Source: Muribaculaceae bacterium (lineage in GTDB: Bacteria > Bacteroidota > Bacteroidia > Bacteroidales > Muribaculaceae). From it: DNA of 64,000 bases. Shown piece by piece: positions 1 to 64,000 of this stretch. Every line of letters begins with the position of its first letter. The first letter of the stretch is position 1. The notes beneath the pieces were generated by a model. It saw only the letters and a list, made by a program, of their open reading frames with translations. It had not been told where the DNA came from and searched no databases. The stretch is from NCBI GenBank assembly GCA_910573745.1, contig CAJSYI010000004.1:62001-126000 (forward strand). Reading direction: 5' to 3'. A program made the position numbers and the translations under genes.

Positions 1-1
1 T

Positions 2-2482
2 TATCTCCGTATGCTTTTCGCACGCATAGGCAAGACATATTCGCCGGTGAGCGGAGAAGAGGTGAAACGCCACGGCATATCGGACATTGTCGCAACCGTA
101 ACATCCTATCCGGAAGGAACCCGCCTCGCAGTATTGACGGAAATATCCGTTCCCGAAGGCCGCACTTTCGCCCAACAACTGGAAATCTATCTCAAAGAAG
201 GGTTTTCGCGTCTTGAAAAGAAAGGCGAGTTCATTGACATCGCGGAGCTTTTGGAAGGCGGCGACCTTGAAGATGCCAGCAACTATCGATTGCTTATAGA
301 CCGGCTCAGCGTCAGCAATGAGAAAGACGAGATAAGCCGCCTGACAGATTCTGTCGAAACGGCATATTATGAGGGACATGACGAATGCATAATAAAAATT
401 TGGACAGCCGACGGACAGAAGGAACATCTGTTTTCCAAGAGATTCACAGCCGACGGAATGGAATTCCGGGAACCGAGCGACCTGATGTTCAACTTCAACA
501 ATCCCTACGGAGCATGCGAAGTCTGCGAGGGATTCGGCAAGGTGTTGGGCATCAGCGAAGACCTTGTCATACCTGACAAAAGCCGCTCCGTCTACCAGAA
601 TGCCGTGCAATGCTGGAACGGCGAAAAGATGGGTGAATGGAAAAAGGAGCTGATACATATAGCACCAGAATACGGGTTTCCAATCCATAAACCATACATA
701 GCACTGAGCGATGAAGAGCGTGATTTCCTGTGGCACGGGAAAGGACGTTGGGAAGGGATAGACGGCTTCTTCCGATGGGTGGACGAAAACCAATACAAGA
801 TACAATACCGGGTGATGAAAGCCCGCTACCGAGGCAAGACCGAATGCCCCGAATGCCACGGTTCCCGTCTGCGCCACGATGTGGAATACGTCAGAATCGG
901 AGGAAAGACAATCACCGGGCTTGTCAGGATGCCTGTATCCGAACTGCGCAGGTGGTTCGACGCACTTGAACTCAGTGAAAACGACGCTTTGGTAGGAAAA
1001 CGACTTCTGACAGAATTGAGGAGCCGACTCGGGTTTCTTGAAGAGGTGGGACTTTCCTATCTCACCCTCGACCGCTTGTCATCCACGCTTTCCGGCGGCG
1101 AAAGCCAACGCATCAACCTTGCCACGAGCCTGGGGTCGTCGCTTGTCGGTTCGCTCTACATCCTCGATGAACCATCCATAGGGCTGCATTCGCGCGACAC
1201 TCAGAGGCTCATCAAAGTACTGCATCATCTTCAGGAAATAGGCAACACCGTTGTGGTGGTGGAACATGACGAAGAGATAATGCTTGCCGCAGACGAAATC
1301 ATAGACATAGGCCGGGACGCAGGACGTCTGGGCGGAGAAGTGGTGTATCAAGGCGATATGGAATCTGCCCTTGCAAAAAAAGGGGACACTCGCTCATATA
1401 CCGTTGACTATCTTCGAGGCACACGCCGGATTGACTACAATCCCATACGTCGGCAATGGAAGAAATTCATCGAGGTCAAAGGTGCAATGGAAAACAACCT
1501 GAAAGACATAGACGTGAAGTTCCCTCTTGGAGTGATGACCGTCGTAACAGGAGTAAGCGGCTCCGGAAAATCCACTCTCGTTAAAGAGGTGTTCTACAAA
1601 GCATTGCTACGGCATCTCGGCGAACCCGGCGATGCCCCGGGCACCCACAGGGGATTGGGAGGCGACATAGAATCCGTGGCCTCTGTTGAATTCGTTGACC
1701 AGAACCCCATAGGCGTATCTTCCCGCAGCAATCCTGCCACATATCTCAAAGCTTATGACGAGATACGCCGCCTGTATGCCGACCTTCAGTATTCAAAGCA
1801 GATGGGATTCACCCCCACCCATTTCTCCTTCAACGCCGACGGAGGACGCTGCGAGGAATGCAAAGGAGAAGGCACCATCACGATACCGATGCAGTTCATG
1901 GCCGACATTCGTGTAACCTGCGAAGTATGCGGAGGCAAACGGTTCAAAAAAGAAGTCCTTGACGCGGAATACCGTGGCAAGAACATCTACGATATGCTCG
2001 AACTCACAGTGGACGAGGCTATCACATTCCTTTCGGAAATGGATGGAACGCAGGAACGGCGAATAATAAAGAAACTGAAACCTCTCTCGGACGTCGGTCT
2101 CGGTTATATCAAACTCGGACAGTCTTCGTCCACGCTTTCCGGCGGCGAGAACCAGCGCGTAAAACTTGCATATTTCCTCAGCCAAGAGAAGGCAGGACAT
2201 ACGGTGTTCATATTCGACGAACCTACAACCGGACTGCATTTCCACGACATATCGACCTTGCTCCAGTCCCTTAACCGTCTCGTGGACAATGGGAACACGG
2301 TAATCATAATCGAACACAACATGGATGTCATAAAATCTGCCGACCATATCATCGACATAGGCCCGGAAGGAGGCGATGCAGGCGGCTTCGTGGTGGCTGA
2401 AGGCACTCCTGAACAAATAGCGGAATGCAACGAATCATACACGGCACAATACCTTAAACCGAAACTTACCGCAACCAGATGA
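2..2482 (+). CDS. UvrA-like excinuclease ATPase paralog (5' end outside window)
   Basis: The reading frame is open from base 2, so the gene starts upstream; 826 residues are visible against about 940 for UvrA. The missing part would hold the first Walker A. Visible in order: first zinc module (CEVCEGFG about residue 170, CPECHGSRL about 280), first ABC signature [12 protein letters not shown] followed by [10 protein letters not shown], second Walker [10 protein letters not shown], second zinc module (CEECKGEG then CEVCGGKRF), and second signature [12 protein letters not shown] with FDEPTTGLH. UvrA loads UvrB onto damaged DNA in nucleotide excision repair. The second half differs from canonical UvrA (DQNPIGVSSRSNP in place of DQSPIG-type text), whereas the UvrA at 27977 is canonical, so this is a divergent paralog whose exact job is unknown. 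It overlaps the next gene by ATGA. Confidence 0.93.
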   Translation, partial: YLRMLFARIGKTYSPVSGEEVKRHGISDIVATVTSYPEGTRLAVLTEISVPEGRTFAQQLEIYLKEGFSRLEKKGEFIDIAELLEGGDLEDASNYRLLIDRLSVSNEKDEISRLTDSVETAYYEGHDECIIKIWTADGQKEHLFSKRFTADGMEFREPSDLMFNFNNPYGACEVCEGFGKVLGISEDLVIPDKSRSVYQNAVQCWNGEKMGEWKKELIHIAPEYGFPIHKPYIALSDEERDFLWHGKGRWEGIDGFFRWVDENQYKIQYRVMKARYRGKTECPECHGSRLRHDVEYVRIGGKTITGLVRMPVSELRRWFDALELSENDALVGKRLLTELRSRLGFLEEVGLSYLTLDRLSSTLSGGESQRINLATSLGSSLVGSLYILDEPSIGLHSRDTQRLIKVLHHLQEIGNTVVVVEHDEEIMLAADEIIDIGRDAGRLGGEVVYQGDMESALAKKGDTRSYTVDYLRGTRRIDYNPIRRQWKKFIEVKGAMENNLKDIDVKFPLGVMTVVTGVSGSGKSTLVKEVFYKALLRHLGEPGDAPGTHRGLGGDIESVASVEFVDQNPIGVSSRSNPATYLKAYDEIRRLYADLQYSKQMGFTPTHFSFNADGGRCEECKGEGTITIPMQFMADIRVTCEVCGGKRFKKEVLDAEYRGKNIYDMLELTVDEAITFLSEMDGTQERRIIKKLKPLSDVGLGYIKLGQSSSTLSGGENQRVKLAYFLSQEKAGHTVFIFDEPTTGLHFHDISTLLQSLNRLVDNGNTVIIIEHNMDVIKSADHIIDIGPEGGDAGGFVVAEGTPEQIAECNESYTAQYLKPKLTATR

Positions 2483-2937
2483 ACAAAACGCTGATAAGCT
2501 TTGCGACAGCTCTCATTGCAACCTCATTTGCCGCATGCGACGAAAACAATGAAAAAACAGACCGCAGCGAGGCCAGACACCTTTTCGTCGCCACTGTCAA
2601 TCTGACAGCGGCCTATTGCGACAGCATGAAACTTGCAGCCGACTCAGCCGCAGTGGCACGCCTGGACAATGCCTATCAGGCACAACTGACCAGGTTAAAC
2701 ATGGGCGTAGCTCCGGAGACCGACACAAAGCTCACTGAAGGTGAGAATGACACACTTTACATCCTCACAAGAAAATATGTGATGATCCGCAGCAAAATGG
2801 AGAGACTGACAGGCGCTTTTCATTCACCTGCCACATCCTTGAATCCCCAGTTGCCCGACACTTCAAAACGGAAAAGCGAACTGCGTGGCACATACAATAC
2901 GCAGTCTTCAACGCCTGCGACCACCGTAACACCGTAA
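2479..2937 (+). CDS. small putative lipoprotein
   Basis: 152 residues. The first 20 form a signal sequence ending in SFAAC, a lipobox-like site with the cysteine at about residue 19, followed by an acidic stretch; the rest to about residue 113 looks helical and is rich in Ala, Asp and Leu. It starts inside the uvrA stop codon (ATGA overlap), so it is probably translationally coupled to it. The last 40 codons overlap the convergent gene at 2820..3824 by 118 bases and are low-complexity (Ser/Thr/Pro), so the true end may once have been earlier. I recognise no family. It would sit in the inner or outer membrane facing the periplasm. Confidence 0.65.
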   Translation: MNKTLISFATALIATSFAACDENNEKTDRSEARHLFVATVNLTAAYCDSMKLAADSAAVARLDNAYQAQLTRLNMGVAPETDTKLTEGENDTLYILTRKYVMIRSKMERLTGAFHSPATSLNPQLPDTSKRKSELRGTYNTQSSTPATTVTP

Positions 2938-3824
2938 ATCCAACACGGTTCCTTTGCTTGGTAATGCAACTCCTTAAGGGGCGATTTCAGGAAATTGTCC
3001 CCGAAAGCATACTCGCTGATTTCAGCTATTCCTTCGGGAACAGTCAGGCTTTTCAGCGATTCACAACTGACGAAAGCGGACATACCGATTTTTTTCAACG
3101 ACCGAGGCAACGTCAATTCCGACAACATCCGGCAGCCTTCGAAAGCACCGTCTCCTATGATTTCCACTCCCTCCGGAATGTGTACTTGCTCAAGAGCGCA
3201 TCCGGAAAAAGCCCCAAACGGAATCTCCTTCATTTCAGGCAGACTTATCCTCCTGAGTTGCTGACAATCCCAAAAAACAAACCTTCCCATAGATTTGACC
3301 GTAGACGGGATGTCCATTTCCGACACACAGCTATGCGCGAACGCCCCAATGCCGATGCTCTCCACCTTATCTGGAATCCTGACAGTTCGGGTCTCGACAT
3401 AAGACAATGCCGAATAGCCTATTGCCCTGATTGATTCCGGAAGACGAATGTCCTTGCACTTTATCCATCCGAGTCCCGACAAAACATCCTTCTCTGAGAT
3501 TCCGAATTCCTCGCTTTCCCCGTCAACGATGTTACATCCAGACATGTCAAGCAGCTCTTTTACGGGTGCGTTCCCGTGTTCGTCCGGAGCATAGCCGAAA
3601 TTTCGTATATGCGCCAAATCGACACAGTTTATGTCTCCTCTGACAATCAAACATTTGGCTTCGACCAACTCTTCCGGCTTGACATTGTCAATCAGCGTGC
3701 CGGGAACTTTCACATTCACCGTAAGCGTTTCAAGACTGTCAACCCGACCCGGCTCGTCTCCACATGACAGAAGCATCAAAAGAAAAGCCGATGCCATCGC
3801 GGCTAAAACTGAAGTTTTTCTCAT
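2820..3824 (-). CDS. BspA-like leucine-rich repeat lipoprotein (LRR_5)
   Basis: 334 residues with a signal peptide ending in LLMLLSC, a good lipobox (Cys about residue 21). From about residue 130 there are tandem 22-24-residue repeats of the BspA/LRR_5 kind, each with an IGxxAFxxC-type core (examples IGIGAFAHSC, IGDGAFEGCRML, IGMSAFVSCESL). A C-terminal cap ends at Gly-Glu. Such lipoproteins are usually surface-exposed in Bacteroidales and bind host or bacterial partners; the ligand here is unknown. An intrinsic-terminator-like hairpin lies directly upstream of the start codon (3840..3878). The gene converges on the small lipoprotein gene. Confidence 0.85.
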   Translation of the reverse strand: MRKTSVLAAMASAFLLMLLSCGDEPGRVDSLETLTVNVKVPGTLIDNVKPEELVEAKCLIVRGDINCVDLAHIRNFGYAPDEHGNAPVKELLDMSGCNIVDGESEEFGISEKDVLSGLGWIKCKDIRLPESIRAIGYSALSYVETRTVRIPDKVESIGIGAFAHSCVSEMDIPSTVKSMGRFVFWDCQQLRRISLPEMKEIPFGAFSGCALEQVHIPEGVEIIGDGAFEGCRMLSELTLPRSLKKIGMSAFVSCESLKSLTVPEGIAEISEYAFGDNFLKSPLKELHYQAKEPCWIYGVTVVAGVEDCVLYVPRSSLFRFEVSGNWGFKDVAGE

Positions 3825-3839
3825 AATCCATTAAAAACA

Positions 3840-3878
3840 CAGACCACGGCCAACTGTATTGAGATTGGCCGTGGTCTG
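3840..3878 (-). terminator. terminator-like hairpin in the leader of the LRR lipoprotein gene
   Basis: A perfect 14-bp inverted repeat (CAGACCACGGCCAA at 3840-3853 and its complement at 3865-3878) encloses an 11-nt loop. On the minus strand it is followed at once by TGTTTTT, then by the ATG at 3824. This is the shape of an intrinsic terminator, placed about 16 nt before a start codon. It could be an attenuator or the left-over end of a displaced upstream gene. Confidence 0.6.
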
Positions 3879-3907
3879 AATCATACATAGCTTTAGAGTG
3901 CGCTTGG

Positions 3908-3920
3908 AATTTACCAGATT
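3908..3920. repeat. candidate attL core (13-bp direct repeat, left copy)
   Basis: The 13 bases AATTTACCAGATT occur here and at 11316-11328 in the same orientation. GCGCT precedes both copies at short, slightly different distances. The right copy contains the stop and last two codons of the M13 peptidase gene, so this left copy would be the duplicated gene end expected from site-specific integration. A competing candidate is the GTAC dyad pair. Confidence 0.4.
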
Positions 3921-4026
3921 TCTTTGATATAAAAACAATGACAAGTCCAATAAGCTAACTATACTTGTTATCAATAGGATAGTCGATGCTTAACTTGCGG
4001 TGTCTTTTCGGCTTTTGCCCCGATTT

Positions 4027-4050
4027 TCTCAAAAAGTACACCTTTTGTAC
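4027..4050. repeat. GTAC-N7-GTAC dyad, left copy (candidate core site)
   Basis: The sequence TCTCAAAAAGTACAC followed by CTTTTGTAC contains a GTAC-N7-GTAC dyad. It matches the site at 11239-11262 at 20 of 24 positions, and three of the four differences fall in the 7-bp centre. It lies about 100 bp upstream of the integrase start, the usual place for an integrase core or arm site. Confidence 0.4.
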
Positions 4051-4127
4051 CCCGAATCATGAACAGTAGGATAGGTGTAAATGTTAAGGGATGTGTATGG
4101 CGATTTTCAAATTATTACACCCAGAAT

Positions 4128-4135
4128 TATATTTG
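4128..4135 (+). promoter_or_regulatory. -7 element of the integrase gene
   Basis: TATATTTG fits the Bacteroidota -7 consensus TAnnTTTG and ends 17 bp before the integrase ATG. The expected transcript would have a leader of only about 10 nt with no ribosome-binding site, so the messenger may be nearly leaderless. No clear -33 TTTG is seen. Confidence 0.5.
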
Positions 4136-4152
4136 CGCAAAATTAGAATCGT

Positions 4153-5400
4153 ATGGCAAATTTAGAAAATCGCAAGAAACAGAATCCCAAGCTCCAGCAG
4201 TCGGAACTGAGCGACGGCCGTGCCAGCCTCTATCTTGAATATTATCTCGGCAGGACTGAATCGCCCGTGCTTGACGAGGACGGAAATCAGGTGTTCTACA
4301 CCGAGGGAGCAATGGCGGGAAAACCGAAATACAAAATCAAACATTCCCGCAAAAAAGAAAATCTCAACCTCTACATCTGGCTGCATCCCCGCAACCAACA
4401 GGAGCGGATGCAGAACAAGAACACTCTCGCCCTTGCAGAAAAGATACGCTTTGAGCGTGAGCAGTCGTTCTTGGAGGACAGGGAGGGTTATCGTCTCCGC
4501 AAGGATATGGATGAGGACTTTCTTGAGTTCTGCAAGGAGTTCATCAAATCCCCCTCGCTCACTAAATACACCCGCATAACGCTCAAGCATGGACTGCAAA
4601 AATTCATGGACTTTCTCTCCGTGACACCGAGATATTCCCTCTATAAGAAAAATTTGAAGATGACTCAGCTCACCGTTGACATGGTGGCGGCTTATGTGGA
4701 ATATCTGAAAGAGAACGGAACGGGCGACGGTCCGAAAATCTATTTCCGAATGTTCAAGCGCATGGTTACGGCTACCGTTGACAAAGACCTCATCAAGAAA
4801 AATCCTTGTCGTGGGTTCGTGCTGAAAAACGACAACATGACACTGCAAAAGGAGATTCTTCTGCCGGAGGAAATACAGCAGCTTGTGGCGACACATTTCG
4901 ATGGCGAGAAGGGAGAGATTCACCGTGCCTTCATCTTCGGTCTATATACCGGGGTGCGTTGGTGCGACACGAGCCAGCTCACATATCGAAATGTGGATTA
5001 CTCTACCAAGACGCTCCGATTTCAGCAGCAAAAGACGAAAGACCACAGCAGCCGGAGCTGGGTAATCGTTCCGCTGAATGACACCCTTATCCGTCTGATT
5101 GGAGAGCCGAGCGATGATGACTTTGATGAGCGCATATTCAAGCTGCCGCATTATAACATCTGCAACCTGTATCTTCGGAAATGGGTCAAGGAGGCCGGCA
5201 TCAAGAAGAAAATCACATGGCATTGTGCCCGGCACAGCTTCGCGGTGAATGTCCTCACCAAAGGAGCGAATATAAAAACGGTGTCAAGTCTGCTCGGACA
5301 CACCTCAATAAAGATGACGGAGCGATACCTCCATGTAGTTGACAGCCTGAAACAAGACGCCATCAACTCCCTTGGAGAAATCAACTATGCACCGATGTAA
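4153..5400 (+). CDS. tyrosine recombinase / integrase
   Basis: 415 residues, the usual length for Bacteroidales phage-type and ICE-type integrases. It has an N-terminal arm-binding region with an extended insert (to about 110), a SAM-like core-binding domain (about 125-225) and a C-terminal catalytic domain. The complete catalytic set is visible: Arg269 (TGVRWCD), Lys294 in the beta-hairpin (QQKTKD), His357 and Arg360 (HCARHSFA), His383 (LLGHTS) and the nucleophile Tyr392 (ERYLHV). It is expected to catalyse insertion and excision of the island between its attachment sites. It points away from the left end and toward the cargo, which runs the opposite way; its own terminator follows at 5420. 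No excisionase gene is recognised nearby. Confidence 0.95.
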   Translation: MANLENRKKQNPKLQQSELSDGRASLYLEYYLGRTESPVLDEDGNQVFYTEGAMAGKPKYKIKHSRKKENLNLYIWLHPRNQQERMQNKNTLALAEKIRFEREQSFLEDREGYRLRKDMDEDFLEFCKEFIKSPSLTKYTRITLKHGLQKFMDFLSVTPRYSLYKKNLKMTQLTVDMVAAYVEYLKENGTGDGPKIYFRMFKRMVTATVDKDLIKKNPCRGFVLKNDNMTLQKEILLPEEIQQLVATHFDGEKGEIHRAFIFGLYTGVRWCDTSQLTYRNVDYSTKTLRFQQQKTKDHSSRSWVIVPLNDTLIRLIGEPSDDDFDERIFKLPHYNICNLYLRKWVKEAGIKKKITWHCARHSFAVNVLTKGANIKTVSSLLGHTSIKMTERYLHVVDSLKQDAINSLGEINYAPM

Positions 5401-5419
5401 GGGAACATCTATCCTATAC

Positions 5420-5460
5420 AAAGCCGATAAGTCCGCAATGATTTGTCGGCTTTTTCTTTT
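5420..5460 (+). terminator. integrase terminator
   Basis: The stem AAAGCCGATAA at 5420-5430 pairs with TTGTCGGCTTT with one G-T-type mismatch. It is followed by a T-rich tail to 5460, 19 bp after the integrase stop. Confidence 0.75.
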
Positions 5461-5553
5461 CGCCGCTAATCTCAATGAAAACAAAAAAAGAAAAAATGGA
5501 GCGTGAAAATCGGCAATGGGGATTACGACTTTGGAGTAAGACCAACCTAACAT

Positions 5554-5612
5554 TCGGCAAGGGTTTTGAGCAGCTAAATCTATTTCGCGCTGCTCAAAAC
5601 ATACCTTGCCGA
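5554..5612. repeat. long imperfect inverted repeat in the non-coding island segment
   Basis: TCGGCAAGG (5554-5562) pairs with CCTTGCCGA (5604-5612), and TTTTGAGCAGC (5564-5574) pairs with GCTGCTCAAAA (5589-5599). A small asymmetric bulge and a 14-nt loop separate the arms. There is no T-tract, so it is not an obvious terminator. No gene is supported in 5461-6226; this repeat and the iterated dyads are the only structure I see there. Confidence 0.6.
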
Positions 5613-5946
5613 TTCTTGTGAATCACGTTGCGCATAAGAAAGTTAGCGAGCGAAACATGAGAGAGAAAAATGAGGAATTTGTTCTTCACAGATATCCGAA
5701 AATCGGAATTATATGGTTATTCCAGTCGTTTGGAAAGTCAAATGGGCATAATGTTATGGGAGGCAACGAGAAAAGAATGAGATTTAGCCAAGGACGATTA
5801 ATTAATTGAAACCCGCATGTATGATACCGCAATGGTATCGGATGGATAATGCGCAGCAATTTAGGAAATTAACAATGGCATTCTTGATTGCAAGACGGCT
5901 GTTAGTATGTAATGATGTAGTGACGTATTTATTTATGAATGTCATG

Positions 5947-6160
5947 ACGTAATGATGTCATTACGTGTTGATGTCCTTATGTATGATTGTATTGAAATAT
6001 TTTAGTCTGAATGACTGAGTGACTGAATGATTGGTCATTCAGATGATTGACTTAATGGGTGATTGAATGGTTGGTCATTCAAATGATTGGCTGATTGACT
6101 GACTGAGTGATTGAATGATTAGTCATTCAGATGATTGACTTAATGGCCGCTCAGATGATT
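5947..6160. repeat. iterated AT-rich dyads (iteron-like cluster)
   Basis: It opens with a perfect 20-bp palindrome (ACGTAATGA-TG-TCATTACGT, 5947-5966). Three degenerate copies of a unit beginning TGAATGATTGGTCATTCA follow, at 6024, 6064 and 6112. Each carries a TGAATGA...TCATTCA-type dyad and then ATGATTG; the first and third copies agree over 35 bp with one difference. Spacings are 40 and 48 bp. Such arrays are usually sites for a dedicated DNA-binding protein (arm-type integrase sites, replication or partition sites). The binder is unknown. Confidence 0.6.
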
Positions 6161-6226
6161 GTCCATAAAACCGACCTTATGGTTGATCAATGAGAGAGAA
6201 ATCCATTCAATCCACACTTTGATTTT

Positions 6227-6487
6227 TCAGCCATTATATTTTTCATCATACAATCTTGAAATCAGAGCTTCCAAGGCTGCTTTAGAGTAGTTGCCTCCCA
6301 AAGCCGAAATATTCGATTTTAGATTGTAACCTATCGAGTCCAATTTATCCCAATTGCTTTGAACCTCCTCAGGGGATTTTGCCGATTGAGCCGTTAGGAT
6401 TTTTAAGGCAGCTACAGCATTGTCTATTTGTTGTTCAAGAGTCATATTTTGTTCAAGAGTAATTTCCCAAATACCTTTATTTTCCAT
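6227..6487 (-). CDS. small hypothetical protein (86 aa), last gene of the cargo
   Basis: 86 residues, probably soluble and mostly helical. An N-terminal segment with two TLEQ motifs is followed by a helical region (AVAALKILTAQS) and a short charged C-terminus. I recognise no family. Its start codon lies within the arm of a perfect 15-bp inverted repeat (6483-6520), so translation could be gated by that hairpin. It follows the 41-aa ORF at 60 bp on the same strand. Codon use is AT-rich like the rest of the cargo. An internal Met at residue 15 (MTLEQQ) is a possible alternative start that would free the start from the hairpin. Confidence 0.55.
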   Translation of the reverse strand: MENKGIWEITLEQNMTLEQQIDNAVAALKILTAQSAKSPEEVQSNWDKLDSIGYNLKSNISALGGNYSKAALEALISRLYDEKYNG

Positions 6488-6520
6488 CTGACTGCGTTAG
6501 TTACGCAACGCAGTCAGATG
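6483..6520. repeat. perfect 15-bp inverted repeat over the start codon of the 86-aa ORF
   Basis: CCATCTGACTGCGTT (6483-6497) and its exact complement (6506-6520) are separated by 8 nt. On the minus strand the second arm ends in the ATG of the 86-aa ORF, so the RNA hairpin would hide the start. As DNA it could be an operator. No T-tract follows on either strand. Confidence 0.65.
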
Positions 6521-6546
6521 GTATCGCAAGCTTAATCACCAACTCG

Positions 6547-6672
6547 TTAAGAGTTATTGAGGGCCGCTTGCTGATTAGCTCCAAGATATTCAACTGAATC
6601 TATGAAATATTTCTTTGTCGTAATCAGTGAGTTGTATATCGTTTTATTTTTTTGCACCTCCGATTTATTCAT
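6547..6672 (-). CDS. very small ORF (41 aa) overlapping the end of the 282-aa gene
   Basis: The reading frame starts with an ATG inside the last codons of the upstream gene (8-base overlap of the ATGAATAA kind) and runs 41 codons to TAA. The predicted peptide begins MNKSEVQKNK, is basic at its start, and continues into a short amphipathic segment. The overlap suggests translational coupling in the same operon. No family is recognised, and a chance ORF in AT-rich DNA cannot be excluded. Confidence 0.35.
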   Translation of the reverse strand: MNKSEVQKNKTIYNSLITTKKYFIDSVEYLGANQQAALNNS

Positions 6673-7513
6673 AATTTAAATCAAATAATGAAGGCTCTTG
6701 TGGCTGTGCAAGAGGAGGGGTAAAGGTCCCGATTATTATAAATGGATTCTTGCTTATGAAATGATGCTTTAGTGTTGTGCCTAAAAAGAAATATAAATCC
6801 CTTTTCTTTGCGAACTCGTCCAAATATTTTTCTCTAACTTTTTTACAAGCATCAATTTCTGACATATGATATTCATTAACGTAACGACGATATAACGCGC
6901 AGACCTCCCAATCTTCAATCATTAAAGTTCTTTTTATGCCATCTTCGGATTGGAACACATAGGAGAACTCATAAGGGATTTTGTCAACTATTTTGAAAAG
7001 TTTTTTGACTTCTTTTTCTTCCTCGGTGTCAAATAAATTACCTTGGGCAGCTCTTGCATAGATTGCCTTTACCTTTTTTTCATCCCACTCACGTGCACAA
7101 GGTTTCCATATGAAATCAATGACCACAGATGGTTTAAACACAGCTAAAGATGTACCTATTGCACGATTCTTTGCTTCCTGAATAAGCTCTGACATATTAG
7201 TATAAACTTTTGTCAAAGCAAATTTCTTTCTCTCGGCCCATCCATTTTTAGTACTTATAACTTCTCCAAGAGTTATGTCTTCGTAGTCGTAAGGCCTAAA
7301 ACTTTCGTTTCTTGGGTCGGAGTCATTTTTCACTAACTCAAGTTCAATCCATTGCCACTTTTTATAGCGAGTATCTAATTTCCTAAAAGGTACAGGATAA
7401 ACTCTAATCCACGAACCATCTTCTAAAAATCCCGCAGTGCATACAAGCTCATCATATTTTTGGGACAAGGTTGGATAAGTCTTTACAGTTACAAGAACTT
7501 TCGTTTTTGCCAT
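6665..7513 (-). CDS. conserved-looking protein of unknown function in the DUF488 cassette
   Basis: 282 residues, soluble. The N-terminus (VLVTVKTYPTLSQKYDELVC, then GFLEDGSWIRVYPVPFRKL) looks like a compact beta-rich domain, possibly of PUA/ASCH kind, but this is a guess. The middle is helical and charged, and the C-terminus ends in a flexible tail closing with SLFDLNYE. Two short motifs resemble sliding-clamp binding peptides: QGNLF at residues 157-161 and QEPSLFDL near the end. It starts 4 bp after the stop of the DUF488 gene, so the two are almost certainly cotranscribed and probably act together. I do not recognise the family and assign no function. Confidence 0.8.
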   Translation of the reverse strand: MAKTKVLVTVKTYPTLSQKYDELVCTAGFLEDGSWIRVYPVPFRKLDTRYKKWQWIELELVKNDSDPRNESFRPYDYEDITLGEVISTKNGWAERKKFALTKVYTNMSELIQEAKNRAIGTSLAVFKPSVVIDFIWKPCAREWDEKKVKAIYARAAQGNLFDTEEEKEVKKLFKIVDKIPYEFSYVFQSEDGIKRTLMIEDWEVCALYRRYVNEYHMSEIDACKKVREKYLDEFAKKRDLYFFLGTTLKHHFISKNPFIIIGTFTPPLAQPQEPSLFDLNYE

Positions 7514-7517
7514 AACT

Positions 7518-8423
7518 TCAAAGATTTAAGAGTGTGTAATTACATTGAGGGATTGTCATTAATCTTTTTGCAATCCTACTTCTATGGCATTGCAGCGGAT
7601 TATGCTCAAAACAAGTTAATGCTATCCTTTTATCATTTTGGAGCAATGTAAAAAGATGATTCAACTCATTTCTTGCATACATAAGAGTAGTTATTTCATA
7701 ATCATCAAACAATGCATCATAATCTGATTGATTCTTCAAATCCTTACGCTTTTCGGAGATTATGCCGAGATTTGGAATGTGTTCATATCTTATTCCAGCG
7801 CCCTCACATGCTTTAGCTAATTGGTTTTTTGAAAATCCGAACTTCTGACTATATGCATTTTTTCTTACATCACAAAGAACACGTACGTCGTTTATTAACA
7901 AGGTTACAATGTATTGTTCTAATGATAGTCCCTCGTAGCCTATGGTCATTAGCGATAATTCGTCTTTGTGTGGACGTTGGTTTATAACATGCGAATATTC
8001 AGTCTTTGATAATAAATCCTTCGCCATCTTACTGTTGATTGCAAAGAAGGGATAATTTTGATATGTATATCTAATCAATTCATTTATAGGCATCTTAGCA
8101 AACCGCTTAATAATTCGCAATATCACATTGTAATCCGTTTCATCTATTAATTTGCTAAGTTTTAAATCATTTCTTGCGATTTTGTATTTATGACTCGTTC
8201 CTTCCTCATCTTCACATAGCAAGTAGCCATCTTTAGTAAGGTTTCTTAAATCTTGACTTAACTGCATAGAATAACAGCCATATTTATATGGCATAAAGTC
8301 ATAGACCCTCTCCTCTTGGTTATCTGTCAAGAGGAACACGAGTTTTTGTATTTGTATGCTTGACATCCAATCACCTAATTGCTCCATTAGAGCTGCCAAA
8401 CATTTTTCTCGATAAAATCGCAT
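7518..8423 (-). CDS. DUF488 protein with N-terminal Panacea/DUF4065-like domain
   Basis: 301 residues in two parts. Residues 1 to about 95 (IQIQKLVFLLT, YDFMPYKYGCYSMQL, LTKDGYL) look like the Panacea/SocA (DUF4065) fold found in antitoxins and toxin-antitoxin-like partners. Residues about 160-301 are a DUF488 domain: TIGYEGLSLEQYI, then CDVRKNAYSQKFGF, and the family's closing motif CFEHNPLQCHR (Cys at about 279). DUF488 proteins are small, biochemically undefined and frequent in defence and stress loci. The gene sits 71 bp downstream of the methylase and 4 bp upstream of the 282-aa gene on the same strand. Panacea assignment is by pattern only. Confidence 0.8.
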   Translation of the reverse strand: MRFYREKCLAALMEQLGDWMSSIQIQKLVFLLTDNQEERVYDFMPYKYGCYSMQLSQDLRNLTKDGYLLCEDEEGTSHKYKIARNDLKLSKLIDETDYNVILRIIKRFAKMPINELIRYTYQNYPFFAINSKMAKDLLSKTEYSHVINQRPHKDELSLMTIGYEGLSLEQYIVTLLINDVRVLCDVRKNAYSQKFGFSKNQLAKACEGAGIRYEHIPNLGIISEKRKDLKNQSDYDALFDDYEITTLMYARNELNHLFTLLQNDKRIALTCFEHNPLQCHRSRIAKRLMTIPQCNYTLLNL

Positions 8424-8494
8424 TGTATTTATAATTCTATGAAAATATAACGCATTCTTGCCATTAAAATTTTAGTACGTTGTCCATAACGATT

Positions 8495-10789
8495 TTACTT
8501 TAAGAATTCATACTGAAACAATACTGGCACAATTTCTTGGTTATAATAGTCTTTAACCATACTTGCCAAAGTTTTAATGTTTCCGTTGAGACTGGGATAT
8601 TTAATAATCCGTTCACCTGTCTCTACATCATTAATGACCTTGTTCAACTCAAATCGAATTTGGTATAAACCATAATTTATGGAGTTATCGTATTCTTCCG
8701 TTGATTTGGCATCAACAAGAACCTTTTCCCATTGTTGGATAAGTCTATGTTCTGTATCATTACATTGCAACGCAGTGATGTCTTGCGAAGCTAACGTTTC
8801 TCCGTTTGTTGTATCTAAAGTAAGTTGATTAACATACTCTCTGCCATCGGAACCAACGAAAGACCGCATATGGTTTTGAGGCTCCAATACGGTGAAAAGC
8901 AAACATTTCAGTAAAAATTGATTCAATGTGCCATTTGCCACATCGTTTTTGAAACGTTCGCAACCATCAGCTGATTTCATGATGCGGGCACGCTCTGTCC
9001 ATTCCCGATTATAGGTTATGTAACGGCTTGCCGCAAACATTGGAAGTTTCTCCAGATAATTGTCTTTTCTAAGATAAAATCCGTTACCATCATATCTTGC
9101 GGCGGTCAAAAGGCTTGACATATTGTCTGGATTGTCAAATCCGCTGCTATATACTGCCATATAGCCAATAATATTGGGATTTAATATTGGCTTTACGCGA
9201 ATTGAATTGGTAGATGTTTTTTCAGTACCGTTCTTTTCACACAGTACGCTACCAGCTATATCATCGGAGAAACGTCTCTTGTCAAAATACTTTTGGCTAT
9301 ATGTGGAATGAATTTTATCCACGTCAAGAACTCTTGATGAGATTAACTCATTATCGACAATATCAAAAGCATCCAACTGAAGTTTTTCAGTTACGGCATC
9401 ATCTTCATTACTCCAAAGAGCGCACATAATGCACGCCTGAATATTGGTATGGAAATGCTTTCGATTAAACGCAAAACCACGGATAAATCTCTTGTTAATT
9501 AAATGTTGGGCTTTCCAATATTTAACGGGAGAATAGACAATATAACTATCCGTATTCTGACGTAAATAATATTTGAACGCTGACCAAATAAATGCATTAC
9601 CTAAATCATTAGTGGCCGTCCCGGAAATCTCTTTTTTCATTTCTTCGACCACAAACGACTTCTTCCATGCAGAACTATTCTTCCCAGCACCTTGTTTTTG
9701 ATGTTCTATTGAGGTAGTATCTGCATAAGGAGGATTTTCAAAGAGTATGATGGTACAGTTTTGGTTGTTAATGTACTGGCCAATTATCTCATTTTCAATA
9801 TACTCTTTACTCAATGCATCCGCTCCACGAACTTTGCCTTGATTAAAAGAATCTTCCCTTTCGGTGGGAGGAATGATGTGTCTAACTTTATCGCCAAGTA
9901 CCTCCAACAAGACTTTATATTCATAATATTCCAGTGTTGATACGATGGTATGGGAAAGTTCTTCTTTGGTCATCAACCTTTCCAAATTACCTGTACCAGC
10001 ACATCTGTCTATTATGACATAGTCATTGCCCTGGGGAACTCTGCGAATAGCATCCCTTACTAATTCAAGCGATTTCTTAGCATAAAGTTCATGGGTATAA
10101 AATGCTCCAAGGTCTTTCTTCTGAAGAAAATCATTGAGACGATCCATAAGATAACGGAATCTCTCGTTTGATTTTTTCTCATAAGGATAAATGAACTCCA
10201 CGAATTTTGTCGGGCGCCTAATTTCTCCAACAATTTGTATTCGACCGGTGGTATCACCTATAAAATCAGATTTTGTTGCTGACGAATTTTCGCTATAGTA
10301 TCGAGTAGCCCATCCAACAATACAATTCTCGTCAATATGAATCTTGGTGTATTCTTTGGTTCGGAGAATTCCAATTAATTTTTCTTCGTCGGTTGAAGAA
10401 TCTAAGTTCAATATTTCAAGCGGTTGTCCACACTCAAATGCCCTGTTATCTCTTGATGCACCTCCTATGTAAACTGATTCAATATTGGAGAGATAATCCT
10501 GACTGCTATAGATATATGCTTTATTATCATTCAATGAAACTAAAATTATATTCCGGGGGATTGCTTTCCCTTTTATTCTCATCGATGACAGATATTTTAC
10601 AGCTTGGAATAAAACAGAATTCAAACTATCTATGTGGACCTTGAACTCAACTATATTACCGTTTACAACGCCATCACTATAATCATTCTGAATATTGGAA
10701 ATATCAAGAGTCCTATCTACTCTCGGAAGATAGGTTGTAAAGAAATCATGTTGACCCTCCAATTCGTTAGTATAGGTTCTTTGACTCAT
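8495..10789 (-). CDS. single-chain restriction-modification-like protein (RecB-type nuclease plus Eco57I-like N6-adenine methylase)
   Basis: 764 residues. N-terminal nuclease signature: Asp39, Glu48-Phe-Lys50 (NIVEFKV) and Gln62-x3-Tyr66 (QAVKY), matching a PD-(D/E)XK fold with the QxxxY motif typical of RecB and HsdR nucleases. A methylase domain follows, with motif I DRCAGTGN at 261-268 (AdoMet binding) and catalytic NPPY at 352-355. A long C-terminal region, probably target recognition, completes it. This architecture is that of type IIG/Eco57I-like enzymes, which modify and cut with one chain; no separate specificity or nuclease gene is nearby. It is the first gene of the leftward cargo operon and has an AT-rich composition. 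Activity of the nuclease part is inferred from motifs only. Confidence 0.85.
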   Translation of the reverse strand: MSQRTYTNELEGQHDFFTTYLPRVDRTLDISNIQNDYSDGVVNGNIVEFKVHIDSLNSVLFQAVKYLSSMRIKGKAIPRNIILVSLNDNKAYIYSSQDYLSNIESVYIGGASRDNRAFECGQPLEILNLDSSTDEEKLIGILRTKEYTKIHIDENCIVGWATRYYSENSSATKSDFIGDTTGRIQIVGEIRRPTKFVEFIYPYEKKSNERFRYLMDRLNDFLQKKDLGAFYTHELYAKKSLELVRDAIRRVPQGNDYVIIDRCAGTGNLERLMTKEELSHTIVSTLEYYEYKVLLEVLGDKVRHIIPPTEREDSFNQGKVRGADALSKEYIENEIIGQYINNQNCTIILFENPPYADTTSIEHQKQGAGKNSSAWKKSFVVEEMKKEISGTATNDLGNAFIWSAFKYYLRQNTDSYIVYSPVKYWKAQHLINKRFIRGFAFNRKHFHTNIQACIMCALWSNEDDAVTEKLQLDAFDIVDNELISSRVLDVDKIHSTYSQKYFDKRRFSDDIAGSVLCEKNGTEKTSTNSIRVKPILNPNIIGYMAVYSSGFDNPDNMSSLLTAARYDGNGFYLRKDNYLEKLPMFAASRYITYNREWTERARIMKSADGCERFKNDVANGTLNQFLLKCLLFTVLEPQNHMRSFVGSDGREYVNQLTLDTTNGETLASQDITALQCNDTEHRLIQQWEKVLVDAKSTEEYDNSINYGLYQIRFELNKVINDVETGERIIKYPSLNGNIKTLASMVKDYYNQEIVPVLFQYEFLK

Positions 10790-10814
10790 GATATTGATAG
10801 CTCTTGTAGTTTGA

Positions 10815-10873
10815 AAGCTCCAACGTAGCTATGCGAGGCCGACCAAAGCCTTTAAGCGACTACGTTGGAGCTT
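10815..10873. repeat. 14-bp perfect inverted repeat in the leader of the methylase gene
   Basis: AAGCTCCAACGTAG (10815-10828) and its exact complement (10860-10873) enclose 31 nt. The repeat starts 26 bp upstream of the methylase ATG, between it and the predicted promoter, so it may be an operator or an RNA structure limiting expression. Apart from this repeat, the promoter and the end repeats, I see no gene in 10790-11318. Confidence 0.6.
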
Positions 10874-10949
10874 CCAATGTTTTGTTTACGGCTTACGCCG
10901 TTATGTCGTTGTGATATTCTTGGCCATTTCGCATCAAGTGCTTAGACTG

Positions 10950-10957
10950 CAAAGTTA
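10950..10957 (-). promoter_or_regulatory. -7 element of the cargo operon
   Basis: On the minus strand the sequence reads TAACTTTG, a perfect TAnnTTTG match, about 160 bp before the methylase start. No convincing -33 TTTG is present. The resulting leader would contain the 14-bp inverted repeat. Confidence 0.45.
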
Positions 10958-11238
10958 ATCATTTTTGGTGAGATTAACGGCATTCAATCCTCGAATTCTG
11001 CGACTGTTCCGCGAAAATAAGAAAATAAGATTTTACGAGTGTTCGGTGTGTGTTGGATAGGGGCAATTGGAATAAGAATCGGAGTGTTGATAAGACAGCG
11101 TTAAGGGTGAGAATCTTGACATGCCAACCATTTCATGAATACTTCTTACAGGGTAAAAAGAGGCAATTCAACGCAGTTAAAAAATCCTTAACAGACGATA
11201 AATATTCCAAATCTCTTTGTATGCGGTTGCCGTCAGCT

Positions 11239-11262
11239 TCTCCAAAAGTACACTATTCGTAC
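11239..11262. repeat. GTAC-N7-GTAC dyad, right copy (candidate core site)
   Basis: TCTCCAAAAGTACAC followed by TATTCGTAC matches 4027-4050 at 20 of 24 positions in the same orientation. The central bases differ, as in CTnDOT-type systems that tolerate heterologous spacers. It lies 57 bp from the stop codon of the M13 peptidase gene. Confidence 0.4.
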
Positions 11263-11315
11263 ACAGCAATATCTACATAGCCTTGATTCTCAGTGTAGTT
11301 ATGCGCTATAATGTA

Positions 11316-11328
11316 AATTTACCAGATT
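11316..11328. repeat. candidate attR core (13-bp direct repeat, right copy)
   Basis: AATTTACCAGATT is identical to 3908-3920. On the minus strand it reads through the last codons (Ile-Trp-stop) of the M13 peptidase gene, the kind of conserved gene end used by many tyrosine recombinases. Confidence 0.4.
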
Positions 11329-13361
11329 ACCACACGTTCCGATTCGGGACGGAACATCGGATCTCCTTCCTTGATTCCGAAAGCACCGAAGAACGGCTCG
11401 ATATTACGGAGCGAAACGTTCACACGGTTCCTGCCGAGTGAATGCGGATCGGTCTTGGTGCGCGAAAGTATCTCAGCATCGCGGATGTTGGCTGCCCACA
11501 CGTTGGCGTATGCAAGATAGAAGCGTTGGAGCGGGCTTAGTCCGTCGATGTCCTCAGCCTTATCTCCGGCCGCATCCTGATAAGCGGTGAGAGCCACACG
11601 AAGACCGCCTTGGTCGGCAATGTTCTCGCCAAGCGTGAAGCGTCCGTTGGCATGAACCCCGGGAGCGACTTCCACCTCGTCAAACTGAGCCACAAGCGCG
11701 TCCGCAAGTTTCTTGAAAGCTTCGGCATCGGCGGGCTGCCACCAGTCGTTAAGATTTCCGTCCTTGTCATACTGACGTCCGGAATCGTCGAAGCCGTGGG
11801 TCATCTCATGTCCAATCACCACTCCTATTGCCCCGTAGTTGCAGGCATCATCGGCCTTCATATCGAAGTAAGGAGCCTGGAGGATTCCTGCAGGGAAGCA
11901 TATCTCATTGGTTGTCGGATTGTAATACGCATTGACGGTCTGGGGAGTCATATGCCACTCATCCCGGTCAACAGGCTTCTTGAGTTTTGCAAGGTTGTCT
12001 TTCTGATACCATATCGAAGCAAGGCGCACATTCTCCATAAACGGCAACTCAGGATCAATGTCTATTCCCGAATAATCCTTCCATTTGTCGGGATAACCTA
12101 TCTTCACCACGAATCCGGCAAGCTTTTCCTGAGCCTTAGCCTTGGTGGCATCGCTCATCCAGGTAAGATTGTCGATATGCTTCCCGAGGGCGACACGCAG
12201 GTTCTCCACAAGCCCCTTCATGTACTGTTTGCTTTCCTCTGGGAAATACTTGGCCACGTAAAGCTCCCCTACAGCCTCTCCGAACATCGAATTGGGGATG
12301 CCCATAGCGCGTTTCCAACGCGGCTCCTTCTCCTCCTTGCCGCTCATCACACGGTCATAGAGTTCAAAGGAGGCATCATAGAAATCATCGCTCAGAAGAC
12401 CCGTAACACCGCTTACGGCATCGACCGTCACAAGATCCTTGATTTCGCGGTCGGTAAGCGACGGGAGTATTTCATTCAGAGCCTTCATGAACTGAGGCGA
12501 GGCCACAATCACACGATCCACATCCGGCGTGCCGAGGTTGGAGAAATATGCTTTCCAGTCAATGTACGGGAATTCTGCCTGAAGCTTCGCAACCGAATAT
12601 TCATTGTAGCGGGCCTGCGGATTGCGTCTCTGCTCACGTGTCATCTTCGCCTCAGCAAACTTCCTTTCAGTCCTGACAAGCGTCTCCCAGATGCGTTCCG
12701 CTTCGGCATCGCTCTTTCCGGCGAGGGTCATTATGCGCTTGATGTAGGTTTCATAAGCCTCCATTATTTTTGCATTGGTCTCACTTTCCTCAAGATAGTA
12801 ATCCCTGTCGCTGAGACCAAGACCGGCTTCGCCTATATGCATCGCATTGACATTAGAGTTCTTGGCATCCGTGCCTACCCCGCTTCCGAAAAACGGGTTG
12901 CAGAAAGCCAGGAATTCATCCGTCAGAAGTCTGGCAAGATCTTTTGTGTCCGCTTTCTCAATATGCTCAAGAGTGGCCTTAAGAGGCGCGGCCCCTTCAC
13001 GGTTGAGGCGCGTGCTGTCCATCGCCATAGCGTAAAGGTCGCTCACTTTCTGCGCATTTGTCCCTTTCACTTTTGATTCGGGATTCTTTGAAAGATTAAG
13101 AATCACATCCTTCAACTGCTCACGTGCCGTCTCGCGCAACTGGTCGAAAGTGCCGAACCGGGAAAACTCTGCAGGAAGAGGGTTCGCCTTCATCCATCCC
13201 CCGCACGCATATTGATAGAAGTCATCTCCCGGCTTTACGCTCGGATCAAGATTGGCTTTTTCCACACCGTGTCCACCGGCAGCAAAAGCCATCATCGGCA
13301 GACCTGTGGCCATTGCCATTAATGTCTTTTTAAGGTTCATTTCGTTTATGTTGTTGTTCAT
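11319..13361 (-). CDS. pepO: M13-family zinc metallopeptidase (neprilysin/PepO-like)
   Basis: 680 residues counted from the first Met. A second Met eight codons on (13340) gives a cleaner signal peptide (MNLKKTLMAMATG, then Ala-rich), so that start is equally likely. Zinc motif HEMTH is at 518-522 with the third ligand in ENIAD (Glu579, Asp583), as in neprilysin/endothelin-converting enzymes. The NAYY element sits upstream of the active site. The enzyme should degrade peptides in the periplasm or at the cell surface. The usual C-terminal CxxW ends here as VVIW, without the cysteine. Its stop codon lies in the candidate attR, so the island abuts the gene without breaking it. Confidence 0.93.
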   Translation of the reverse strand: MNNNINEMNLKKTLMAMATGLPMMAFAAGGHGVEKANLDPSVKPGDDFYQYACGGWMKANPLPAEFSRFGTFDQLRETAREQLKDVILNLSKNPESKVKGTNAQKVSDLYAMAMDSTRLNREGAAPLKATLEHIEKADTKDLARLLTDEFLAFCNPFFGSGVGTDAKNSNVNAMHIGEAGLGLSDRDYYLEESETNAKIMEAYETYIKRIMTLAGKSDAEAERIWETLVRTERKFAEAKMTREQRRNPQARYNEYSVAKLQAEFPYIDWKAYFSNLGTPDVDRVIVASPQFMKALNEILPSLTDREIKDLVTVDAVSGVTGLLSDDFYDASFELYDRVMSGKEEKEPRWKRAMGIPNSMFGEAVGELYVAKYFPEESKQYMKGLVENLRVALGKHIDNLTWMSDATKAKAQEKLAGFVVKIGYPDKWKDYSGIDIDPELPFMENVRLASIWYQKDNLAKLKKPVDRDEWHMTPQTVNAYYNPTTNEICFPAGILQAPYFDMKADDACNYGAIGVVIGHEMTHGFDDSGRQYDKDGNLNDWWQPADAEAFKKLADALVAQFDEVEVAPGVHANGRFTLGENIADQGGLRVALTAYQDAAGDKAEDIDGLSPLQRFYLAYANVWAANIRDAEILSRTKTDPHSLGRNRVNVSLRNIEPFFGAFGIKEGDPMFRPESERVVIW

Positions 13362-13418
13362 TCTGATTATCGAGTTAATGACGATTTAATTCCGGCGCAC
13401 ATTACAAAAAATGGCTTT

Positions 13419-15383
13419 TCAGACAGATTCTTTCTCGGCCTCTTCAAGCTCCATAGTGGCGAGTTCCCAGACAGACATCGCGTTTTCAAGCCTCTTCTGC
13501 ATCTCCGCATACTTGGACAGCGTCTTTTCCTGCGCGTCGCCGGCCGCTATCAATGCCTCTATCTCGGCCAACCCGCTTTCCGAATTTCCGACTTCCGCCT
13601 CCGCAGTTTCCACTCTCTTGCGCAGACGCCGCAGCATCTTCTCCCTCTCACGCTGCTCGGCGTAAGAAATCTTTCCTTTTTTTGGAGCTTCCTGAATGCC
13701 TGGACCATCGGACGAATCCGCATTTTCAGCCTTGCCGATGCCCTGAGATTTTGACAGCTCTATGTCGCGCAGATTCGAGATGTTCTTGCTCCGGAGGAAG
13801 TCATATATTCCACCGAGGTTCTCACGCACACGTCCTCCTCCGAACTCATATACCTTCTGCACAAGTCCGTCAAGGAAATCACGGTCATGGCTGACCACAA
13901 TCACCGTACCGTCGAAATCCCTTATGGCATCTTTGAGGATGTCCTTGGTCTTCATATCGAGATGATTGGTAGGTTCGTCGAGAATAAGAAGATTGACGGG
14001 CTCTAGAAGGAGCTTTATCATGGCAAGACGCGTCTTCTCGCCGCCGGAAAGCACCTTCACCTTCTTGTCGGAAGCCTCGCCGCCGAACATGAACGCGCCG
14101 AGGATGTCCCTGATTTTTGTGCGCACGTCCCCCACGGCCACCCTGTCTATGGTATCGAAGACCGTGGACTCTCCGTCAAGCAGCTGAGCCTGGTTCTGGG
14201 CGAAATAACCGATCTTGACATTATGGCCAGTCCTCAGATTTCCAGTAAACGGAATCTCGCCCATTATGCACTTGACAAGAGTGGATTTGCCTTCACCGTT
14301 CTTTCCGACAAAAGCCACCTTCTCTCCGCGCTTGATGGTGAATTCGGCATGGTCGAAAACCTGATGCCCTCCGTAGGCCTTCCCTACGTTTTCAAGAATC
14401 AGAGGATAGTCGCCGCTACGGGGAGCCGGGGGAAACTTCAGCCGCAGTCGCGAGTTGTCCACCTCGTCCACCTCAATAGGAACCATCTTGTCCAGTTGTT
14501 TTATGCGGCTCTGCACCTGAGCGGCTTTTGAGGGTTTGTAGCGGAACCGCTCTACGAACTCCTTTATGTCGGCAATCTGTTTCTGCTGGTTCTCGTAAGC
14601 ACGCATCTGCTGTTCGACGCGCTCTTTGCGAAGCTCGACAAACTGCGAATAATTCACTTTGTAGTCATATATCTTTCCGCACGATATTTCAAGAGTACGC
14701 TTGCACACGTTGTCGATGAAAGCCCGGTCATGGCTGACAAGTATGACCGCCTTCGCTTTCTGTTGCAGGAACTGTTCGAGCCATTGTATCGATTCTATGT
14801 CAAGATGGTTGGTGGGTTCGTCAAGAAGTATTATGTCAGGACGGCGCAGAAGTATCTTGGCAAGTTCCACTCGCATGCGCCATCCTCCGGAAAACTCCCG
14901 GGTGGGACGATGGAAGTCTTCGCGCACGAATCCGAGTCCGAGCAACGTGCGCTCTATCTCCGCGTCCATATTGCCCGCGCTTTCCATTGCAATCCGTTCG
15001 TTGAGGTACTCGAGACGTTCTATGAGTCTATGATAAGAATCGCTGTCATAGTCATCGCGCTCGGAAAGTTCAGAAGCCACACGATCGGCCTCTTCCTGAC
15101 GGTCAATCTGAGAGCCGAAAGATTTCTTCACTTCGTTGAGAAGCGTCGTCTCGTCGGCCACCTCCATCTGCTGAGGAAGATATCCGACGGTCAGGCCGTC
15201 TGGCATAGCCACGCTTCCGGAAGCAGGCTGCTGAAGCCCGGCGATTATCTTTAGCAAAGTGGACTTTCCGGCACCGTTCTTTCCCGTGAGCGCAATCTTG
15301 TCGGTCTTATTGACCACAAAACTCACATTGTCGAAAAGCGGCCTGGCCGAAAACTCTACACTTAAATTATTTATTGATACCAT
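13419..15383 (-). CDS. ABC-F family ATPase
   Basis: 654 residues with two ABC domains and no membrane segments. First Walker A GKNGAGKST (about 35), signature FSGGWRMRVELA and LLDEPTNHLD. Then the linker, rich in Arg/Lys and Gln (about 245-310). Second Walker A GKNGEGKST, signature LSGGEKTRLAM and LILDEPTNHLD. A C-terminal coiled coil of about 100 residues, rich in Glu and Lys, resembles Uup/YdiF-type extensions. ABC-F proteins act on the ribosome, resolving stalled states or giving antibiotic protection; the exact subfamily is not certain. The start overlaps the end of the CYTH gene by 17 bases, so both form one operon. Confidence 0.93.
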   Translation of the reverse strand: MVSINNLSVEFSARPLFDNVSFVVNKTDKIALTGKNGAGKSTLLKIIAGLQQPASGSVAMPDGLTVGYLPQQMEVADETTLLNEVKKSFGSQIDRQEEADRVASELSERDDYDSDSYHRLIERLEYLNERIAMESAGNMDAEIERTLLGLGFVREDFHRPTREFSGGWRMRVELAKILLRRPDIILLDEPTNHLDIESIQWLEQFLQQKAKAVILVSHDRAFIDNVCKRTLEISCGKIYDYKVNYSQFVELRKERVEQQMRAYENQQKQIADIKEFVERFRYKPSKAAQVQSRIKQLDKMVPIEVDEVDNSRLRLKFPPAPRSGDYPLILENVGKAYGGHQVFDHAEFTIKRGEKVAFVGKNGEGKSTLVKCIMGEIPFTGNLRTGHNVKIGYFAQNQAQLLDGESTVFDTIDRVAVGDVRTKIRDILGAFMFGGEASDKKVKVLSGGEKTRLAMIKLLLEPVNLLILDEPTNHLDMKTKDILKDAIRDFDGTVIVVSHDRDFLDGLVQKVYEFGGGRVRENLGGIYDFLRSKNISNLRDIELSKSQGIGKAENADSSDGPGIQEAPKKGKISYAEQREREKMLRRLRKRVETAEAEVGNSESGLAEIEALIAAGDAQEKTLSKYAEMQKRLENAMSVWELATMELEEAEKESV

Positions 15384-15831
15384 TGTCTGCTGACAGATTA
15401 GAATTATAGTAACGCGGGTCGCCCGTAACTTCCCGGCCTACAAAAGGTGGAAGCGCATAATCGCGGCCTGACTCCGGAAGCTCGATTTCAGCCACGACCA
15501 ACGGAGCAAGATGGCCGAGATATTCGTCCACCTCCCACACGTAACCGCCGAAAGGCACGAAATGCCTTATTTTTTCAATCACAGGAGGAATGCACATCCC
15601 CAGCAAGGTTTCGGCATCCGAATGAGGAATCTCGTATTCAAATTCTTCACGGGAATCGCCGTCGTTTTCCCCTTTCACAGTCAGAAAACCACGGTCGTCG
15701 GCAACACGCACACGGACAGTGCGTTCCGGCTCACGAGACAGATAACCCTGACAAATCCTGGTTTCAGACGACTGCATGTCCCGGTATGAACCGGAAACCG
15801 TCAGGTATTTATGTTCAATCTCTTTTGCCAT
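15367..15831 (-). CDS. CYTH domain protein (triphosphate tunnel metalloenzyme)
   Basis: 154 residues, the length of a stand-alone CYTH domain. The diagnostic ExExK motif is at the N-terminus (KEIEHKYL). Alternating Arg/Lys/Glu pairs on beta strands follow (RVRVADDRGFLTVKG, EFEYEIP, WEVDEYLG, VAEIELP), the acidic and basic residues that line the tunnel. Members hydrolyse inorganic triphosphate or make related phosphate transfers. The gene is first in an operon with the ABC-F gene and has its own promoter at 15902-15933. Confidence 0.88.
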   Translation of the reverse strand: MAKEIEHKYLTVSGSYRDMQSSETRICQGYLSREPERTVRVRVADDRGFLTVKGENDGDSREEFEYEIPHSDAETLLGMCIPPVIEKIRHFVPFGGYVWEVDEYLGHLAPLVVAEIELPESGRDYALPPFVGREVTGDPRYYNSNLSADNGINK

Positions 15832-15901
15832 CTGCCGATGTAATTTTAGCCATTCAGCCGCGTTATAGATTCGATGCTTTCCCGTTGTGCAAAAAGCGGG
15901 A

Positions 15902-15933
15902 CAAAGATAGCAATTATCATGGACATAGACAAA
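15902..15933 (-). promoter_or_regulatory. promoter of the CYTH/ABC-F operon
   Basis: Read on the minus strand: -33 TTTG (15930-15933), 20 nt, then -7 TATCTTTG (15902-15909), an exact fit to the Bacteroidota consensus. It overlaps the first codons of the divergent DUF5686 gene. Confidence 0.65.
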
Positions 15934-18492
15934 TCACGCCTTATAATACTGCTGATTTCAGTGATTGTCGCCGGCCTTTGCTCCGCAATGGATAGCAGCA
16001 CCGGGACAACTCCCGGCATTGTCCATGAAGTCAGAGGAGAAGTCGCAGATTCGCTTACAGAAGAGTTGCTGCCACTTGTCAACATCTATGTGGAGGGTGC
16101 AGCCGGAGGTTGCCTCACCGACGAAGAAGGTGCTTTCAGATTCAAAAGCCGCGCGCCCATCAAAAAACTGCGGGTAAGCTCCATGGGATATAAGACGCTG
16201 GAAATTGCGGTAAATCCTGACAGCGCGATGAACATGAAGATATTCCTGCCGCCATCGGCAAAAACGCTCAAAGAGGTGTACGTCAAAAGGAGAAAAGAGA
16301 AATATTCACGAAAGAACAATCCTGCCGTGGAACTGATGGAGAACATACGCGCCGCCTCCAAACGCCACAATCCGCAGGACTCCGCCTGGTATTCCTACGA
16401 CAAATACGAGAAGATGACAATCGGCCTCTCCGACTTTGAAATCCCTGATTCAGGAAGCTGGAGCGACAGGAAGATTCCGTTCATACGCGAATATATCGAC
16501 ACTGTGGCACACGCCGACAGACCGATACTGAAAGTAAGCGTAAGGGAAAAGACCGCGACCCACTTGTTCCGCAAAGGGGACACCAAAGGGAAAGAGATCG
16601 TTACGGGAATCAAGACTGCCGGAATAGACAAATCTTTCAATCAAAGCAACATTCAGAATGCCCTTGAAGACACTTTCCGCGAAATAAACATATTCGGCAA
16701 CGACATCACAGTCTTGCAAAACCGCTTCGTCAGTCCGCTTTCAGCAATAGGCGCGAATTACTACAAATACTACCTCGACACTGTAACCGACGGGGGCATA
16801 AGATGCCTCGAACTTTCCTTCGTGCCTCACAATCCCGAATCAATGGGATTCAACGGCAAAATGTGGGTCGCTCTCGGCGACACGACTTTCTTTGTCAGAA
16901 AAATCGCAATGCGGACGGGAAAGGCGGTGAACCTCAACTTCGTAAAGAACCTGTTCATATCACAGGCTTTCAGACAAGACCAGAACGGGAACAGGCACAC
17001 GGATATGGACGACATAACCGTAGAACTGCATGTAATTCCCGGCACACAGGGATTATACGCACGCCGGCAGACCGCCTACACAGGCCATTCATTCAGTCCC
17101 GACAAATCCGTAACGGCTTTCTGCGAAAATGCCGGAACACGATTCCTCATCAAAGGAGCCGAGGAACGGGACAACGACTATTGGGAAGCACACCGCCTTA
17201 TAGAGATGCCCCGAAGCGAAAAAGAAATGGGAAGCCTGCTTCAAAAGCTAAGGAGTGTCCCATTGATTTATTGGAGTGAAAAAATCCTTTCCGTCATCGT
17301 CAACGGCTACATCAAAACAGGAAAAAAGAGCCGGTTCGACCTCGGCCCGATAAACACGTTGGTAAGCACCAACAAGGCCGAAGGCGTGCGTTTCCGGATA
17401 GGAGGAATGACGACAGCCAATCTCTCCCCACACCTCTTCGCCCGGGGGTATGTCGCTTACGGACTACGGGACAAGAAATGGAAATACCGTGCTGAGCTTG
17501 ACTATTCATTCTCTCCTAAAGAATACCATTCACGTGAGTTCCCGATGAACTCCATACGGGCTGAATACCAATACGACACAGACCGCATCGGCGAACACTA
17601 CCTTTTCACCAATCCCGACAACATTTTTCTGTCTGTCAAACGCAAAGGGAGTTTTCTGATAACATACAGGCGGCGTGCCGAAATTAAATATGTAAGGGAA
17701 TATGCCAACAATCTCTCTTTCGAGGCAGGTCTTAGGCAGGAACGCCAAGAAGCCACACAATGGGTAAAGTTCCAACGTGCCGACGGCTCTTTCGACCCTC
17801 ATTTCAATCAGACATCGCTGTTCGTATCCCTCAGGTATGCTCCGGGTGAGAAGTTCGTACAGGGAGCCACAAGCCGCCGCCCGGTAAACATGGATGCTCC
17901 CGTGTTCCTGCTCACACACGAATACGGGCCGAAAAGGCTTCTCGGAGCCGACTTCTCAATCAACAAAACCGAGTTTTCATTTCAGAAGAGGTTCTGGTTC
18001 TCAGCGTTCGGCTATCTTGACACAAACATAAAACTCGGCAAAATATGGAGCGCGGTTTATTATCCGGCCCTTGCCTGGCAAAACGCCAATCTGAGCTACA
18101 CGATTCAACCCGAATCATACGCCCTGCTCAATCCAATGGAGTTTGCGCTTGACCAGTACGCTTCCGTAGACCTTACATATTTCGGCAACGGCATACTTTT
18201 CAACCGCATACCGTTAGTCAAGAAGCTGAAAATGCGGGAAGTTCTGACATTCAAGGGGTTTATGGGGCATCTGTCAAAAAAGAACAATCCTGACTGCAAC
18301 AAAGACCTCTACCGTTTCCCGGCCGACGCGAATGTGGGACTCATGGATGCCACGCCTTATATGGAGGCAGGCGTGGGTATCGACAACATAGCGTCCATAC
18401 TCAGGATAGACTACATATGGAGACTGACCTACCTCGACCGCCCCTATATCGACCGCAGCGGCCTGCGCATAAGCCTCCACTTCTCTTTCTGA
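15919..18492 (+). CDS. DUF5686 outer-membrane protein with carboxypeptidase-regulatory-like domain
   Basis: 857 residues from the Met at 15919, chosen because it gives a proper signal peptide (MDIDKSRLIILLISVIVAG); an upstream Met at 15874 adds 15 residues. After the signal comes a CarboxypepD_reg-like beta sandwich (about 35-115; VRGEVADS, VNIYVEG, GCLTDEEGAFRF, VSSMGYKTLEI), typical of SusC-like and related proteins. The DUF5686 region and a long beta-barrel follow, ending LRISLHFSF, a classical outer-membrane C-terminal aromatic signal. Its substrate is unknown; the family is widespread in Bacteroidota envelopes. It is monocistronic as far as can be seen, divergent from the CYTH operon. 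Confidence 0.85.
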   Translation: MDIDKSRLIILLISVIVAGLCSAMDSSTGTTPGIVHEVRGEVADSLTEELLPLVNIYVEGAAGGCLTDEEGAFRFKSRAPIKKLRVSSMGYKTLEIAVNPDSAMNMKIFLPPSAKTLKEVYVKRRKEKYSRKNNPAVELMENIRAASKRHNPQDSAWYSYDKYEKMTIGLSDFEIPDSGSWSDRKIPFIREYIDTVAHADRPILKVSVREKTATHLFRKGDTKGKEIVTGIKTAGIDKSFNQSNIQNALEDTFREINIFGNDITVLQNRFVSPLSAIGANYYKYYLDTVTDGGIRCLELSFVPHNPESMGFNGKMWVALGDTTFFVRKIAMRTGKAVNLNFVKNLFISQAFRQDQNGNRHTDMDDITVELHVIPGTQGLYARRQTAYTGHSFSPDKSVTAFCENAGTRFLIKGAEERDNDYWEAHRLIEMPRSEKEMGSLLQKLRSVPLIYWSEKILSVIVNGYIKTGKKSRFDLGPINTLVSTNKAEGVRFRIGGMTTANLSPHLFARGYVAYGLRDKKWKYRAELDYSFSPKEYHSREFPMNSIRAEYQYDTDRIGEHYLFTNPDNIFLSVKRKGSFLITYRRRAEIKYVREYANNLSFEAGLRQERQEATQWVKFQRADGSFDPHFNQTSLFVSLRYAPGEKFVQGATSRRPVNMDAPVFLLTHEYGPKRLLGADFSINKTEFSFQKRFWFSAFGYLDTNIKLGKIWSAVYYPALAWQNANLSYTIQPESYALLNPMEFALDQYASVDLTYFGNGILFNRIPLVKKLKMREVLTFKGFMGHLSKKNNPDCNKDLYRFPADANVGLMDATPYMEAGVGIDNIASILRIDYIWRLTYLDRPYIDRSGLRISLHFSF

Positions 18493-18495
18493 ATA

Positions 18496-18527
18496 TTTGG
18501 ATTTGAGTAGCGGTTTTACTAATTTTG
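18496..18527 (+). promoter_or_regulatory. promoter of the udk operon
   Basis: -33 TTTG (18496-18499), exactly 20 nt, then -7 TAATTTTG (18520-18527). The leader to the udk ATG is about 140 nt and contains a large hairpin. Confidence 0.7.
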
Positions 18528-18630
18528 CATCTTGAAGCATCGGCAACCGTCTTCTTTCCAAAGCTTCATCATTAAAGAACATTAACTTCAGGCACTATGC
18601 CGGACTTTCAACTTTGCACTATATGTTTAG

Positions 18631-18672
18631 TATTGTGTTTGAGTCTGGCAGGTGCCAGATTCAAACACAATA
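18631..18672 (+). promoter_or_regulatory. 20-bp hairpin directly before the udk start codon
   Basis: TATTGTGTTTGAGTCTGGCA (18631-18650) pairs with 18653-18672 at 19 of 20 positions, with a minimal GG loop. The second arm ends one base before the ATG at 18674. So stable a stem would cover the ribosome landing site, suggesting translational control, or a compact mobile or regulatory repeat. Confidence 0.6.
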
Positions 18673-18673
18673 T

Positions 18674-19309
18674 ATGCTCGTAATCGGAATCGCAGGAGGA
18701 ACAGGCTCCGGCAAAACCACCGTAGTCCGCAAGATTATAGAGAGTCTGCCCAAGGACGAGGTGGCCGTGATGCCTCAGGACTGCTATTATAAAGACAACG
18801 CACACATTCCGCTCGAGACCCGGCTCAAAATGAACTACGACGAACCGGCATCCATCGAGTGGTCTTTGCTGTGCCGCCAACTCGAAGAACTAAAGAAAGG
18901 CGATGACATAGAAATGCCTACATACGACTTCCTGACATGCTCAAGGATGAAAGAAACCATACATCTGGCTCCGCGTGAAGTCGTGGTCGTGGAGGGCATA
19001 CTCGTGCTCTGCGACAAGGAGCTGCGCGATATGATGGACATCAAGGTCTTCGTAGATGCGGATGCAGACGAACGCCTCATACGCGTCATACACCGCGACT
19101 GCATAGAGCGCGGACGCACTCCGCAGATGGTGATAGACCGCTATCAGGAAACGCTGAAGCCTATGCACGAGCTGCACATAGAACCTACAAAACGGTATGC
19201 AGACTTAATCGTGCCACAGGGGGGGAACAACAAAGTGGCAATAAGGCTGCTTACAGATTATATCCGCTCTCTGCTTCCTTCATCCAACAACACACTCAAA
19301 GCGAAATGA
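18674..19309 (+). CDS. udk: uridine kinase
   Basis: 211 residues from the Met before LVIGIAGG; the in-frame upstream extension would cross the hairpin and is not expected. P-loop GGTGSGKTT lies at the N-terminus, followed by the family motifs DCYYKD, NYDEPASIEW, PTYDFLTCSRM and VVEGILVL. It phosphorylates uridine and cytidine in pyrimidine salvage, in the cytosol. First gene of a tight cluster: lptB overlaps its stop by ATGA. Confidence 0.95.
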   Translation: MLVIGIAGGTGSGKTTVVRKIIESLPKDEVAVMPQDCYYKDNAHIPLETRLKMNYDEPASIEWSLLCRQLEELKKGDDIEMPTYDFLTCSRMKETIHLAPREVVVVEGILVLCDKELRDMMDIKVFVDADADERLIRVIHRDCIERGRTPQMVIDRYQETLKPMHELHIEPTKRYADLIVPQGGNNKVAIRLLTDYIRSLLPSSNNTLKAK

Positions 19310-20223
19310 AGATTTTTCCGCTTTTCCCCGCCCGTAAATCCAAACCATGTCCGCAGATTGACAAAACACAGGCCGACAGCACAGTTCCCGACGATTTGAT
19401 ACATAAAACAATCACGGAAAGAATCGAGGCCGGTTCCGACGGCCGGGAGACCGTGGAAGCCGAAATCAAAACCGAGCCTGAAAAAGGGATTTTGCGCACA
19501 GAAAACCTCGTGAAACGTTATGGCACGCGCACAGTGGCGAACCATGTCTCCATAAACGTTACACAAGGGGAAATCGTGGGACTTCTCGGGCCTAACGGCG
19601 CCGGCAAGACCACGACCTTCTATATGACTACCGGACTGATCACTCCTAACGAAGGCAAGATTTTCCTTGACGAGCAAGACATAACGGGGTTTCCGGTCTA
19701 TAAACGCGCCAAACTCGGAATCGGATACCTCGCGCAGGAAGCCTCCGTATTCCGCAAACTCAGCGTGGAGGACAACATCCGGGCCGTGCTGGAAATGACA
19801 GGAACATCAAAGGAATACCAAAAGGAGAAACTTGAAAGCCTGATACGCGAGTTCGACTTGGAGAAGGTTCGCAAAAACTATGGAGACCGTCTCTCGGGCG
19901 GAGAACGCCGACGCACGGAAATAGCCCGTTGCCTGGCCATAAACCCAAAGTTCGTCATGCTCGACGAGCCATTTGCAGGAGTTGACCCGATTGCAGTGGA
20001 AGACATACAGTCTGTGGTCTTCAAACTGAAAAAAAAGAACATAGGCATACTTATCACTGACCATAATGCCCAAGAGACGCTAAGGATCACAGACAGGGCA
20101 TATTTGCTGTTCGAAGGCAAAATCCTTTTCCAAGGCACAAGCGAGGAACTGGCCTCCAACCCGACCGTGAAAGAAAAATACCTCGGACGCAGCTTTGTTT
20201 TCACTCGTAAAGAATTCACCTGA
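19306..20223 (+). CDS. lptB: LPS export ABC transporter ATP-binding protein
   Basis: 305 residues, about 60 longer than typical LptB because of a polar N-terminal extension before ENLVKRYGTR. ABC features: Walker A GPNGAGKTT, Q-loop in GYLAQEASVFRKL, signature LSGGERRRTEIA, Walker B FVMLDEPFAGVDP, switch His in ITDHN. The GYLAQEASVFRKLSVEDN text is characteristic of LptB. It powers LPS extraction from the inner membrane with LptFG, which are not in this window. Start overlaps udk by four bases; the CPBP gene follows at 4 bp. Confidence 0.93.
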   Translation: MKIFPLFPARKSKPCPQIDKTQADSTVPDDLIHKTITERIEAGSDGRETVEAEIKTEPEKGILRTENLVKRYGTRTVANHVSINVTQGEIVGLLGPNGAGKTTTFYMTTGLITPNEGKIFLDEQDITGFPVYKRAKLGIGYLAQEASVFRKLSVEDNIRAVLEMTGTSKEYQKEKLESLIREFDLEKVRKNYGDRLSGGERRRTEIARCLAINPKFVMLDEPFAGVDPIAVEDIQSVVFKLKKKNIGILITDHNAQETLRITDRAYLLFEGKILFQGTSEELASNPTVKEKYLGRSFVFTRKEFT

Positions 20224-20227
20224 CCTT

Positions 20228-21109
20228 ATGCAGCAAAACATCAGGACAATATTTCCGTTCAAGGCATCAAGGACGACACGGCTCATATGTCTCGCGATAG
20301 CTTTCTTCATCGGACTATGCTTCACCTCGCTCATAACGACGACGGTACCTGCAGACAATCGCGCCGCGCTCCTGTTTCAGTCGGCTGTGCAATCGGTGGT
20401 GGCATTCATACTTCCGGCCTGGGTTGCATTCAAGGCTTTTTACATCTCTCCTGAAAAAGATCTTGGCATTTCTGACGGCTATCCTGTCAGATCGCTTCTG
20501 GTTACCCTCCTCACGATGGCATGCGCCATTCCGTTCCTCAACGAGGTAATCGCATTCAACGAATCCATCAGTTTCCCAGCCTCTCTCCAATCCGCATTCC
20601 GCGAATGGGAAGCGACAGCAGGCGCATATACCGAACGTATGCTCGACACGACCACCGTAGGCGGCATGCTTTCCGGCGTGCTGGTGATAGGTGTGCTTAC
20701 AGGCACAGCCGAAGAAATCTTTTTCCGTGGCGCATTGCAGAAAATGCTTCTCGGACCTGGCGTCAATCGCCACGGAGCGGTATGGTTAGCCGCTTTGGTA
20801 TTCAGCATCATGCACTTCCAGCCTTTCGGCTTCATACCGAGACTGCTTCTTGGAGCCTTCTTCGGGTATCTGTATATGTGGAGCGGCTCCATATGGCTTT
20901 CAGCAACAGCCCATGCTTTCAACAACAGTCTGGTGGTCATATTCACATGGCTGGCACATCGCGGCGCCGACATATCCTTCTATGAACATTGCGGAACTGC
21001 GGAAAACGGGACACTATGGATGGCTTTCGTCTCGCTTGCCTTGTCCGTCGGTATGATATTCGCCTGTTCAAAATACATATCCCGTAAACATCCGTCAAAA
21101 AGCTCCTGA
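20228..21109 (+). CDS. CPBP family intramembrane metalloprotease
   Basis: 293 residues from the Met 4 bp after lptB; about eight membrane segments. The CPBP/CAAX-type motifs are present in order: EEIFFRGALQ (EExxxR), FSIMHFQPFG (FxxxH) and HAFNNS (HxxxN). Such proteases (Abi/Rce1-like) cleave prenylated or small hydrophobic substrates in the membrane; bacterial members have varied roles and the substrate here is unknown. Lies between lptB and holA with only 2-4 bp gaps. Confidence 0.9.
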   Translation: MQQNIRTIFPFKASRTTRLICLAIAFFIGLCFTSLITTTVPADNRAALLFQSAVQSVVAFILPAWVAFKAFYISPEKDLGISDGYPVRSLLVTLLTMACAIPFLNEVIAFNESISFPASLQSAFREWEATAGAYTERMLDTTTVGGMLSGVLVIGVLTGTAEEIFFRGALQKMLLGPGVNRHGAVWLAALVFSIMHFQPFGFIPRLLLGAFFGYLYMWSGSIWLSATAHAFNNSLVVIFTWLAHRGADISFYEHCGTAENGTLWMAFVSLALSVGMIFACSKYISRKHPSKSS

Positions 21110-21111
21110 CA

Positions 21112-22149
21112 ATGGCAAAAAAGGCACAGACCACATACCGCAACATAATAGCCGACATCAGGAAACGAGACATCGCCCCTGTCTATATCCTTATGGGCGA
21201 AGAGGAATATTTCATCGACAGCATCGTAAGTCTTCTTGAAGAGAACGTGGTCGATCCAAGTGAGCGAGACTTCAACTGCTTCTCATTCTACGGCGCAGAG
21301 GCCGACATCGAAACCGTGGCAAATACCGCACGCCAATTCCCCCTTATGAGCGAACGCCGGCTCGTGATACTGAAAGAAGCGCAGGCAATGGACCGTGCCA
21401 AAGCCCAACTTGACAAACTCGCGCCTTATCTGGAGCATCCGGTCGGAACTACAGTGCTTGTAATCGCATACAAAGGCGACAAACTCGCGGCCACATCCGC
21501 TCTGCTCAAGGCTGCGGCAAAATCCGAAACGGTGGTTTTCCGTTCAGAACGCGTCAAGGAATACAACATCGCTTCCTTTGTCCATGACTACTGCTCCTCG
21601 ATCGGAATCAGGATTGACGACAAGGCAATAGCTATGCTGACGGAACTGCAAGGCACCGAACTCAAAAAAATATTCTCTGAAATAGACAAAATCGTGGTGG
21701 CGGAAAACGGCAACGTGAACGTCATAAACCCTGAAATCGTCGGCCGACACACCGGTTTCAGCAAAGATTTCAACAATTTCGAGCTGACCTCCGCCCTTGC
21801 AGTGAAGGACTACAACAAGGCTATGACGATTGTGGACTATTTCTCGCGAAGCCCAAGGCAGCATCCTGCCATGATGTCGGTAGCCCTCATCTTCTCGTTC
21901 TTCTCAAAACTCGTGATTGCCGAATGCCTGAAAGACAAGTCCGATGCCTCAATAATGTCGGCACTCAACGCAAAAAGCGAATATGCAATCCGTGAAGTGA
22001 AAACCGCCATGCGTTTCTATTCCCTCCGACAGTCTGCGGCCTGCATCTCGGCAATAAGGGACTTCGACACGCAATCAAAAGGTATCGGCTCGAACAAAAA
22101 TGAATTTGACTTGTTGAAAGAATTGGTTTTTAAGATCGTTTCAATTTGA
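21112..22149 (+). CDS. holA: DNA polymerase III subunit delta
   Basis: 345 residues, the normal HolA length. It shows the family's N-terminal pattern (PVYILMGEEEYFIDSIVSLL), the region FNCFSFYGAEADIETVANTA and PLMSERRLVILKEAQ, then a helical collar domain ending LLKELVFKI. HolA opens the sliding clamp in the clamp-loader complex. There is no P-loop, as expected for delta. The gene continues the udk-lptB-CPBP cluster with a 2-bp gap. Confidence 0.93.
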   Translation: MAKKAQTTYRNIIADIRKRDIAPVYILMGEEEYFIDSIVSLLEENVVDPSERDFNCFSFYGAEADIETVANTARQFPLMSERRLVILKEAQAMDRAKAQLDKLAPYLEHPVGTTVLVIAYKGDKLAATSALLKAAAKSETVVFRSERVKEYNIASFVHDYCSSIGIRIDDKAIAMLTELQGTELKKIFSEIDKIVVAENGNVNVINPEIVGRHTGFSKDFNNFELTSALAVKDYNKAMTIVDYFSRSPRQHPAMMSVALIFSFFSKLVIAECLKDKSDASIMSALNAKSEYAIREVKTAMRFYSLRQSAACISAIRDFDTQSKGIGSNKNEFDLLKELVFKIVSI

Positions 22150-22167
22150 CCATACTCGACAAAGATT

Positions 22168-22938
22168 ATGATATTTTTCTTCTCAGGCACAGGCAACTCG
22201 CGTTTCGTAGCAAACAGACTTGCCGACCGACTTTGTGAACAAGCATCTTTCATTCCGGAGACAGACCCTGAAAAATGTTCCTTTTCAGGCAGTATGCTCG
22301 GCTTCGTGTTTCCCGTCTATTCATGGGGAATCCCGCCATTGATTGAGGAATTCATCGCGCGCCTGCCCGAAGAGTTCTGCAAGGACGTCCAGAAATCCGG
22401 AACGTACGCATGGATGGCATGCACCTGCGGAGACGAAGCGGCATTCACCCCGGAAATGCTCGCCAAGGCACTGTCCGCAAGAAACATTCCGCTGAAAGGC
22501 ATATGGAGCGTCATAATGCCCAATAATTACGTGCTGCTGCCCGGATTCAACGTTGACAATAAAGAGGTGGAAAAATCCAAACTCGAAGCCGCACCGGCAC
22601 GCATAGACGCGATAGCCGAGGCAATAGCCCGGAAAGAAACGTGCATCGATATAGTCCGCGGAAAACACGCTTCTTTCAAAAGCAAGATGGTCTATCCCCT
22701 TTTCAAACGCTGGGGGATATTCCCACGACGGTGGAGATGGACACCTGAGTGCATCGGCTGCGAGCAATGCGCCGTAACCTGCCCTATGGGCAACATACGG
22801 ATGCAAAACGGCCACCCCTTATGGGGCGACAGGTGCGTGTCATGCCTCGCATGCTACCACATCTGCCCTACCCACGGAGTGGCCTACGGAAATGCCACAC
22901 GCATCAAAGGACAGTATATCTGCCCCTTGAAGAAATAA
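22168..22938 (+). CDS. EFR1-type flavodoxin/ferredoxin fusion protein
   Basis: 256 residues. The N-terminus is flavodoxin-like with the FMN phosphate loop FFSGTGNSRF. The C-terminus has two [4Fe-4S] motifs: CIGCEQCAVTCP and CVSCLACYHICP. The family (EFR1, EFR-type ferrodoxin) is thought to move electrons between flavin and iron-sulfur partners in anaerobes; the partner is not known here. It follows holA at 18 bp and directly abuts the convergent small membrane-protein gene. Confidence 0.9.
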   Translation: MIFFFSGTGNSRFVANRLADRLCEQASFIPETDPEKCSFSGSMLGFVFPVYSWGIPPLIEEFIARLPEEFCKDVQKSGTYAWMACTCGDEAAFTPEMLAKALSARNIPLKGIWSVIMPNNYVLLPGFNVDNKEVEKSKLEAAPARIDAIAEAIARKETCIDIVRGKHASFKSKMVYPLFKRWGIFPRRWRWTPECIGCEQCAVTCPMGNIRMQNGHPLWGDRCVSCLACYHICPTHGVAYGNATRIKGQYICPLKK

Positions 22939-23115
22939 TCAGTAGCCATTGCGGGAACGCGTCTTGGCGGAATTGTACTGGCACACGCTTCCGGCAATCA
23001 GCATCACGACGGCAATGCCGCCGAGCCACCAAGTGGCAGCCACGCTCGAAATGAAACAAGAGATGACAAGCAGGACGAATCCTATTGCATAGCAGATGAT
23101 GGAAAGTGTTTTCAT
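22939..23115 (-). CDS. small membrane protein (58 aa)
   Basis: The reading frame is 58 codons from ATG at 23115 to TGA. The protein has two hydrophobic segments (ICYAIGFVLLVISCFISSV and LGGIAVVMLIAGSV) linked by a short turn, and a basic C-terminal tail (KTRSRNGY). I recognise no family. It ends next to the stop of the EFR1 gene, with no bases between. Two helices, codon use and placement make it a likely real gene. Confidence 0.6.
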   Translation of the reverse strand: MKTLSIICYAIGFVLLVISCFISSVAATWWLGGIAVVMLIAGSVCQYNSAKTRSRNGY

Positions 23116-23224
23116 AGCTTTAAGTTTTTTCGTTTATTGTGATAACAATCGGATTCCCACCTATGTTTAAGCCATCCACCAAAGATGCGCGCCGACCATA
23201 CACGGAAATTAGATCCAGTCCATT

Positions 23225-23827
23225 TCAGTTATGGGCGGCATCCTGTGGGACTATGAGCCAACTGCGATAGGAATCGCCCAACCGCGCTACCTGCCGTCTC
23301 CAATAGGCGTTGCCAGTCCCTTGGAGCAGAGCTGAGGCCGGTTCATGCCGCTCCAACGCCCAGCTTTTGCCCAGAAGCTCGCTTTCGAGCTGATTGGACT
23401 GCCATCCACTGTAGCCGAGGAAAAAGCGCATCCGCCCTTCCACCTCCCCTCCGGAATCGACATATTCAACCACATCATCCATATTGGCTCCTACGAAAAT
23501 GCCGGGGAGAATCTCCTTACAGCCTTTGAATACATCGCCGAGAGTATGAAGCATGAACAGCCTCTCCAAATCAACCGGGCCGCCAGCGAAAAGAGGGACT
23601 CGCTTTCCACCTTCCCATTTAGGAATCAGATCCTGCATTGAAAGCGAGGTCTTATGATTCAACACAAGCCCCATATATCCCGACGAAACGTCAGCATCAA
23701 GTATCAGTATGACCGACCGGCGGAATATGCCTTCCTGCATCAATGGCTCGGCCACCAAAACGTCTCCTTTGGAAATGTCTGTCCTCGAAGCGTCAGGACG
23801 GCTGAAAAGCAATGACTCGATGTCCAT
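23225..23827 (-). CDS. YqgE/AlgH family protein (DUF179)
   Basis: 200 residues from the Met before DIESLLF; the frame stays open upstream but that extension overlaps the divergent lysC promoter and lacks support. Family features: KGDVLVAEPLM near the start, FRRSVILILD, GLVLNHKTS, FAGGPVDLERLFMLH and the closing GYSGWQSNQLESEL. The function of the family is not settled, though it is linked to transcription regulation in some species. Divergent from lysC. Confidence 0.9.
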   Translation of the reverse strand: MDIESLLFSRPDASRTDISKGDVLVAEPLMQEGIFRRSVILILDADVSSGYMGLVLNHKTSLSMQDLIPKWEGGKRVPLFAGGPVDLERLFMLHTLGDVFKGCKEILPGIFVGANMDDVVEYVDSGGEVEGRMRFFLGYSGWQSNQLESELLGKSWALERHEPASALLQGTGNAYWRRQVARLGDSYRSWLIVPQDAAHN

Positions 23828-23897
23828 AAACAAGCGTTTTATATGTATAACAAAACGTGGAAGCAACCGGATATTGTATAGCGGGAACATTGCGGAT

Positions 23898-23928
23898 TTT
23901 GATGATAGGAGAAAAATGAGTACTTTTG
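23898..23928 (+). promoter_or_regulatory. promoter of lysC
   Basis: -33 TTTG (23898-23901), 19 nt, -7 TACTTTTG (23921-23928). The expected start is about 20 nt before the lysC ATG at 23955. Confidence 0.7.
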
Positions 23929-23954
23929 CACTGCCAAAATACACTGGGGCATAT

Positions 23955-25325
23955 ATGAAAGTACTTAAATTCGGAGGAACTTCGGTCGGAACGGCCGAAA
24001 GCCTGACATATGTCAAACACATCGTGGAAAGCGGAGAAGACCGTATGGTTGTGGTCGTTTCCGCTCTCGGCGGCCTGACCGACAAGCTATTGGCCACGGC
24101 AGCACTCGCCTCTTCAGGCGACCAACGGTATAAGGACAATATGCTTTCAATCGCCGAAAGGCACCGCGGCATAATAACGGCAATCATAGCCCCGGAGTTT
24201 CAGGACGAGGTCTCATCCACCGTGGAGCCGATGCTTGAAGAGCTTGGCAAGCTCTATGACGGCGTTGCCCTGATCGGAGAACTCCCCGACCAGACGCTCG
24301 ACAGGATAGTGAGCTTCGGGGAACGCATGTCGTCAGTAATCGTCAGCCGGATGATTCCCGGCGCGACGCACTTCAATTCTCTCGACATCATAAAGACGGA
24401 AAAATGGTTCAACAAGAACATCGCCGATACCGTGCTCACCGACAGAAACATCAAAGAGACTTTGAGTCTCTGCAAGTCGAAAGTGGCTGTCATCGGAGGT
24501 TTCATTTCCACTGACAGGGATTCTGGAGAAATCACCAACCTCGGACGCGGAGGAAGCGATTACACCGCCGCCTTGGTGGCCGCAGCCCTTGATGCCGACT
24601 GCCTTGAGATATGGACCGACGTGGACGGATTCATGACCGCCGATCCGCGCATCATCCCTCAGGCACAGGTCATCGACCGCCTGTCTTTCGTGGAGAGCAT
24701 GGAACTGTGTTCGTTCGGAGCCAAAGTGGTCTATCCCCCTACAATATATCCGGTGTTCCACAAAAACATACCGATACGCATACTGAACACTTTCAGAAGC
24801 ACGGCCCCCGGGACCTGGATCACAGACAAAGCCGCAAATCTCGGTGAGGCAAAAGGAGTAACGTCAGTGCGAAAGATTTCAATCATCGAGATTGAAGGGA
24901 AAAGTGCCGAGAACGTGCCGGAAATCAATTCCCGCACATTCAATTCCTTGGCAAAAAGCGGAATCAGCGTCAAGCTCGTGTCCCAACCCACTGCCGACAG
25001 CTCATTCTCATTCGCCGTATCCACCTCCGACTCCCAACGCTCGGCCAAAGCCTTGGAACAAGAATTCGCTCCGGATATGGAAACCGGCGAGATAAGCCGC
25101 ATACAGGCAACCGACGGAATGGCCATAATCGCAATCGTGGGCGAAAACATCGGCCACGAATCCGGGACTGGCCCCAGAATACTCAACTCGCTGCAAAGGG
25201 CCGGAATAAGCGTAGCCGCGTCATCCCACGGGGCTTCTGCCATGAGCCATGCATACGTGGTTGCGGAAACGGACGCGGACAATGCATTGCGGATAATACA
25301 CGAAACGTTTTTTGAAAAAAGCTGA
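23955..25325 (+). CDS. lysC: aspartate kinase
   Basis: 456 residues from the Met of MKVLKFGGTSVG, the universal aspartokinase start; a longer in-frame extension lies across the promoter and is excluded. Catalytic region: KFGGTSVG, SFGERMSSVI, GRGGSDYTAALVA and the Asp-rich WTDVDGFMTADP. ACT domains follow from about residue 300 (VRKISIIEIEG, AIIAIVGENIG), which normally give feedback control by lysine or threonine. It catalyses the first step of Lys, Thr, Met and diaminopimelate synthesis. Not fused to homoserine dehydrogenase. engB follows 9 bp downstream. Confidence 0.95.
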   Translation: MKVLKFGGTSVGTAESLTYVKHIVESGEDRMVVVVSALGGLTDKLLATAALASSGDQRYKDNMLSIAERHRGIITAIIAPEFQDEVSSTVEPMLEELGKLYDGVALIGELPDQTLDRIVSFGERMSSVIVSRMIPGATHFNSLDIIKTEKWFNKNIADTVLTDRNIKETLSLCKSKVAVIGGFISTDRDSGEITNLGRGGSDYTAALVAAALDADCLEIWTDVDGFMTADPRIIPQAQVIDRLSFVESMELCSFGAKVVYPPTIYPVFHKNIPIRILNTFRSTAPGTWITDKAANLGEAKGVTSVRKISIIEIEGKSAENVPEINSRTFNSLAKSGISVKLVSQPTADSSFSFAVSTSDSQRSAKALEQEFAPDMETGEISRIQATDGMAIIAIVGENIGHESGTGPRILNSLQRAGISVAASSHGASAMSHAYVVAETDADNALRIIHETFFEKS

Positions 25326-25334
25326 GAAAAGAGC

Positions 25335-25964
25335 ATGGAAATAAAGAATTCCAAATACCTGATAAGCAACGCAGACGTCAACAAGTGTCCTGACACCGAT
25401 GTCCCTGAATATGCCTTCATAGGCCGAAGCAACGTCGGCAAGTCGTCCCTGATAAACATGCTCACACGCAACAAGGGACTCGCAAAGACTTCACAGACTC
25501 CCGGCAAGACATTGCTAATAAACCATTTCTGCATAAACGACGGGGACTGGAACATCGTAGACCTGCCGGGATACGGATATGCCGCAAGAGGCAAAAAGCA
25601 GCGGGAGGAAATCAGGCGCATCATCGAAGACTACATACTCCAACGCCACCAGCTCACTTCCCTTTTCGTGCTGCTCGACATACGCCACAAGCCGCAAGCC
25701 GTAGATCTTGAGTTTCTGCGTTGGCTCGGAGAAAACGGAGTCCCCTTTGCAATCATCTTCACCAAGGCCGACAAACTCAGCAAGACTGCCGGAGAATCCA
25801 ATGTGAGTGCCTACAAAAAGGAACTAATGAAGGAATGGGAAGAGCTTCCGCCGACATTCATCACATCTTCGGAAAAAAAGACAGGACGCGACGAAGTGCT
25901 TGACTATATCGACTCAATAAACATAAGCCTGAAAAAAGCCAAATCACAAGAAACTCCTCTCTAA
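25335..25964 (+). CDS. engB: ribosome biogenesis GTPase EngB (YihA/YsxC)
   Basis: 209 residues, normal length. G1 [10 protein letters not shown]2 TSQTPGKT, G3 DLPGYGYA, G4 TKADK, and G5 SSEKKTG near the end. EngB acts in late large-subunit assembly and is usually essential. Nine bp after lysC and 22 bp before the GtrA-like gene, so likely cotranscribed. Confidence 0.95.
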
Positions 25965-25986
25965 CACCATCCATAGCCACGACATC

Positions 25987-26424
25987 ATGAATCTTGAAAA
26001 GCTCATCAACGGAAGAAGCCGTTTTTCGGAAATCATCCGTTTCGGAATAGTAGGAGGAATAGCCACGTTGCTTCAGATTGGCTTGTATTTCGTATTCCTG
26101 CATACCGTCGGCGTAAAACCCGTGATAGCCACCATAATCAGCTACGCGATAAGCTTTGTCTTCAACTTTTTCCTTTCGAGTTATTTCACGTTTCATTCAA
26201 GCCCTAACGCAAAAAAGGGGCTCGGTTTCACGCTCAGCCACCTGTTCAACATGGGCATGCAGACAGGGCTCGTGGCGATTTTCGCAAAGATAATCGGGCC
26301 TTCCCTCGCCATACTCCCGGCCATCGCAATAAGCTTTCCCATAAATTACCTTCTTGTGCGCTTTGCGTTCACGGCCAAGATATTCAAAGGCAGCTCAGAA
26401 AAATCGGGGAAACCCGACTTTTGA
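25987..26424 (+). CDS. GtrA family membrane protein
   Basis: 145 residues with four hydrophobic helices. It begins with the GtrA pattern (EIIRFGIVGGIATLLQIGLY) and has SFVFNFFLSSYFTF in the second half of the fold. GtrA-like proteins help translocate lipid-linked sugars or other glycolipids for envelope glycosylation. No glycosyltransferase partner lies next to it, so the substrate cannot be told. Confidence 0.88.
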   Translation: MNLEKLINGRSRFSEIIRFGIVGGIATLLQIGLYFVFLHTVGVKPVIATIISYAISFVFNFFLSSYFTFHSSPNAKKGLGFTLSHLFNMGMQTGLVAIFAKIIGPSLAILPAIAISFPINYLLVRFAFTAKIFKGSSEKSGKPDF

Positions 26425-26542
26425 CAACAGCACGTGGTCATAGCGGATTTTGGGAAGAGGACATTCGGTTGCCGTGAATCCTTGAACCAGTCGCCGCTAT
26501 GGCAATAAACTGCGGGGATTTGCGTTGTTCAATATGACGTAA

Positions 26543-27937
26543 ATGACGTTTCTGCAAATGAAAATCCTCGCATACATAAACAGGCCATCTGTGTTTTTGC
26601 TGGCTTGTGCCACATATCTTCCCGTAGCAGCCGCCCCGGTGGAAATATCTTCCGGTAATTTCAGCGCAATCACAATAGAACCAGTGCGGGAATCCGGACT
26701 CAACGACATATTCATCGTCAATGAGAGCGGGACAGTATCGGTTTCATACACTGCAACGTCTGCTTCTTCCTCCCCAAAATGGTACAGATATTCCTCTCTC
26801 GGAGGAGGACATGCCGAAGAAATCCAAGGCGTTAGCTACGACGGAAACGTCTCCTCGGTTTCAAATGCCGAAACAGATATGGGATACATCATCGAGGACA
26901 ACGACAACCGCTATTATTTCTGGATAGTTGGATATGGACGTCATCAGTTCTCTGTCAATTCCGTTACGGTATCGGAAGAATCAGGATGCAACCAGACAAT
27001 ACTTGACATTGACGGCTCAGGAGAAGAGATACACTACTACGGCATAAACGGACGACGTTTCACGCTGAGCCGCGAAATCGAAGTCAGTTTCCTGAATCTC
27101 GAATGGGACGACGAACAATCGGATTTCATTCAGACAGAGCAGATCAAGACCATTGAAAGCATCAACCATCAGGTGTTTCTTACGCCTCCGGCTTATTGCA
27201 ACACGGTTTTCACAGTCTCTGGCGATCGCTTTATGAAAGAATGGGGAATAGGGAAAACCATATCTTCCCAACCTTATGTCCCTGTAGCTGTCGATTGCCG
27301 TACCATCGCCGAACAGGTTTCTTCCGGAGACACTGAGAACTCAAACCAAATCAGCGGCGGGACAGAAGGACTCGGAGGCTCAGCTCCGGCGGAAATAAAT
27401 TTTACCGCTTTCATCACTGATGCAGTGATACATACCGAGTGGCAGATGAGCCGGGACGGCAATTTCCAGAACATCGATTACCGTATCAGCGGCCAAGACC
27501 TGAATTTCGTTTTCCGTGACGAAGGCACCATATATGCGCGCTTCGTGGGAAGCAATTCCGACGGTTCCTGCGAGACATACGGCGAGACATATACAGTCAA
27601 CATCGGAGCTTCCGAACTCAAATGCCCCAACGCGTTCTCTCCCGGCGCATCGGAGGGAGTCAACGACGAATGGAAAGTCTCATATCGCTCCATCATCGAA
27701 TTCGAATGCTGGATATTTGACCGTTACGGGACGCAGCTATACCATTTCTCCGACCCTGAAGGCGGTTGGGACGGCAAATACAGAGGAAAGATTGTCAGTC
27801 CCGGCGTGTACTACTATGTGATAAAAGCAAAAGGAGCCGACGGGAAAGAGTACAAGCGGAGCGGCGACATAAACATCATCCGCTCCAAAGGACGCAAAGG
27901 CACATCCGGCGGAGGCGGAGCCGTTCCGACAGAATGA
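26543..27937 (+). CDS. T9SS type B secreted protein (gliding-motility C-terminal domain)
   Basis: 464 residues with an N-terminal signal peptide; the Met at codon 6 (26558) is an alternative start. The middle is beta-rich with no recognised domain. The C-terminus from about residue 365 is a CHU_C/type B sorting domain: PNAFSPGASEGVNDEWKV, then WIFDRYGTQLYHF, GGWDGKYRGK, SPGVYYYVIKAKGADGKEY and the final SGDINIIRSK. This domain directs export through the type IX system; cargo is often large surface or adhesin proteins, and this one is short. A Ser/Gly-rich tail follows. Separate from its neighbours by 118 and 39 bp. Confidence 0.85.
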   Translation: MTFLQMKILAYINRPSVFLLACATYLPVAAAPVEISSGNFSAITIEPVRESGLNDIFIVNESGTVSVSYTATSASSSPKWYRYSSLGGGHAEEIQGVSYDGNVSSVSNAETDMGYIIEDNDNRYYFWIVGYGRHQFSVNSVTVSEESGCNQTILDIDGSGEEIHYYGINGRRFTLSREIEVSFLNLEWDDEQSDFIQTEQIKTIESINHQVFLTPPAYCNTVFTVSGDRFMKEWGIGKTISSQPYVPVAVDCRTIAEQVSSGDTENSNQISGGTEGLGGSAPAEINFTAFITDAVIHTEWQMSRDGNFQNIDYRISGQDLNFVFRDEGTIYARFVGSNSDGSCETYGETYTVNIGASELKCPNAFSPGASEGVNDEWKVSYRSIIEFECWIFDRYGTQLYHFSDPEGGWDGKYRGKIVSPGVYYYVIKAKGADGKEYKRSGDINIIRSKGRKGTSGGGGAVPTE

Positions 27938-27976
27938 TGCAGCCTGCCGTCCCGCTATCAACCAAAGAAACCTTCA

Positions 27977-30829
27977 ATGCAAGACATACGCGACACACCA
28001 TCCGGCAGCGTAGACGTATTCGGTGCCAGAGTGCATAATCTCAAAAACATAGACGTAAGCATACCGCACGGCTCTCTCACCGTAGTAACCGGACTCAGCG
28101 GATGCGGGAAATCTTCGCTCGCTTTCGACACAATATTTGCCGAAGGCCAGCGACGTTATATCGAGACTTTCTCCGCATATGCACGCAATATGCTCGGAAA
28201 CCTCGAACGTCCCGACGTTGACAAAATCACAGGGCTTTCACCCGTAATCAGCATAGAACAAAAGACGGTAAACAAGAATCCTCGTTCCACAATAGGCACC
28301 ACCACTGAAATATACGATTTTTTCCGCCTGCTTTACGCCCGCCTCGGTGAGGCAAGAAGCTACATTTCCGGCCTGCCGATGGTGAAATACAGCAAGGACA
28401 AAATCGTTGACCTTATAGCTGAAAAATATGACGGGAAAAAGATTTATGTGCTTGCTCCTCTTGTCAAAAACAGAAAGGGACATTACAAGGAGCTTTTCGA
28501 GAACCTGCGCAAAAAAGGCTACCTGAATGTGCGCATAGACGGTGAACTGCGGGAACTTTCCTACGGGCTGAAGCTTGACCGATACCGCAACCACTCTGTC
28601 GAGCTTGTCGTGGACAGGCTGAAAGTGAAGGCAGAAGACCTTCAGCGTCTGCGGCAGACCGTGGACGATTCCCTGAAGCAAGGAGACAGACAACTGATGG
28701 TGATGGATATAGAAACCGGAGACGTGCGCCACTACAGCCAACAGCTGATGGATCCCGAAAGCGGCATATCGTATCCAGAGCCTGCACCACACAGTTTCTC
28801 GTTCAACTCACCTCAAGGCGCATGCCGGAGGTGCAAAGGTCTCGGATACGTCAATATTGTGGATTGCGCCAAAATAATCCCCGACGACTCCAAGTCAATC
28901 CACGAGGGCGGAATCACACCGCTCGGGAAATACAAGAATTCCTTGGTTTTCTGGCAAATCGAGGCCATTTGCCGTATGCACGGCACAGACATCAAGAAGC
29001 CAATACGAGACCTTCCGGAAGAAGCCATGGAAGAAATCCTCGGAGGCACAGACGTAAAGCTCGACCTGCGCAATGAGACGCTTTCAACGAGCCGTTATGA
29101 CGTGCCTTATGAAGGACTTGTAAAATACATAGAGATGCAGCAGAGCCTCGATGCCGGCGCAGAAGCCAACAAATGGAGCGGACAGTTCTTTTCACGCACC
29201 GTCTGCCCGGAATGCCTTGGCAACCGGCTCAACAAGGTTTCGCTCCATTATTTCATCGACGGGAAAAGCATAGCTGACGTAGCCAATATGGATCTTTCGG
29301 ATCTTTACGAATGGACTGACGGGCTTGAAGACCGTGTAGACCCGCAACGCCGCAAAGTGGCGGAAGAAGTGCTGAAGGAAATACGCAGCCGCCTCGGATT
29401 CCTCCTTGACGTAGGCCTCCACTATCTTTCCCTCAACCGTTCATCCTCTTCGCTGAGCGGCGGAGAAAGCCAACGCATCAGACTGGCCACCCAGATCGGT
29501 TCGCAGCTGGTCAACGTGCTTTACATCCTTGACGAGCCGTCCATCGGACTGCATCAGCGAGACAACGTGAGACTTATAGAGTCTTTGAAGAAGCTTCGCG
29601 ACATCGGCAACACGATAATTGTCGTTGAGCATGACAAAGATATAATGGAACACGCCGACTACATAGTGGACATAGGCCCCGGCGCAGGACGAAAAGGCGG
29701 ACAGGTGGTGTTCCAAGGCACACCTAAGGCCATGCTCGAAGCAAAAACTTTGACTTCCGACTACATCTCCGGCCGCAAAATGATTGAAATTCCAAAGCAA
29801 CGACGCGAAGGAAACGGCAAGACTCTCGAAATAAAGGGCGCGTCGGGACATAACCTTAAGAATGTAGACCTTAAGCTGCCGCTCGGAAAGTTCATTTGCA
29901 TTACCGGGGTCAGCGGCTCCGGCAAGTCGAGCCTTATAAACGGGACTCTGCATCCCATCCTAAGCAAACACATATACCGCTCAATCGCCGAACCGCTTCC
30001 CTACCGGGAAGTGTCCGGCCTGGAGAATATCGACAAGGTCGTTACAGTAGACCAGTCGCCGCTCGGCAAGTCTCCGCGATCCAATCCGGCCACATACACC
30101 GGGGTCTTCGCAGACATCCGCAAGCTCTTCGTGTCGCTCCCCGACGCAAAACTGAGGGGATACAAACCCGGACGCTTCTCCTTCAACGTTGCTGGCGGAC
30201 GATGCGAGACATGCAAAGGCAACGGCTACAGGACCATTGAGATGAACTTCCTCCCTGACGTGCTCGTCCCCTGCGAGGAATGCCACGGAAAACGCTACAA
30301 CCGTGAGACGCTTGAAGTGCGCTTCAAGGGCAAATCAATAGCCGACGTGCTCGATATGACAGTCAACCAGGCCGTGGAATTCTTCGAGAACGTCCCTGCA
30401 ATACTTAAGAAAATAAAAGTCCTTCAGGAAATAGGCCTCGGATACATAAAGCTCGGACAGCCATCAAGCACTCTCAGCGGGGGAGAGAACCAACGAGTGA
30501 AACTTGCCACAGAGCTTGCCAAAAAAGACACCGGGAAAACGCTCTTCATTCTCGACGAACCGACCACCGGCCTTCATTTTGAGGACATTCGCGTACTGCT
30601 CGGCGTAATCAAAAAAATAACCGACCGGGGAAACACGATGGTAGTGATCGAACACAACCTCGATGTCATAAAGTCTGCCGACTATATAATCGACCTCGGT
30701 CCGGAAGGCGGGCGCGAAGGCGGACGGATCATAGCCGAGGGCACGCCAGAGGAAGTGGCCAGCCTCGACACAAACACGGCTCTCTTTCTGCGTGCAGAGC
30801 TGCAGGAGGGGGTTGCGCAACTTGAATAA
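27977..30829 (+). CDS. uvrA: excinuclease ABC subunit A (canonical)
   Basis: 950 residues, the usual full length. First Walker [11 protein letters not shown] (about 37), the UvrB-contact region starting [14 protein letters not shown], first zinc module ([17 protein letters not shown]), signature [13 protein letters not shown] with [11 protein letters not shown]. Second Walker [11 protein letters not shown], then [20 protein letters not shown], second zinc module ([17 protein letters not shown]), signature [13 protein letters not shown] and LDEPTTGLH. With UvrB it finds bulky DNA lesions. It matches canonical UvrA far better than the paralog at the left edge. No uvrB or uvrC is in the window. 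Confidence 0.96.
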
Positions 30830-30843
30830 AATGACTAACTTTG
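30813..30843 (+). promoter_or_regulatory. promoter of the M3 peptidase gene
   Basis: -33 TTG (30813-30815), 20 nt, -7 TAACTTTG (30836-30843). It overlaps the last codons of uvrA. Confidence 0.6.
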
Positions 30844-30875
30844 TGAAATAAATATTTTACCGACATCCCACACGA

Positions 30876-33014
30876 ATGAAAAAATTGTTTTTCAGCACAT
30901 TGACTGCTATGACTCTTTCTATGTTCGCTGCCCCTGCAACTGCATCGGCAGCCAATCCGCTCGTGGAGTCATCAAAAGCTCCTTTCGAGACTGTACCTTT
31001 CAACGTCATAACCCCTCAGGATTATGAAAACGCAATCATGGAAGGCATCAGACTCCAGAACCAGGAAATCAGTGCCATAACAAGACAACGGTCAACCCCG
31101 ACCTTCGAGAACACGATTGCGGCCCTTGACAGGTCTGGCAAAGTACTCAACAAGGCCGTGCTTGCATTGTCCAACGTAGAACACGCGGTAGGCGACACCG
31201 TACTGATGAACATCATGACAAAAGTAACGCCTGTGCTATCTGAGCATTCTGCCGAAATAATGCTTAATGAACCGCTGTGGCAACGTGTCAAAGAGGTGTA
31301 CGACCGCAGAGACCAACGGAATGACCTCACTCCTGAAGAACAAAGACTCATAAACGAGACTTACCAGAACTTTGTAGAATCAGGAGCTTCGCTCGAAGGC
31401 AAGGATCGTGAACGATACAAAACACTGGTCAAGGAACTTTCAGACCTTACGCTTCGCTTCGCACAGAACATCACAAACGGCATGAAAGCACCTGAAAGAA
31501 GACTCTGGGTAAAGGCCGACCAGCTCGGAGGGCTTCCGGAATCAATCATAGCTGCGGCAAGAGCCGAAGCCAAGGAAATGATTGAAGCCGAGGGAAAGAC
31601 CGATGACGGCTCAATGTACGTTTTCACTGTCTTCGCCCCATCCTACGGGCCTTTTATGAAGTATTCCACCAACCGGGACTTAAGGGAATCGCTATACCGC
31701 CTCTACAACTCACGCAACAACGGAGGCGAATTTGACAATACTCAAATACTTAAAGACATTGCCAATGTCCGTCTCGAAATAGCCAAGATATTCGGATGCA
31801 AGAACTTTGCCGAATATCAGCTCAAGCGCACCATGGCCGGGACTCCTGAAACCGTAGAAAAATTCCTTGCGCAGCTCAACGAGGCTTACAATCCGGCCAT
31901 GAAAGCCGAACTGAAGGAAATAGAAGATTTCGCACGTAAGACTGAGGGCGCCGACTTCAAGCTGATGCCTTGGGACTATTCCTTCTGGGCCGACAAGCTC
32001 AAAAATGAACGATATGCGTTCAATGATGAGGACATGAAGCCTTACTTTGAACTGAACCATACCATAAAAGGAGTTTTCGGACTCGCTGAAAAGCTCTACG
32101 GATACAAATTCAAGGAGAACAAGAACATACCCGTATATCATCCTGACGTGAAAGCATACGAGGTATACGACGGCAAGAACCTGATAGGCATCCTTTACGC
32201 AGATTTCTATTTCCGTCCCGGCAAAGCCCCCGGTGCATGGATGACTGAATTCCGCCCCGAATCCAAAGATGATGAAGGGAAAAAGACGATTCCGCTCATT
32301 TCAATCGTTTGCAATTTCTCTAAACCTGTTGGCAACGAAGCGGTACTTCTCACGCCGATGGAAGTGGAGACATTCCTTCACGAGTTCGGACATGCACTCC
32401 ACGGATTGTCGGCCGACACCAAATACTCTTCGCTCAGCGGCACCAACGTTTACCATGATTTCGTAGAGCTTTTCTCCCAGTTCAATGAGAATTATCTGAC
32501 CGAAAAGAAGTTCCTCGACGGATTCGCCAAGCATTACAAGACCGGCAAGGCCATGCCTCAGGAACTCATCGACAAGTTCGTGAGGGCTTCACGATTCGGA
32601 GCGGCATACGCATGCCTGCGCCAATTGGGCTTCGGCTACCTTGACATGGCTTACTACACCATAGATAATCCTCTTCGCGCATCAACCGACATCGAGGCTT
32701 TCGAAAAGAATGCCCAAGAGCCTGTACGCGTATTCGATGCAGTGGAAGGATGCATGTCCTCACCATCTTTCGGCCACATCTTCTCCGGCGGATACGCATC
32801 GGGATATTACGGCTACAAGTGGGCCGAGATGCTTGACGCCGATGCTTTTGCAGCATTCAAGGAAAAGGGGATATTCGACAAAGCCACTGCCAAGAAATTC
32901 CAGAAGATGCTCCGCAGCGGCGGCACAATAGACCCTATGGAGCTTTATATAGAGTTCCGTGGTCAGAAACCGACAATCGATGCACTGCTTGAGCGCGACG
33001 GCTTGAAGCAATGA
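30876..33014 (+). CDS. M3 family metallopeptidase (peptidyl-dipeptidase Dcp-like)
   Basis: 712 residues with a signal peptide (MKKLFFSTLTAMTLSMFAAP, Ala-rich cleavage site). The zinc motif HEFGH is at 502-506, with the third ligand probably Glu531 (DFVELFSQ). The family's C-terminal fingerprint FSGGYASGYYGYKWAEM is intact. M3 enzymes clip oligopeptides within a closed cavity; a signal peptide points to periplasmic peptide use, as for Dcp of Gram-negative bacteria. It has its own promoter and a terminator at 33041. Confidence 0.93.
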   Translation: MKKLFFSTLTAMTLSMFAAPATASAANPLVESSKAPFETVPFNVITPQDYENAIMEGIRLQNQEISAITRQRSTPTFENTIAALDRSGKVLNKAVLALSNVEHAVGDTVLMNIMTKVTPVLSEHSAEIMLNEPLWQRVKEVYDRRDQRNDLTPEEQRLINETYQNFVESGASLEGKDRERYKTLVKELSDLTLRFAQNITNGMKAPERRLWVKADQLGGLPESIIAAARAEAKEMIEAEGKTDDGSMYVFTVFAPSYGPFMKYSTNRDLRESLYRLYNSRNNGGEFDNTQILKDIANVRLEIAKIFGCKNFAEYQLKRTMAGTPETVEKFLAQLNEAYNPAMKAELKEIEDFARKTEGADFKLMPWDYSFWADKLKNERYAFNDEDMKPYFELNHTIKGVFGLAEKLYGYKFKENKNIPVYHPDVKAYEVYDGKNLIGILYADFYFRPGKAPGAWMTEFRPESKDDEGKKTIPLISIVCNFSKPVGNEAVLLTPMEVETFLHEFGHALHGLSADTKYSSLSGTNVYHDFVELFSQFNENYLTEKKFLDGFAKHYKTGKAMPQELIDKFVRASRFGAAYACLRQLGFGYLDMAYYTIDNPLRASTDIEAFEKNAQEPVRVFDAVEGCMSSPSFGHIFSGGYASGYYGYKWAEMLDADAFAAFKEKGIFDKATAKKFQKMLRSGGTIDPMELYIEFRGQKPTIDALLERDGLKQ

Positions 33015-33040
33015 GCAGCTTGACATAACGACAAATAATC

Positions 33041-33100
33041 CGGAGAAAGCACTGAGCAATAAGGCAAAAAGCTCAACCAAAAGTGCTTTCTCCGTTTATT
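33041..33100 (+). terminator. terminator of the M3 peptidase gene
   Basis: CGGAGAAAGCACT (33041-33053) and its exact complement (33082-33094) form a 13-bp stem followed by TTTATT, 26 bp after the stop. Confidence 0.7.
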
Positions 33101-33125
33101 GTAGACGCTATATAGCCAAACACCC

Positions 33126-34550
33126 TTGATATTCAACAGCTTCGCATATCTGCTATTTCTGCCTGCAGTCTTTCTCATCTACTGGCTTGTCTGCAGAAAC
33201 CGCAACTCCCGCAATTGGTTCATTGTAGGGGCAAGCTGGTTCTTCTACGGATGGTGGAGCTGGAAGTTCCTGTCATTGTTGATATTGTCCACTGTGTGCA
33301 GCTTTGCGAGCGGACTGCTGATAGGAAAGATGCTTGACGGACAAAAAAGGAAAAAAGCAAAGATTTTCCTGACTGCAAACATCATCCTTAACCTCGGGGT
33401 TTTGTTCCTCTTCAAGTATTTTGATTTCTTCACTTCATCTTTTACGGCTCTCTTCGACGCTTTCGGAATCCACCTCGATTGGGTTTCGCTCAACCTGGTT
33501 CTTCCAATAGGGATTTCGTTCTATACGTTCCAGGCATTGAGCTATTCCATCGACGTTTATCGCGGCGATATGGCACCTACGCGCGATGCAGGTGCTTTTT
33601 TCGCCTATATCAGCTTCTTCCCCCAGCTTGTGGCCGGTCCGATAGAGAGAGCCACCAATCTGATTCCCCAATTCTCCCGGGTTCAGACGTTTTCATATTC
33701 CGACGGAGTGGAGGGAATGAAGATGATACTTTGGGGGCTTTTCAAGAAAATGCTCGTGGCCGACAACTGTGCCATTGCGGCCAATTACGTGTTCGGGAAT
33801 TATGAAAATGTCGGAAGCCTTACGCTTTGGTACGGTGTTTTCATGTTTTCAATGCAGATTTACGGAGATTTCTCAGGTTACAGCGACATAGCCATAGGCT
33901 CCGCCCGTCTGTTCGGAATCCGCTTGATGCAGAATTTCCACACGCCTTATTTTTCGCGCTCCATTAAAGAGTTTTGGAGACGATGGCACATATCTCTTTC
34001 TTCGTGGCTCCGGGATTATCTTTATTATCCGCTTGGAGGGAGCCGGTGCGGAAAGCACAGACACGCACGAAACCTGTTTATCGTGTTTCTCGCAAGCGGG
34101 CTATGGCACGGGGCAAACTTAACATTCCTGTGCTGGGGTGCATACCAAGCCATTTTCATAATTCCCGGAATATATCTGAAAAGACTCGGCAAAGTTGACG
34201 TAAACTACTCACGGGCAAAGCATTTAGCCGCGATATTCTGTACATTCATAATAGTCATGATCGGATGGATGGTTTTTCGCGCTCCGGATATGTCTACAGC
34301 GGCGGATTTCCTGATTCGTATGTTCTCTGGCATTGCAGGAAACAACCTTCCTGAAAAGAGTGCACTTATCTGGGTAGCAGCCCTTCTGTCATCAGACTTC
34401 TTTATGCAAGACAGAAGGCACGGTCTGGATTTCCCTGAGAAAGGAATATGGAAATACAGAGCCTTCAGATGGTTGACATACGTGATTCTGTTTATGGCAG
34501 TGCTGATATTTTCCGGATCAGAAAAACAATTCATCTACTTCCAATTCTGA
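33126..34550 (+). CDS. MBOAT family O-acyltransferase
   Basis: 474 residues beginning at TTG; the N-terminus IFNSFAYLLFLPAVFLIYW matches where bacterial MBOAT proteins start and no nearby ATG or GTG is in frame, so UUG is likely the true start. About 10-12 membrane helices. Family signatures: QLVAGPIERA, DFSGYSDIAIGSARLFGI, the RRWHISLSSWLRDYLYYPLGG block, and the catalytic His in FLASGLWHGANLTF. Such proteins (AlgI/DltB/PatA-like) transfer acyl groups to extracytoplasmic glycans, working with an SGNH partner; the next gene looks like that partner. Confidence 0.92.
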   Translation: MIFNSFAYLLFLPAVFLIYWLVCRNRNSRNWFIVGASWFFYGWWSWKFLSLLILSTVCSFASGLLIGKMLDGQKRKKAKIFLTANIILNLGVLFLFKYFDFFTSSFTALFDAFGIHLDWVSLNLVLPIGISFYTFQALSYSIDVYRGDMAPTRDAGAFFAYISFFPQLVAGPIERATNLIPQFSRVQTFSYSDGVEGMKMILWGLFKKMLVADNCAIAANYVFGNYENVGSLTLWYGVFMFSMQIYGDFSGYSDIAIGSARLFGIRLMQNFHTPYFSRSIKEFWRRWHISLSSWLRDYLYYPLGGSRCGKHRHARNLFIVFLASGLWHGANLTFLCWGAYQAIFIIPGIYLKRLGKVDVNYSRAKHLAAIFCTFIIVMIGWMVFRAPDMSTAADFLIRMFSGIAGNNLPEKSALIWVAALLSSDFFMQDRRHGLDFPEKGIWKYRAFRWLTYVILFMAVLIFSGSEKQFIYFQF

Positions 34551-34625
34551 TGCACGATGAAAAAGTTTCTGCTCAACATATAGGCATTTTCCGCCATCAT
34601 ACTCGCTCTTCTGTGCATCGGCGAA

Positions 34626-35456
34626 GTGTCCGTCCGCTCAATCCCGAATCCTTATTCCACAAAAAAGAAAGCCATCAGGGACTTAGGCAAAACCACTGAA
34701 ACCATAGTCCTCGGAAGCTCGCATTCCTACTATGGAATAATCACAGACAGCCTTGAGAATGCCTTGAATCTTGCATGTGTGTCTCAGATATACGAATATG
34801 ACTACAGGATACTGGGAAAATACATCAATGAATTCCCTAATCTGAAGAACGCAATCATTGTCGTGTCTTATTTTTCCTTTTTCGAGCCGCCTTTTGAAAG
34901 AGGATACTGGGAAAGCGAGATTTATTACAAAATATACCTTGACATCGACAAATACCCGGACTATTCCTACAGGAACTTTGAACTATCCCACTTTGAGTCT
35001 TATTCCGGCAAACTGTCCAAAAAGCTGATGAACAAACCTCTTCCGGCAACTTCTCCCGCCGGATTCGGACTTGACTTCAGACATTCAAATCCTGTTACTC
35101 CTGAAGCGGGCAGAGACAGGGCCGAAGGACATTCAACAATGCCACTCGGATATGAAACATACAACCGGAATTATTTTGAAGCACTGATTAAAACATGCAT
35201 AGAGCGCAACGTAACCCCGATCCTCATTACAGTTCCGGCACACAAACACTATTACGAAGCCTTCAACCCGGCACAGCATGAACGTATGCAGCTTATTATC
35301 AGACAATACTGCAATAAATACGGAATAAAGCACTACGATTTCCTCAAAGACAAAAGGTTTGACGACGCGGATTTCTACGACCAAGACCATCTGTGCCAGA
35401 ATGGGGCAAAAAAGTTCACCCGGATAATCAAGGAAATACTGTCCGAAACCAAATAG
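34626..35456 (+). CDS. SGNH-hydrolase-like partner of the MBOAT protein; 5' end broken by an amber codon
   Basis: 276 residues from GTG at 34626. Motifs of an SGNH/GDSL-like fold: LGSSHSYYGI (catalytic Ser region) and DQDHLCQNGAKKF (Asp...His block). These partner MBOATs in AlgJ/DltD-style acylation. The natural start appears to be the ATG at 34557: from there the frame reads MKKFLLNI, then TAG (34581-34583), then AFSAIILALLCIGEV in the same frame, together one membrane anchor. So either the anchor is lost by a nonsense mutation, or the amber is read through, or a shorter soluble form is made. The body of the protein looks intact. Confidence 0.75.
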   Translation: MSVRSIPNPYSTKKKAIRDLGKTTETIVLGSSHSYYGIITDSLENALNLACVSQIYEYDYRILGKYINEFPNLKNAIIVVSYFSFFEPPFERGYWESEIYYKIYLDIDKYPDYSYRNFELSHFESYSGKLSKKLMNKPLPATSPAGFGLDFRHSNPVTPEAGRDRAEGHSTMPLGYETYNRNYFEALIKTCIERNVTPILITVPAHKHYYEAFNPAQHERMQLIIRQYCNKYGIKHYDFLKDKRFDDADFYDQDHLCQNGAKKFTRIIKEILSETK

Positions 35457-35539
35457 ATTCAGAATTGAACATTTGATGGTGTGGCTTGTATTGCATATAG
35501 ATGCTTGCATCGAACCACAAAATTTAACAAAAACTTCAA

Positions 35540-37816
35540 ATGTCAAAGATAACTGAAAAACTGGCTCTCGAATATCATGAAGAGGGCCGACCGGGAAAGA
35601 TTGAAGTCGTGCCGACGAAACCGTATCGTTCGCAACACGATCTTTCCCTCGCCTATTCCCCCGGTGTGGCATATCCTTGCCTCGAAATAGAAAAGAATCC
35701 CGCCGATGCATACAGATACACCGATAAAGGCAACCTTATAGGCGTCATTTCCAACGGCACCGCAGTGCTTGGCCTCGGCGACATAGGGCCGCTCGCCGGA
35801 AAGCCGGTCATGGAGGGGAAAGCCCTCCTTTTCAAAGTATTCGCCGGACTTGACGCATTCGACATCGAAATAGATGAAAAAGACCCCGGGAAACTCGTGG
35901 AAATCATCAAAAGCATCTCTCCCACTTTCGGCGGCATCAACCTCGAAGACATAAAAGCTCCTGAATGCTTTGAGGTGGAACGCCGTCTCAAGGAGGAATG
36001 CAGCATACCTGTCATGCACGACGACCAACACGGGACTGCCATAATCTCCGGAGCGGGATTACTGAACGCGCTTGAGATACAAAACAAGAGAATTGGCGAC
36101 ATACGCCTTGTGGTCAACGGGGCTGGAGCTGCCGCAATAAGCTGCACGCGCCTTTACATATCTTTGGGTGTGAATCCGGCCAACATAGTGATGTGCGACT
36201 CTAACGGGGTAATAAGGACTGACCATGAGCACCTTTCTCCACAAAAACAGGAATTCGCCACTTCCCGAGACATTCACACACTTGCCGAAGCAATGAAGGA
36301 TGCCGACGTGTTCCTCGGCCTTAGCGTGGCAGATGTCGTAACGCCCGATATGCTTAAGTCCATGGCTCCGAAGCCGATCGTATTCGCCCTCGCCAACCCG
36401 CAGCCTGAAATCAGCTACGAGGCGGCCATGGATTCGCGCGACGACATCATAATGGCCACCGGAAGAAGCGACTATCCCAATCAGATAAACAATGTGATAG
36501 GATTTCCTTACATTTTCCGTGGAGCCCTCGACTGCCAGGCCACAGGAATCAACGACACCATGAAGATTGCCGCAGTCCATGCGATTGCCGACCTCGCCAA
36601 AGAACCGGTGCCGTCAATCGTAGATGACGCATATGGAGACGTATCCATATCATTCGGAAGAGACTACATACTGCCCAAAGCTCTTGATCCCAGGCTTCTG
36701 ACCCGTGTCGCACCGGCCGTGGCCAAAGCCGCAATGGAATCCGGCACGGCCCGACGACAGATCGAGGACTTCGATTCCTACCGCGAACATCTATCAAAAC
36801 TGATGGGAGACCGCGGACAACTGATGCGACACATTTCTGAACTTGCATCCAGAAATCCCAAACGGGTGGTGTTCTCTGACGGCAACGACACAAATGTAAT
36901 CAAAGCCGCAATCAGGCTCGCCCACGACGGAATATGTGTTCCAGTATTGCTCGGAAACCCTGAAAAGATTCATTCCTTTGCCAAGGCAATGAAGACAGAC
37001 CTTGCAGGAATAGAGATCATCGATGTCAGAAGCGACAAATGTGCCGACACACGGAAAAGATACGCCGGTCTGCTTGCTGAAATGAAAGGCCGCGAAGGCA
37101 TGACTCTCGACGAGGCCAAAGAAAAACTATGGAACAGGTCGTGGTTCGGAATCATGATGCTCGCTGCATCCGACGCAGACGCACTCATAGAAGGGACTTA
37201 TTCAGCCGCCAACAAATCGGCATCGGTAGCTGCCGACATAATCGGGATTCGCGAAGGCTTCGGGCATTTCGCAACCATGCACATAGTAAACACGGCCCGC
37301 GGAACGTTCTTCCTTGCCGACACGTCCATAAATCCGGTAGCCGACTGCAGCACTCTTGTGGACATAGCCAGACTGACCGACCGTGCCGTAAGGTTTTTCG
37401 GACACGAACCCGTAACGGCCATGCTGTCCTACAGCAACTTCGGCTCCAATTCCGACGAAGAGGAACCACGCCGTTGCTCAGAAGCAGTGAAAATCCTTCA
37501 TGAGAGCCATCCTGAGATACTGGTTGACGGAGAGATGCAGGTCAACTTCGCCCTCGACACTCAACTAAGGGATTCCACCTACCCTTTCAACAAACTTAAA
37601 GGCAAGGATGTCAACACCTTGATTTTCCCGACACTCGGCGCAGCCAATTCTGCCTACCGCATCCTTTTGGCGATGGGGGCGGGAGACGTAATAGGCCCGA
37701 TACAGATGGGGCTGAAAAAGCCGGTGCATTTCATCCACCGCAACTCATCTGTACACGATATTGTGAACCTCGCCACAATCGCGTCGCTCGATGCCGCATG
37801 TCCAATCCGCAAATAA
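35540..37816 (+). CDS. maeB: NADP-dependent malic enzyme with phosphotransacetylase-like domain
   Basis: 758 residues, the MaeB architecture. The N-terminal malic domain has [32 protein letters not shown] and [11 protein letters not shown] (metal-binding region), then a nucleotide-binding domain with [10 protein letters not shown]. From about residue 430 a phosphotransacetylase-like domain begins ([12 protein letters not shown], through GNPEKIHSF, ending near [15 protein letters not shown]). It decarboxylates malate to pyruvate, yielding NADPH; the C-terminal part is usually regulatory. It stands alone, with a strong terminator at 37861. Confidence 0.95.
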
Positions 37817-37860
37817 ATCCGGACAAAAATCATACAAACACATCGCTATGCTATGCACTG

Positions 37861-37894
37861 AAAGAGGACATGCCAAAGGCATGTCCTCTTTGTT
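37861..37894 (+). terminator. terminator between maeB and the convergent TPR gene
   Basis: AAAGAGGACATGCC (37861-37874) and its exact complement (37878-37891) make a 14-bp stem with a 3-nt loop. It is preceded by A-rich and followed by T-containing sequence, so it could act on both strands. Confidence 0.75.
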
Positions 37895-37947
37895 CCATCT
37901 GTGATACGGACTATGAATCAGCCCGTTGCCAGCCCTCTGTGCTTGTG

Positions 37948-40158
37948 TCAGTCGAGGTCGTAGAGAAGCTTGTCGCGGAGCAAGTCCAAGAACCCACTGT
38001 CCACACCGTGCTGGACAAGCACTTTAATATCCTCTTTCATTGCCTTGTCAAACTCCTCGATACCGCCGAGGCGTATAGACTCTTTATAACATCCTGCGGC
38101 CTCCTTTATCCTTGTTTCTGCCAATGCAAGATGGCCGGCATTCAGATAATCGGCTGCATTCGGGGAGGTAAGCAGCAAGCGGGCATACCTTTCGCGGCTC
38201 TTTTCGTGATTGCCAGACAAGAACTCACACCACGCAATTGCCCTGTCAGCATTCTGGTTGTCGGGTTGGAGATAGTTTATCTTGTAATACACCTTCAGAG
38301 CCGCTTCTATGTCTCCTGAAGCATAAAGGGAATTGGCTCGATGCATCAGAAGCACACCGTTATCCGGATCCGATTCGAGCAACCTCCCATACAAGACCGC
38401 AGCCTCGGCGAAACGCCCAGTATGCCTGCTGCATTGGGCGAGCCTGCGCATAAGCCACTTGCTCTCCGGATTCACAAGCAAAGCTTCCTGATAGACTGAA
38501 TAGGCACGGTCATACATCTTAAGCTGCTGGTAGCAATACCCTATCTTTTCCTTTATGCGTTTGCCTGAATCATCATCGGCCAACGGCAACAGGGAAAGGG
38601 CTTCTGTGTAGAGTTTGCGTGAAAAATAGAATTCCCCCACTATGTAGGTGAACTCATCATTCTTCACGACATCCCACAGCAACGGCACTTCGGTCAAGTC
38701 AACCGGCGAAGCAAAACAATCCTTTGTCTTGTCCGCACCACCGAAAAGCTTGAAATAACGGTAGAGATTACGGATGAATTTCCGGGCGGATTGAGACACT
38801 TCCGCATCGGAGGAAGTCGGAGCCACCGCCGCATTCTCTGAACGCATCTGTTCAAACTGGCTGGACAGGTTAGCGGTCATGGCATCCCTGTATGAAGGCT
38901 GCATGCGTTCAAGCGACAAAGCAAACGAATACTTGTCGGAATCGCACATCATCACCGCGCTGTCAAACAAGACTCCTATGGCCGAGCCGCTGAAACTCCG
39001 GAAAGACCTGATTTCGCTATGGTTGGCATAAAAAGGCATAAACCAATTGCTGGTCTTGCGAAAGAAACTGAAATCCTTAAGATTTGCAAAAGCCGCCATC
39101 ATCAGGTCGGCGCCTTCGCTCTGCATTTCCGAAAGGTCTTCGAGTTTGCTTCTTAGCCCCGTCTTTTCAAGCATATCGGCCCATTCAGGATTCTCCTCCA
39201 TGGCATTGACATCCGAGTCTATAGAAACGTCGCGCATACGCTTCATTATGTCCGGGCGTAGTTTCATCAATTCCGGAATCACCTCCTCGTTCATCTTCTT
39301 CCGCGCCCTGTCCGTATCGATTGTCCTTATTATCTCCCTTACCACCAAGCGCATATCCTTGGACAAACGTTCGTCGTCACGCCACAGTTCTATTCGGGAA
39401 CGCAAATCGCCGGAAGCGGCTCCGCGCACAGGATATGATGCCAAAACCAACGCCACTCCCGTCATTGCGATTCCGCGCAGACCGTCGTCAAACAAGACGT
39501 TGCCGCCACAGCCGTCGGCTATATCGGCAAGAATGTCCAGTTTGCGTTCATCGTAACAATGCAGGCTGCCTAAGACAAGTGCAGAAGCAATCAATGTCTT
39601 TAGGAAAGCGTCGGTATCATCCGAAATCAACAGCTGCTTCAGTTCAGAGGCGTCCTCCTTGGACAGATGGTATTTCACCCAAACGGCTACGAATATGTCC
39701 CCCAACAGGCTCTCCCATTCGCGCCGCAATGACACGGTGTTCTCCTGTTCAGCGGAAGGCACCGGCCCGTAGGATTCCGGACGGAACAAAAGCATCCTGT
39801 AAGATTCGGCGAGTTCCGAAAGACTCTCTTTTCTTACTTCCGACATTCTCATTGAAGCAAACCAGTCCAGGCTTGACTCAGGCTTCGCCTTGTCTATTTC
39901 GACCATATCGTTGAGACGATGAAGCCGCTCGCGAAGCGAAGCAATCAGCCCCCGGCGCGACTCATCTTCATAACCTTCTGCAAGATAATGAAGCATATAC
40001 ATATATGTCCGCTCTATGTCTTGCAGTTCCGACAGGAAAGACGGAGCCGTCGCGGCCATTGAAGACTCGACTGCGATTATGGCATCGCGAAGCGTGGACC
40101 GCTCTATCAGTCGAGATATTTCGGGATGCCGGAGATGTATGTTTTGTGAGGAATCCAT
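37948..40158 (-). CDS. large tetratricopeptide-repeat protein
   Basis: 736 residues, no signal peptide, probably cytosolic. The first two thirds are helical with no recognised domain (acidic, several RLHRLNDMVEIDKA-like helices). TPR-type helix pairs run from about residue 500 to 700 (ALSLLPLADDDSGKRIKEKI, YCYQQLKMYDRAYSVYQEAL, AAVLYGRLLESDPDNGVLLM, KVYYKINYLQPDNQNADRAI). TPRs mediate protein-protein contacts; the partner is not known. The gene faces maeB and is divergent from the DUF4293 gene. Confidence 0.8.
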   Translation of the reverse strand: MDSSQNIHLRHPEISRLIERSTLRDAIIAVESSMAATAPSFLSELQDIERTYMYMLHYLAEGYEDESRRGLIASLRERLHRLNDMVEIDKAKPESSLDWFASMRMSEVRKESLSELAESYRMLLFRPESYGPVPSAEQENTVSLRREWESLLGDIFVAVWVKYHLSKEDASELKQLLISDDTDAFLKTLIASALVLGSLHCYDERKLDILADIADGCGGNVLFDDGLRGIAMTGVALVLASYPVRGAASGDLRSRIELWRDDERLSKDMRLVVREIIRTIDTDRARKKMNEEVIPELMKLRPDIMKRMRDVSIDSDVNAMEENPEWADMLEKTGLRSKLEDLSEMQSEGADLMMAAFANLKDFSFFRKTSNWFMPFYANHSEIRSFRSFSGSAIGVLFDSAVMMCDSDKYSFALSLERMQPSYRDAMTANLSSQFEQMRSENAAVAPTSSDAEVSQSARKFIRNLYRYFKLFGGADKTKDCFASPVDLTEVPLLWDVVKNDEFTYIVGEFYFSRKLYTEALSLLPLADDDSGKRIKEKIGYCYQQLKMYDRAYSVYQEALLVNPESKWLMRRLAQCSRHTGRFAEAAVLYGRLLESDPDNGVLLMHRANSLYASGDIEAALKVYYKINYLQPDNQNADRAIAWCEFLSGNHEKSRERYARLLLTSPNAADYLNAGHLALAETRIKEAAGCYKESIRLGGIEEFDKAMKEDIKVLVQHGVDSGFLDLLRDKLLYDLD

Positions 40159-40268
40159 AAATGTCTATTATCTGGAATTGTCGCCCGACAGGAAATGCCG
40201 ACGAAAAAATAATACGTTGGTATAACAAATTACGTGCCAAATAAATCCCCTTTCTTATGCTTTTTTAT

Positions 40269-40276
40269 TAATTTTG
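40269..40276 (+). promoter_or_regulatory. -7 element of the DUF4293 gene
   Basis: TAATTTTG matches TAnnTTTG; the ATG is 72 bp downstream. A short hairpin (GGAACCC, 6-nt loop, GGGTTCC; 40283-40302) lies at the expected transcript start. The -33 position is only T-rich. Confidence 0.5.
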
Positions 40277-40348
40277 CATCGCGGAACCCGCATAAGGGTT
40301 CCTTATGTCATTTAAACATTTGAACCACACCTTAATACTGAAAAAACA

Positions 40349-40822
40349 ATGGTTATACAACGTTGGCAATCGCTGCTACTGCTGGCAGCCGCCGTTGCGA
40401 TGGCTTGCTTCGCTTTCTGCACCATAGGGCAGATTTCAACGGCAGACTACTCTTTGGCTCTTTCCTCGCTTGGATTCAGCTACGAGGGCATACCTACAGG
40501 AGACGCACCCTCAGGATGGTTCCAGCACACCTGGTACTTTTTCGCAGTTGCGGTTTTGGGCACAATCCTCCCGTTGTCAGCGATTTTTATGTTCAAAAAC
40601 TTCAGGCTCCAGAAACAGCTCACCATCGTCTCCATGCTCCTGTCCATGGCAGGATTCTGCATAGCGTTGCTCTTGGGATACAATGCCATAGACGAATCGG
40701 CCGTCTCCTGGAACTATTCCGTCCTGTGCGCGCCTGTTATTGCCGTAGTTGCCCTTTGGCTCGCATGGCGTTACATATGCCGCGACCAGAGACTGCTCGC
40801 GTCAACCGACAGGCTCAGGTAA
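40349..40822 (+). CDS. DUF4293 family membrane protein
   Basis: 157 residues with four membrane helices (LLLLAAAVAMACFAFCTIG, YFFAVAVLGTILPLSAIFMF, IVSMLLSMAGFCIALLLGY, VLCAPVIAVVALWLAWRYIC). The start VIQRWQSLLLL is the common DUF4293 opening. The family is nearly confined to Bacteroidota and has no known function. It ends 55 bp before the proS promoter. Confidence 0.88.
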   Translation: MVIQRWQSLLLLAAAVAMACFAFCTIGQISTADYSLALSSLGFSYEGIPTGDAPSGWFQHTWYFFAVAVLGTILPLSAIFMFKNFRLQKQLTIVSMLLSMAGFCIALLLGYNAIDESAVSWNYSVLCAPVIAVVALWLAWRYICRDQRLLASTDRLR

Positions 40823-40876
40823 TCCGCAAAAGCACAATCATAGCCGCAAGAACCGTTTTTTATCAGAATTAATTAT

Positions 40877-40884
40877 TAACTTTG
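40877..40884 (+). promoter_or_regulatory. -7 element of proS
   Basis: TAACTTTG, an exact TAnnTTTG match, with a T-rich -33 region around 40855. Transcript start would be about 65 nt before the proS ATG. Confidence 0.55.
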
Positions 40885-40956
40885 TATGCTCAAACATACA
40901 AAGTTTTGTTCCTATGGGCAAATGCCCGAGGAAAACCAACATATTGGCACAACGTC

Positions 40957-42438
<1,482 letters not shown>

Positions 42439-42444
42439 CACATA

Positions 42445-42490
42445 CGGATTCGGACTGTCGCACGCAGTGCGTTCAGTCTGAATCCGCTTT
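42445..42490 (+). terminator. proS terminator
   Basis: CGGATTCGGACTG (42445-42457) pairs with CAGTCTGAATCCG (42474-42486) at 12 of 13 positions, with an inner CGCAC/GTGCG helix, then CTTTT. It starts 6 bp after the proS stop. Confidence 0.75.
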
Positions 42491-42530
42491 TCATATTCCA
42501 ACAAATTAACCTGACAACCACATTTCTGTA

Positions 42531-44699
42531 ATGACGGCATATTCAAAATACCTGACAGCCACAGCCATCGTGGCCACTGCATTCTCTTCAAACGCCCTCA
42601 CTCCCGAAGACTTCTGCGACCCCAAAATCGCTGCCCCGGCGGCAATAACGGCGATGAAGCCCTTGGCCGACGGAGTGAGCTATGCGGCCATTTCTTCCGA
42701 CAAGTCATCAATTGAGACTTACAGCTACAAGACCGGAAAGAAAACCGGGGAACTGTTTTCAGTGCAGGGAATCAAAGGCGACCTCAAGATAGAATCCTTC
42801 GACGGATATTCCATATCTGAAAACGAAAGGAAGATTCTCCTTTGGAACAATGTAAACAAGATATACCGTCATTCATTCACAGCCGACTATTACGTCTATG
42901 ACGTGGCGAGAGGGACTCTGAAACAAGTGTCTGCCGCCGGCCCACAACGCGGTGCCGTGCTTTCACACGACGGAAGGATGGTGGCATACACACGCGAAAA
43001 CAACATTTTCATTTCCAATCTCGACTACGGCACAGACAACGCGATAACCAACGACGGGAAAACCAACGAAATAATATACGGAACGCCCGACTGGGGATAT
43101 GAAGAGGAATTCGGCGTAGTCAACACCATACATTGGAGTCCTGACGACAATATGCTTGTGTTCATGCGCTTCGATGAATCCAAAGTTCCCACCTACTCTT
43201 TCGACGCATACAAGAGTTTTTGCGAGGAAAACCCGGATTCAGATCCGTATCCTGCTCAATACCGCTACAAGTACCCTCTTGCAGGCTACCCGAACTCAAT
43301 AGTGTCGCTGCATTCATACGACCTAAACAACAGGGTTACAAAAAAGATGGATCTTCCTCTTGAAGAGACCGACTATATTCCTTCGGTAGGTTTCGCCGGA
43401 GACAAGGTGATGGCCATGGTGCTCAACCGCGACCAGAACCACCTGACGCTCTATTCAGTCAATCCGGCATCAACCGTCGCAAAACCCATTCTTACGGAAA
43501 AAAGCCAGGCTTGGCTGTCGCCTGACGCCTACCAGATGGTGAGCTATCAGAAAGACTATTTCGTGATCGGGAGCGACAAGTCCGGCTATCGGCACTTGTA
43601 CAAATATGCATATACCGGATCTCTCATATCCCAGCTGACCAAAGGAGACTTCAACATAACGGAACTATACGGATTCGACAAAAACGGAAACGCATACGTT
43701 CAGGGAACTATGCTCGGAGCCATCAACCGCAACGTTGCCCGTTTGGACAAAAACGGAAAAATGTCAATCCTGCACCAGAACCCTGGCTTTGAAAGCGCCT
43801 CTTTCAGTTCTGACTATTCTTACTATGTACGTACATTCAGCGACATCGACACTCCTACCCAATACACACTTTGGTCTTCCAAAGGCTCGAAAATCGCAGA
43901 ACTTGAGATGAACCGTACATACGCGGCCAAATATGCGGACGCGCCAAAGAAAGAACTCCTGAAAGTGAAGAATGCCGTAGGCGAAGAGATGGATGCCTAC
44001 ATAATAAGGCCTTCCGACTTCGACCCTAACAAAAAATACCCGCTCTTGACATACCAGTACAACGGACCTGACTCGCAGCAGGTTCTCAACAAGTGGAGCA
44101 TGGAGGGAGTGTTCTATCTCGCATCATGCGGCTACGTGGTGGCATGTGTAGACGGACGAGGCACCGGAAACCGTTCGCGCGAATGGGCCAACTGTGTCTA
44201 CAAGCAGCTCGGCAAATATGAGACAGAAGACCAGATAGCCGGTGCGAGGCATTTCGCCTCCCTTCCATACGTGGATTCATCCCGTGTGGCTTGCTTCGGG
44301 TGGAGCTTCGGCGGCTATATGACCCTTATGGAACTCACAGCCCCGGATTCTCCCTTCAAAGCAGGCATATCCATGGCTCCTGTTACGGACTGGAGATGGT
44401 ACGACTCAATATATACGGAACGCTATATGCTCACGCCCCAACAGAATGAGGCTGGATACAACGAGGCTTCCGCGATGCTTCGCACCAAAAACCTGAAGGC
44501 AAAACTCCTTATCATGTCCGGGACAAGCGACGACAATGTGCATTTCTACAATACACTGAAATACACGTCAAAACTGAACTCGGAAGGCACTCTTTTCGAT
44601 ATGATGGCCTACACGGGATTTGAACACAGCTTCCCGATGTGCAACGCAAGAACCATGCTTTTCCGGAAAGTGGCCGACTTCCTTTCCCGAAATCTTTAA
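42531..44699 (+). CDS. dipeptidyl peptidase IV-type S9 peptidase
   Basis: 722 residues with a signal-like N-terminus (YLTATAIVATAFSSNALTPEDF). A DPP IV N-terminal beta-propeller follows (about 40-470; the WGYEEEFG Glu pair that holds the substrate N-terminus is at about 185). The alpha/beta-hydrolase domain has Ser592 in GWSFGGY, Asp667 in GTSDDNVH and His699 in GFEHSF. It should release X-Pro or X-Ala dipeptides from peptides in the periplasm or on the outside. Monocistronic or leading the next two genes (41 bp gap). Confidence 0.94.
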   Translation: MTAYSKYLTATAIVATAFSSNALTPEDFCDPKIAAPAAITAMKPLADGVSYAAISSDKSSIETYSYKTGKKTGELFSVQGIKGDLKIESFDGYSISENERKILLWNNVNKIYRHSFTADYYVYDVARGTLKQVSAAGPQRGAVLSHDGRMVAYTRENNIFISNLDYGTDNAITNDGKTNEIIYGTPDWGYEEEFGVVNTIHWSPDDNMLVFMRFDESKVPTYSFDAYKSFCEENPDSDPYPAQYRYKYPLAGYPNSIVSLHSYDLNNRVTKKMDLPLEETDYIPSVGFAGDKVMAMVLNRDQNHLTLYSVNPASTVAKPILTEKSQAWLSPDAYQMVSYQKDYFVIGSDKSGYRHLYKYAYTGSLISQLTKGDFNITELYGFDKNGNAYVQGTMLGAINRNVARLDKNGKMSILHQNPGFESASFSSDYSYYVRTFSDIDTPTQYTLWSSKGSKIAELEMNRTYAAKYADAPKKELLKVKNAVGEEMDAYIIRPSDFDPNKKYPLLTYQYNGPDSQQVLNKWSMEGVFYLASCGYVVACVDGRGTGNRSREWANCVYKQLGKYETEDQIAGARHFASLPYVDSSRVACFGWSFGGYMTLMELTAPDSPFKAGISMAPVTDWRWYDSIYTERYMLTPQQNEAGYNEASAMLRTKNLKAKLLIMSGTSDDNVHFYNTLKYTSKLNSEGTLFDMMAYTGFEHSFPMCNARTMLFRKVADFLSRNL

Positions 44700-44740
44700 A
44701 CAACCTACACATACAAATAAGGAAGGCATAATCCCAATAA

Positions 44741-46102
44741 ATGAAGTCATTACGTAAAATAAGCACGGTGCAGTTATATATGATGTGGAAGAACCTCGCC
44801 ACATCATTGCTCCTGCTTATCGTAATGATGACCCTTTCAAAACTTATGCCTCCCATCTTCACTCCTCTTGCGGCACTTGCATGCGCTGCGGTTCTTTACA
44901 CTTCATTGTACAACCACCGCAAAAGCGAATCCTCCGCATGCCTTCTCATCCCATACGTCTTCTTCATCTGCCTCCTGTGCTATGCCTTCACGACGATTGT
45001 CCTGAATCTGCTTGAACTGTGGGGTGTGATGAGGTTTCCGGCAGAATTTGTGTTCTTCAGCCGGCCGTTCGTCCCTTCCCTGCTTCTCAATCCGCTATGC
45101 TTCGTATGCATATCCGTGATGTATTTCCGCAGGAAAAAGCTTATGGTCTGCAAAGACTGCAACCTCTCAACGTCAAACAATTCTGCACAGAACCGTATAG
45201 GAATAATCTTCGAGTACGAATCGTATCTTCAACTGCGCAACATGATGTTGCTGTTCGGACTCTTGTCCGTTACAATCTGGATCTACTTCCTTGTGTTCTA
45301 CATCAAAATCAATGCCAACGCACGCGACTGGTACTTATTCACATGGCTCACAGTGATTGCGTTCCTGCTTGATGAGGTGTATTTCCTTTTCAGGTACTAC
45401 AATCTGTATCTTGACCTCAAGGAAAACGACGAAATCATCAGCGAACAGGAGATTGACGATATGGGGGCACAGACATATGTCCGTTATTACGTCATATGCG
45501 AAAACAACATATACGTCGATTCCCACGCAGTTGAAGATTATTCCGCATACAAAGAGGTGATAGACACACCTTTCCAGACAAAACGTTCGGTCAACGGAAT
45601 GACAGCAGACGAAGTGAAGCGCATAATAACCCAGATGACCGGAATCGTCGATGGCGAACTGAGGTTCTTTTTCGGACGCAAGAATCCCACGATGCCCAAT
45701 TCAAGCCTGCTCCGGTACTTCTATTTCATAAAGCCGCTCCCCGACGGCATGTGCCCCGCTTTGCGGACGGAAGGCGAATGGATGGACTACGCCGAAATAC
45801 AACGCATATATTCCAACAATCCCGGGAAACTGGCCTCAATGTCGGTATTCGACACCACAAGGCTTGCCACTATCATTCTGACAGAAAAGATATTCGATGA
45901 AAACGGCTTCAGAAAGAACAGACTAAAGTCATACAACCCCACTTTCAGCCTGATAGACGTGCATAAATCAAAACTCAACTTTCAGGAAGACAAATGGATA
46001 CACATATCGCTGTTCAACAGCGACACTCCGTTCTTCCGTCTTAAAAGATGGTGGCGCAAGATTACAGGGAAGTCATCCCAAAAACATAAGATATGGCAAT
46101 AG
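44741..46102 (+). CDS. unrecognised integral membrane protein with soluble C-terminal domain
   Basis: 453 residues. About six membrane helices in the first 220 residues (two near 18-55, then around 68-90, 105-125, 166-190 and 198-220). A CKDC pair at about 137-140 lies in the loop after the fourth helix. The last 230 residues are soluble, with mixed alpha/beta character (VRYYVICENNIYVDSHAVED, then ADEVKRIITQMTG and FFFGRKNPTMPN) and a basic tail. No family recognised. It overlaps the start of miaA by 10 bases, so the two are translationally linked. Function not assigned. Confidence 0.75.
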   Translation: MKSLRKISTVQLYMMWKNLATSLLLLIVMMTLSKLMPPIFTPLAALACAAVLYTSLYNHRKSESSACLLIPYVFFICLLCYAFTTIVLNLLELWGVMRFPAEFVFFSRPFVPSLLLNPLCFVCISVMYFRRKKLMVCKDCNLSTSNNSAQNRIGIIFEYESYLQLRNMMLLFGLLSVTIWIYFLVFYIKINANARDWYLFTWLTVIAFLLDEVYFLFRYYNLYLDLKENDEIISEQEIDDMGAQTYVRYYVICENNIYVDSHAVEDYSAYKEVIDTPFQTKRSVNGMTADEVKRIITQMTGIVDGELRFFFGRKNPTMPNSSLLRYFYFIKPLPDGMCPALRTEGEWMDYAEIQRIYSNNPGKLASMSVFDTTRLATIILTEKIFDENGFRKNRLKSYNPTFSLIDVHKSKLNFQEDKWIHISLFNSDTPFFRLKRWWRKITGKSSQKHKIWQ

Positions 46103-46992
46103 AGATGATAGCCATAGTGGGGCCTACGGCCTCAGGAAAGACGCGCCACGCCGTCAACATAGCAAGTCGTCTCGGCTCTGAAATCATAAGCGCGGACAGC
46201 CGGCAGGTATACCGTGGGATGACGATAGGCACCGGCAAAGACCTGGAGGAATACGGGAATGTGCCTTATCATCTGATTGATGTCTGCGATGCCGGAGAGA
46301 AATACAATCTGCACCGTTATTTACAGGATTTCCAGCACGCCTATCATACAATACGGGAAAAAGACGCAGTGCCTGTTCTCTGCGGAGGCTCGGGCATGTA
46401 TGTGGAAGCTGCAATCTCAGGAATAGTCTTGCCTGACGTTCCGGAAAATCCTGATTTGAGAAAAAGGCTGCATGGCAAAAGCCTCGAAGAGCTGACCTGT
46501 ATGCTCGCAGACATGAAGCAGCTCCACAATACCACCGATGTCGATTCTGTCCAACGTGCCCTAAGAGCCATTGAAATCTGCGAATATTACAGGCTCAACC
46601 CAGACAAGGCAGCGGCTGCCGACAAGACAAACGCAAGGCACATCGACACACACATAATCTGCATCGACATTCCCCGCGAAACAAGACGCAAACGAATCAC
46701 TGAACGCCTGCACGCCCGGCTGGAGGCCGGAATGCTTGATGAAGTAAAGGCTCTTCTTGATTCAGGAATCCCGGCAGAGAACCTCATATACTATGGCCTT
46801 GAATACAAATATCTCACTCTCCACCTGCTCGGCAGGCTCACATTGCAGGAAATGACATCCTCGCTTGAGATAGCCATCCATCAGTTCGCCAAGCGACAGA
46901 TGACATGGTTCAGAGGCATGGAACGCCGTGGGTTCACAATCCATTGGCACAGATTCGACAAAGAAATAGACATTTCCGACCTTGACATCTGA
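46093..46992 (+). CDS. miaA: tRNA dimethylallyltransferase
   Basis: 299 residues. P-loop GPTASGKT at the N-terminus, SADSRQVYRGMTIGTGK (substrate loop), the catalytic-region HLIDV, and VQRALRAIEIC for tRNA binding; the C-terminal part has RQMTWFRGMER. MiaA adds the dimethylallyl group to A37 of tRNAs reading U-starting codons. It overlaps the membrane-protein gene; the following 266 bp hold the promoter of the next gene. Confidence 0.95.
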   Translation: MAIEMIAIVGPTASGKTRHAVNIASRLGSEIISADSRQVYRGMTIGTGKDLEEYGNVPYHLIDVCDAGEKYNLHRYLQDFQHAYHTIREKDAVPVLCGGSGMYVEAAISGIVLPDVPENPDLRKRLHGKSLEELTCMLADMKQLHNTTDVDSVQRALRAIEICEYYRLNPDKAAAADKTNARHIDTHIICIDIPRETRRKRITERLHARLEAGMLDEVKALLDSGIPAENLIYYGLEYKYLTLHLLGRLTLQEMTSSLEIAIHQFAKRQMTWFRGMERRGFTIHWHRFDKEIDISDLDI

Positions 46993-47150
46993 TTGAAGAA
47001 TGAACACCTGATTGTCGATTGCTTTTTCACCTGAAACACACTCTTAACCGCTTTCATTTCCTTTACAATCTCCACAAATACATAACGCTGATACACATTC
47101 GGCGTCCATTTATGTTTAATTAACCTTTAGTTAACATTAATTAATCGCAT

Positions 47151-47184
47151 GGGGGGGGAATTTACCCAATCTTCATTAACTTTG
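47151..47184 (+). promoter_or_regulatory. promoter with a poly-G tract at the -33 position
   Basis: The -7 element TAACTTTG is at 47177-47184. A run of eight G (47151-47158) sits where the -33 TTTG would be (19-20 nt upstream), preceded by an AT-rich stretch with TTAATTAA and GTTAAC. The ATG of the repeat protein is 75 bp further on. A homopolymer in this place is a classic slippage site for phase variation. Confidence 0.5.
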
Positions 47185-47258
47185 CGCAGACAAAAACTCT
47201 TACTGACACATTCCGAGTTAACAAGTATCTAATATTCATATAATTAATCACTAACATT

Positions 47259-50200
47259 ATGCTAAAAAAATTTTTACTGCTTTCGGCTTTGGGATTCATC
47301 GCGATGTCAGCCGCGTCCCAGGGTACGATGACGTTCACTACGTCGGCGGAAAAAGGAACGGCAGTCCGACTGCTGCCAAACACCGTGTCAGCAACACAGC
47401 CAATCACCATCGACTGGGGCAACGGGGTGGAGATGAAATACACAGTTGACCCGAAACAGGCCGCCTACAACCGTTGGATCGAAGGCTCAATCGAAGGAGG
47501 GACAATCACAGTGAAAGGAAATCTGACTGAGTTCGAACTTTCAAACGCGAAACTCACGACGGCAAGAATTGAAAACATGGCAGCCCTGACCTCACTCGAA
47601 CTTGACGACAACGAAATCGTTTCGTTCGAACTTGCCAATTACGCACCTCTGAAGACTCTGCGTCTGAGCAACAACAGACTGCGCAACACACCTACGGAAT
47701 CCCCCACATTGTCGCTCGAACACGCGGGCGGAACGCTCACCTCCCTGTACCTGAGCGAAAACACCGATCTCGAATGCCTTGACATGCGCCATCTTGAAGT
47801 GCTCGAATATCTCTATATAAACGACTGCCCGAAATTCGCGTCGATATTCATCTGCGCTCCGGAAGAAAAGCACAGCACACTGCGCTCAATCAACATCAGC
47901 AACTGCAACCTGTCGCACTTCTATCCGGTGAACCTGCCTGCGCTCACAACCCTTAAGCTCGACCACAACAACCTTATGAGCGGCGAAACGGATGATTCTC
48001 CTTTCGTTTTGGGCGAATATCCTCAGCTCGCCAACCTTGATGTCAGCAGCAACAAAGGCATAAAGAGCCTGGACATATCCAAATGCACAAAACTAGAGCA
48101 ACTGTACATAGACTCGTGTTCATTCTCTAACATCGACGTCTCCCAAGCCAAAGACCTGATAACCCTCAACTGCGCGGCCAACAAAATCCGCTCTCTCGAC
48201 CTCGGAAACAACCTTGACATCACCACCCTTCTCGTCAACGGGAACCCGATAGCGGAACTCGACCTGTCTCCCTTCGGAAAAATCAACACGCTCAACATTT
48301 CCGACACACAGATTGCCTACATCCATCTTATGAACGCATATTACCTGAAGGATTTCAGGGCTTCCAACACCAACCTCGCGTTCGTGGACTTCAACGGCCA
48401 GCAATCCAACAGGATGACGAGAATCGACCTGCGCAACAACAAGAAGTTCACGCCGGAGTCAATGACATATACACTCATGACCCTTCCAGTCTCCGGAAAA
48501 GCATATTCCACCAACCTGTGGCTCGAAGGCTCCAATGCCGAACATTCCAACACCGCCTATGCCACAAGCGCGGACATGCAGTGGGTATGCGACGTAACCG
48601 GCGACAACACCGCCGTCAATTCCCCTCTCCTGATAACGGTGACCGGCGCCACCGACACGGGCGAAAACAAGACGGGTACGCTTGACCGCCTGTATCCGTA
48701 TTTCGCTTACAGCCTCGACTACGACCTCGACGTGATGCAGACGCAGGGTGGAAAATTCATCATCTGCCAATGGCAACCCGAATATTTCCAGACGATAAAA
48801 AGCGTGTCCAACTCTGCGCTCAAAGGCGTACCGGTACACATATACCCATACCCCGAAGAGGGAAAACGCTTCCGCAGCGTAACGGTCAACGGTGAAGAGA
48901 TTTTCTCCCGATGGTTCATCGTCTCCGAAGACGCCACCATAAAGGTCAACTTCACCAACGAATTGTCTTCCATCGCATTCGATGTGGAAAAAGGCCAGGA
49001 CTTCACATTCCTTGTAAACACAGCCGACAACAACGGCTCTGTATTCGTAGACTGGGGTACCGGAGCACGCACTGAATACGACGGACAAAGAAAATATGAA
49101 ACCGGCTACGTGCAAATCGGAGGAACCCGCATCGACGGAACCGCCGCAAGCGAAAGAATCACAGTCTACGGCGACATCGCGGCCATCGACGTGTCGGGAT
49201 TCGGCGACGTGGCAGCCGATTTCGGACTGTGGGACAACCACATCACTGGCGTAGACCTTACCAACTGTCCCGACCTGAGGTTGTTCAACATACATTGGAA
49301 CCCGATTTCAACCATCGACCTGAGCCAGAACACCGCGCTCGAAGTGCTCGACCTCGGCTACACCAACCTTCAGAGCATAGACCTCAGCAACAACAAGTCC
49401 CTCATATATATTGAAGCATACAGCGACGGATTCGACGACCCAGCAAGCGGAATCCGGGCTTTGGAAGCAATAGACGTGAGCAATCTGCCGGAACTTCTGC
49501 ATCTGAACTTGAAGAACAACAAGATAAGCTCCATCGACTTATCCAAGAACACCAATCTTTACGAACTCAACCTCAACGGGAACAAGCTTCAAGACGTGGA
49601 CGTGAGCAACAACCCCAAGCTCGTCAGCCTTGACCTCGGCCGCAACGGAATTTCCGTACTAGACCTTAAGGCAAACACAGAGCTGACATCGCTCAACATG
49701 GACAACAACAATCTCTCTTCAATAGACCTTTCCGCAAACACAAAACTTACCGACCTGATGGTCAGCAACAACAACATCCATGACCTCGACCTCAGCATGC
49801 TCAAGGGGCTGCAGCGTTGCTACATCAACGGAAACGGAATGAACGCCGATGAAATCAACGACACATACTATAGGCTTCCGCAACGTGTCGATGACGGCAG
49901 CGGAGAAGGCAGCGGAATCGGACAGCTTTCCTATAACCTCGTGGTATCACAGTCCGGCGACAAGGCCGAAAACGACTGCCGTCGCGCCGACTCCTCAATA
50001 GCCGAAGACAGGGACTGGACACCTAACATCCTCGGCACGAACGGAGGCAGCGATTTCGCATATCTCGACATCCTGTCTTCTCCGAACGGCACATTCAGGC
50101 TCACAGACTCAAAGGGCAATGAATACAAACACGGCTCAAAGGTGCCCAAATACGAAACCATAGCCATCACAGCCACTCCCGACGAAGGATATGTGTTCGA

Positions 50201-50522
50201 ATCATATTCGCTCAATGACGACATTCCGGTGAACGCCTCATCCTTCGAGATGCCAGGAATATACACCAAGCTCCGCGTGAATTTCGCAAAAAAAGGCGGA
50301 GTAGCCTGCACTCAAGCAGACGAAGTCCTGATCGAAGCCAAGGAAGGAGCAATTGAAATCCATGCCGACAATGCCACGGCTTACGTCTTCCGTGCCGACG
50401 GCCTCGAAGTCGCAAACGCAGCAATCAACGGCACGGCACGAATCGAAATGCAATCCGGCCACTACATCGTAAAAGTGGAACATAACGGAAAATCGTCAGT
50501 CAAGACATTGATTGTCAAATAG
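47259..50522 (+). CDS. large InlJ-like leucine-rich repeat surface protein, internally duplicated, T9SS cargo
   Basis: 1087 residues, signal peptide MLKKFLLLSALGFIAMSAAS. Two consecutive units of the same plan. Each has a beta-sandwich cap with a DWGNG or DWGTG motif (about 45 and 595), an LRR array of LxxLxLxxNxLxxIDLS repeats (about 85-420 and 640-860), a post-LRR cap with a weakly similar layout, and a short beta domain. The last 60 residues (IHADNATAYVFRADGLEVAN, then ARIEMQSGHYIVKVEHNGKS) look like a type A T9SS sorting domain. Bacterial proteins of this form are exported and anchored on the surface, often as adhesins. Its promoter may be phase-variable. Terminator at 50552. Confidence 0.87.
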   Translation: MLKKFLLLSALGFIAMSAASQGTMTFTTSAEKGTAVRLLPNTVSATQPITIDWGNGVEMKYTVDPKQAAYNRWIEGSIEGGTITVKGNLTEFELSNAKLTTARIENMAALTSLELDDNEIVSFELANYAPLKTLRLSNNRLRNTPTESPTLSLEHAGGTLTSLYLSENTDLECLDMRHLEVLEYLYINDCPKFASIFICAPEEKHSTLRSINISNCNLSHFYPVNLPALTTLKLDHNNLMSGETDDSPFVLGEYPQLANLDVSSNKGIKSLDISKCTKLEQLYIDSCSFSNIDVSQAKDLITLNCAANKIRSLDLGNNLDITTLLVNGNPIAELDLSPFGKINTLNISDTQIAYIHLMNAYYLKDFRASNTNLAFVDFNGQQSNRMTRIDLRNNKKFTPESMTYTLMTLPVSGKAYSTNLWLEGSNAEHSNTAYATSADMQWVCDVTGDNTAVNSPLLITVTGATDTGENKTGTLDRLYPYFAYSLDYDLDVMQTQGGKFIICQWQPEYFQTIKSVSNSALKGVPVHIYPYPEEGKRFRSVTVNGEEIFSRWFIVSEDATIKVNFTNELSSIAFDVEKGQDFTFLVNTADNNGSVFVDWGTGARTEYDGQRKYETGYVQIGGTRIDGTAASERITVYGDIAAIDVSGFGDVAADFGLWDNHITGVDLTNCPDLRLFNIHWNPISTIDLSQNTALEVLDLGYTNLQSIDLSNNKSLIYIEAYSDGFDDPASGIRALEAIDVSNLPELLHLNLKNNKISSIDLSKNTNLYELNLNGNKLQDVDVSNNPKLVSLDLGRNGISVLDLKANTELTSLNMDNNNLSSIDLSANTKLTDLMVSNNNIHDLDLSMLKGLQRCYINGNGMNADEINDTYYRLPQRVDDGSGEGSGIGQLSYNLVVSQSGDKAENDCRRADSSIAEDRDWTPNILGTNGGSDFAYLDILSSPNGTFRLTDSKGNEYKHGSKVPKYETIAITATPDEGYVFESYSLNDDIPVNASSFEMPGIYTKLRVNFAKKGGVACTQADEVLIEAKEGAIEIHADNATAYVFRADGLEVANAAINGTARIEMQSGHYIVKVEHNGKSSVKTLIVK

Positions 50523-50551
50523 CACGCAGGTTCCCGACAGGCATAACAAGA

Positions 50552-50592
50552 AAGAGGGTGTACCGGATTGCTTCAATTTGATACACCCTCTT
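50552..50592 (+). terminator. terminator of the LRR surface-protein gene
   Basis: AAGAGGGTGTA (50552-50562) and its exact complement (50582-50592) form an 11-bp stem with a 19-nt loop; a short T-containing tail (CTTC) follows. It stands between the two surface-protein genes. Confidence 0.55.
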
Positions 50593-50622
50593 CTTCAAAT
50601 TCAAGCATAAAAAGATACAATC

Positions 50623-53481
50623 ATGAAAAAGACAATGATACCGATAGCGGCCATAGCCATATGCATTCCTGCGATGGTCGAAGCGGCCAAAAGCGTGCCT
50701 TATTCCTCCGACCTCAGCATCGGGTCGGTTCTCGACCCTGAATGGACATCAATCAACAATTCACGTAGAGGGAAAGGATTCGCCAACGACATACTCAACA
50801 CCGACTTCTCCATAACTGGAGCCAACGGCGCAATGGCACATCCATATGATGCGGACTACGCCGCAGACTGCTGGCTGGTGTCTCCATCCATAGTTCTGGT
50901 TTCAGGACAGGAATACACTGTTTCAGTCTGGACGAAGGCGCAAGGAAACGACCCAGAGAAATTTGAGATATGCACGGCCCGCGACAACTCATCTTCAGCG
51001 CTTTCCGCAGGCAAGATTCTGATGCGCAATGAAAATTACAGCAATTCATCCGACTTTGAAAAACAGGTGATGACATTAACGCCCGACGAGTCCGGGGAAT
51101 ACCATTTCGGCATACATTGTTTCAGTGCCGCCGATTCCTACCAGTTCTCCGTCGCAGGTTTCTCGATTACGGGCAACGGCGACACGGGAACTCCAGACAA
51201 TCCAGCCACTGAAGCCAAGCCCCTGCCATACGAATTCGATTTTTCAGACCAAAACGTGTTCAGCTCGGAATGGACATCGGTGGCAGGGCCGGAAGCCGCA
51301 GTGAAAAGTCCGTGGACATACAACAGTTTCAATCAGGAAGCGTGGTTCGATTCAGCGCAAGACAAAAAGGAGGACAACTGGCTGATTTCTCCTGCAATTG
51401 AATTCAATGAAGCCGGAACCTACAGACTAGACGTAAACGGTTCGTTCTATGGGACAATGGACTTCGCCATCGGCAATGACAAAGAAGACCTTGCAGCATT
51501 CCGCACTGTCCATTCCATCTCCGACGCGTCAGAATACGACTCTCAGTTGCAGATTCCTTTCACAATCGAAGTCCCCGGACAGTATCATGTCGGCTTCCAT
51601 GCCAAAGCGGCTTCCGGAAGCTTCATGGGCTACCGAATCGGATTCGTGAAAGTGAAGGCCGACAAACCCGTGCCTTCGCTTATCACCGACATCAAAGCAA
51701 CGGCTGACGAAGCCGACGGACTGCTCGTGGCTCTGTCTTGGACCAATCCCGAACTGGACAATAAAGGGGAGAGAATCGAAGAGCTGACAAAAGTGGAGCT
51801 TTACCGAAACGGCAGTCTCATCAAAGAATTCACGGAAACCACACCCGGGACAAAGATGTCTTTCAACGACAATGTGCCTGACGACGGGACATACCTATAT
51901 CATGTCGTGGCATACAATGCCAACGGGTCCAGCGACGAAGAACCGCTAAAGGCCAATCCCGGTTTCGTAGGCCATCCGACCGCCGCATTCCCCTATTCTC
52001 TCGACACGACACAGGCAAGCGATGAGGAAACGGCGAAACTCACCGTACAAGACGCCAACGGCGACGGATACACATGGAGAATGACAGGCTCATACTCCTG
52101 GGACAAAGCATTCACCTCCACCCGACCCGTAAACGAATACGCCGATGACTATCTCGCCACTCCATATTTGACACTGACAAAAGGGTATTACCTTCTCTCC
52201 GTCTCCGCCAATGCAAGGTTCAACAGCTACGAACTCGGATATGCCACTTCACGCCACGACATAGAAGGCACATTCGTAGCGTGCAGCGAGACCATAGATG
52301 AACCGGAAAACAGCTTCCAGACCCGAAAAACGATAATCGTAATCCCAAATGACGGGGAATACGTGGTTGCAATCCGTCATAAAGGCAAAAGCCAAAGCGA
52401 CACGTATCCGGAAATGAAAATCCGTTCCATATCGCTTACAGGTCAGGAACTGCTGCCTGACACGGCGAGCGAGGTGAAGGTCTTTGAAGAGGAAAGCCAA
52501 CCCAACGCACAGGTTCGCGTGGAATGGGTCAATCCCACTACAGACAACGCAGGACTTCCGCTTGCCGAAGACACACAACTGTCAATAACCATAAGCCGCA
52601 ACGGGCAGGACATCAAGATTATAGAAGCCGACGAGACACATATCCCCGGAAAAGCGGAATCATTCCTCGACACTTCAATAACGGAAGACGGCGAGTATAC
52701 ATACGCAATAACGGCAAGCAATGCCAACGGCCATAGCGAACTCGATGCCCCTACGGCCTCATGCTATATAGGAGAGGCCCTCTCCGCGCCGTATGCAACC
52801 GACGATTTCACCGAATGGAGGCTTGTCAACGATGATGGCGCATGGTACTGCTGGGAACTTGACGAAACGGACAATTCACTCTATTGGTCAAAGTACTACG
52901 GAGAGCCGGAGAACGACTATGCACTTTCCCCCTTCATAAGAATCGAAGACGGAACACACTATAAAATAACGGTCAACGCTTCTGCCGGAGAAAACGATAC
53001 GGAATGGGCGCTCGTCATCGGCAACGCTTCGCGCCACGAAGCGCTCGCCAAGGCATTCCGGACAGTCTCGTGCGCAAACGCTACGGCAGAGCATATTTTC
53101 CGCATAACAGGGTCGTCAGCCTTATGCACAACTGCCATCGACAACGCGGATGCAGACACACAGACCATAGAAGCGGGCAAAAAGACAATCGGAGTCGTAC
53201 CACTCTCAACGGGCAAAATAAGAATTACCGGCTTCAAAATCGAAGAAGACATAGCAGTAGGCATCGAAGGCATAGATGCCGCCGACTGCATAAGCTACCA
53301 CGATGGAATGCTCATAGTGCCGGCAGGCACGGAGGAAACAAGAATCCACGACATTTCTGGCCGCCTGCTGCTGAAAAGCAGTGGCAACTCTCCCATCAAT
53401 GTCAAAGGCATCGGTTCCGGAATCTTAATCGTACAAACAACAGTTGACGGACGTTGCAGGAGTTTCAAATTCCGGAAATGA
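50623..53481 (+). CDS. multi-domain choice-of-anchor J / fibronectin III surface protein, T9SS cargo
   Basis: 952 residues, signal peptide MKKTMIPIAAIAICIPAMVEA. Four segments resemble cleaved-adhesin/choice-of-anchor J jelly-rolls, each with a DxW-type entry and a CWLVSPSIVL- or NWLISPAIEF-like strand (about 25-190, 205-345, 455-610 and 720-860). Between them are fibronectin III-like modules (about 350-450 and 612-715; VALSWTNPELDNKG, VRVEWVNPTTDNAG). The C-terminus from about 880 is a T9SS type A sorting domain (TRIHDISGRLLLKS, then GILIVQTTVDGRCRSFKFRK). Probable surface adhesin or glycan-binding protein; ligand unknown. Confidence 0.83.
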   Translation: MKKTMIPIAAIAICIPAMVEAAKSVPYSSDLSIGSVLDPEWTSINNSRRGKGFANDILNTDFSITGANGAMAHPYDADYAADCWLVSPSIVLVSGQEYTVSVWTKAQGNDPEKFEICTARDNSSSALSAGKILMRNENYSNSSDFEKQVMTLTPDESGEYHFGIHCFSAADSYQFSVAGFSITGNGDTGTPDNPATEAKPLPYEFDFSDQNVFSSEWTSVAGPEAAVKSPWTYNSFNQEAWFDSAQDKKEDNWLISPAIEFNEAGTYRLDVNGSFYGTMDFAIGNDKEDLAAFRTVHSISDASEYDSQLQIPFTIEVPGQYHVGFHAKAASGSFMGYRIGFVKVKADKPVPSLITDIKATADEADGLLVALSWTNPELDNKGERIEELTKVELYRNGSLIKEFTETTPGTKMSFNDNVPDDGTYLYHVVAYNANGSSDEEPLKANPGFVGHPTAAFPYSLDTTQASDEETAKLTVQDANGDGYTWRMTGSYSWDKAFTSTRPVNEYADDYLATPYLTLTKGYYLLSVSANARFNSYELGYATSRHDIEGTFVACSETIDEPENSFQTRKTIIVIPNDGEYVVAIRHKGKSQSDTYPEMKIRSISLTGQELLPDTASEVKVFEEESQPNAQVRVEWVNPTTDNAGLPLAEDTQLSITISRNGQDIKIIEADETHIPGKAESFLDTSITEDGEYTYAITASNANGHSELDAPTASCYIGEALSAPYATDDFTEWRLVNDDGAWYCWELDETDNSLYWSKYYGEPENDYALSPFIRIEDGTHYKITVNASAGENDTEWALVIGNASRHEALAKAFRTVSCANATAEHIFRITGSSALCTTAIDNADADTQTIEAGKKTIGVVPLSTGKIRITGFKIEEDIAVGIEGIDAADCISYHDGMLIVPAGTEETRIHDISGRLLLKSSGNSPINVKGIGSGILIVQTTVDGRCRSFKFRK

Positions 53482-53492
53482 CACATACGCTC

Positions 53493-53533
53493 AAAAAATG
53501 CTTTGGAACATCAGATTCCGAAGCATTTTTTAT
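53493..53533 (+). terminator. terminator after the anchor J protein gene
   Basis: AAAAAATGCTT (53493-53503) pairs with AAGCATTTTTT (53521-53531), inner GG/CC pairs extend it, and the T-run continues. It starts 11 bp after the stop. Confidence 0.75.
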
Positions 53534-53608
53534 TTCACTAAATATCAACACCATACAAACCAGGACATCTTCACTTCAGGTTTTAATTATAAAAAAACGG
53601 CCGAAAAA

Positions 53609-53640
53609 TTTGGCCAGTCCGGAAATAATGTCTAACTTTG
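53609..53640 (+). promoter_or_regulatory. promoter of tRNA-Gln (and probably lipA-lipB)
   Basis: -33 TTTG (53609-53612), exactly 20 nt, -7 TAACTTTG (53633-53640). The transcript would begin about 50 nt before the tRNA and may run into lipA. Confidence 0.7.
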
Positions 53641-53694
53641 CACCGTCAAAAGAGACAAGGACACCTCAAACGAGGGTTCTCAGACAAAACAAAT

Positions 53695-53765
53695 TGCCTT
53701 GTGGTGTAATGGTAGCACTCCGGATTCTGGTTCCGTCTGTGAGGGTTCGAGTCCTTCCAAGGCAA
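53695..53765 (+). tRNA. tRNA-Gln (anticodon CTG)
   Basis: A 71-nt cloverleaf folds by eye. Acceptor TGCCTTG/CAAGGCA; D stem GTGT/GCAC; anticodon arm around TTCTGGT with CTG at 34-36, reading CAG, and U33 in place; T arm GAGGG-TTCGAGT-CCTTC. The outer pair of the anticodon stem is a C-T mismatch. CCA is not encoded (the 3' end continues ACAAATAG). Confidence 0.93.
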
Positions 53766-53837
53766 CAAATAGAAACGCTATCAGCAGACTTTGAGTCGGA
53801 ACTTACGGTTTCGACTCTTTTTCTTTCTTATATGCTT

Positions 53838-54713
53838 ATGGAAACCAAAGACCAAGAGAAACCGAAAGCCGACTTCCGTCGCAAACCGGACTGGCTTAAG
53901 ATAAAACTGCCCCGCGGATTCAAGACCTCGCAGGTGGTCAGACTTCTCAACGAGAAGCATCTGCACACAATATGCTCTTCCGGCATGTGTCCAAACCGTG
54001 GCGAATGCTGGGGCAACGGAACTGCCACTTTCATGATAGGCGGAAACGTATGCACGCGCAGCTGCAGATTCTGCAACGTGGCCACCGGAAAGCCGCTTCC
54101 TATCAATCCGCAAGAGATAACCGACATCGTGCGCTCGGTAAAAGACCTGAAGCTTAAACACGTCGTAATCACATCCGTAGACCGCGACGACCTCCCCGAC
54201 CTCGGAGCCGGGCATTGGGCTGCCATAATACGCGCATTGAAAAAGGAATGTCCCGGAACGACGATGGAAGTGCTCATCCCCGATTTCCAAGGACGACTGG
54301 AACTCATCGACATTGTAGCCGCCGAGAAGCCCGACATCATTTCCCACAATATGGAGACCGTGCGCAGACTGACGCCTGAGGTTCGTTTCCGCGCCACATA
54401 CGACTGCTCCTTGAAAGTAATCAGGCACATCGCCCAACTCGGAATCCGCAGCAAATCCGGAATCATGCTCGGACTCGGAGAGACCCGAGAAGAAATAATC
54501 GAAACCATGGACGATCTCCGCGCAGTGGGATGCGAAGTCATGACCATAGGCCAGTATCTCCAGCCGACAAAGAACCATTATCCGCTACAGGAATACATCA
54601 CTCCGGAACAGTTTGCGGAATACGGCGAAATCGGACGCGACAAAGGGTTCAGGCACATAGAAAGCGCGCCTATGGTACGCTCAAGCTACCACGCAGAAAG
54701 GCACGTACACTGA
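53838..54713 (+). CDS. lipA: lipoyl synthase
   Basis: 291 residues from the second of two close ATGs (53832 or 53838); longer in-frame extensions run through the tRNA and are excluded. Auxiliary-cluster cysteines Cys46, Cys51 and Cys57 (CSSGMCPNRGEC) and the radical-SAM cluster Cys72, Cys76, Cys79 (CTRSCRFC) are present. The family C-terminal RSSYHAERH ends in the RSSY motif whose Ser ligates the auxiliary cluster. LipA inserts two sulfurs into octanoyl chains. Overlaps lipB by one base (TGATG). Confidence 0.95.
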   Translation: METKDQEKPKADFRRKPDWLKIKLPRGFKTSQVVRLLNEKHLHTICSSGMCPNRGECWGNGTATFMIGGNVCTRSCRFCNVATGKPLPINPQEITDIVRSVKDLKLKHVVITSVDRDDLPDLGAGHWAAIIRALKKECPGTTMEVLIPDFQGRLELIDIVAAEKPDIISHNMETVRRLTPEVRFRATYDCSLKVIRHIAQLGIRSKSGIMLGLGETREEIIETMDDLRAVGCEVMTIGQYLQPTKNHYPLQEYITPEQFAEYGEIGRDKGFRHIESAPMVRSSYHAERHVH

Positions 54714-55366
54714 TGCTTACCGTAAAGGATTTAGGACTGGTGCCCTACCGCGAAGCGTGGGAACTGCAAAAGTCTATCCAAGCCGACGTCATCACCGACA
54801 AAAACCGCGAAGACACGGAGGAACATCTTCTGCTCGTGGAGCATCCTCCAGTCTTCACACTCGGCAGACACGGGCATGCGGAAAACATGCTTGTATCCGA
54901 GGACGCCCTTGCCGCGAAAGGAATCGAGTTTGTCAGGATAGAGCGCGGAGGCGACATAACGTTCCACGGTCCGGGTCAGCTTGTAGCATATCCCATCATC
55001 GACCTGCAACGCCATCATCTCGGAGTGAAAGACTACGTCAATATGCTCGAAGAAGCGGTGATACGCACAATAGCCCACTACGGCATAACAGGAGAACGCG
55101 TGGATGGGGCCACAGGCGTATGGATTGACAAAGGATTGCCTGGAGAAAGAAAAATTTGCGCCATCGGTGTGAAATGCACACGGTTTGTAACGATGCACGG
55201 CCTTGCGCTCAACATAAACACCGACTTGCATTATTTCGGAGCAATAAATCCATGCGGGTTCATCGACAAGGGAGTAACATCAGTTCGTCAGGAGACAGGA
55301 AAAGAAGCCGACATGCAAGAAGCCAAAGAGCTGTTTGCTGCACATTTCCGGGAATTGCTGAAATAA
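54713..55366 (+). CDS. lipB: octanoyltransferase
   Basis: 217 residues, starting with the ATG shared with the lipA stop. RGGDITFHGPGQLVAYPI is the family signature. Catalytic Lys147 (KICAIG) and Cys181 (INPCGF) are spaced as in characterised LipB. It transfers octanoate from acyl carrier protein to lipoyl domains, supplying LipA's substrate. Terminator at 55405, then a MITE-like element. Confidence 0.95.
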   Translation: MLTVKDLGLVPYREAWELQKSIQADVITDKNREDTEEHLLLVEHPPVFTLGRHGHAENMLVSEDALAAKGIEFVRIERGGDITFHGPGQLVAYPIIDLQRHHLGVKDYVNMLEEAVIRTIAHYGITGERVDGATGVWIDKGLPGERKICAIGVKCTRFVTMHGLALNINTDLHYFGAINPCGFIDKGVTSVRQETGKEADMQEAKELFAAHFRELLK

Positions 55367-55404
55367 AAGAATCAAGCATTCCCAAACAGAGTCATATCAA
55401 ACAA

Positions 55405-55445
55405 CAGCGGCGCAACAGAAAACATTCCGTTGCGCCGCTGCCTTA
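55405..55445 (+). terminator. lipAB terminator
   Basis: CAGCGGCGCAAC (55405-55416) and its exact complement (55429-55440) make a 12-bp GC-rich stem followed by CCTTATT. Confidence 0.7.
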
Positions 55446-55449
55446 TTAA

Positions 55450-55763
55450 GAGGCTGTTTAAAAATCATTGTTAAACGCAGAGTGGTGGATTTTTTGTTAA
55501 GGCGCACTTTATGAGGAGGGAGCATATCGGGATATGTGACCGACGATTAAATGCGGATTAACGGAAAAGGCACCATTCTGACTGAAACATTAAATTGAAT
55601 TCTTTTAAAGAGGCTTTCCAGGAATGCCTTCCGCCATTCCGGAATATTTGCGCGTCTTTATCCCTTCGGCTCAGTCTCATAGCCCGCTATGCTCCTTCGC
55701 TGCAGGGATAAATACATCACAAATCTTCCGGCTCTGCGTTAACAAGCATTTTTAAACAGCCTC
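55450..55763. mobile_element. MITE-like element, 314 bp, with terminal inverted repeats and TAA duplication
   Basis: The ends are GAGGCTGTTTAAAAAT at the left and its complement at the right; the inverted repeat extends for about 33 bp (to CGCAGAG) with few differences. TAA flanks both sides (55447-55449 and 55764-55766) as a 3-bp target duplication. No ORF lies inside. The GAGGCTGT end and TNA duplication recall IS5-group (IS427/IS1031-type) elements, so this is probably a non-autonomous derivative; that link is inference. Confidence 0.75.
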
Positions 55764-55776
55764 TAAACAGGATTTC

Positions 55777-56721
55777 TCACCTATCAATCGAGATCAGCTC
55801 ATATTTTGTAGAACCGAGACCGATTTTCTCGGCATACTCAACAGTGTGGATGCCGTGCATATTTTCAATGCGCTCAATCAGGGCGCGGGGGTCATTGCCC
55901 TCTCCGGGGATTATCTTATAAATCAGATCCACACAAGCCTTGTCGAGAGCCACCGGGTCTGTGGACGCAAGTATGCCAATGTCTTTTATTGTTGGATTGG
56001 CTGGATGCCCGTTGCAGTCGCAGTCAATCGACATATTGTTCATCACGTTGATGTACAATATATTGTCGCCGAAATGGTTTGCCACAGCCTGGGCCGATGC
56101 CGCCATTGATTCCAAAAAGGCGTCCTGCTCGGCAATCTTGCCCCAAACCTCTTCTCGGTTTTCCGTCTGTCCGGCAGAATGGATGTATGCCTTCCCGTTG
56201 CCTGAAGCCACACCGATTGAAAGGTTCTTAAGTGCACCGCCGAAACCACCCATCTGATGTCCTTTGAAATGGGAAAGGTCTATCATAAAGTCATAGTCGG
56301 GCAAAGACGCGCCAACGATGTCATACTTCAGGTGGAGGGTGTCCTGGACAGGAATCCTGATTTCCCCTTCACCGTCCATTATGTCCACCGGAGCTATTGC
56401 GGCAAAGCCATGGTCTATGCATACCTGCCGATGGTCTTCGGTTCGATAACGCCTGCCTTCATACGCCGTATTGCACTCCACAATCGTGCCACCTGTCTTC
56501 TGCACAAGATCTTTGATAAGCGCAGGTTGCAGGAAATTCTTTCCGTTAGGCTCCCCTGTGCTGATCTTGACCGCCACCTTGCCGGTTGCGCTACGCCCCA
56601 GTGCCTCATACACTTTAACGAGAGCCTCCGGTGTGATTTCTTCTGTCATATAGACTTTCGACTGCGCAAAGCCAGACAAAGCAGCAAGAGCGCAAAAAGA
56701 AGACAATAATAACTTTTTCAT
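55777..56721 (-). CDS. DUF362 domain-containing secreted protein
   Basis: 314 residues, signal peptide MKKLLLSSFCALAALSGFAQ. DUF362 features: KVAVKISTGEPNGKNFL, CNTAYEGRRY, the central DLSHFKGHQMGGFGGALKNL, and DIGILASTDPVALDKACVDL at the end. A CDCNGH motif lies at about 235. There is no C-terminal ferredoxin, unlike some relatives. The family is thought to contain iron-sulfur or metal proteins; function unknown. It ends 11 bp from the MITE-like element and is divergent from the nucleoside permease. Confidence 0.85.
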   Translation of the reverse strand: MKKLLLSSFCALAALSGFAQSKVYMTEEITPEALVKVYEALGRSATGKVAVKISTGEPNGKNFLQPALIKDLVQKTGGTIVECNTAYEGRRYRTEDHRQVCIDHGFAAIAPVDIMDGEGEIRIPVQDTLHLKYDIVGASLPDYDFMIDLSHFKGHQMGGFGGALKNLSIGVASGNGKAYIHSAGQTENREEVWGKIAEQDAFLESMAASAQAVANHFGDNILYINVMNNMSIDCDCNGHPANPTIKDIGILASTDPVALDKACVDLIYKIIPGEGNDPRALIERIENMHGIHTVEYAEKIGLGSTKYELISIDR

Positions 56722-56798
56722 AGAAAAAACGTTTATCAGATAAAACTATTGTTCATTTGTAGACGGGAGTCCATTGTCTGAATCCCGTTATCAGAGGA

Positions 56799-56806
56799 CA
56801 AAATTA
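56799..56806 (-). promoter_or_regulatory. -7 element of the DUF362 gene
   Basis: On the minus strand this reads TAATTTTG, about 78 bp before the start codon. A weak -33 match lies about 20 nt upstream. Confidence 0.45.
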
Positions 56807-56934
56807 TACATTCTCGAGAAATAACCAATTACCATTTTTACGGATTTCCTGCACAGTTTTATGGACGCCCCGTTTCTGAAAGGATTTCGGACACCAAAAA
56901 TAAGCTCAGATTTCGTAATTAGGGCAATTTTTAA

Positions 56935-56942
56935 TAACTTTG
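56935..56942 (+). promoter_or_regulatory. -7 element of the nupG-rsmE-kdsA operon
   Basis: TAACTTTG, exact consensus, with TTTC 20 nt upstream (56911-56914) at -33; ATG 27 bp downstream. Confidence 0.6.
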
Positions 56943-56969
56943 TAGATTGAAAACAAACATACTCATACC

Positions 56970-58337
56970 ATGAAAAGTATCAAAACACGCCTGTCGATAC
57001 TCAGCTTCCTTGAGTTTGCTGTCTGGGGAAGCTACCTTGTATCATTGGGAATATACTTAGGAAGCGTCGGCCTCGGTGCCCAGACATTCTGGTTCTATAC
57101 GGTGCAGGGACTCGTATCTCTTTTTATGCCTGCGCTCATAGGCATAATAGCCGACCGTTGGGTGCCTGCCCAGAAGATGCTCAGTCTTTGCCACGCATTG
57201 GCCGGGCTGTTCATGATTCTCGCCGGAGGATATTGCTGGCTGCACAACCCCGACATCGAATTCGGCACTCTCTTCACGTTCTACACTCTTTCAATCGCAT
57301 TTTTCATGCCTACAATCGGGCTTACCAACTCAGTGGCGTTCAACGCGCTAAATAAGGCGGGGCTCGACACTGTAACGGCTTTCCCGCCTATACGGGTATG
57401 GGGCACTGTAGGCTTCATATGCGCCGAGCTGTTCGTCAACTTCACAGGATTCCAAAGCACGTATATGCAGCTCATCTCTTCGGGTATGCTCAGTCTGATT
57501 ATGATGGTGTACGCATTCACGATGCCCGACTGCCCGGTCAGCAAGTCTTCCGGAAGCTCTTTGAGCGACACATTGGGACTCAGCGCGTTCAAGCTCTTCA
57601 AGTCGCGCACTATGGCGGCATTCTTCATATTCTCGATGCTTCTCGGAGTATGTCTGCAGATCACAAACAGTTACGGCACGATGTTCATCGACAACTTCCA
57701 GCACATCACAGAATTCATGGACACATGGGGAGCGAAAAACGCCACTGCGCTGACGGCCATTTCCCAGGCAAGCGAGGCATTGTGCATCCTTATGATACCG
57801 TTCTGCCTGAAGCGTTTCGGAATCAAAGGAGTGATGCTGATAGCAATGATTGCCTGGGTTCTGAGGTTCGGTTTCTTCGGTATCGGCAACACAGGCAACG
57901 GCATCGTGTTCCTCATACTTTCATGCATAGTCTACGGCGTAGCGTTTGACTTCTTCAATGTGGCCGGCGGATTGTTCGTGGACCAACAGACCGACAACAA
58001 ACTACGTTCCAGCGCGCAAGGGCTGTTCATGATCATGACCAACGGCATCGGGGCAAGCGTAGGCACAATGCTTGCAGGAAACCTTGTCATCAACCGCCTT
58101 GTAGACATGAGCCCCGTGGCAGACGAGGCTGCCAAAGTGGCACAAGCCACAGCCAACCTTCCTGGATGGGAACATTCATGGTTCATATTCGCCGGATATG
58201 CACTCGTAATAAGCATCCTTTTCGTATTCATATTCAAAACGCCTAAGCACACCGCAGGACAAATCACTGAAGAAAAAGCAGTTGACATTGCCGGAGGTGA
58301 TCCGGAAGGCATGCCGGGCGAAAACCATAAATTCTGA
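56970..58337 (+). CDS. MFS nucleoside permease (NupG/XapB-like)
   Basis: 455 residues, 12 membrane helices. The start KTRLSILSFLEFAVWGSYLVSLG and the block LRSSAQGLFMIMTNGIGASVG mark the nucleoside:H+ symporter family, which brings nucleosides in at the inner membrane. It fits with the salvage enzyme udk elsewhere in the window. Polar C-terminal tail. rsmE starts 12 bp after the stop. Confidence 0.9.
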   Translation: MKSIKTRLSILSFLEFAVWGSYLVSLGIYLGSVGLGAQTFWFYTVQGLVSLFMPALIGIIADRWVPAQKMLSLCHALAGLFMILAGGYCWLHNPDIEFGTLFTFYTLSIAFFMPTIGLTNSVAFNALNKAGLDTVTAFPPIRVWGTVGFICAELFVNFTGFQSTYMQLISSGMLSLIMMVYAFTMPDCPVSKSSGSSLSDTLGLSAFKLFKSRTMAAFFIFSMLLGVCLQITNSYGTMFIDNFQHITEFMDTWGAKNATALTAISQASEALCILMIPFCLKRFGIKGVMLIAMIAWVLRFGFFGIGNTGNGIVFLILSCIVYGVAFDFFNVAGGLFVDQQTDNKLRSSAQGLFMIMTNGIGASVGTMLAGNLVINRLVDMSPVADEAAKVAQATANLPGWEHSWFIFAGYALVISILFVFIFKTPKHTAGQITEEKAVDIAGGDPEGMPGENHKF

Positions 58338-58349
58338 CCCGAATAGACC

Positions 58350-59066
58350 GTGATACAGTTCTATGCTCCAGACATAGAGGCCACCGGGATGCTTCCCGAA
58401 GACGAGTCGGCTCATTGCTGCCGTGTGCTGCGTCATAAACCCGGCGACGAGATTGCCGTCGTTGACGGCAAAGGAAACCGTTTCCGGTGCACAATAACCG
58501 ATGCTAACCCAAAGCGGACAGCTGTTGAAATATCAGACAGGGAATGCATTCGGGAACATTGGGGATGCAGGATATGCCTTGCCGTGGCCCCTACCAAAAA
58601 CTCCGACCGTATGGAATGGCTTCTTGAAAAAGCGACTGAAATCGGAGTGGACGAGATAGTGCTTCTGAAATGCGAACACAGCGAACGCAAGGCCATCAAG
58701 ACGGAACGCCTGCGCAAAATACTCGTGAGCGCAATGAAGCAGAGCCTGAAAGCCAAGCTCCCCGTTCTCGGAGAAGTAGTCTCCATAAAAGACTTCTTGA
58801 AGGAATGCCGCGAAGGTCAACGTTTCTTCGGATATTGCGACGACAACACGCCGCGAAAGAACTTCGCAAAAGAATGCCGTGCAGCCACCGACACTACAAT
58901 AATGATAGGCCCTGAAGGAGATTTCTCACCCACAGAAGTGAAAAGAGCTCTTGAAGCCGGGTTCGAAGCCGTAACATTCGGCAGAAGCCGCATGCGCACC
59001 GAAACTGCAGCACTGTTTGCAGTCGGGACCGTACACATCATAAACCAGACAAACGAACAAGCATAA
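58350..59066 (+). CDS. rsmE: 16S rRNA (uridine1498-N3)-methyltransferase
   Basis: 238 residues beginning at GTG; the PUA-like N-terminal domain (HCCRVLRHKPGDEIAVVDGKG) starts immediately, so the start is well placed. SPOUT features: NSDRMEWLLEKATEIGVDEI, SERKAIKTERLRKI, MIGPEGDFSPTEV (knot, AdoMet site) and RMRTETAALFAV. Cytosolic, methylates U1498 of 16S rRNA. 12 bp after the permease and 10 bp before kdsA. Confidence 0.94.
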   Translation: MIQFYAPDIEATGMLPEDESAHCCRVLRHKPGDEIAVVDGKGNRFRCTITDANPKRTAVEISDRECIREHWGCRICLAVAPTKNSDRMEWLLEKATEIGVDEIVLLKCEHSERKAIKTERLRKILVSAMKQSLKAKLPVLGEVVSIKDFLKECREGQRFFGYCDDNTPRKNFAKECRAATDTTIMIGPEGDFSPTEVKRALEAGFEAVTFGRSRMRTETAALFAVGTVHIINQTNEQA

Positions 59067-59076
59067 GACATCACAT

Positions 59077-59907
59077 ATGGACCAACCCACCGCTCTCGAT
59101 TTCCTTACCGCCTCGCCTACAGGCAGCTTTTTCCTGCTTGCCGGCCCTTGCGTGATAGAGAACGAGGAAATGGCTCTCGACACAGCCGAAGAACTCCTCA
59201 GCATAACTTCTTCGCTCAACATCCCGTTCGCTTTCAAAGGGAGCTACCGCAAGGCCAACCGAAGCCGTCTTGATTCATTCACCGGAATCGGCGACGAAAA
59301 GGCCCTGAAAGTATTGCGAAAAGTAAAGGAGACACTCCACATACCGGTAATCACAGACATACATGAAGCCGCCGAGGCTGAAATGGCCGCAGAATACGTT
59401 GACATACTTCAGATTCCGGCTTTCCTGTGCCGACAGACCGACCTGCTCGTGGCGGCGGCAAACACAGGCAAAAGCGTGAACATAAAAAAAGGCCAGTTCC
59501 TGGCACCTGAGTCGATGGCTTATGCAGTGGAAAAAGTGCGCCAATCCGGAAACCTCAGCGTGAGCGTAACAGACCGGGGAACGATGTTCGGCTACCAAGA
59601 CTTAATTGTGGACTTCAGGGGAATACCGGAAATCCAGCTGTCATGCCGATGTCCGGCCATAATGGACATAACCCACTCACTCCAACAGCCCAATCAGTCG
59701 GCGGGAGTCACAGGCGGACGTCCGGCCATGATTTCCACAATCGCAAAAGCTGCAATCGCCGTAGGAGCCGACGGCATTTTCCTGGAGACACACAGAAATC
59801 CTGCAGAAGCCAAGAGCGACGGAGCAAACATGCTCCCGCTCGACGAAGTGAAACATCTTCTCCAAAATCTGGTTATACTCAGAGAAGCCGTCAACTCTCT
59901 TCATTGA
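59077..59907 (+). CDS. kdsA: 3-deoxy-8-phosphooctulonate (KDO-8-P) synthase
   Basis: 276 residues, normal length. Motifs: LAGPCVIENEEM, FKGSYRKANRSRLDSFTG, VITDIHEAAEAE, QIPAFLCRQTDLLVAAA, NIKKGQFLAPESM, and the C-terminal GGRPAMISTIAKAAIAVGAD. It joins arabinose-5-phosphate and phosphoenolpyruvate to give the KDO precursor for lipid A core. Cys in CPAIMD may be a metal-site or neighbour residue. Operon with rsmE. Confidence 0.95.
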   Translation: MDQPTALDFLTASPTGSFFLLAGPCVIENEEMALDTAEELLSITSSLNIPFAFKGSYRKANRSRLDSFTGIGDEKALKVLRKVKETLHIPVITDIHEAAEAEMAAEYVDILQIPAFLCRQTDLLVAAANTGKSVNIKKGQFLAPESMAYAVEKVRQSGNLSVSVTDRGTMFGYQDLIVDFRGIPEIQLSCRCPAIMDITHSLQQPNQSAGVTGGRPAMISTIAKAAIAVGADGIFLETHRNPAEAKSDGANMLPLDEVKHLLQNLVILREAVNSLH

Positions 59908-59944
59908 CTTTCCACATAAATTCCTGACACATCTGACTAAAAAC

Positions 59945-61477
59945 ATGAAAATAAAACACATATTCGCGATTTCCGCATTGGCCGTGGCTTCGGTTGCCGC
60001 TGCCCAACAGATAAATCCAATCACCAAAGCGGTGCTGGACGGATACGACCTCACATTAAAGGAAAACCCGAAGGACTACGAAACCCTGTATCAGAGAGCC
60101 GCCCAGTACTATAACCTTTCGATGTATGACAATGCATTGACCGACATCGCAAAGGCAATCGACTGCACCCCTGAAAAGGACTCGGAGATGCGCCAACGCG
60201 AGTTTTCGCTGATGGCCGACATCGACATCGAACTCAAAGAATACTCCAAAGCGCTCGCTGCCATAGAGAAAGCCCTTGAAATCAACCCAGACTCTTACGG
60301 AGACCTGTACAAAAAAGGAAACATCCTTCTCCACCTGAAAGACGGAGAAGCGGCCTACCGAGTGTTCTCAAGCATGCAACGCCTCAAGACCCGCAGCCAG
60401 GAAGCATATTTCGGCATGGCAAAAGCCTGCCTGCTTACGGGGAAGAAGGCCGAAGCTGAAGAATTGATAAAAGAAGCCCAGAACGCCGATCCGACGAGCG
60501 CGATAACCTTCTGCCGCGTCGGCGACCTATACCGGGAGTCGGGCGACAACCGCCAGGCAGCCGCCAACTACCTGAGTGCTTTCGCACTCGCCTCAGATTC
60601 CGAACGTCCGCTGCAGTCTCTCATCTCCCTCGGCGAAGAGGATTTCCCTGCCGTGGCCGATGCCGTGGATTATGCCCTTGAACGCTCCGACAACCAAGTG
60701 CCGCTGTATTTCATCAAAGGAAACATAGCCAATCTTACAGGCAACTATCAGGCTTCCTACGAAGCTCTCAACAATCTTCTGAAAATCCCGGCAGGCCAAG
60801 CTCCTTCCGTATATGCTTCCCTTGCCAACACATGCCTTGCCCTCGACAAGCTCGACGAAGCCGCCGAAAACATCGACATGGCAATAGTCAGGGCAAACAC
60901 TACGGCCAACCTCATATCCAAAGCAAACATCGAACTTGCTGCCGGACGTCCGGCTTTCGCTCTCGTAAGCGCGACAAAAGCCCTTGAAGCCGACCCGGGA
61001 AATATGGACGCCATGATTGCTGCCGCACTCGCAAATGCCGACCTCCAGGAATACGACAAAGCAATAAAGCATCTCAACGAAGCGGCAATCTCCGATGCCT
61101 CCGACCCTCTGCCGCTTATGCTGCGCGCATGGATAAACTCCGCTTTCCTCAACAACCAGAAGGCAGCCGTAGCCGACCGTAACCGCGTAGCCTCCATGCC
61201 TGCTGACAGATTCCCGGAAGTGGCATACAAAGCCCTTGCCAAATCCCTCAACGGCAAAAAGATTGACGGCGACGAAATCATCAGCCAATCGCTCGAAGCC
61301 GATTCGGGCAAGGAAGCGTGCTACTATGCAGCCATATATTATGCCCAGACCGGAAACATCGAAAAGGCACAAGAGATGCGCGACAAGGCAATCTCTCTCG
61401 GCTTCGGAAACTTACACAAACTGCATTCCGACAAGACCGCAAATCTGAACCTCCAACCGATTTCACATCTCAAATGA
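59945..61477 (+). CDS. secreted TPR repeat protein
   Basis: 510 residues, signal peptide KHIFAISALAVASVAAA, then TPR-like helix pairs through most of the length (YDNALTDIAKAIDCTPE, YSKALAAIEKALEINPDS, LDEAAENIDMAIVRAN, YDKAIKHLNEAAISDA). Periplasmic or surface scaffold; partner unknown. Follows kdsA by 37 bp and may be cotranscribed. C-terminal region EKAQEMRDKAISLGF closes the repeat fold. Confidence 0.85.
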   Translation: MKIKHIFAISALAVASVAAAQQINPITKAVLDGYDLTLKENPKDYETLYQRAAQYYNLSMYDNALTDIAKAIDCTPEKDSEMRQREFSLMADIDIELKEYSKALAAIEKALEINPDSYGDLYKKGNILLHLKDGEAAYRVFSSMQRLKTRSQEAYFGMAKACLLTGKKAEAEELIKEAQNADPTSAITFCRVGDLYRESGDNRQAAANYLSAFALASDSERPLQSLISLGEEDFPAVADAVDYALERSDNQVPLYFIKGNIANLTGNYQASYEALNNLLKIPAGQAPSVYASLANTCLALDKLDEAAENIDMAIVRANTTANLISKANIELAAGRPAFALVSATKALEADPGNMDAMIAAALANADLQEYDKAIKHLNEAAISDASDPLPLMLRAWINSAFLNNQKAAVADRNRVASMPADRFPEVAYKALAKSLNGKKIDGDEIISQSLEADSGKEACYYAAIYYAQTGNIEKAQEMRDKAISLGFGNLHKLHSDKTANLNLQPISHLK

Positions 61478-61535
61478 ACCCCGCAACAACGTTGATTGTT
61501 AAAAATAAAGAAACAATCAAAAAACACTCAATGTT

Positions 61536-61754
61536 ATGAAAGGTCAAGAAAACCACAACCAAGGCAACCATCTCCCCAAAGGGGCACGTATAGGGTTCGG
61601 GATATTTATGGTTCTGATATACATAGGAGTAGGACTGCTGTTCATCTTCAATGTCTTCGACATCTGGAACCGCACAATCGGATACATTGTAGGCGGCCTG
61701 CTCTGCCTTTACGGAATATGGCGGGGCTACAGGCTATACATAGGATCCAACTGA
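61536..61754 (+). CDS. small membrane protein (72 aa)
   Basis: 72 residues with a polar, His/Asn-rich start (QENHNQGNHLPKGARIG) and two membrane helices (FGIFMVLIYIGVGLLFIF and GYIVGGLLCLYGIWRGYRLY). No family assigned. Lies 21 bp before the PstS-like gene with the same direction. Confidence 0.7.
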   Translation: MKGQENHNQGNHLPKGARIGFGIFMVLIYIGVGLLFIFNVFDIWNRTIGYIVGGLLCLYGIWRGYRLYIGSN

Positions 61755-61775
61755 CAAAAGAATACAAGAATACAG

Positions 61776-62780
61776 ATGAGAATAAAGCAATTGGCTATCT
61801 GCGCAGCCGCGACAACAACGTTGGCGGCTGCCGTAGCATGTTCACCCATCAAAAAAGGGGAATACGCAAAAGGGAGCGCAACCGTCTATTGCGACGAGGG
61901 TTTCAAGACAATTCTCGACGAAGAGATACAGGTGTTCGAGTTCTCTTATCCCGAGGCTTCCATCATCCCCTTCTATGTCAGCGAGCAGGAGGCAATAGAC
62001 AAGTTCCTCGCCGACAAGACACAGGCCATCATCGTAACACGCGAACTGACCAAAGACCAGATAAAATACATGAAGTCGAAGTTCAAACGCGTGGTTCGCA
62101 CCAACTGCATAGCCGTCGATGCGGTGGCGTTGATCACCAACAAGGAGAATCCTGTGGACCAGCTCTCGCTTCAGGAGATCGGGGACATCCTGTCAGGGAA
62201 AATATCACGGTGGAGCCAACTTGCCGGCTCTGACACCACTGCCATCAAGATTGTGTTCGATAATCCCGGGTCATCGACTGTCAGCTATATGCGCCACCAG
62301 TTCCTTCCGGCCGGAACCCAAGTTTCCGACAATCCCAACGCTTTCGGACAGAAGAACAACGCGCAAGTGCTCGACCTTGTGAAAAAAGACCCAAACGCAC
62401 TCGGAATAATCAGCGTCAGCTGGCTTGGCGAAGACCTTTCCGCTGCAAAAAACATACCGCTTGACCGCCGTGTGGAAGACTATAACACGCAGAACGACAC
62501 AATTGCATCCGAACTAACCACGGAAGTAAATATCATAAAGGTTTCCAACCCTACTGAGAAGAACGACTTCAGCCCCATCGGTTACAAGCCGTATCAGGCA
62601 TACATATATTCCGGTGAATACCCCCTCTACAGGAAAGTGTATATGATTTCCTCTGCTTCCAACTCAACCGTGCTTCACAGTTTCTACACGTTCATCACGG
62701 GTTTCGCCGGACAGAAAATCATCACCAAGACGGGGATACTTCCTTTTCATTTTCCGCAAAGAGTGGTCAACCTGCAATAA
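61776..62780 (+). CDS. PstS-like phosphate/anion-binding lipoprotein
   Basis: 334 residues; signal peptide ends in AAAVAC, a lipobox with Cys at about residue 22. A type II periplasmic-binding fold resembles PstS: ATVYCDEGFKTIL, then EIGDILSGKISRWSQLAG, the ligand loop DNPGSSTVSYMRHQFL, and PNALGIISVSWLG. Phosphate-binding-like but without a pst transporter operon here, so its ligand and role are open; solitary members in Bacteroidota often lie with TonB/ExbBD or TPR genes. The small membrane gene precedes it and a TPR gene follows. Confidence 0.85.
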   Translation: MRIKQLAICAAATTTLAAAVACSPIKKGEYAKGSATVYCDEGFKTILDEEIQVFEFSYPEASIIPFYVSEQEAIDKFLADKTQAIIVTRELTKDQIKYMKSKFKRVVRTNCIAVDAVALITNKENPVDQLSLQEIGDILSGKISRWSQLAGSDTTAIKIVFDNPGSSTVSYMRHQFLPAGTQVSDNPNAFGQKNNAQVLDLVKKDPNALGIISVSWLGEDLSAAKNIPLDRRVEDYNTQNDTIASELTTEVNIIKVSNPTEKNDFSPIGYKPYQAYIYSGEYPLYRKVYMISSASNSTVLHSFYTFITGFAGQKIITKTGILPFHFPQRVVNLQ

Positions 62781-62917
62781 ACCAATCGACATAAACCGCA
62801 TCTAAAAGAGTATAGATAAGAGTGCGCATAAAACGTCCGTGACCACAATATTCACGGCAGTTTCACGTAAACTTATTGATATTCATTTCTTCTGAAAACA
62901 ACACAAACCATACCGAT

Positions 62918-64000
62918 ATGAAATTCAAAGCATTATTCTCAATCTGCCTTGCGTCAGGAGCATTCACGGCTTTTGCCCAGACGCACGTGGAAGGTGTAGA
63001 ATACTACAAAGCCGACCAGCTCGAAAACGCGCGTGAACTTCTTGAACGCAACATGAACAACTCCGCCACAGACAAGGCAATAGCCAACTTCTACCTCGGA
63101 GAAATAGCAATGCAGGAAGGAAACACCGACAAAGCCGCCGCCTTTTTTGACAAAGGCATAGCGGCAAATCCCGAATACGGTTTCAACTATGTGGGCAAAG
63201 GTGCCATATTACTGAAGAAAGGGGATGTAAAAGAAGCTGAGAAGATGTTCAAGACCGCAGAAGGAAAGGCCAAGAAAGACCCTGCCATGCACATCCAGAT
63301 AGCCCGCGCATATTATGGTTCCGACCCAGCGGCATACGCCAAGGAAATAGACAAACGTCTCGAAAAGGCCCGTCGCATAAACATCCAGGCTCCCGAGATA
63401 TTCATCTTTGAAGGCGATATGCTTGCCGACAAAAAAGACTGGGGCAACGCTGGCAGCAAATACGAGATGGCCGCAAGCTACAACCCTCAAGGTGCGGACG
63501 CTTACGTGAAATACGCCAACCTCTTCACACAGGTCAACCCTGAATATTCCATCAAGATGCTCAAGCAGCTCCTTTCGCAGAATCCCACTTCAGCACTCGG
63601 ACAGCGCGAGCTTGCCAATGCCTACTACAACAACAAGGACTACGAGAATGCAGCCCTTGAATACGGCAAATACGTCAAGAACCCCAACCACTTCAAACAG
63701 GATGAAGACCGCTATGCCTTCCTCCTTTTCTATGGGAAGAACTACAAACAGGGATATGACTTCGCCACCGCCCTCCTCAACGCCAACCCGGCCAATTTCA
63801 CAGCACGCCGCTACCAGTTCATGAATGCCGCGCAGCTGCCTGAAATGAAAGGGAACATGCTTCAGATGGCTGAAGAACTTTACGCCGCCCACAAATCCAA
63901 TGCGGCAAACAAGTTCGCCCCGATCGACTACACCCTGATTGCTGAAGAATTCCAGATGGCAAAACGCCCACAGGAGGCCATCTCGGTTCTGGAAGAGGCA
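62918..64000 (+). CDS. secreted TPR protein (3' end outside window)
   Basis: 361 codons are open from ATG at 62918 to the window end. Signal peptide FKALFSICLASGAFTAFAQ, then TPR-type helix pairs (KADQLENARELLERNMNNS, GNTDKAAAFFDKGIAANPEY, GDVKEAEKMFKTAEGKAKKD, NNKDYENAALEYGKYVKN). No stop is reached. A weak hairpin (CCGTGA, 9-nt loop, TCACGG; 62837-62857) lies in the 137-bp gap after the PstS-like gene. Probable periplasmic scaffold; partner unknown. Confidence 0.85.
   Translation, partial: MKFKALFSICLASGAFTAFAQTHVEGVEYYKADQLENARELLERNMNNSATDKAIANFYLGEIAMQEGNTDKAAAFFDKGIAANPEYGFNYVGKGAILLKKGDVKEAEKMFKTAEGKAKKDPAMHIQIARAYYGSDPAAYAKEIDKRLEKARRINIQAPEIFIFEGDMLADKKDWGNAGSKYEMAASYNPQGADAYVKYANLFTQVNPEYSIKMLKQLLSQNPTSALGQRELANAYYNNKDYENAALEYGKYVKNPNHFKQDEDRYAFLLFYGKNYKQGYDFATALLNANPANFTARRYQFMNAAQLPEMKGNMLQMAEELYAAHKSNAANKFAPIDYTLIAEEFQMAKRPQEAISVLEEA

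Follow-up and report, generated by a model that had tools for sequence, protein, structure and literature searches.

A widespread two-gene candidate defence cassette on a small mobile island of a gut-type Bacteroidales genome

Behind an integrase, this Muribaculaceae genome carries an AT-rich block with a run of leftward open reading frames (ORFs), and the question it raises is which of them belong together and what the resulting unit might do. An initial annotation had treated five ORFs as one modification or defence-like cassette. In the window, by which we mean the whole 64,000-nucleotide stretch of DNA analysed, all the cassette ORFs were found at the coordinates it had given, on the minus strand, and its overall observation was confirmed in part. 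The features at issue are listed below.

4153..5400, plus strand: tyrosine integrase of the island (Pfam Phage_integrase, 72.6 bits)
6227..6487, minus strand: 86-aa ORF, not conserved
6547..6672, minus strand: 41-aa ORF overlapping the M19B gene by 8 bases, not conserved
6665..7513, minus strand: M19B, predicted OB-fold protein and putative clamp-docked effector, 282 aa (PADLOC, structure model, Foldseek)
7518..8423, minus strand: M19A, DUF488 protein with an N-terminal DarG-C-terminal/Panacea-like domain, 301 aa (PADLOC, Pfam, structure model, Foldseek)
8495..10789, minus strand: single-chain nuclease/N6-methylase-like protein, 764 aa (GTGNL and NPPY motifs; no family match)
10950..10957, minus strand: possible Bacteroidales −7 element (TAACTTTG) upstream of the methylase gene, read in the sequence

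The island and its conserved pair

The AT-rich island setting and the integrase near the cassette both held, the GC content of the block being 0.35–0.37 compared with about 0.50 on both flanks. Relatives match exactly as far as the peptidase stop at 11319 and no further, which places the right edge of the island at or before this position. Attachment repeats were searched for, and no convincing pair was found. The putative −7 element may be the promoter of the operon.

The DUF488 gene was matched by the PADLOC model PDC-M19A (E 2.4e-106) and the 282-aa gene by PDC-M19B (E 4.1e-112), in both cases over nearly the full length and in adjacent genes, with no difference in kind from the catalogue entry. 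The two genes are the components of the uncharacterised PADLOC candidate PDC-M19, and the earlier view that no named system has such a composition fails for this pair. PDC-M19 is a catalogue entry without a described function, a literature search found no paper naming it, and the majority of PDCs are reported to be without validation (PMC12988326).

That the DUF488 and 282-aa genes, separated by 4 bp in the window, form a unit was borne out: they lie side by side in all 80 sampled genome loci, with M19A before M19B in 79 and gaps that are nearly all between −17 and +12 bp. They are also adjacent in 26 of 27 viral contigs, the exception being located at a contig edge; these matches came from an alignment query, a search with the single window protein having given none. 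The genes are likewise paired on the majority of the plasmid and phage records examined, in co-directional or convergent order. The cassette is present in about 5% of the sampled Bacteroidota genomes, as well as in archaea, cyanobacteria, proteobacteria, actinobacteria, plasmids and phages. The conserved, and presumably the functional, unit is the DUF488/282-aa pair.

Fold and short motifs of M19B

The structure model of M19B (pLDDT 89.9) was compared with two libraries using Foldseek. The matches were multi-OB proteins: the best in the PDB were CST, a chain of an NER complex, Teb1 and TEBP (E 1.3e-4), and the best in BFVD was the baculovirus protein LEF-3 (E 7.2e-5). Because TM-scores against OB proteins were low (about 0.3), the case for an OB fold depends on Foldseek E-values near 1e-4 and on the consistent identities of the matches. 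On these grounds an OB fold is predicted for M19B, with single-stranded DNA (ssDNA)-binding proteins as the nearest likeness, an assignment that is new here. It differs from ssDNA-binding OB proteins of the RPA/CST/LEF-3 type in having no sequence similarity to them and in its additional clamp motifs. Two other candidate assignments were rejected, namely an iota-carbonic anhydrase-like protein (phmmer E 4e-4 to 7c5x), for which the match was short and neither profile nor fold was supportive, and the herpesvirus family U62/UL91 (Pfam E 0.008), which fell under the cut-off.

Two short segments of M19B resemble clamp-binding motifs.

7031..7045, minus strand: internal clamp-binding-like motif QGNLF, M19B residues 157–161 (Q..[LIM]F in homologues)
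6683..6700, minus strand: C-terminal clamp-binding-like motif QEPSLF, M19B residues 272–277, degenerate here

The internal pattern Q..[LIM]F is present in 98 of 103 M19B homologues (shuffled mean 2.1, maximum 7) and recurs within the last 16 residues in 72 of the 103 (shuffled mean 2.7, maximum 8); the homologues are phylogenetically related, so the shuffle counts are not probabilities. At the C-terminus, the same pattern occurred in none of 109 M19A partner proteins and in 6 of 814 flanking ORFs. The window protein itself reads EPSLF rather than Q..LF at this place, QPSLF being found in an 82% identical relative (locus L034), and many of the remaining homologues carry hexapeptide-like forms (QLELQF, QLSLSF) or QxSLL. 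The structure model is comparatively uncertain in both segments.

The consensus of bacterial clamp binders is QL(S/D)LF and that of the PCNA box is Qxx[I/L]xxFF (PMC9690074); the host DnaE carries QASLF. As read from the sequences, the two M19B motifs match the bacterial beta-clamp consensus, which is likewise new here. In two homologues, both from Sulfolobales plasmids, the aligned internal place reads QATL[DE]QYI and the region near the C-terminus contains [LF]D[DK]FI; in these archaeal proteins both motifs become PCNA-box-like, and the evidence for PCNA-type motifs comes from these plasmids. At the level of sequence, docking of M19B on the clamp is well supported; binding itself is inferred, and short motifs can be conserved for reasons other than clamp binding.

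The DUF488 partner and a proposed mode of action

M19A scored 82.7 bits against Pfam DUF488 (cut-off 22.2), and its structure model is of high confidence (pLDDT 94.2). Two of its parts bear on function.

7974..8423, minus strand: N-terminal domain of M19A, about residues 1–150, DarG-CTD/Panacea-like fold
7581..7613, minus strand: invariant C271-x-E273...C279-H280-R281 motif of the DUF488 domain, putative active site (77 sequences)

Of the original description as a Panacea-like/DUF488 fusion, the DUF488 part is firm. The Panacea part is sub-threshold (DUF4065, PF13274; 16.3 bits, gathering cut-off 25.7), and the GPV signature that defines Panacea (PMC8832971) is missing, the candidate place reading YGCYS, with G49 and S52 invariant. 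The fold of the N-terminal domain nevertheless matches the DarG C-terminal domain (Foldseek 7yk3, E 7.4e-4, probability 1.00). Across lineages, this domain is DarG-like, XRE, ParB or absent, and what stays constant in the partner of M19B is the DUF488 domain. The reading that Sulfolobales M19B genes lack a DUF488 partner was rejected, as the upstream ParB gene encodes a ParB-DUF488 fusion and a remnant of DUF488 persists on pSOG2. CTP binding is reported for an archaeal ParB-fold protein with DUF488-HTH (PMC12704722).

M19B appears made to attach to the sliding clamp, the ring that keeps DNA polymerase on DNA, and this suggests interference with DNA replication as the way in which the cassette works. 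We tentatively propose, at somewhat short of an even chance, that PDC-M19 is a mobile conflict module, carried in this genome on an integrase island and preceded by an unrelated gene of restriction-modification type, in which M19B attaches to the clamp and stalls replication and M19A holds it in check. M19B, as a nucleic-acid-binding OB-fold protein, would sit through its two motifs on the beta clamp in bacteria and on PCNA in archaea; once released, it would be toxic, blocking or poisoning replication forks, either those of an invader or those of the infected cell. M19A, with its exchangeable antitoxin- or DNA-binding-type N-terminal domain, would restrain it and probably sense the trigger. 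Of this scheme, the pairing, the spread, the clamp-like motifs, the resemblance to OB folds and the exchange of domains are computed results; the block of replication, the restraint and a defence role are inferred. The restraint is proposed because the N-terminal domain matches DarG of the DarTG complex and is XRE or ParB elsewhere. The convergent gene order of some lineages is unusual for toxin-antitoxin pairs and counts against a toxin-antitoxin reading. M19A as a strict antitoxin is further disfavoured by pSOG2, in which the DUF488 gene is a C-terminal remnant, and by locus L106, in which M19A is frameshifted, M19B being intact in both.

The roles could also be reversed, with M19A as the effector, its DUF488 Cys-Glu...Cys-His-Arg site acting on DNA, nucleotides or protein, and M19B as a targeting subunit that rides the clamp and ssDNA to replicating foreign DNA. 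The invariance of the five site residues in 77 sequences, the constancy of the DUF488 domain and weak hints of a phosphatase-like fold from Foldseek and a sub-threshold Pfam match speak for this arrangement. Decay, however, strikes M19B more than M19A, which speaks for M19B as the effector: among 22 Bacteroidota genomes with full-length M19A, 14 had an intact M19B and 6 a broken one, and in 2 none was detected, the opposite of what is expected for a costly enzyme and a passive targeting subunit. The N-terminal domains of the DUF488 proteins are, moreover, of antitoxin or regulator type, and we regard the reversal as unlikely.

Under the preferred reading, with M19B as the effector, the closest functional parallel would, by analogy, most likely be SocAB of Caulobacter, in which SocB binds the beta clamp and SocA, a Panacea protein, serves as adaptor to ClpXP (PMC8832971, PMC9690074). 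Both pairs combine a clamp-binding motif in one protein with a Panacea/DarG-type fold in the other, and the same effect is proposed. M19A differs in having DUF488 and in falling below the Panacea cut-off without GPV, and M19B is set apart from SocB, by description, as OB-fold-like with two motifs. Another two-gene module with a toxin directed at the sliding clamp, DnaN, is RipAB of the Rosmer family in Streptococcus pneumoniae (PMC12795458), but RipB is described as ImmA-like with a regulator domain rather than DUF488. With DarTG, the likeness is that of the M19A N-terminal domain to the C-terminal domain of DarG, as seen in complex 7yk3 from Mycobacterium tuberculosis; M19A reaches 25.1 bits against the DarG equivalog model (cut-off 250), DUF488 takes the second place, and M19B has no DarT match.

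Restriction-modification neighbours and wider meaning

The initial annotation had called the 764-aa protein a nuclease/N6-adenine methylase. The motifs GTGNL, NPPY and E-x-K were found by eye, and no Pfam, NCBIfam or PADLOC model matched at E ≤ 1, including Eco57I, N6_Mtase and IIG; it is probably a restriction-modification enzyme. None of the 80 loci with the pair carries a homologue of it, and homologues of 42–44% identity occur solo on Limosilactobacillus plasmids. The outcome that the initial annotation itself had named as refuting, the pair occurring mostly apart from the methylase, is thus what the loci show. In about a quarter of the loci the pair nevertheless lies inside restriction-modification operons, which are varied and lack this methylase; the methylase is therefore an exchangeable neighbour and no member of the conserved pair. 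The 41-aa ORF does overlap the 282-aa gene by 8 bases, as described, and is probably not a gene; neither it nor the 86-aa ORF has a homologue in any of the 80 loci, and both were rejected as members. The grouping of five ORFs thus reduces to two.

Could the pair instead be a restriction-modification accessory acting at the fork, limiting self-restriction of new DNA or coupling restriction to replication? Restriction-modification-like genes made up 37 of 359 genes within 3 kb versus 4 of 292 beyond 5 kb, an odds ratio of 8.3 that is inflated because the detection seeds were partly taken from near genes. In L034, the closest relative, the pair lies among overlapping genes inside a type I operon (hsdM-hsdS-M19A-M19B-hsdR), and in the window it follows the nuclease-methylase. 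Against this, about 59 of the 80 loci lack such a gene up to a distance of three genes from the pair, the partner systems are of several unrelated types, and phages and small archaeal plasmids hold the pair without one, which together make an accessory role rather improbable. Still less credible, and largely refuted, is a dedicated three-gene modification or defence system, for which the common strand, the shared AT-rich island and the 71-bp methylase-DUF488 gap might speak, given the 0 of 80 count, the solo homologues (one on a 9-kb Limosilactobacillus plasmid) and the 82% identical pair in a type I operon.

The earlier interpretation is therefore partly supported: methylase membership and unnamed status fall away, and a defence-like role remains reasonable in view of the PADLOC candidate match, the occurrence on plasmids, phages and islands, and a position in or next to restriction-modification operons more often than is seen for distal genes in the same loci. 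More broadly, PDC-M19 may represent a family of replication-fork-targeting modules common to bacteria and archaea, whose OB-fold, ssDNA-binding-type effector is kept on the clamp by two short motifs that were adapted from the beta clamp to PCNA as the cassette passed between domains of life, and whose DUF488 partner swapped its regulatory domain by lineage, a generalisation that we advance as possible yet rather doubtful. Known prokaryotic toxins that target the sliding clamp are very few, two being named in PMC12795458. If the proposal is true, clamp targeting would be a common strategy, given the spread of the cassette and its two near-universal clamp-type motifs, and an anonymous PADLOC entry and the uncharacterised DUF488 would become a testable hypothesis with two motifs, one partner and one predicted phenotype.

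Gene layout and the conserved pair

The cassette lies in an AT-rich block (GC 0.35–0.37 vs about 0.50 outside), which is adjoined by a tyrosine integrase gene. The coordinates and spacings of its ORFs in the initial annotation proved correct on re-checking and are as follows:

8495-10789, leftward: nuclease/methylase-like protein, 764 aa
7518-8423, leftward: DUF488 protein M19A, 301 aa
6665-7513, leftward: M19B, 282 aa
downstream of M19B: two small ORFs, 41 aa then 86 aa

The non-coding interval between integrase and cassette (5900-6170) contains imperfect tandem repeats, in four 71-nt copies with spacings of 40, 8 and 40, which include TGATTGAATGATTGGTCATTC-like units. An inverted repeat at 10811-10877 (18-nt arms, 94% complementary, 31 nt apart) sits between a possible promoter and the methylase start and may act as an operator or form a hairpin in the leader. 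A perfect 15-nt inverted repeat at 6484-6521 spans the start codon of the 86-aa ORF and is followed by no T-run, so it is not a classic terminator.

M19A and M19B, thought at first to belong to no named system, were matched to PDC-M19A (E 2.4e-106) and PDC-M19B (E 4.1e-112), and are thus already catalogued in PADLOC as PDC-M19. Entries of the PDC class are candidate defence systems, most of which have had no experimental validation (PMC12988326; PMC11514479), and no mention of PDC-M19 by name was found in the literature searched. Scanning of 84,980 species genomes yielded at least 570 M19B relatives, of which the best 80 loci were kept; these are the nearest relatives, nearly all from Bacteroidota, some on short contigs, so that not all have flanks of 10 kb. 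Within these 80, M19A adjoined M19B in every locus and preceded it in 79, with −17 to +12 bp between the two genes apart from a single gap of 46 bp, a pattern that bears out their pairing. The closest pair among the matches listed was that of a Muribaculaceae MAG (L034; 82% identical). Homologues of the methylase and of either tiny ORF were found in none of the 80 loci, some of which have short flanks, and the proposal that all five ORFs form a single unit was accordingly abandoned.

The methylase and restriction-modification neighbours

The methylase matched no model in Pfam, NCBIfam or PADLOC. Its relatives are carried by Limosilactobacillus plasmids, including one of 9 kb without the M19 pair, and elsewhere in Bacteroidota only weak partial matches were found, in 4 of 394 other genomes. 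The family, apparently a single-chain restriction enzyme outside the existing classes, includes the following members, with 42–44% identity between the Bacteroidales and Limosilactobacillus proteins:

8495-10789, window: nuclease-methylase-like protein, Bacteroidales
L170 5807-8272: homologue, Limosilactobacillus plasmid
L171 4974-7438: homologue, Limosilactobacillus plasmid

Components of type I, IIG, ISP and III restriction-modification (RM) systems were frequent among the genes nearest the M19 pair compared with distal genes of the same loci (37 of 359 within 3 kb vs 4 of 292 beyond 5 kb; odds ratio 8.3, inflated because detection seeds were partly taken from near genes), and PADLOC counts pointed in the same direction. 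An RM gene lay within three genes of the pair in 21 of the 80 loci; in L034 (509-8879), the pair is embedded in a type I operon, hsdM-hsdS-M19A-M19B-hsdR, with hsdR overlapping the end of M19B. The methylase of the window is most plausibly one more RM-type neighbour of this sort.

Domains and clamp-binding-like motifs

The M19B AlphaFold2 model (pLDDT 89.9) was compared with the PDB using Foldseek, with CST, a NER-complex chain, RPA-like Teb1 and telomere-end-binding proteins as top matches (E 1.3e-4 to 4e-3); the top viral matches were baculovirus LEF-3 proteins (E 7.2e-5), which bind single-stranded DNA. As TM-scores were about 0.3, the model supports the presence of OB domains but not specific orthology.

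An internal Q..[LIM]F motif (QGNLF, residues 157–161, in the window protein) was present in 98 of 103 intact M19B homologues (shuffled mean 2.1). A second motif of this kind, at the C-terminus, occurred in strict form in 72 of the 103 (against a mean of 2.7 and a maximum of 8 in 1000 shuffles), and many others had longer forms such as QLELQF, QLSLSF and QLKLNF, or QGSLL; the window protein is degenerate here (QEPSLF), with QPSLF in L034. None of 109 M19A C-termini had the C-terminal motif, and flanking ORFs had it in 6 of 814 cases; it is thus no general property of proteins at these loci. The β-clamp-binding consensus is QL(S/D)LF (PMC9690074). The host's own DnaE carries QASLF. In two Sulfolobales plasmid M19B proteins, 79% identical and counted as a single observation, QATLDQYI or QATLEQYI stands at the internal site and NVKLDDFI or NVSFDKFI at the C-terminus, similar in sequence to the PCNA-box consensus Qxx[I/L]xxFF; Sulfolobales hosts use PCNA. 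M19B thus quite probably docks on the sliding clamp.

The N-terminal half of M19A (model pLDDT 94.2), initially called Panacea-like, scored below the Panacea cut-off, although its fold matched the C-terminal domain of DarG from the DarTG complex (E 7.4e-4, probability 1.00); at the site that might be equivalent to the Panacea GPV signature, M19A has YGCYS. In the DUF488 half, Cys271, Glu273, Cys279, His280 and Arg281 are invariant, and a phosphatase-like fold is only weakly hinted at. DUF488 stays constant in M19B's partner, and the domain N-terminal to it varies: Bacteroidota have a DarG-like one, Streptomyces an XRE helix-turn-helix and Saccharolobus a ParB domain, and in other cases there is none. 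CTP binding in vitro is reported for an archaeal ParB-fold fusion given as DUF488-HTH (PMC12704722). Such antitoxin- or regulator-type domains point to M19A as the restraining partner; the converse, in which M19A is the effector and M19B guides it, fits the anatomy almost equally well.

In the Saccharolobus plasmid locus L114 (3939-6355), a ParB-HTH-DUF488 fusion and M19B are followed by a small protein with an I-E-I-D...E-x-K stretch, PD-(D/E)xK-like by eye.

Distribution, decay and proposed action

The pair was present in 26 of 27 viral-contig loci. It was also found in Gordonia phages, where it lies beside the immunity repressor, and on plasmids of cyanobacteria, proteobacteria, actinobacteria and Sulfolobales. 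It occurred in about 5% of sampled Bacteroidota genomes vs 1 of 297 from the family of the window genome (its own only), a patchy pattern typical of a mobile cassette. In the Gordonia phages (L008 5024-7271), M19B abuts the annotated repressor, the DUF488 gene is convergent and an integrase is nearby, an arrangement for which a superinfection-exclusion role is possible.

Among 395 Bacteroidota genomes, 22 had full-length M19A; 14 of these had an intact M19B and 6 a broken one (about five events), and in 2 no M19B was detected. Nowhere in this sample did an intact M19B lack a DUF488 gene. Outside this sample, M19B was broken and M19A intact in L068 and L119, and the opposite was seen in L106 (M19A frameshifted) and in pSOG2, where only a remnant of DUF488 is left. 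This decay fits a costly M19B, on small numbers in which some breaks may be assembly errors. Full-length M19A-type orphans with no M19B detectable beside them occur in L180 (1489-2382) and L189 (1501-2388).

In the mechanism judged most likely, M19B would dock on the sliding clamp, bind nucleic acid at the fork through its putative OB domains and block replication, and M19A, as the restraining side, would hold it back and sense a trigger; this full mechanism is put forward tentatively. M19A falls outside the Panacea family in both cut-off and signature, but the proposed action would resemble in its working that of SocAB, in which the toxin, SocB, is a clamp binder and its partner SocA belongs to the Panacea proteins (PMC8832971, PMC9690074, PMC12795458).
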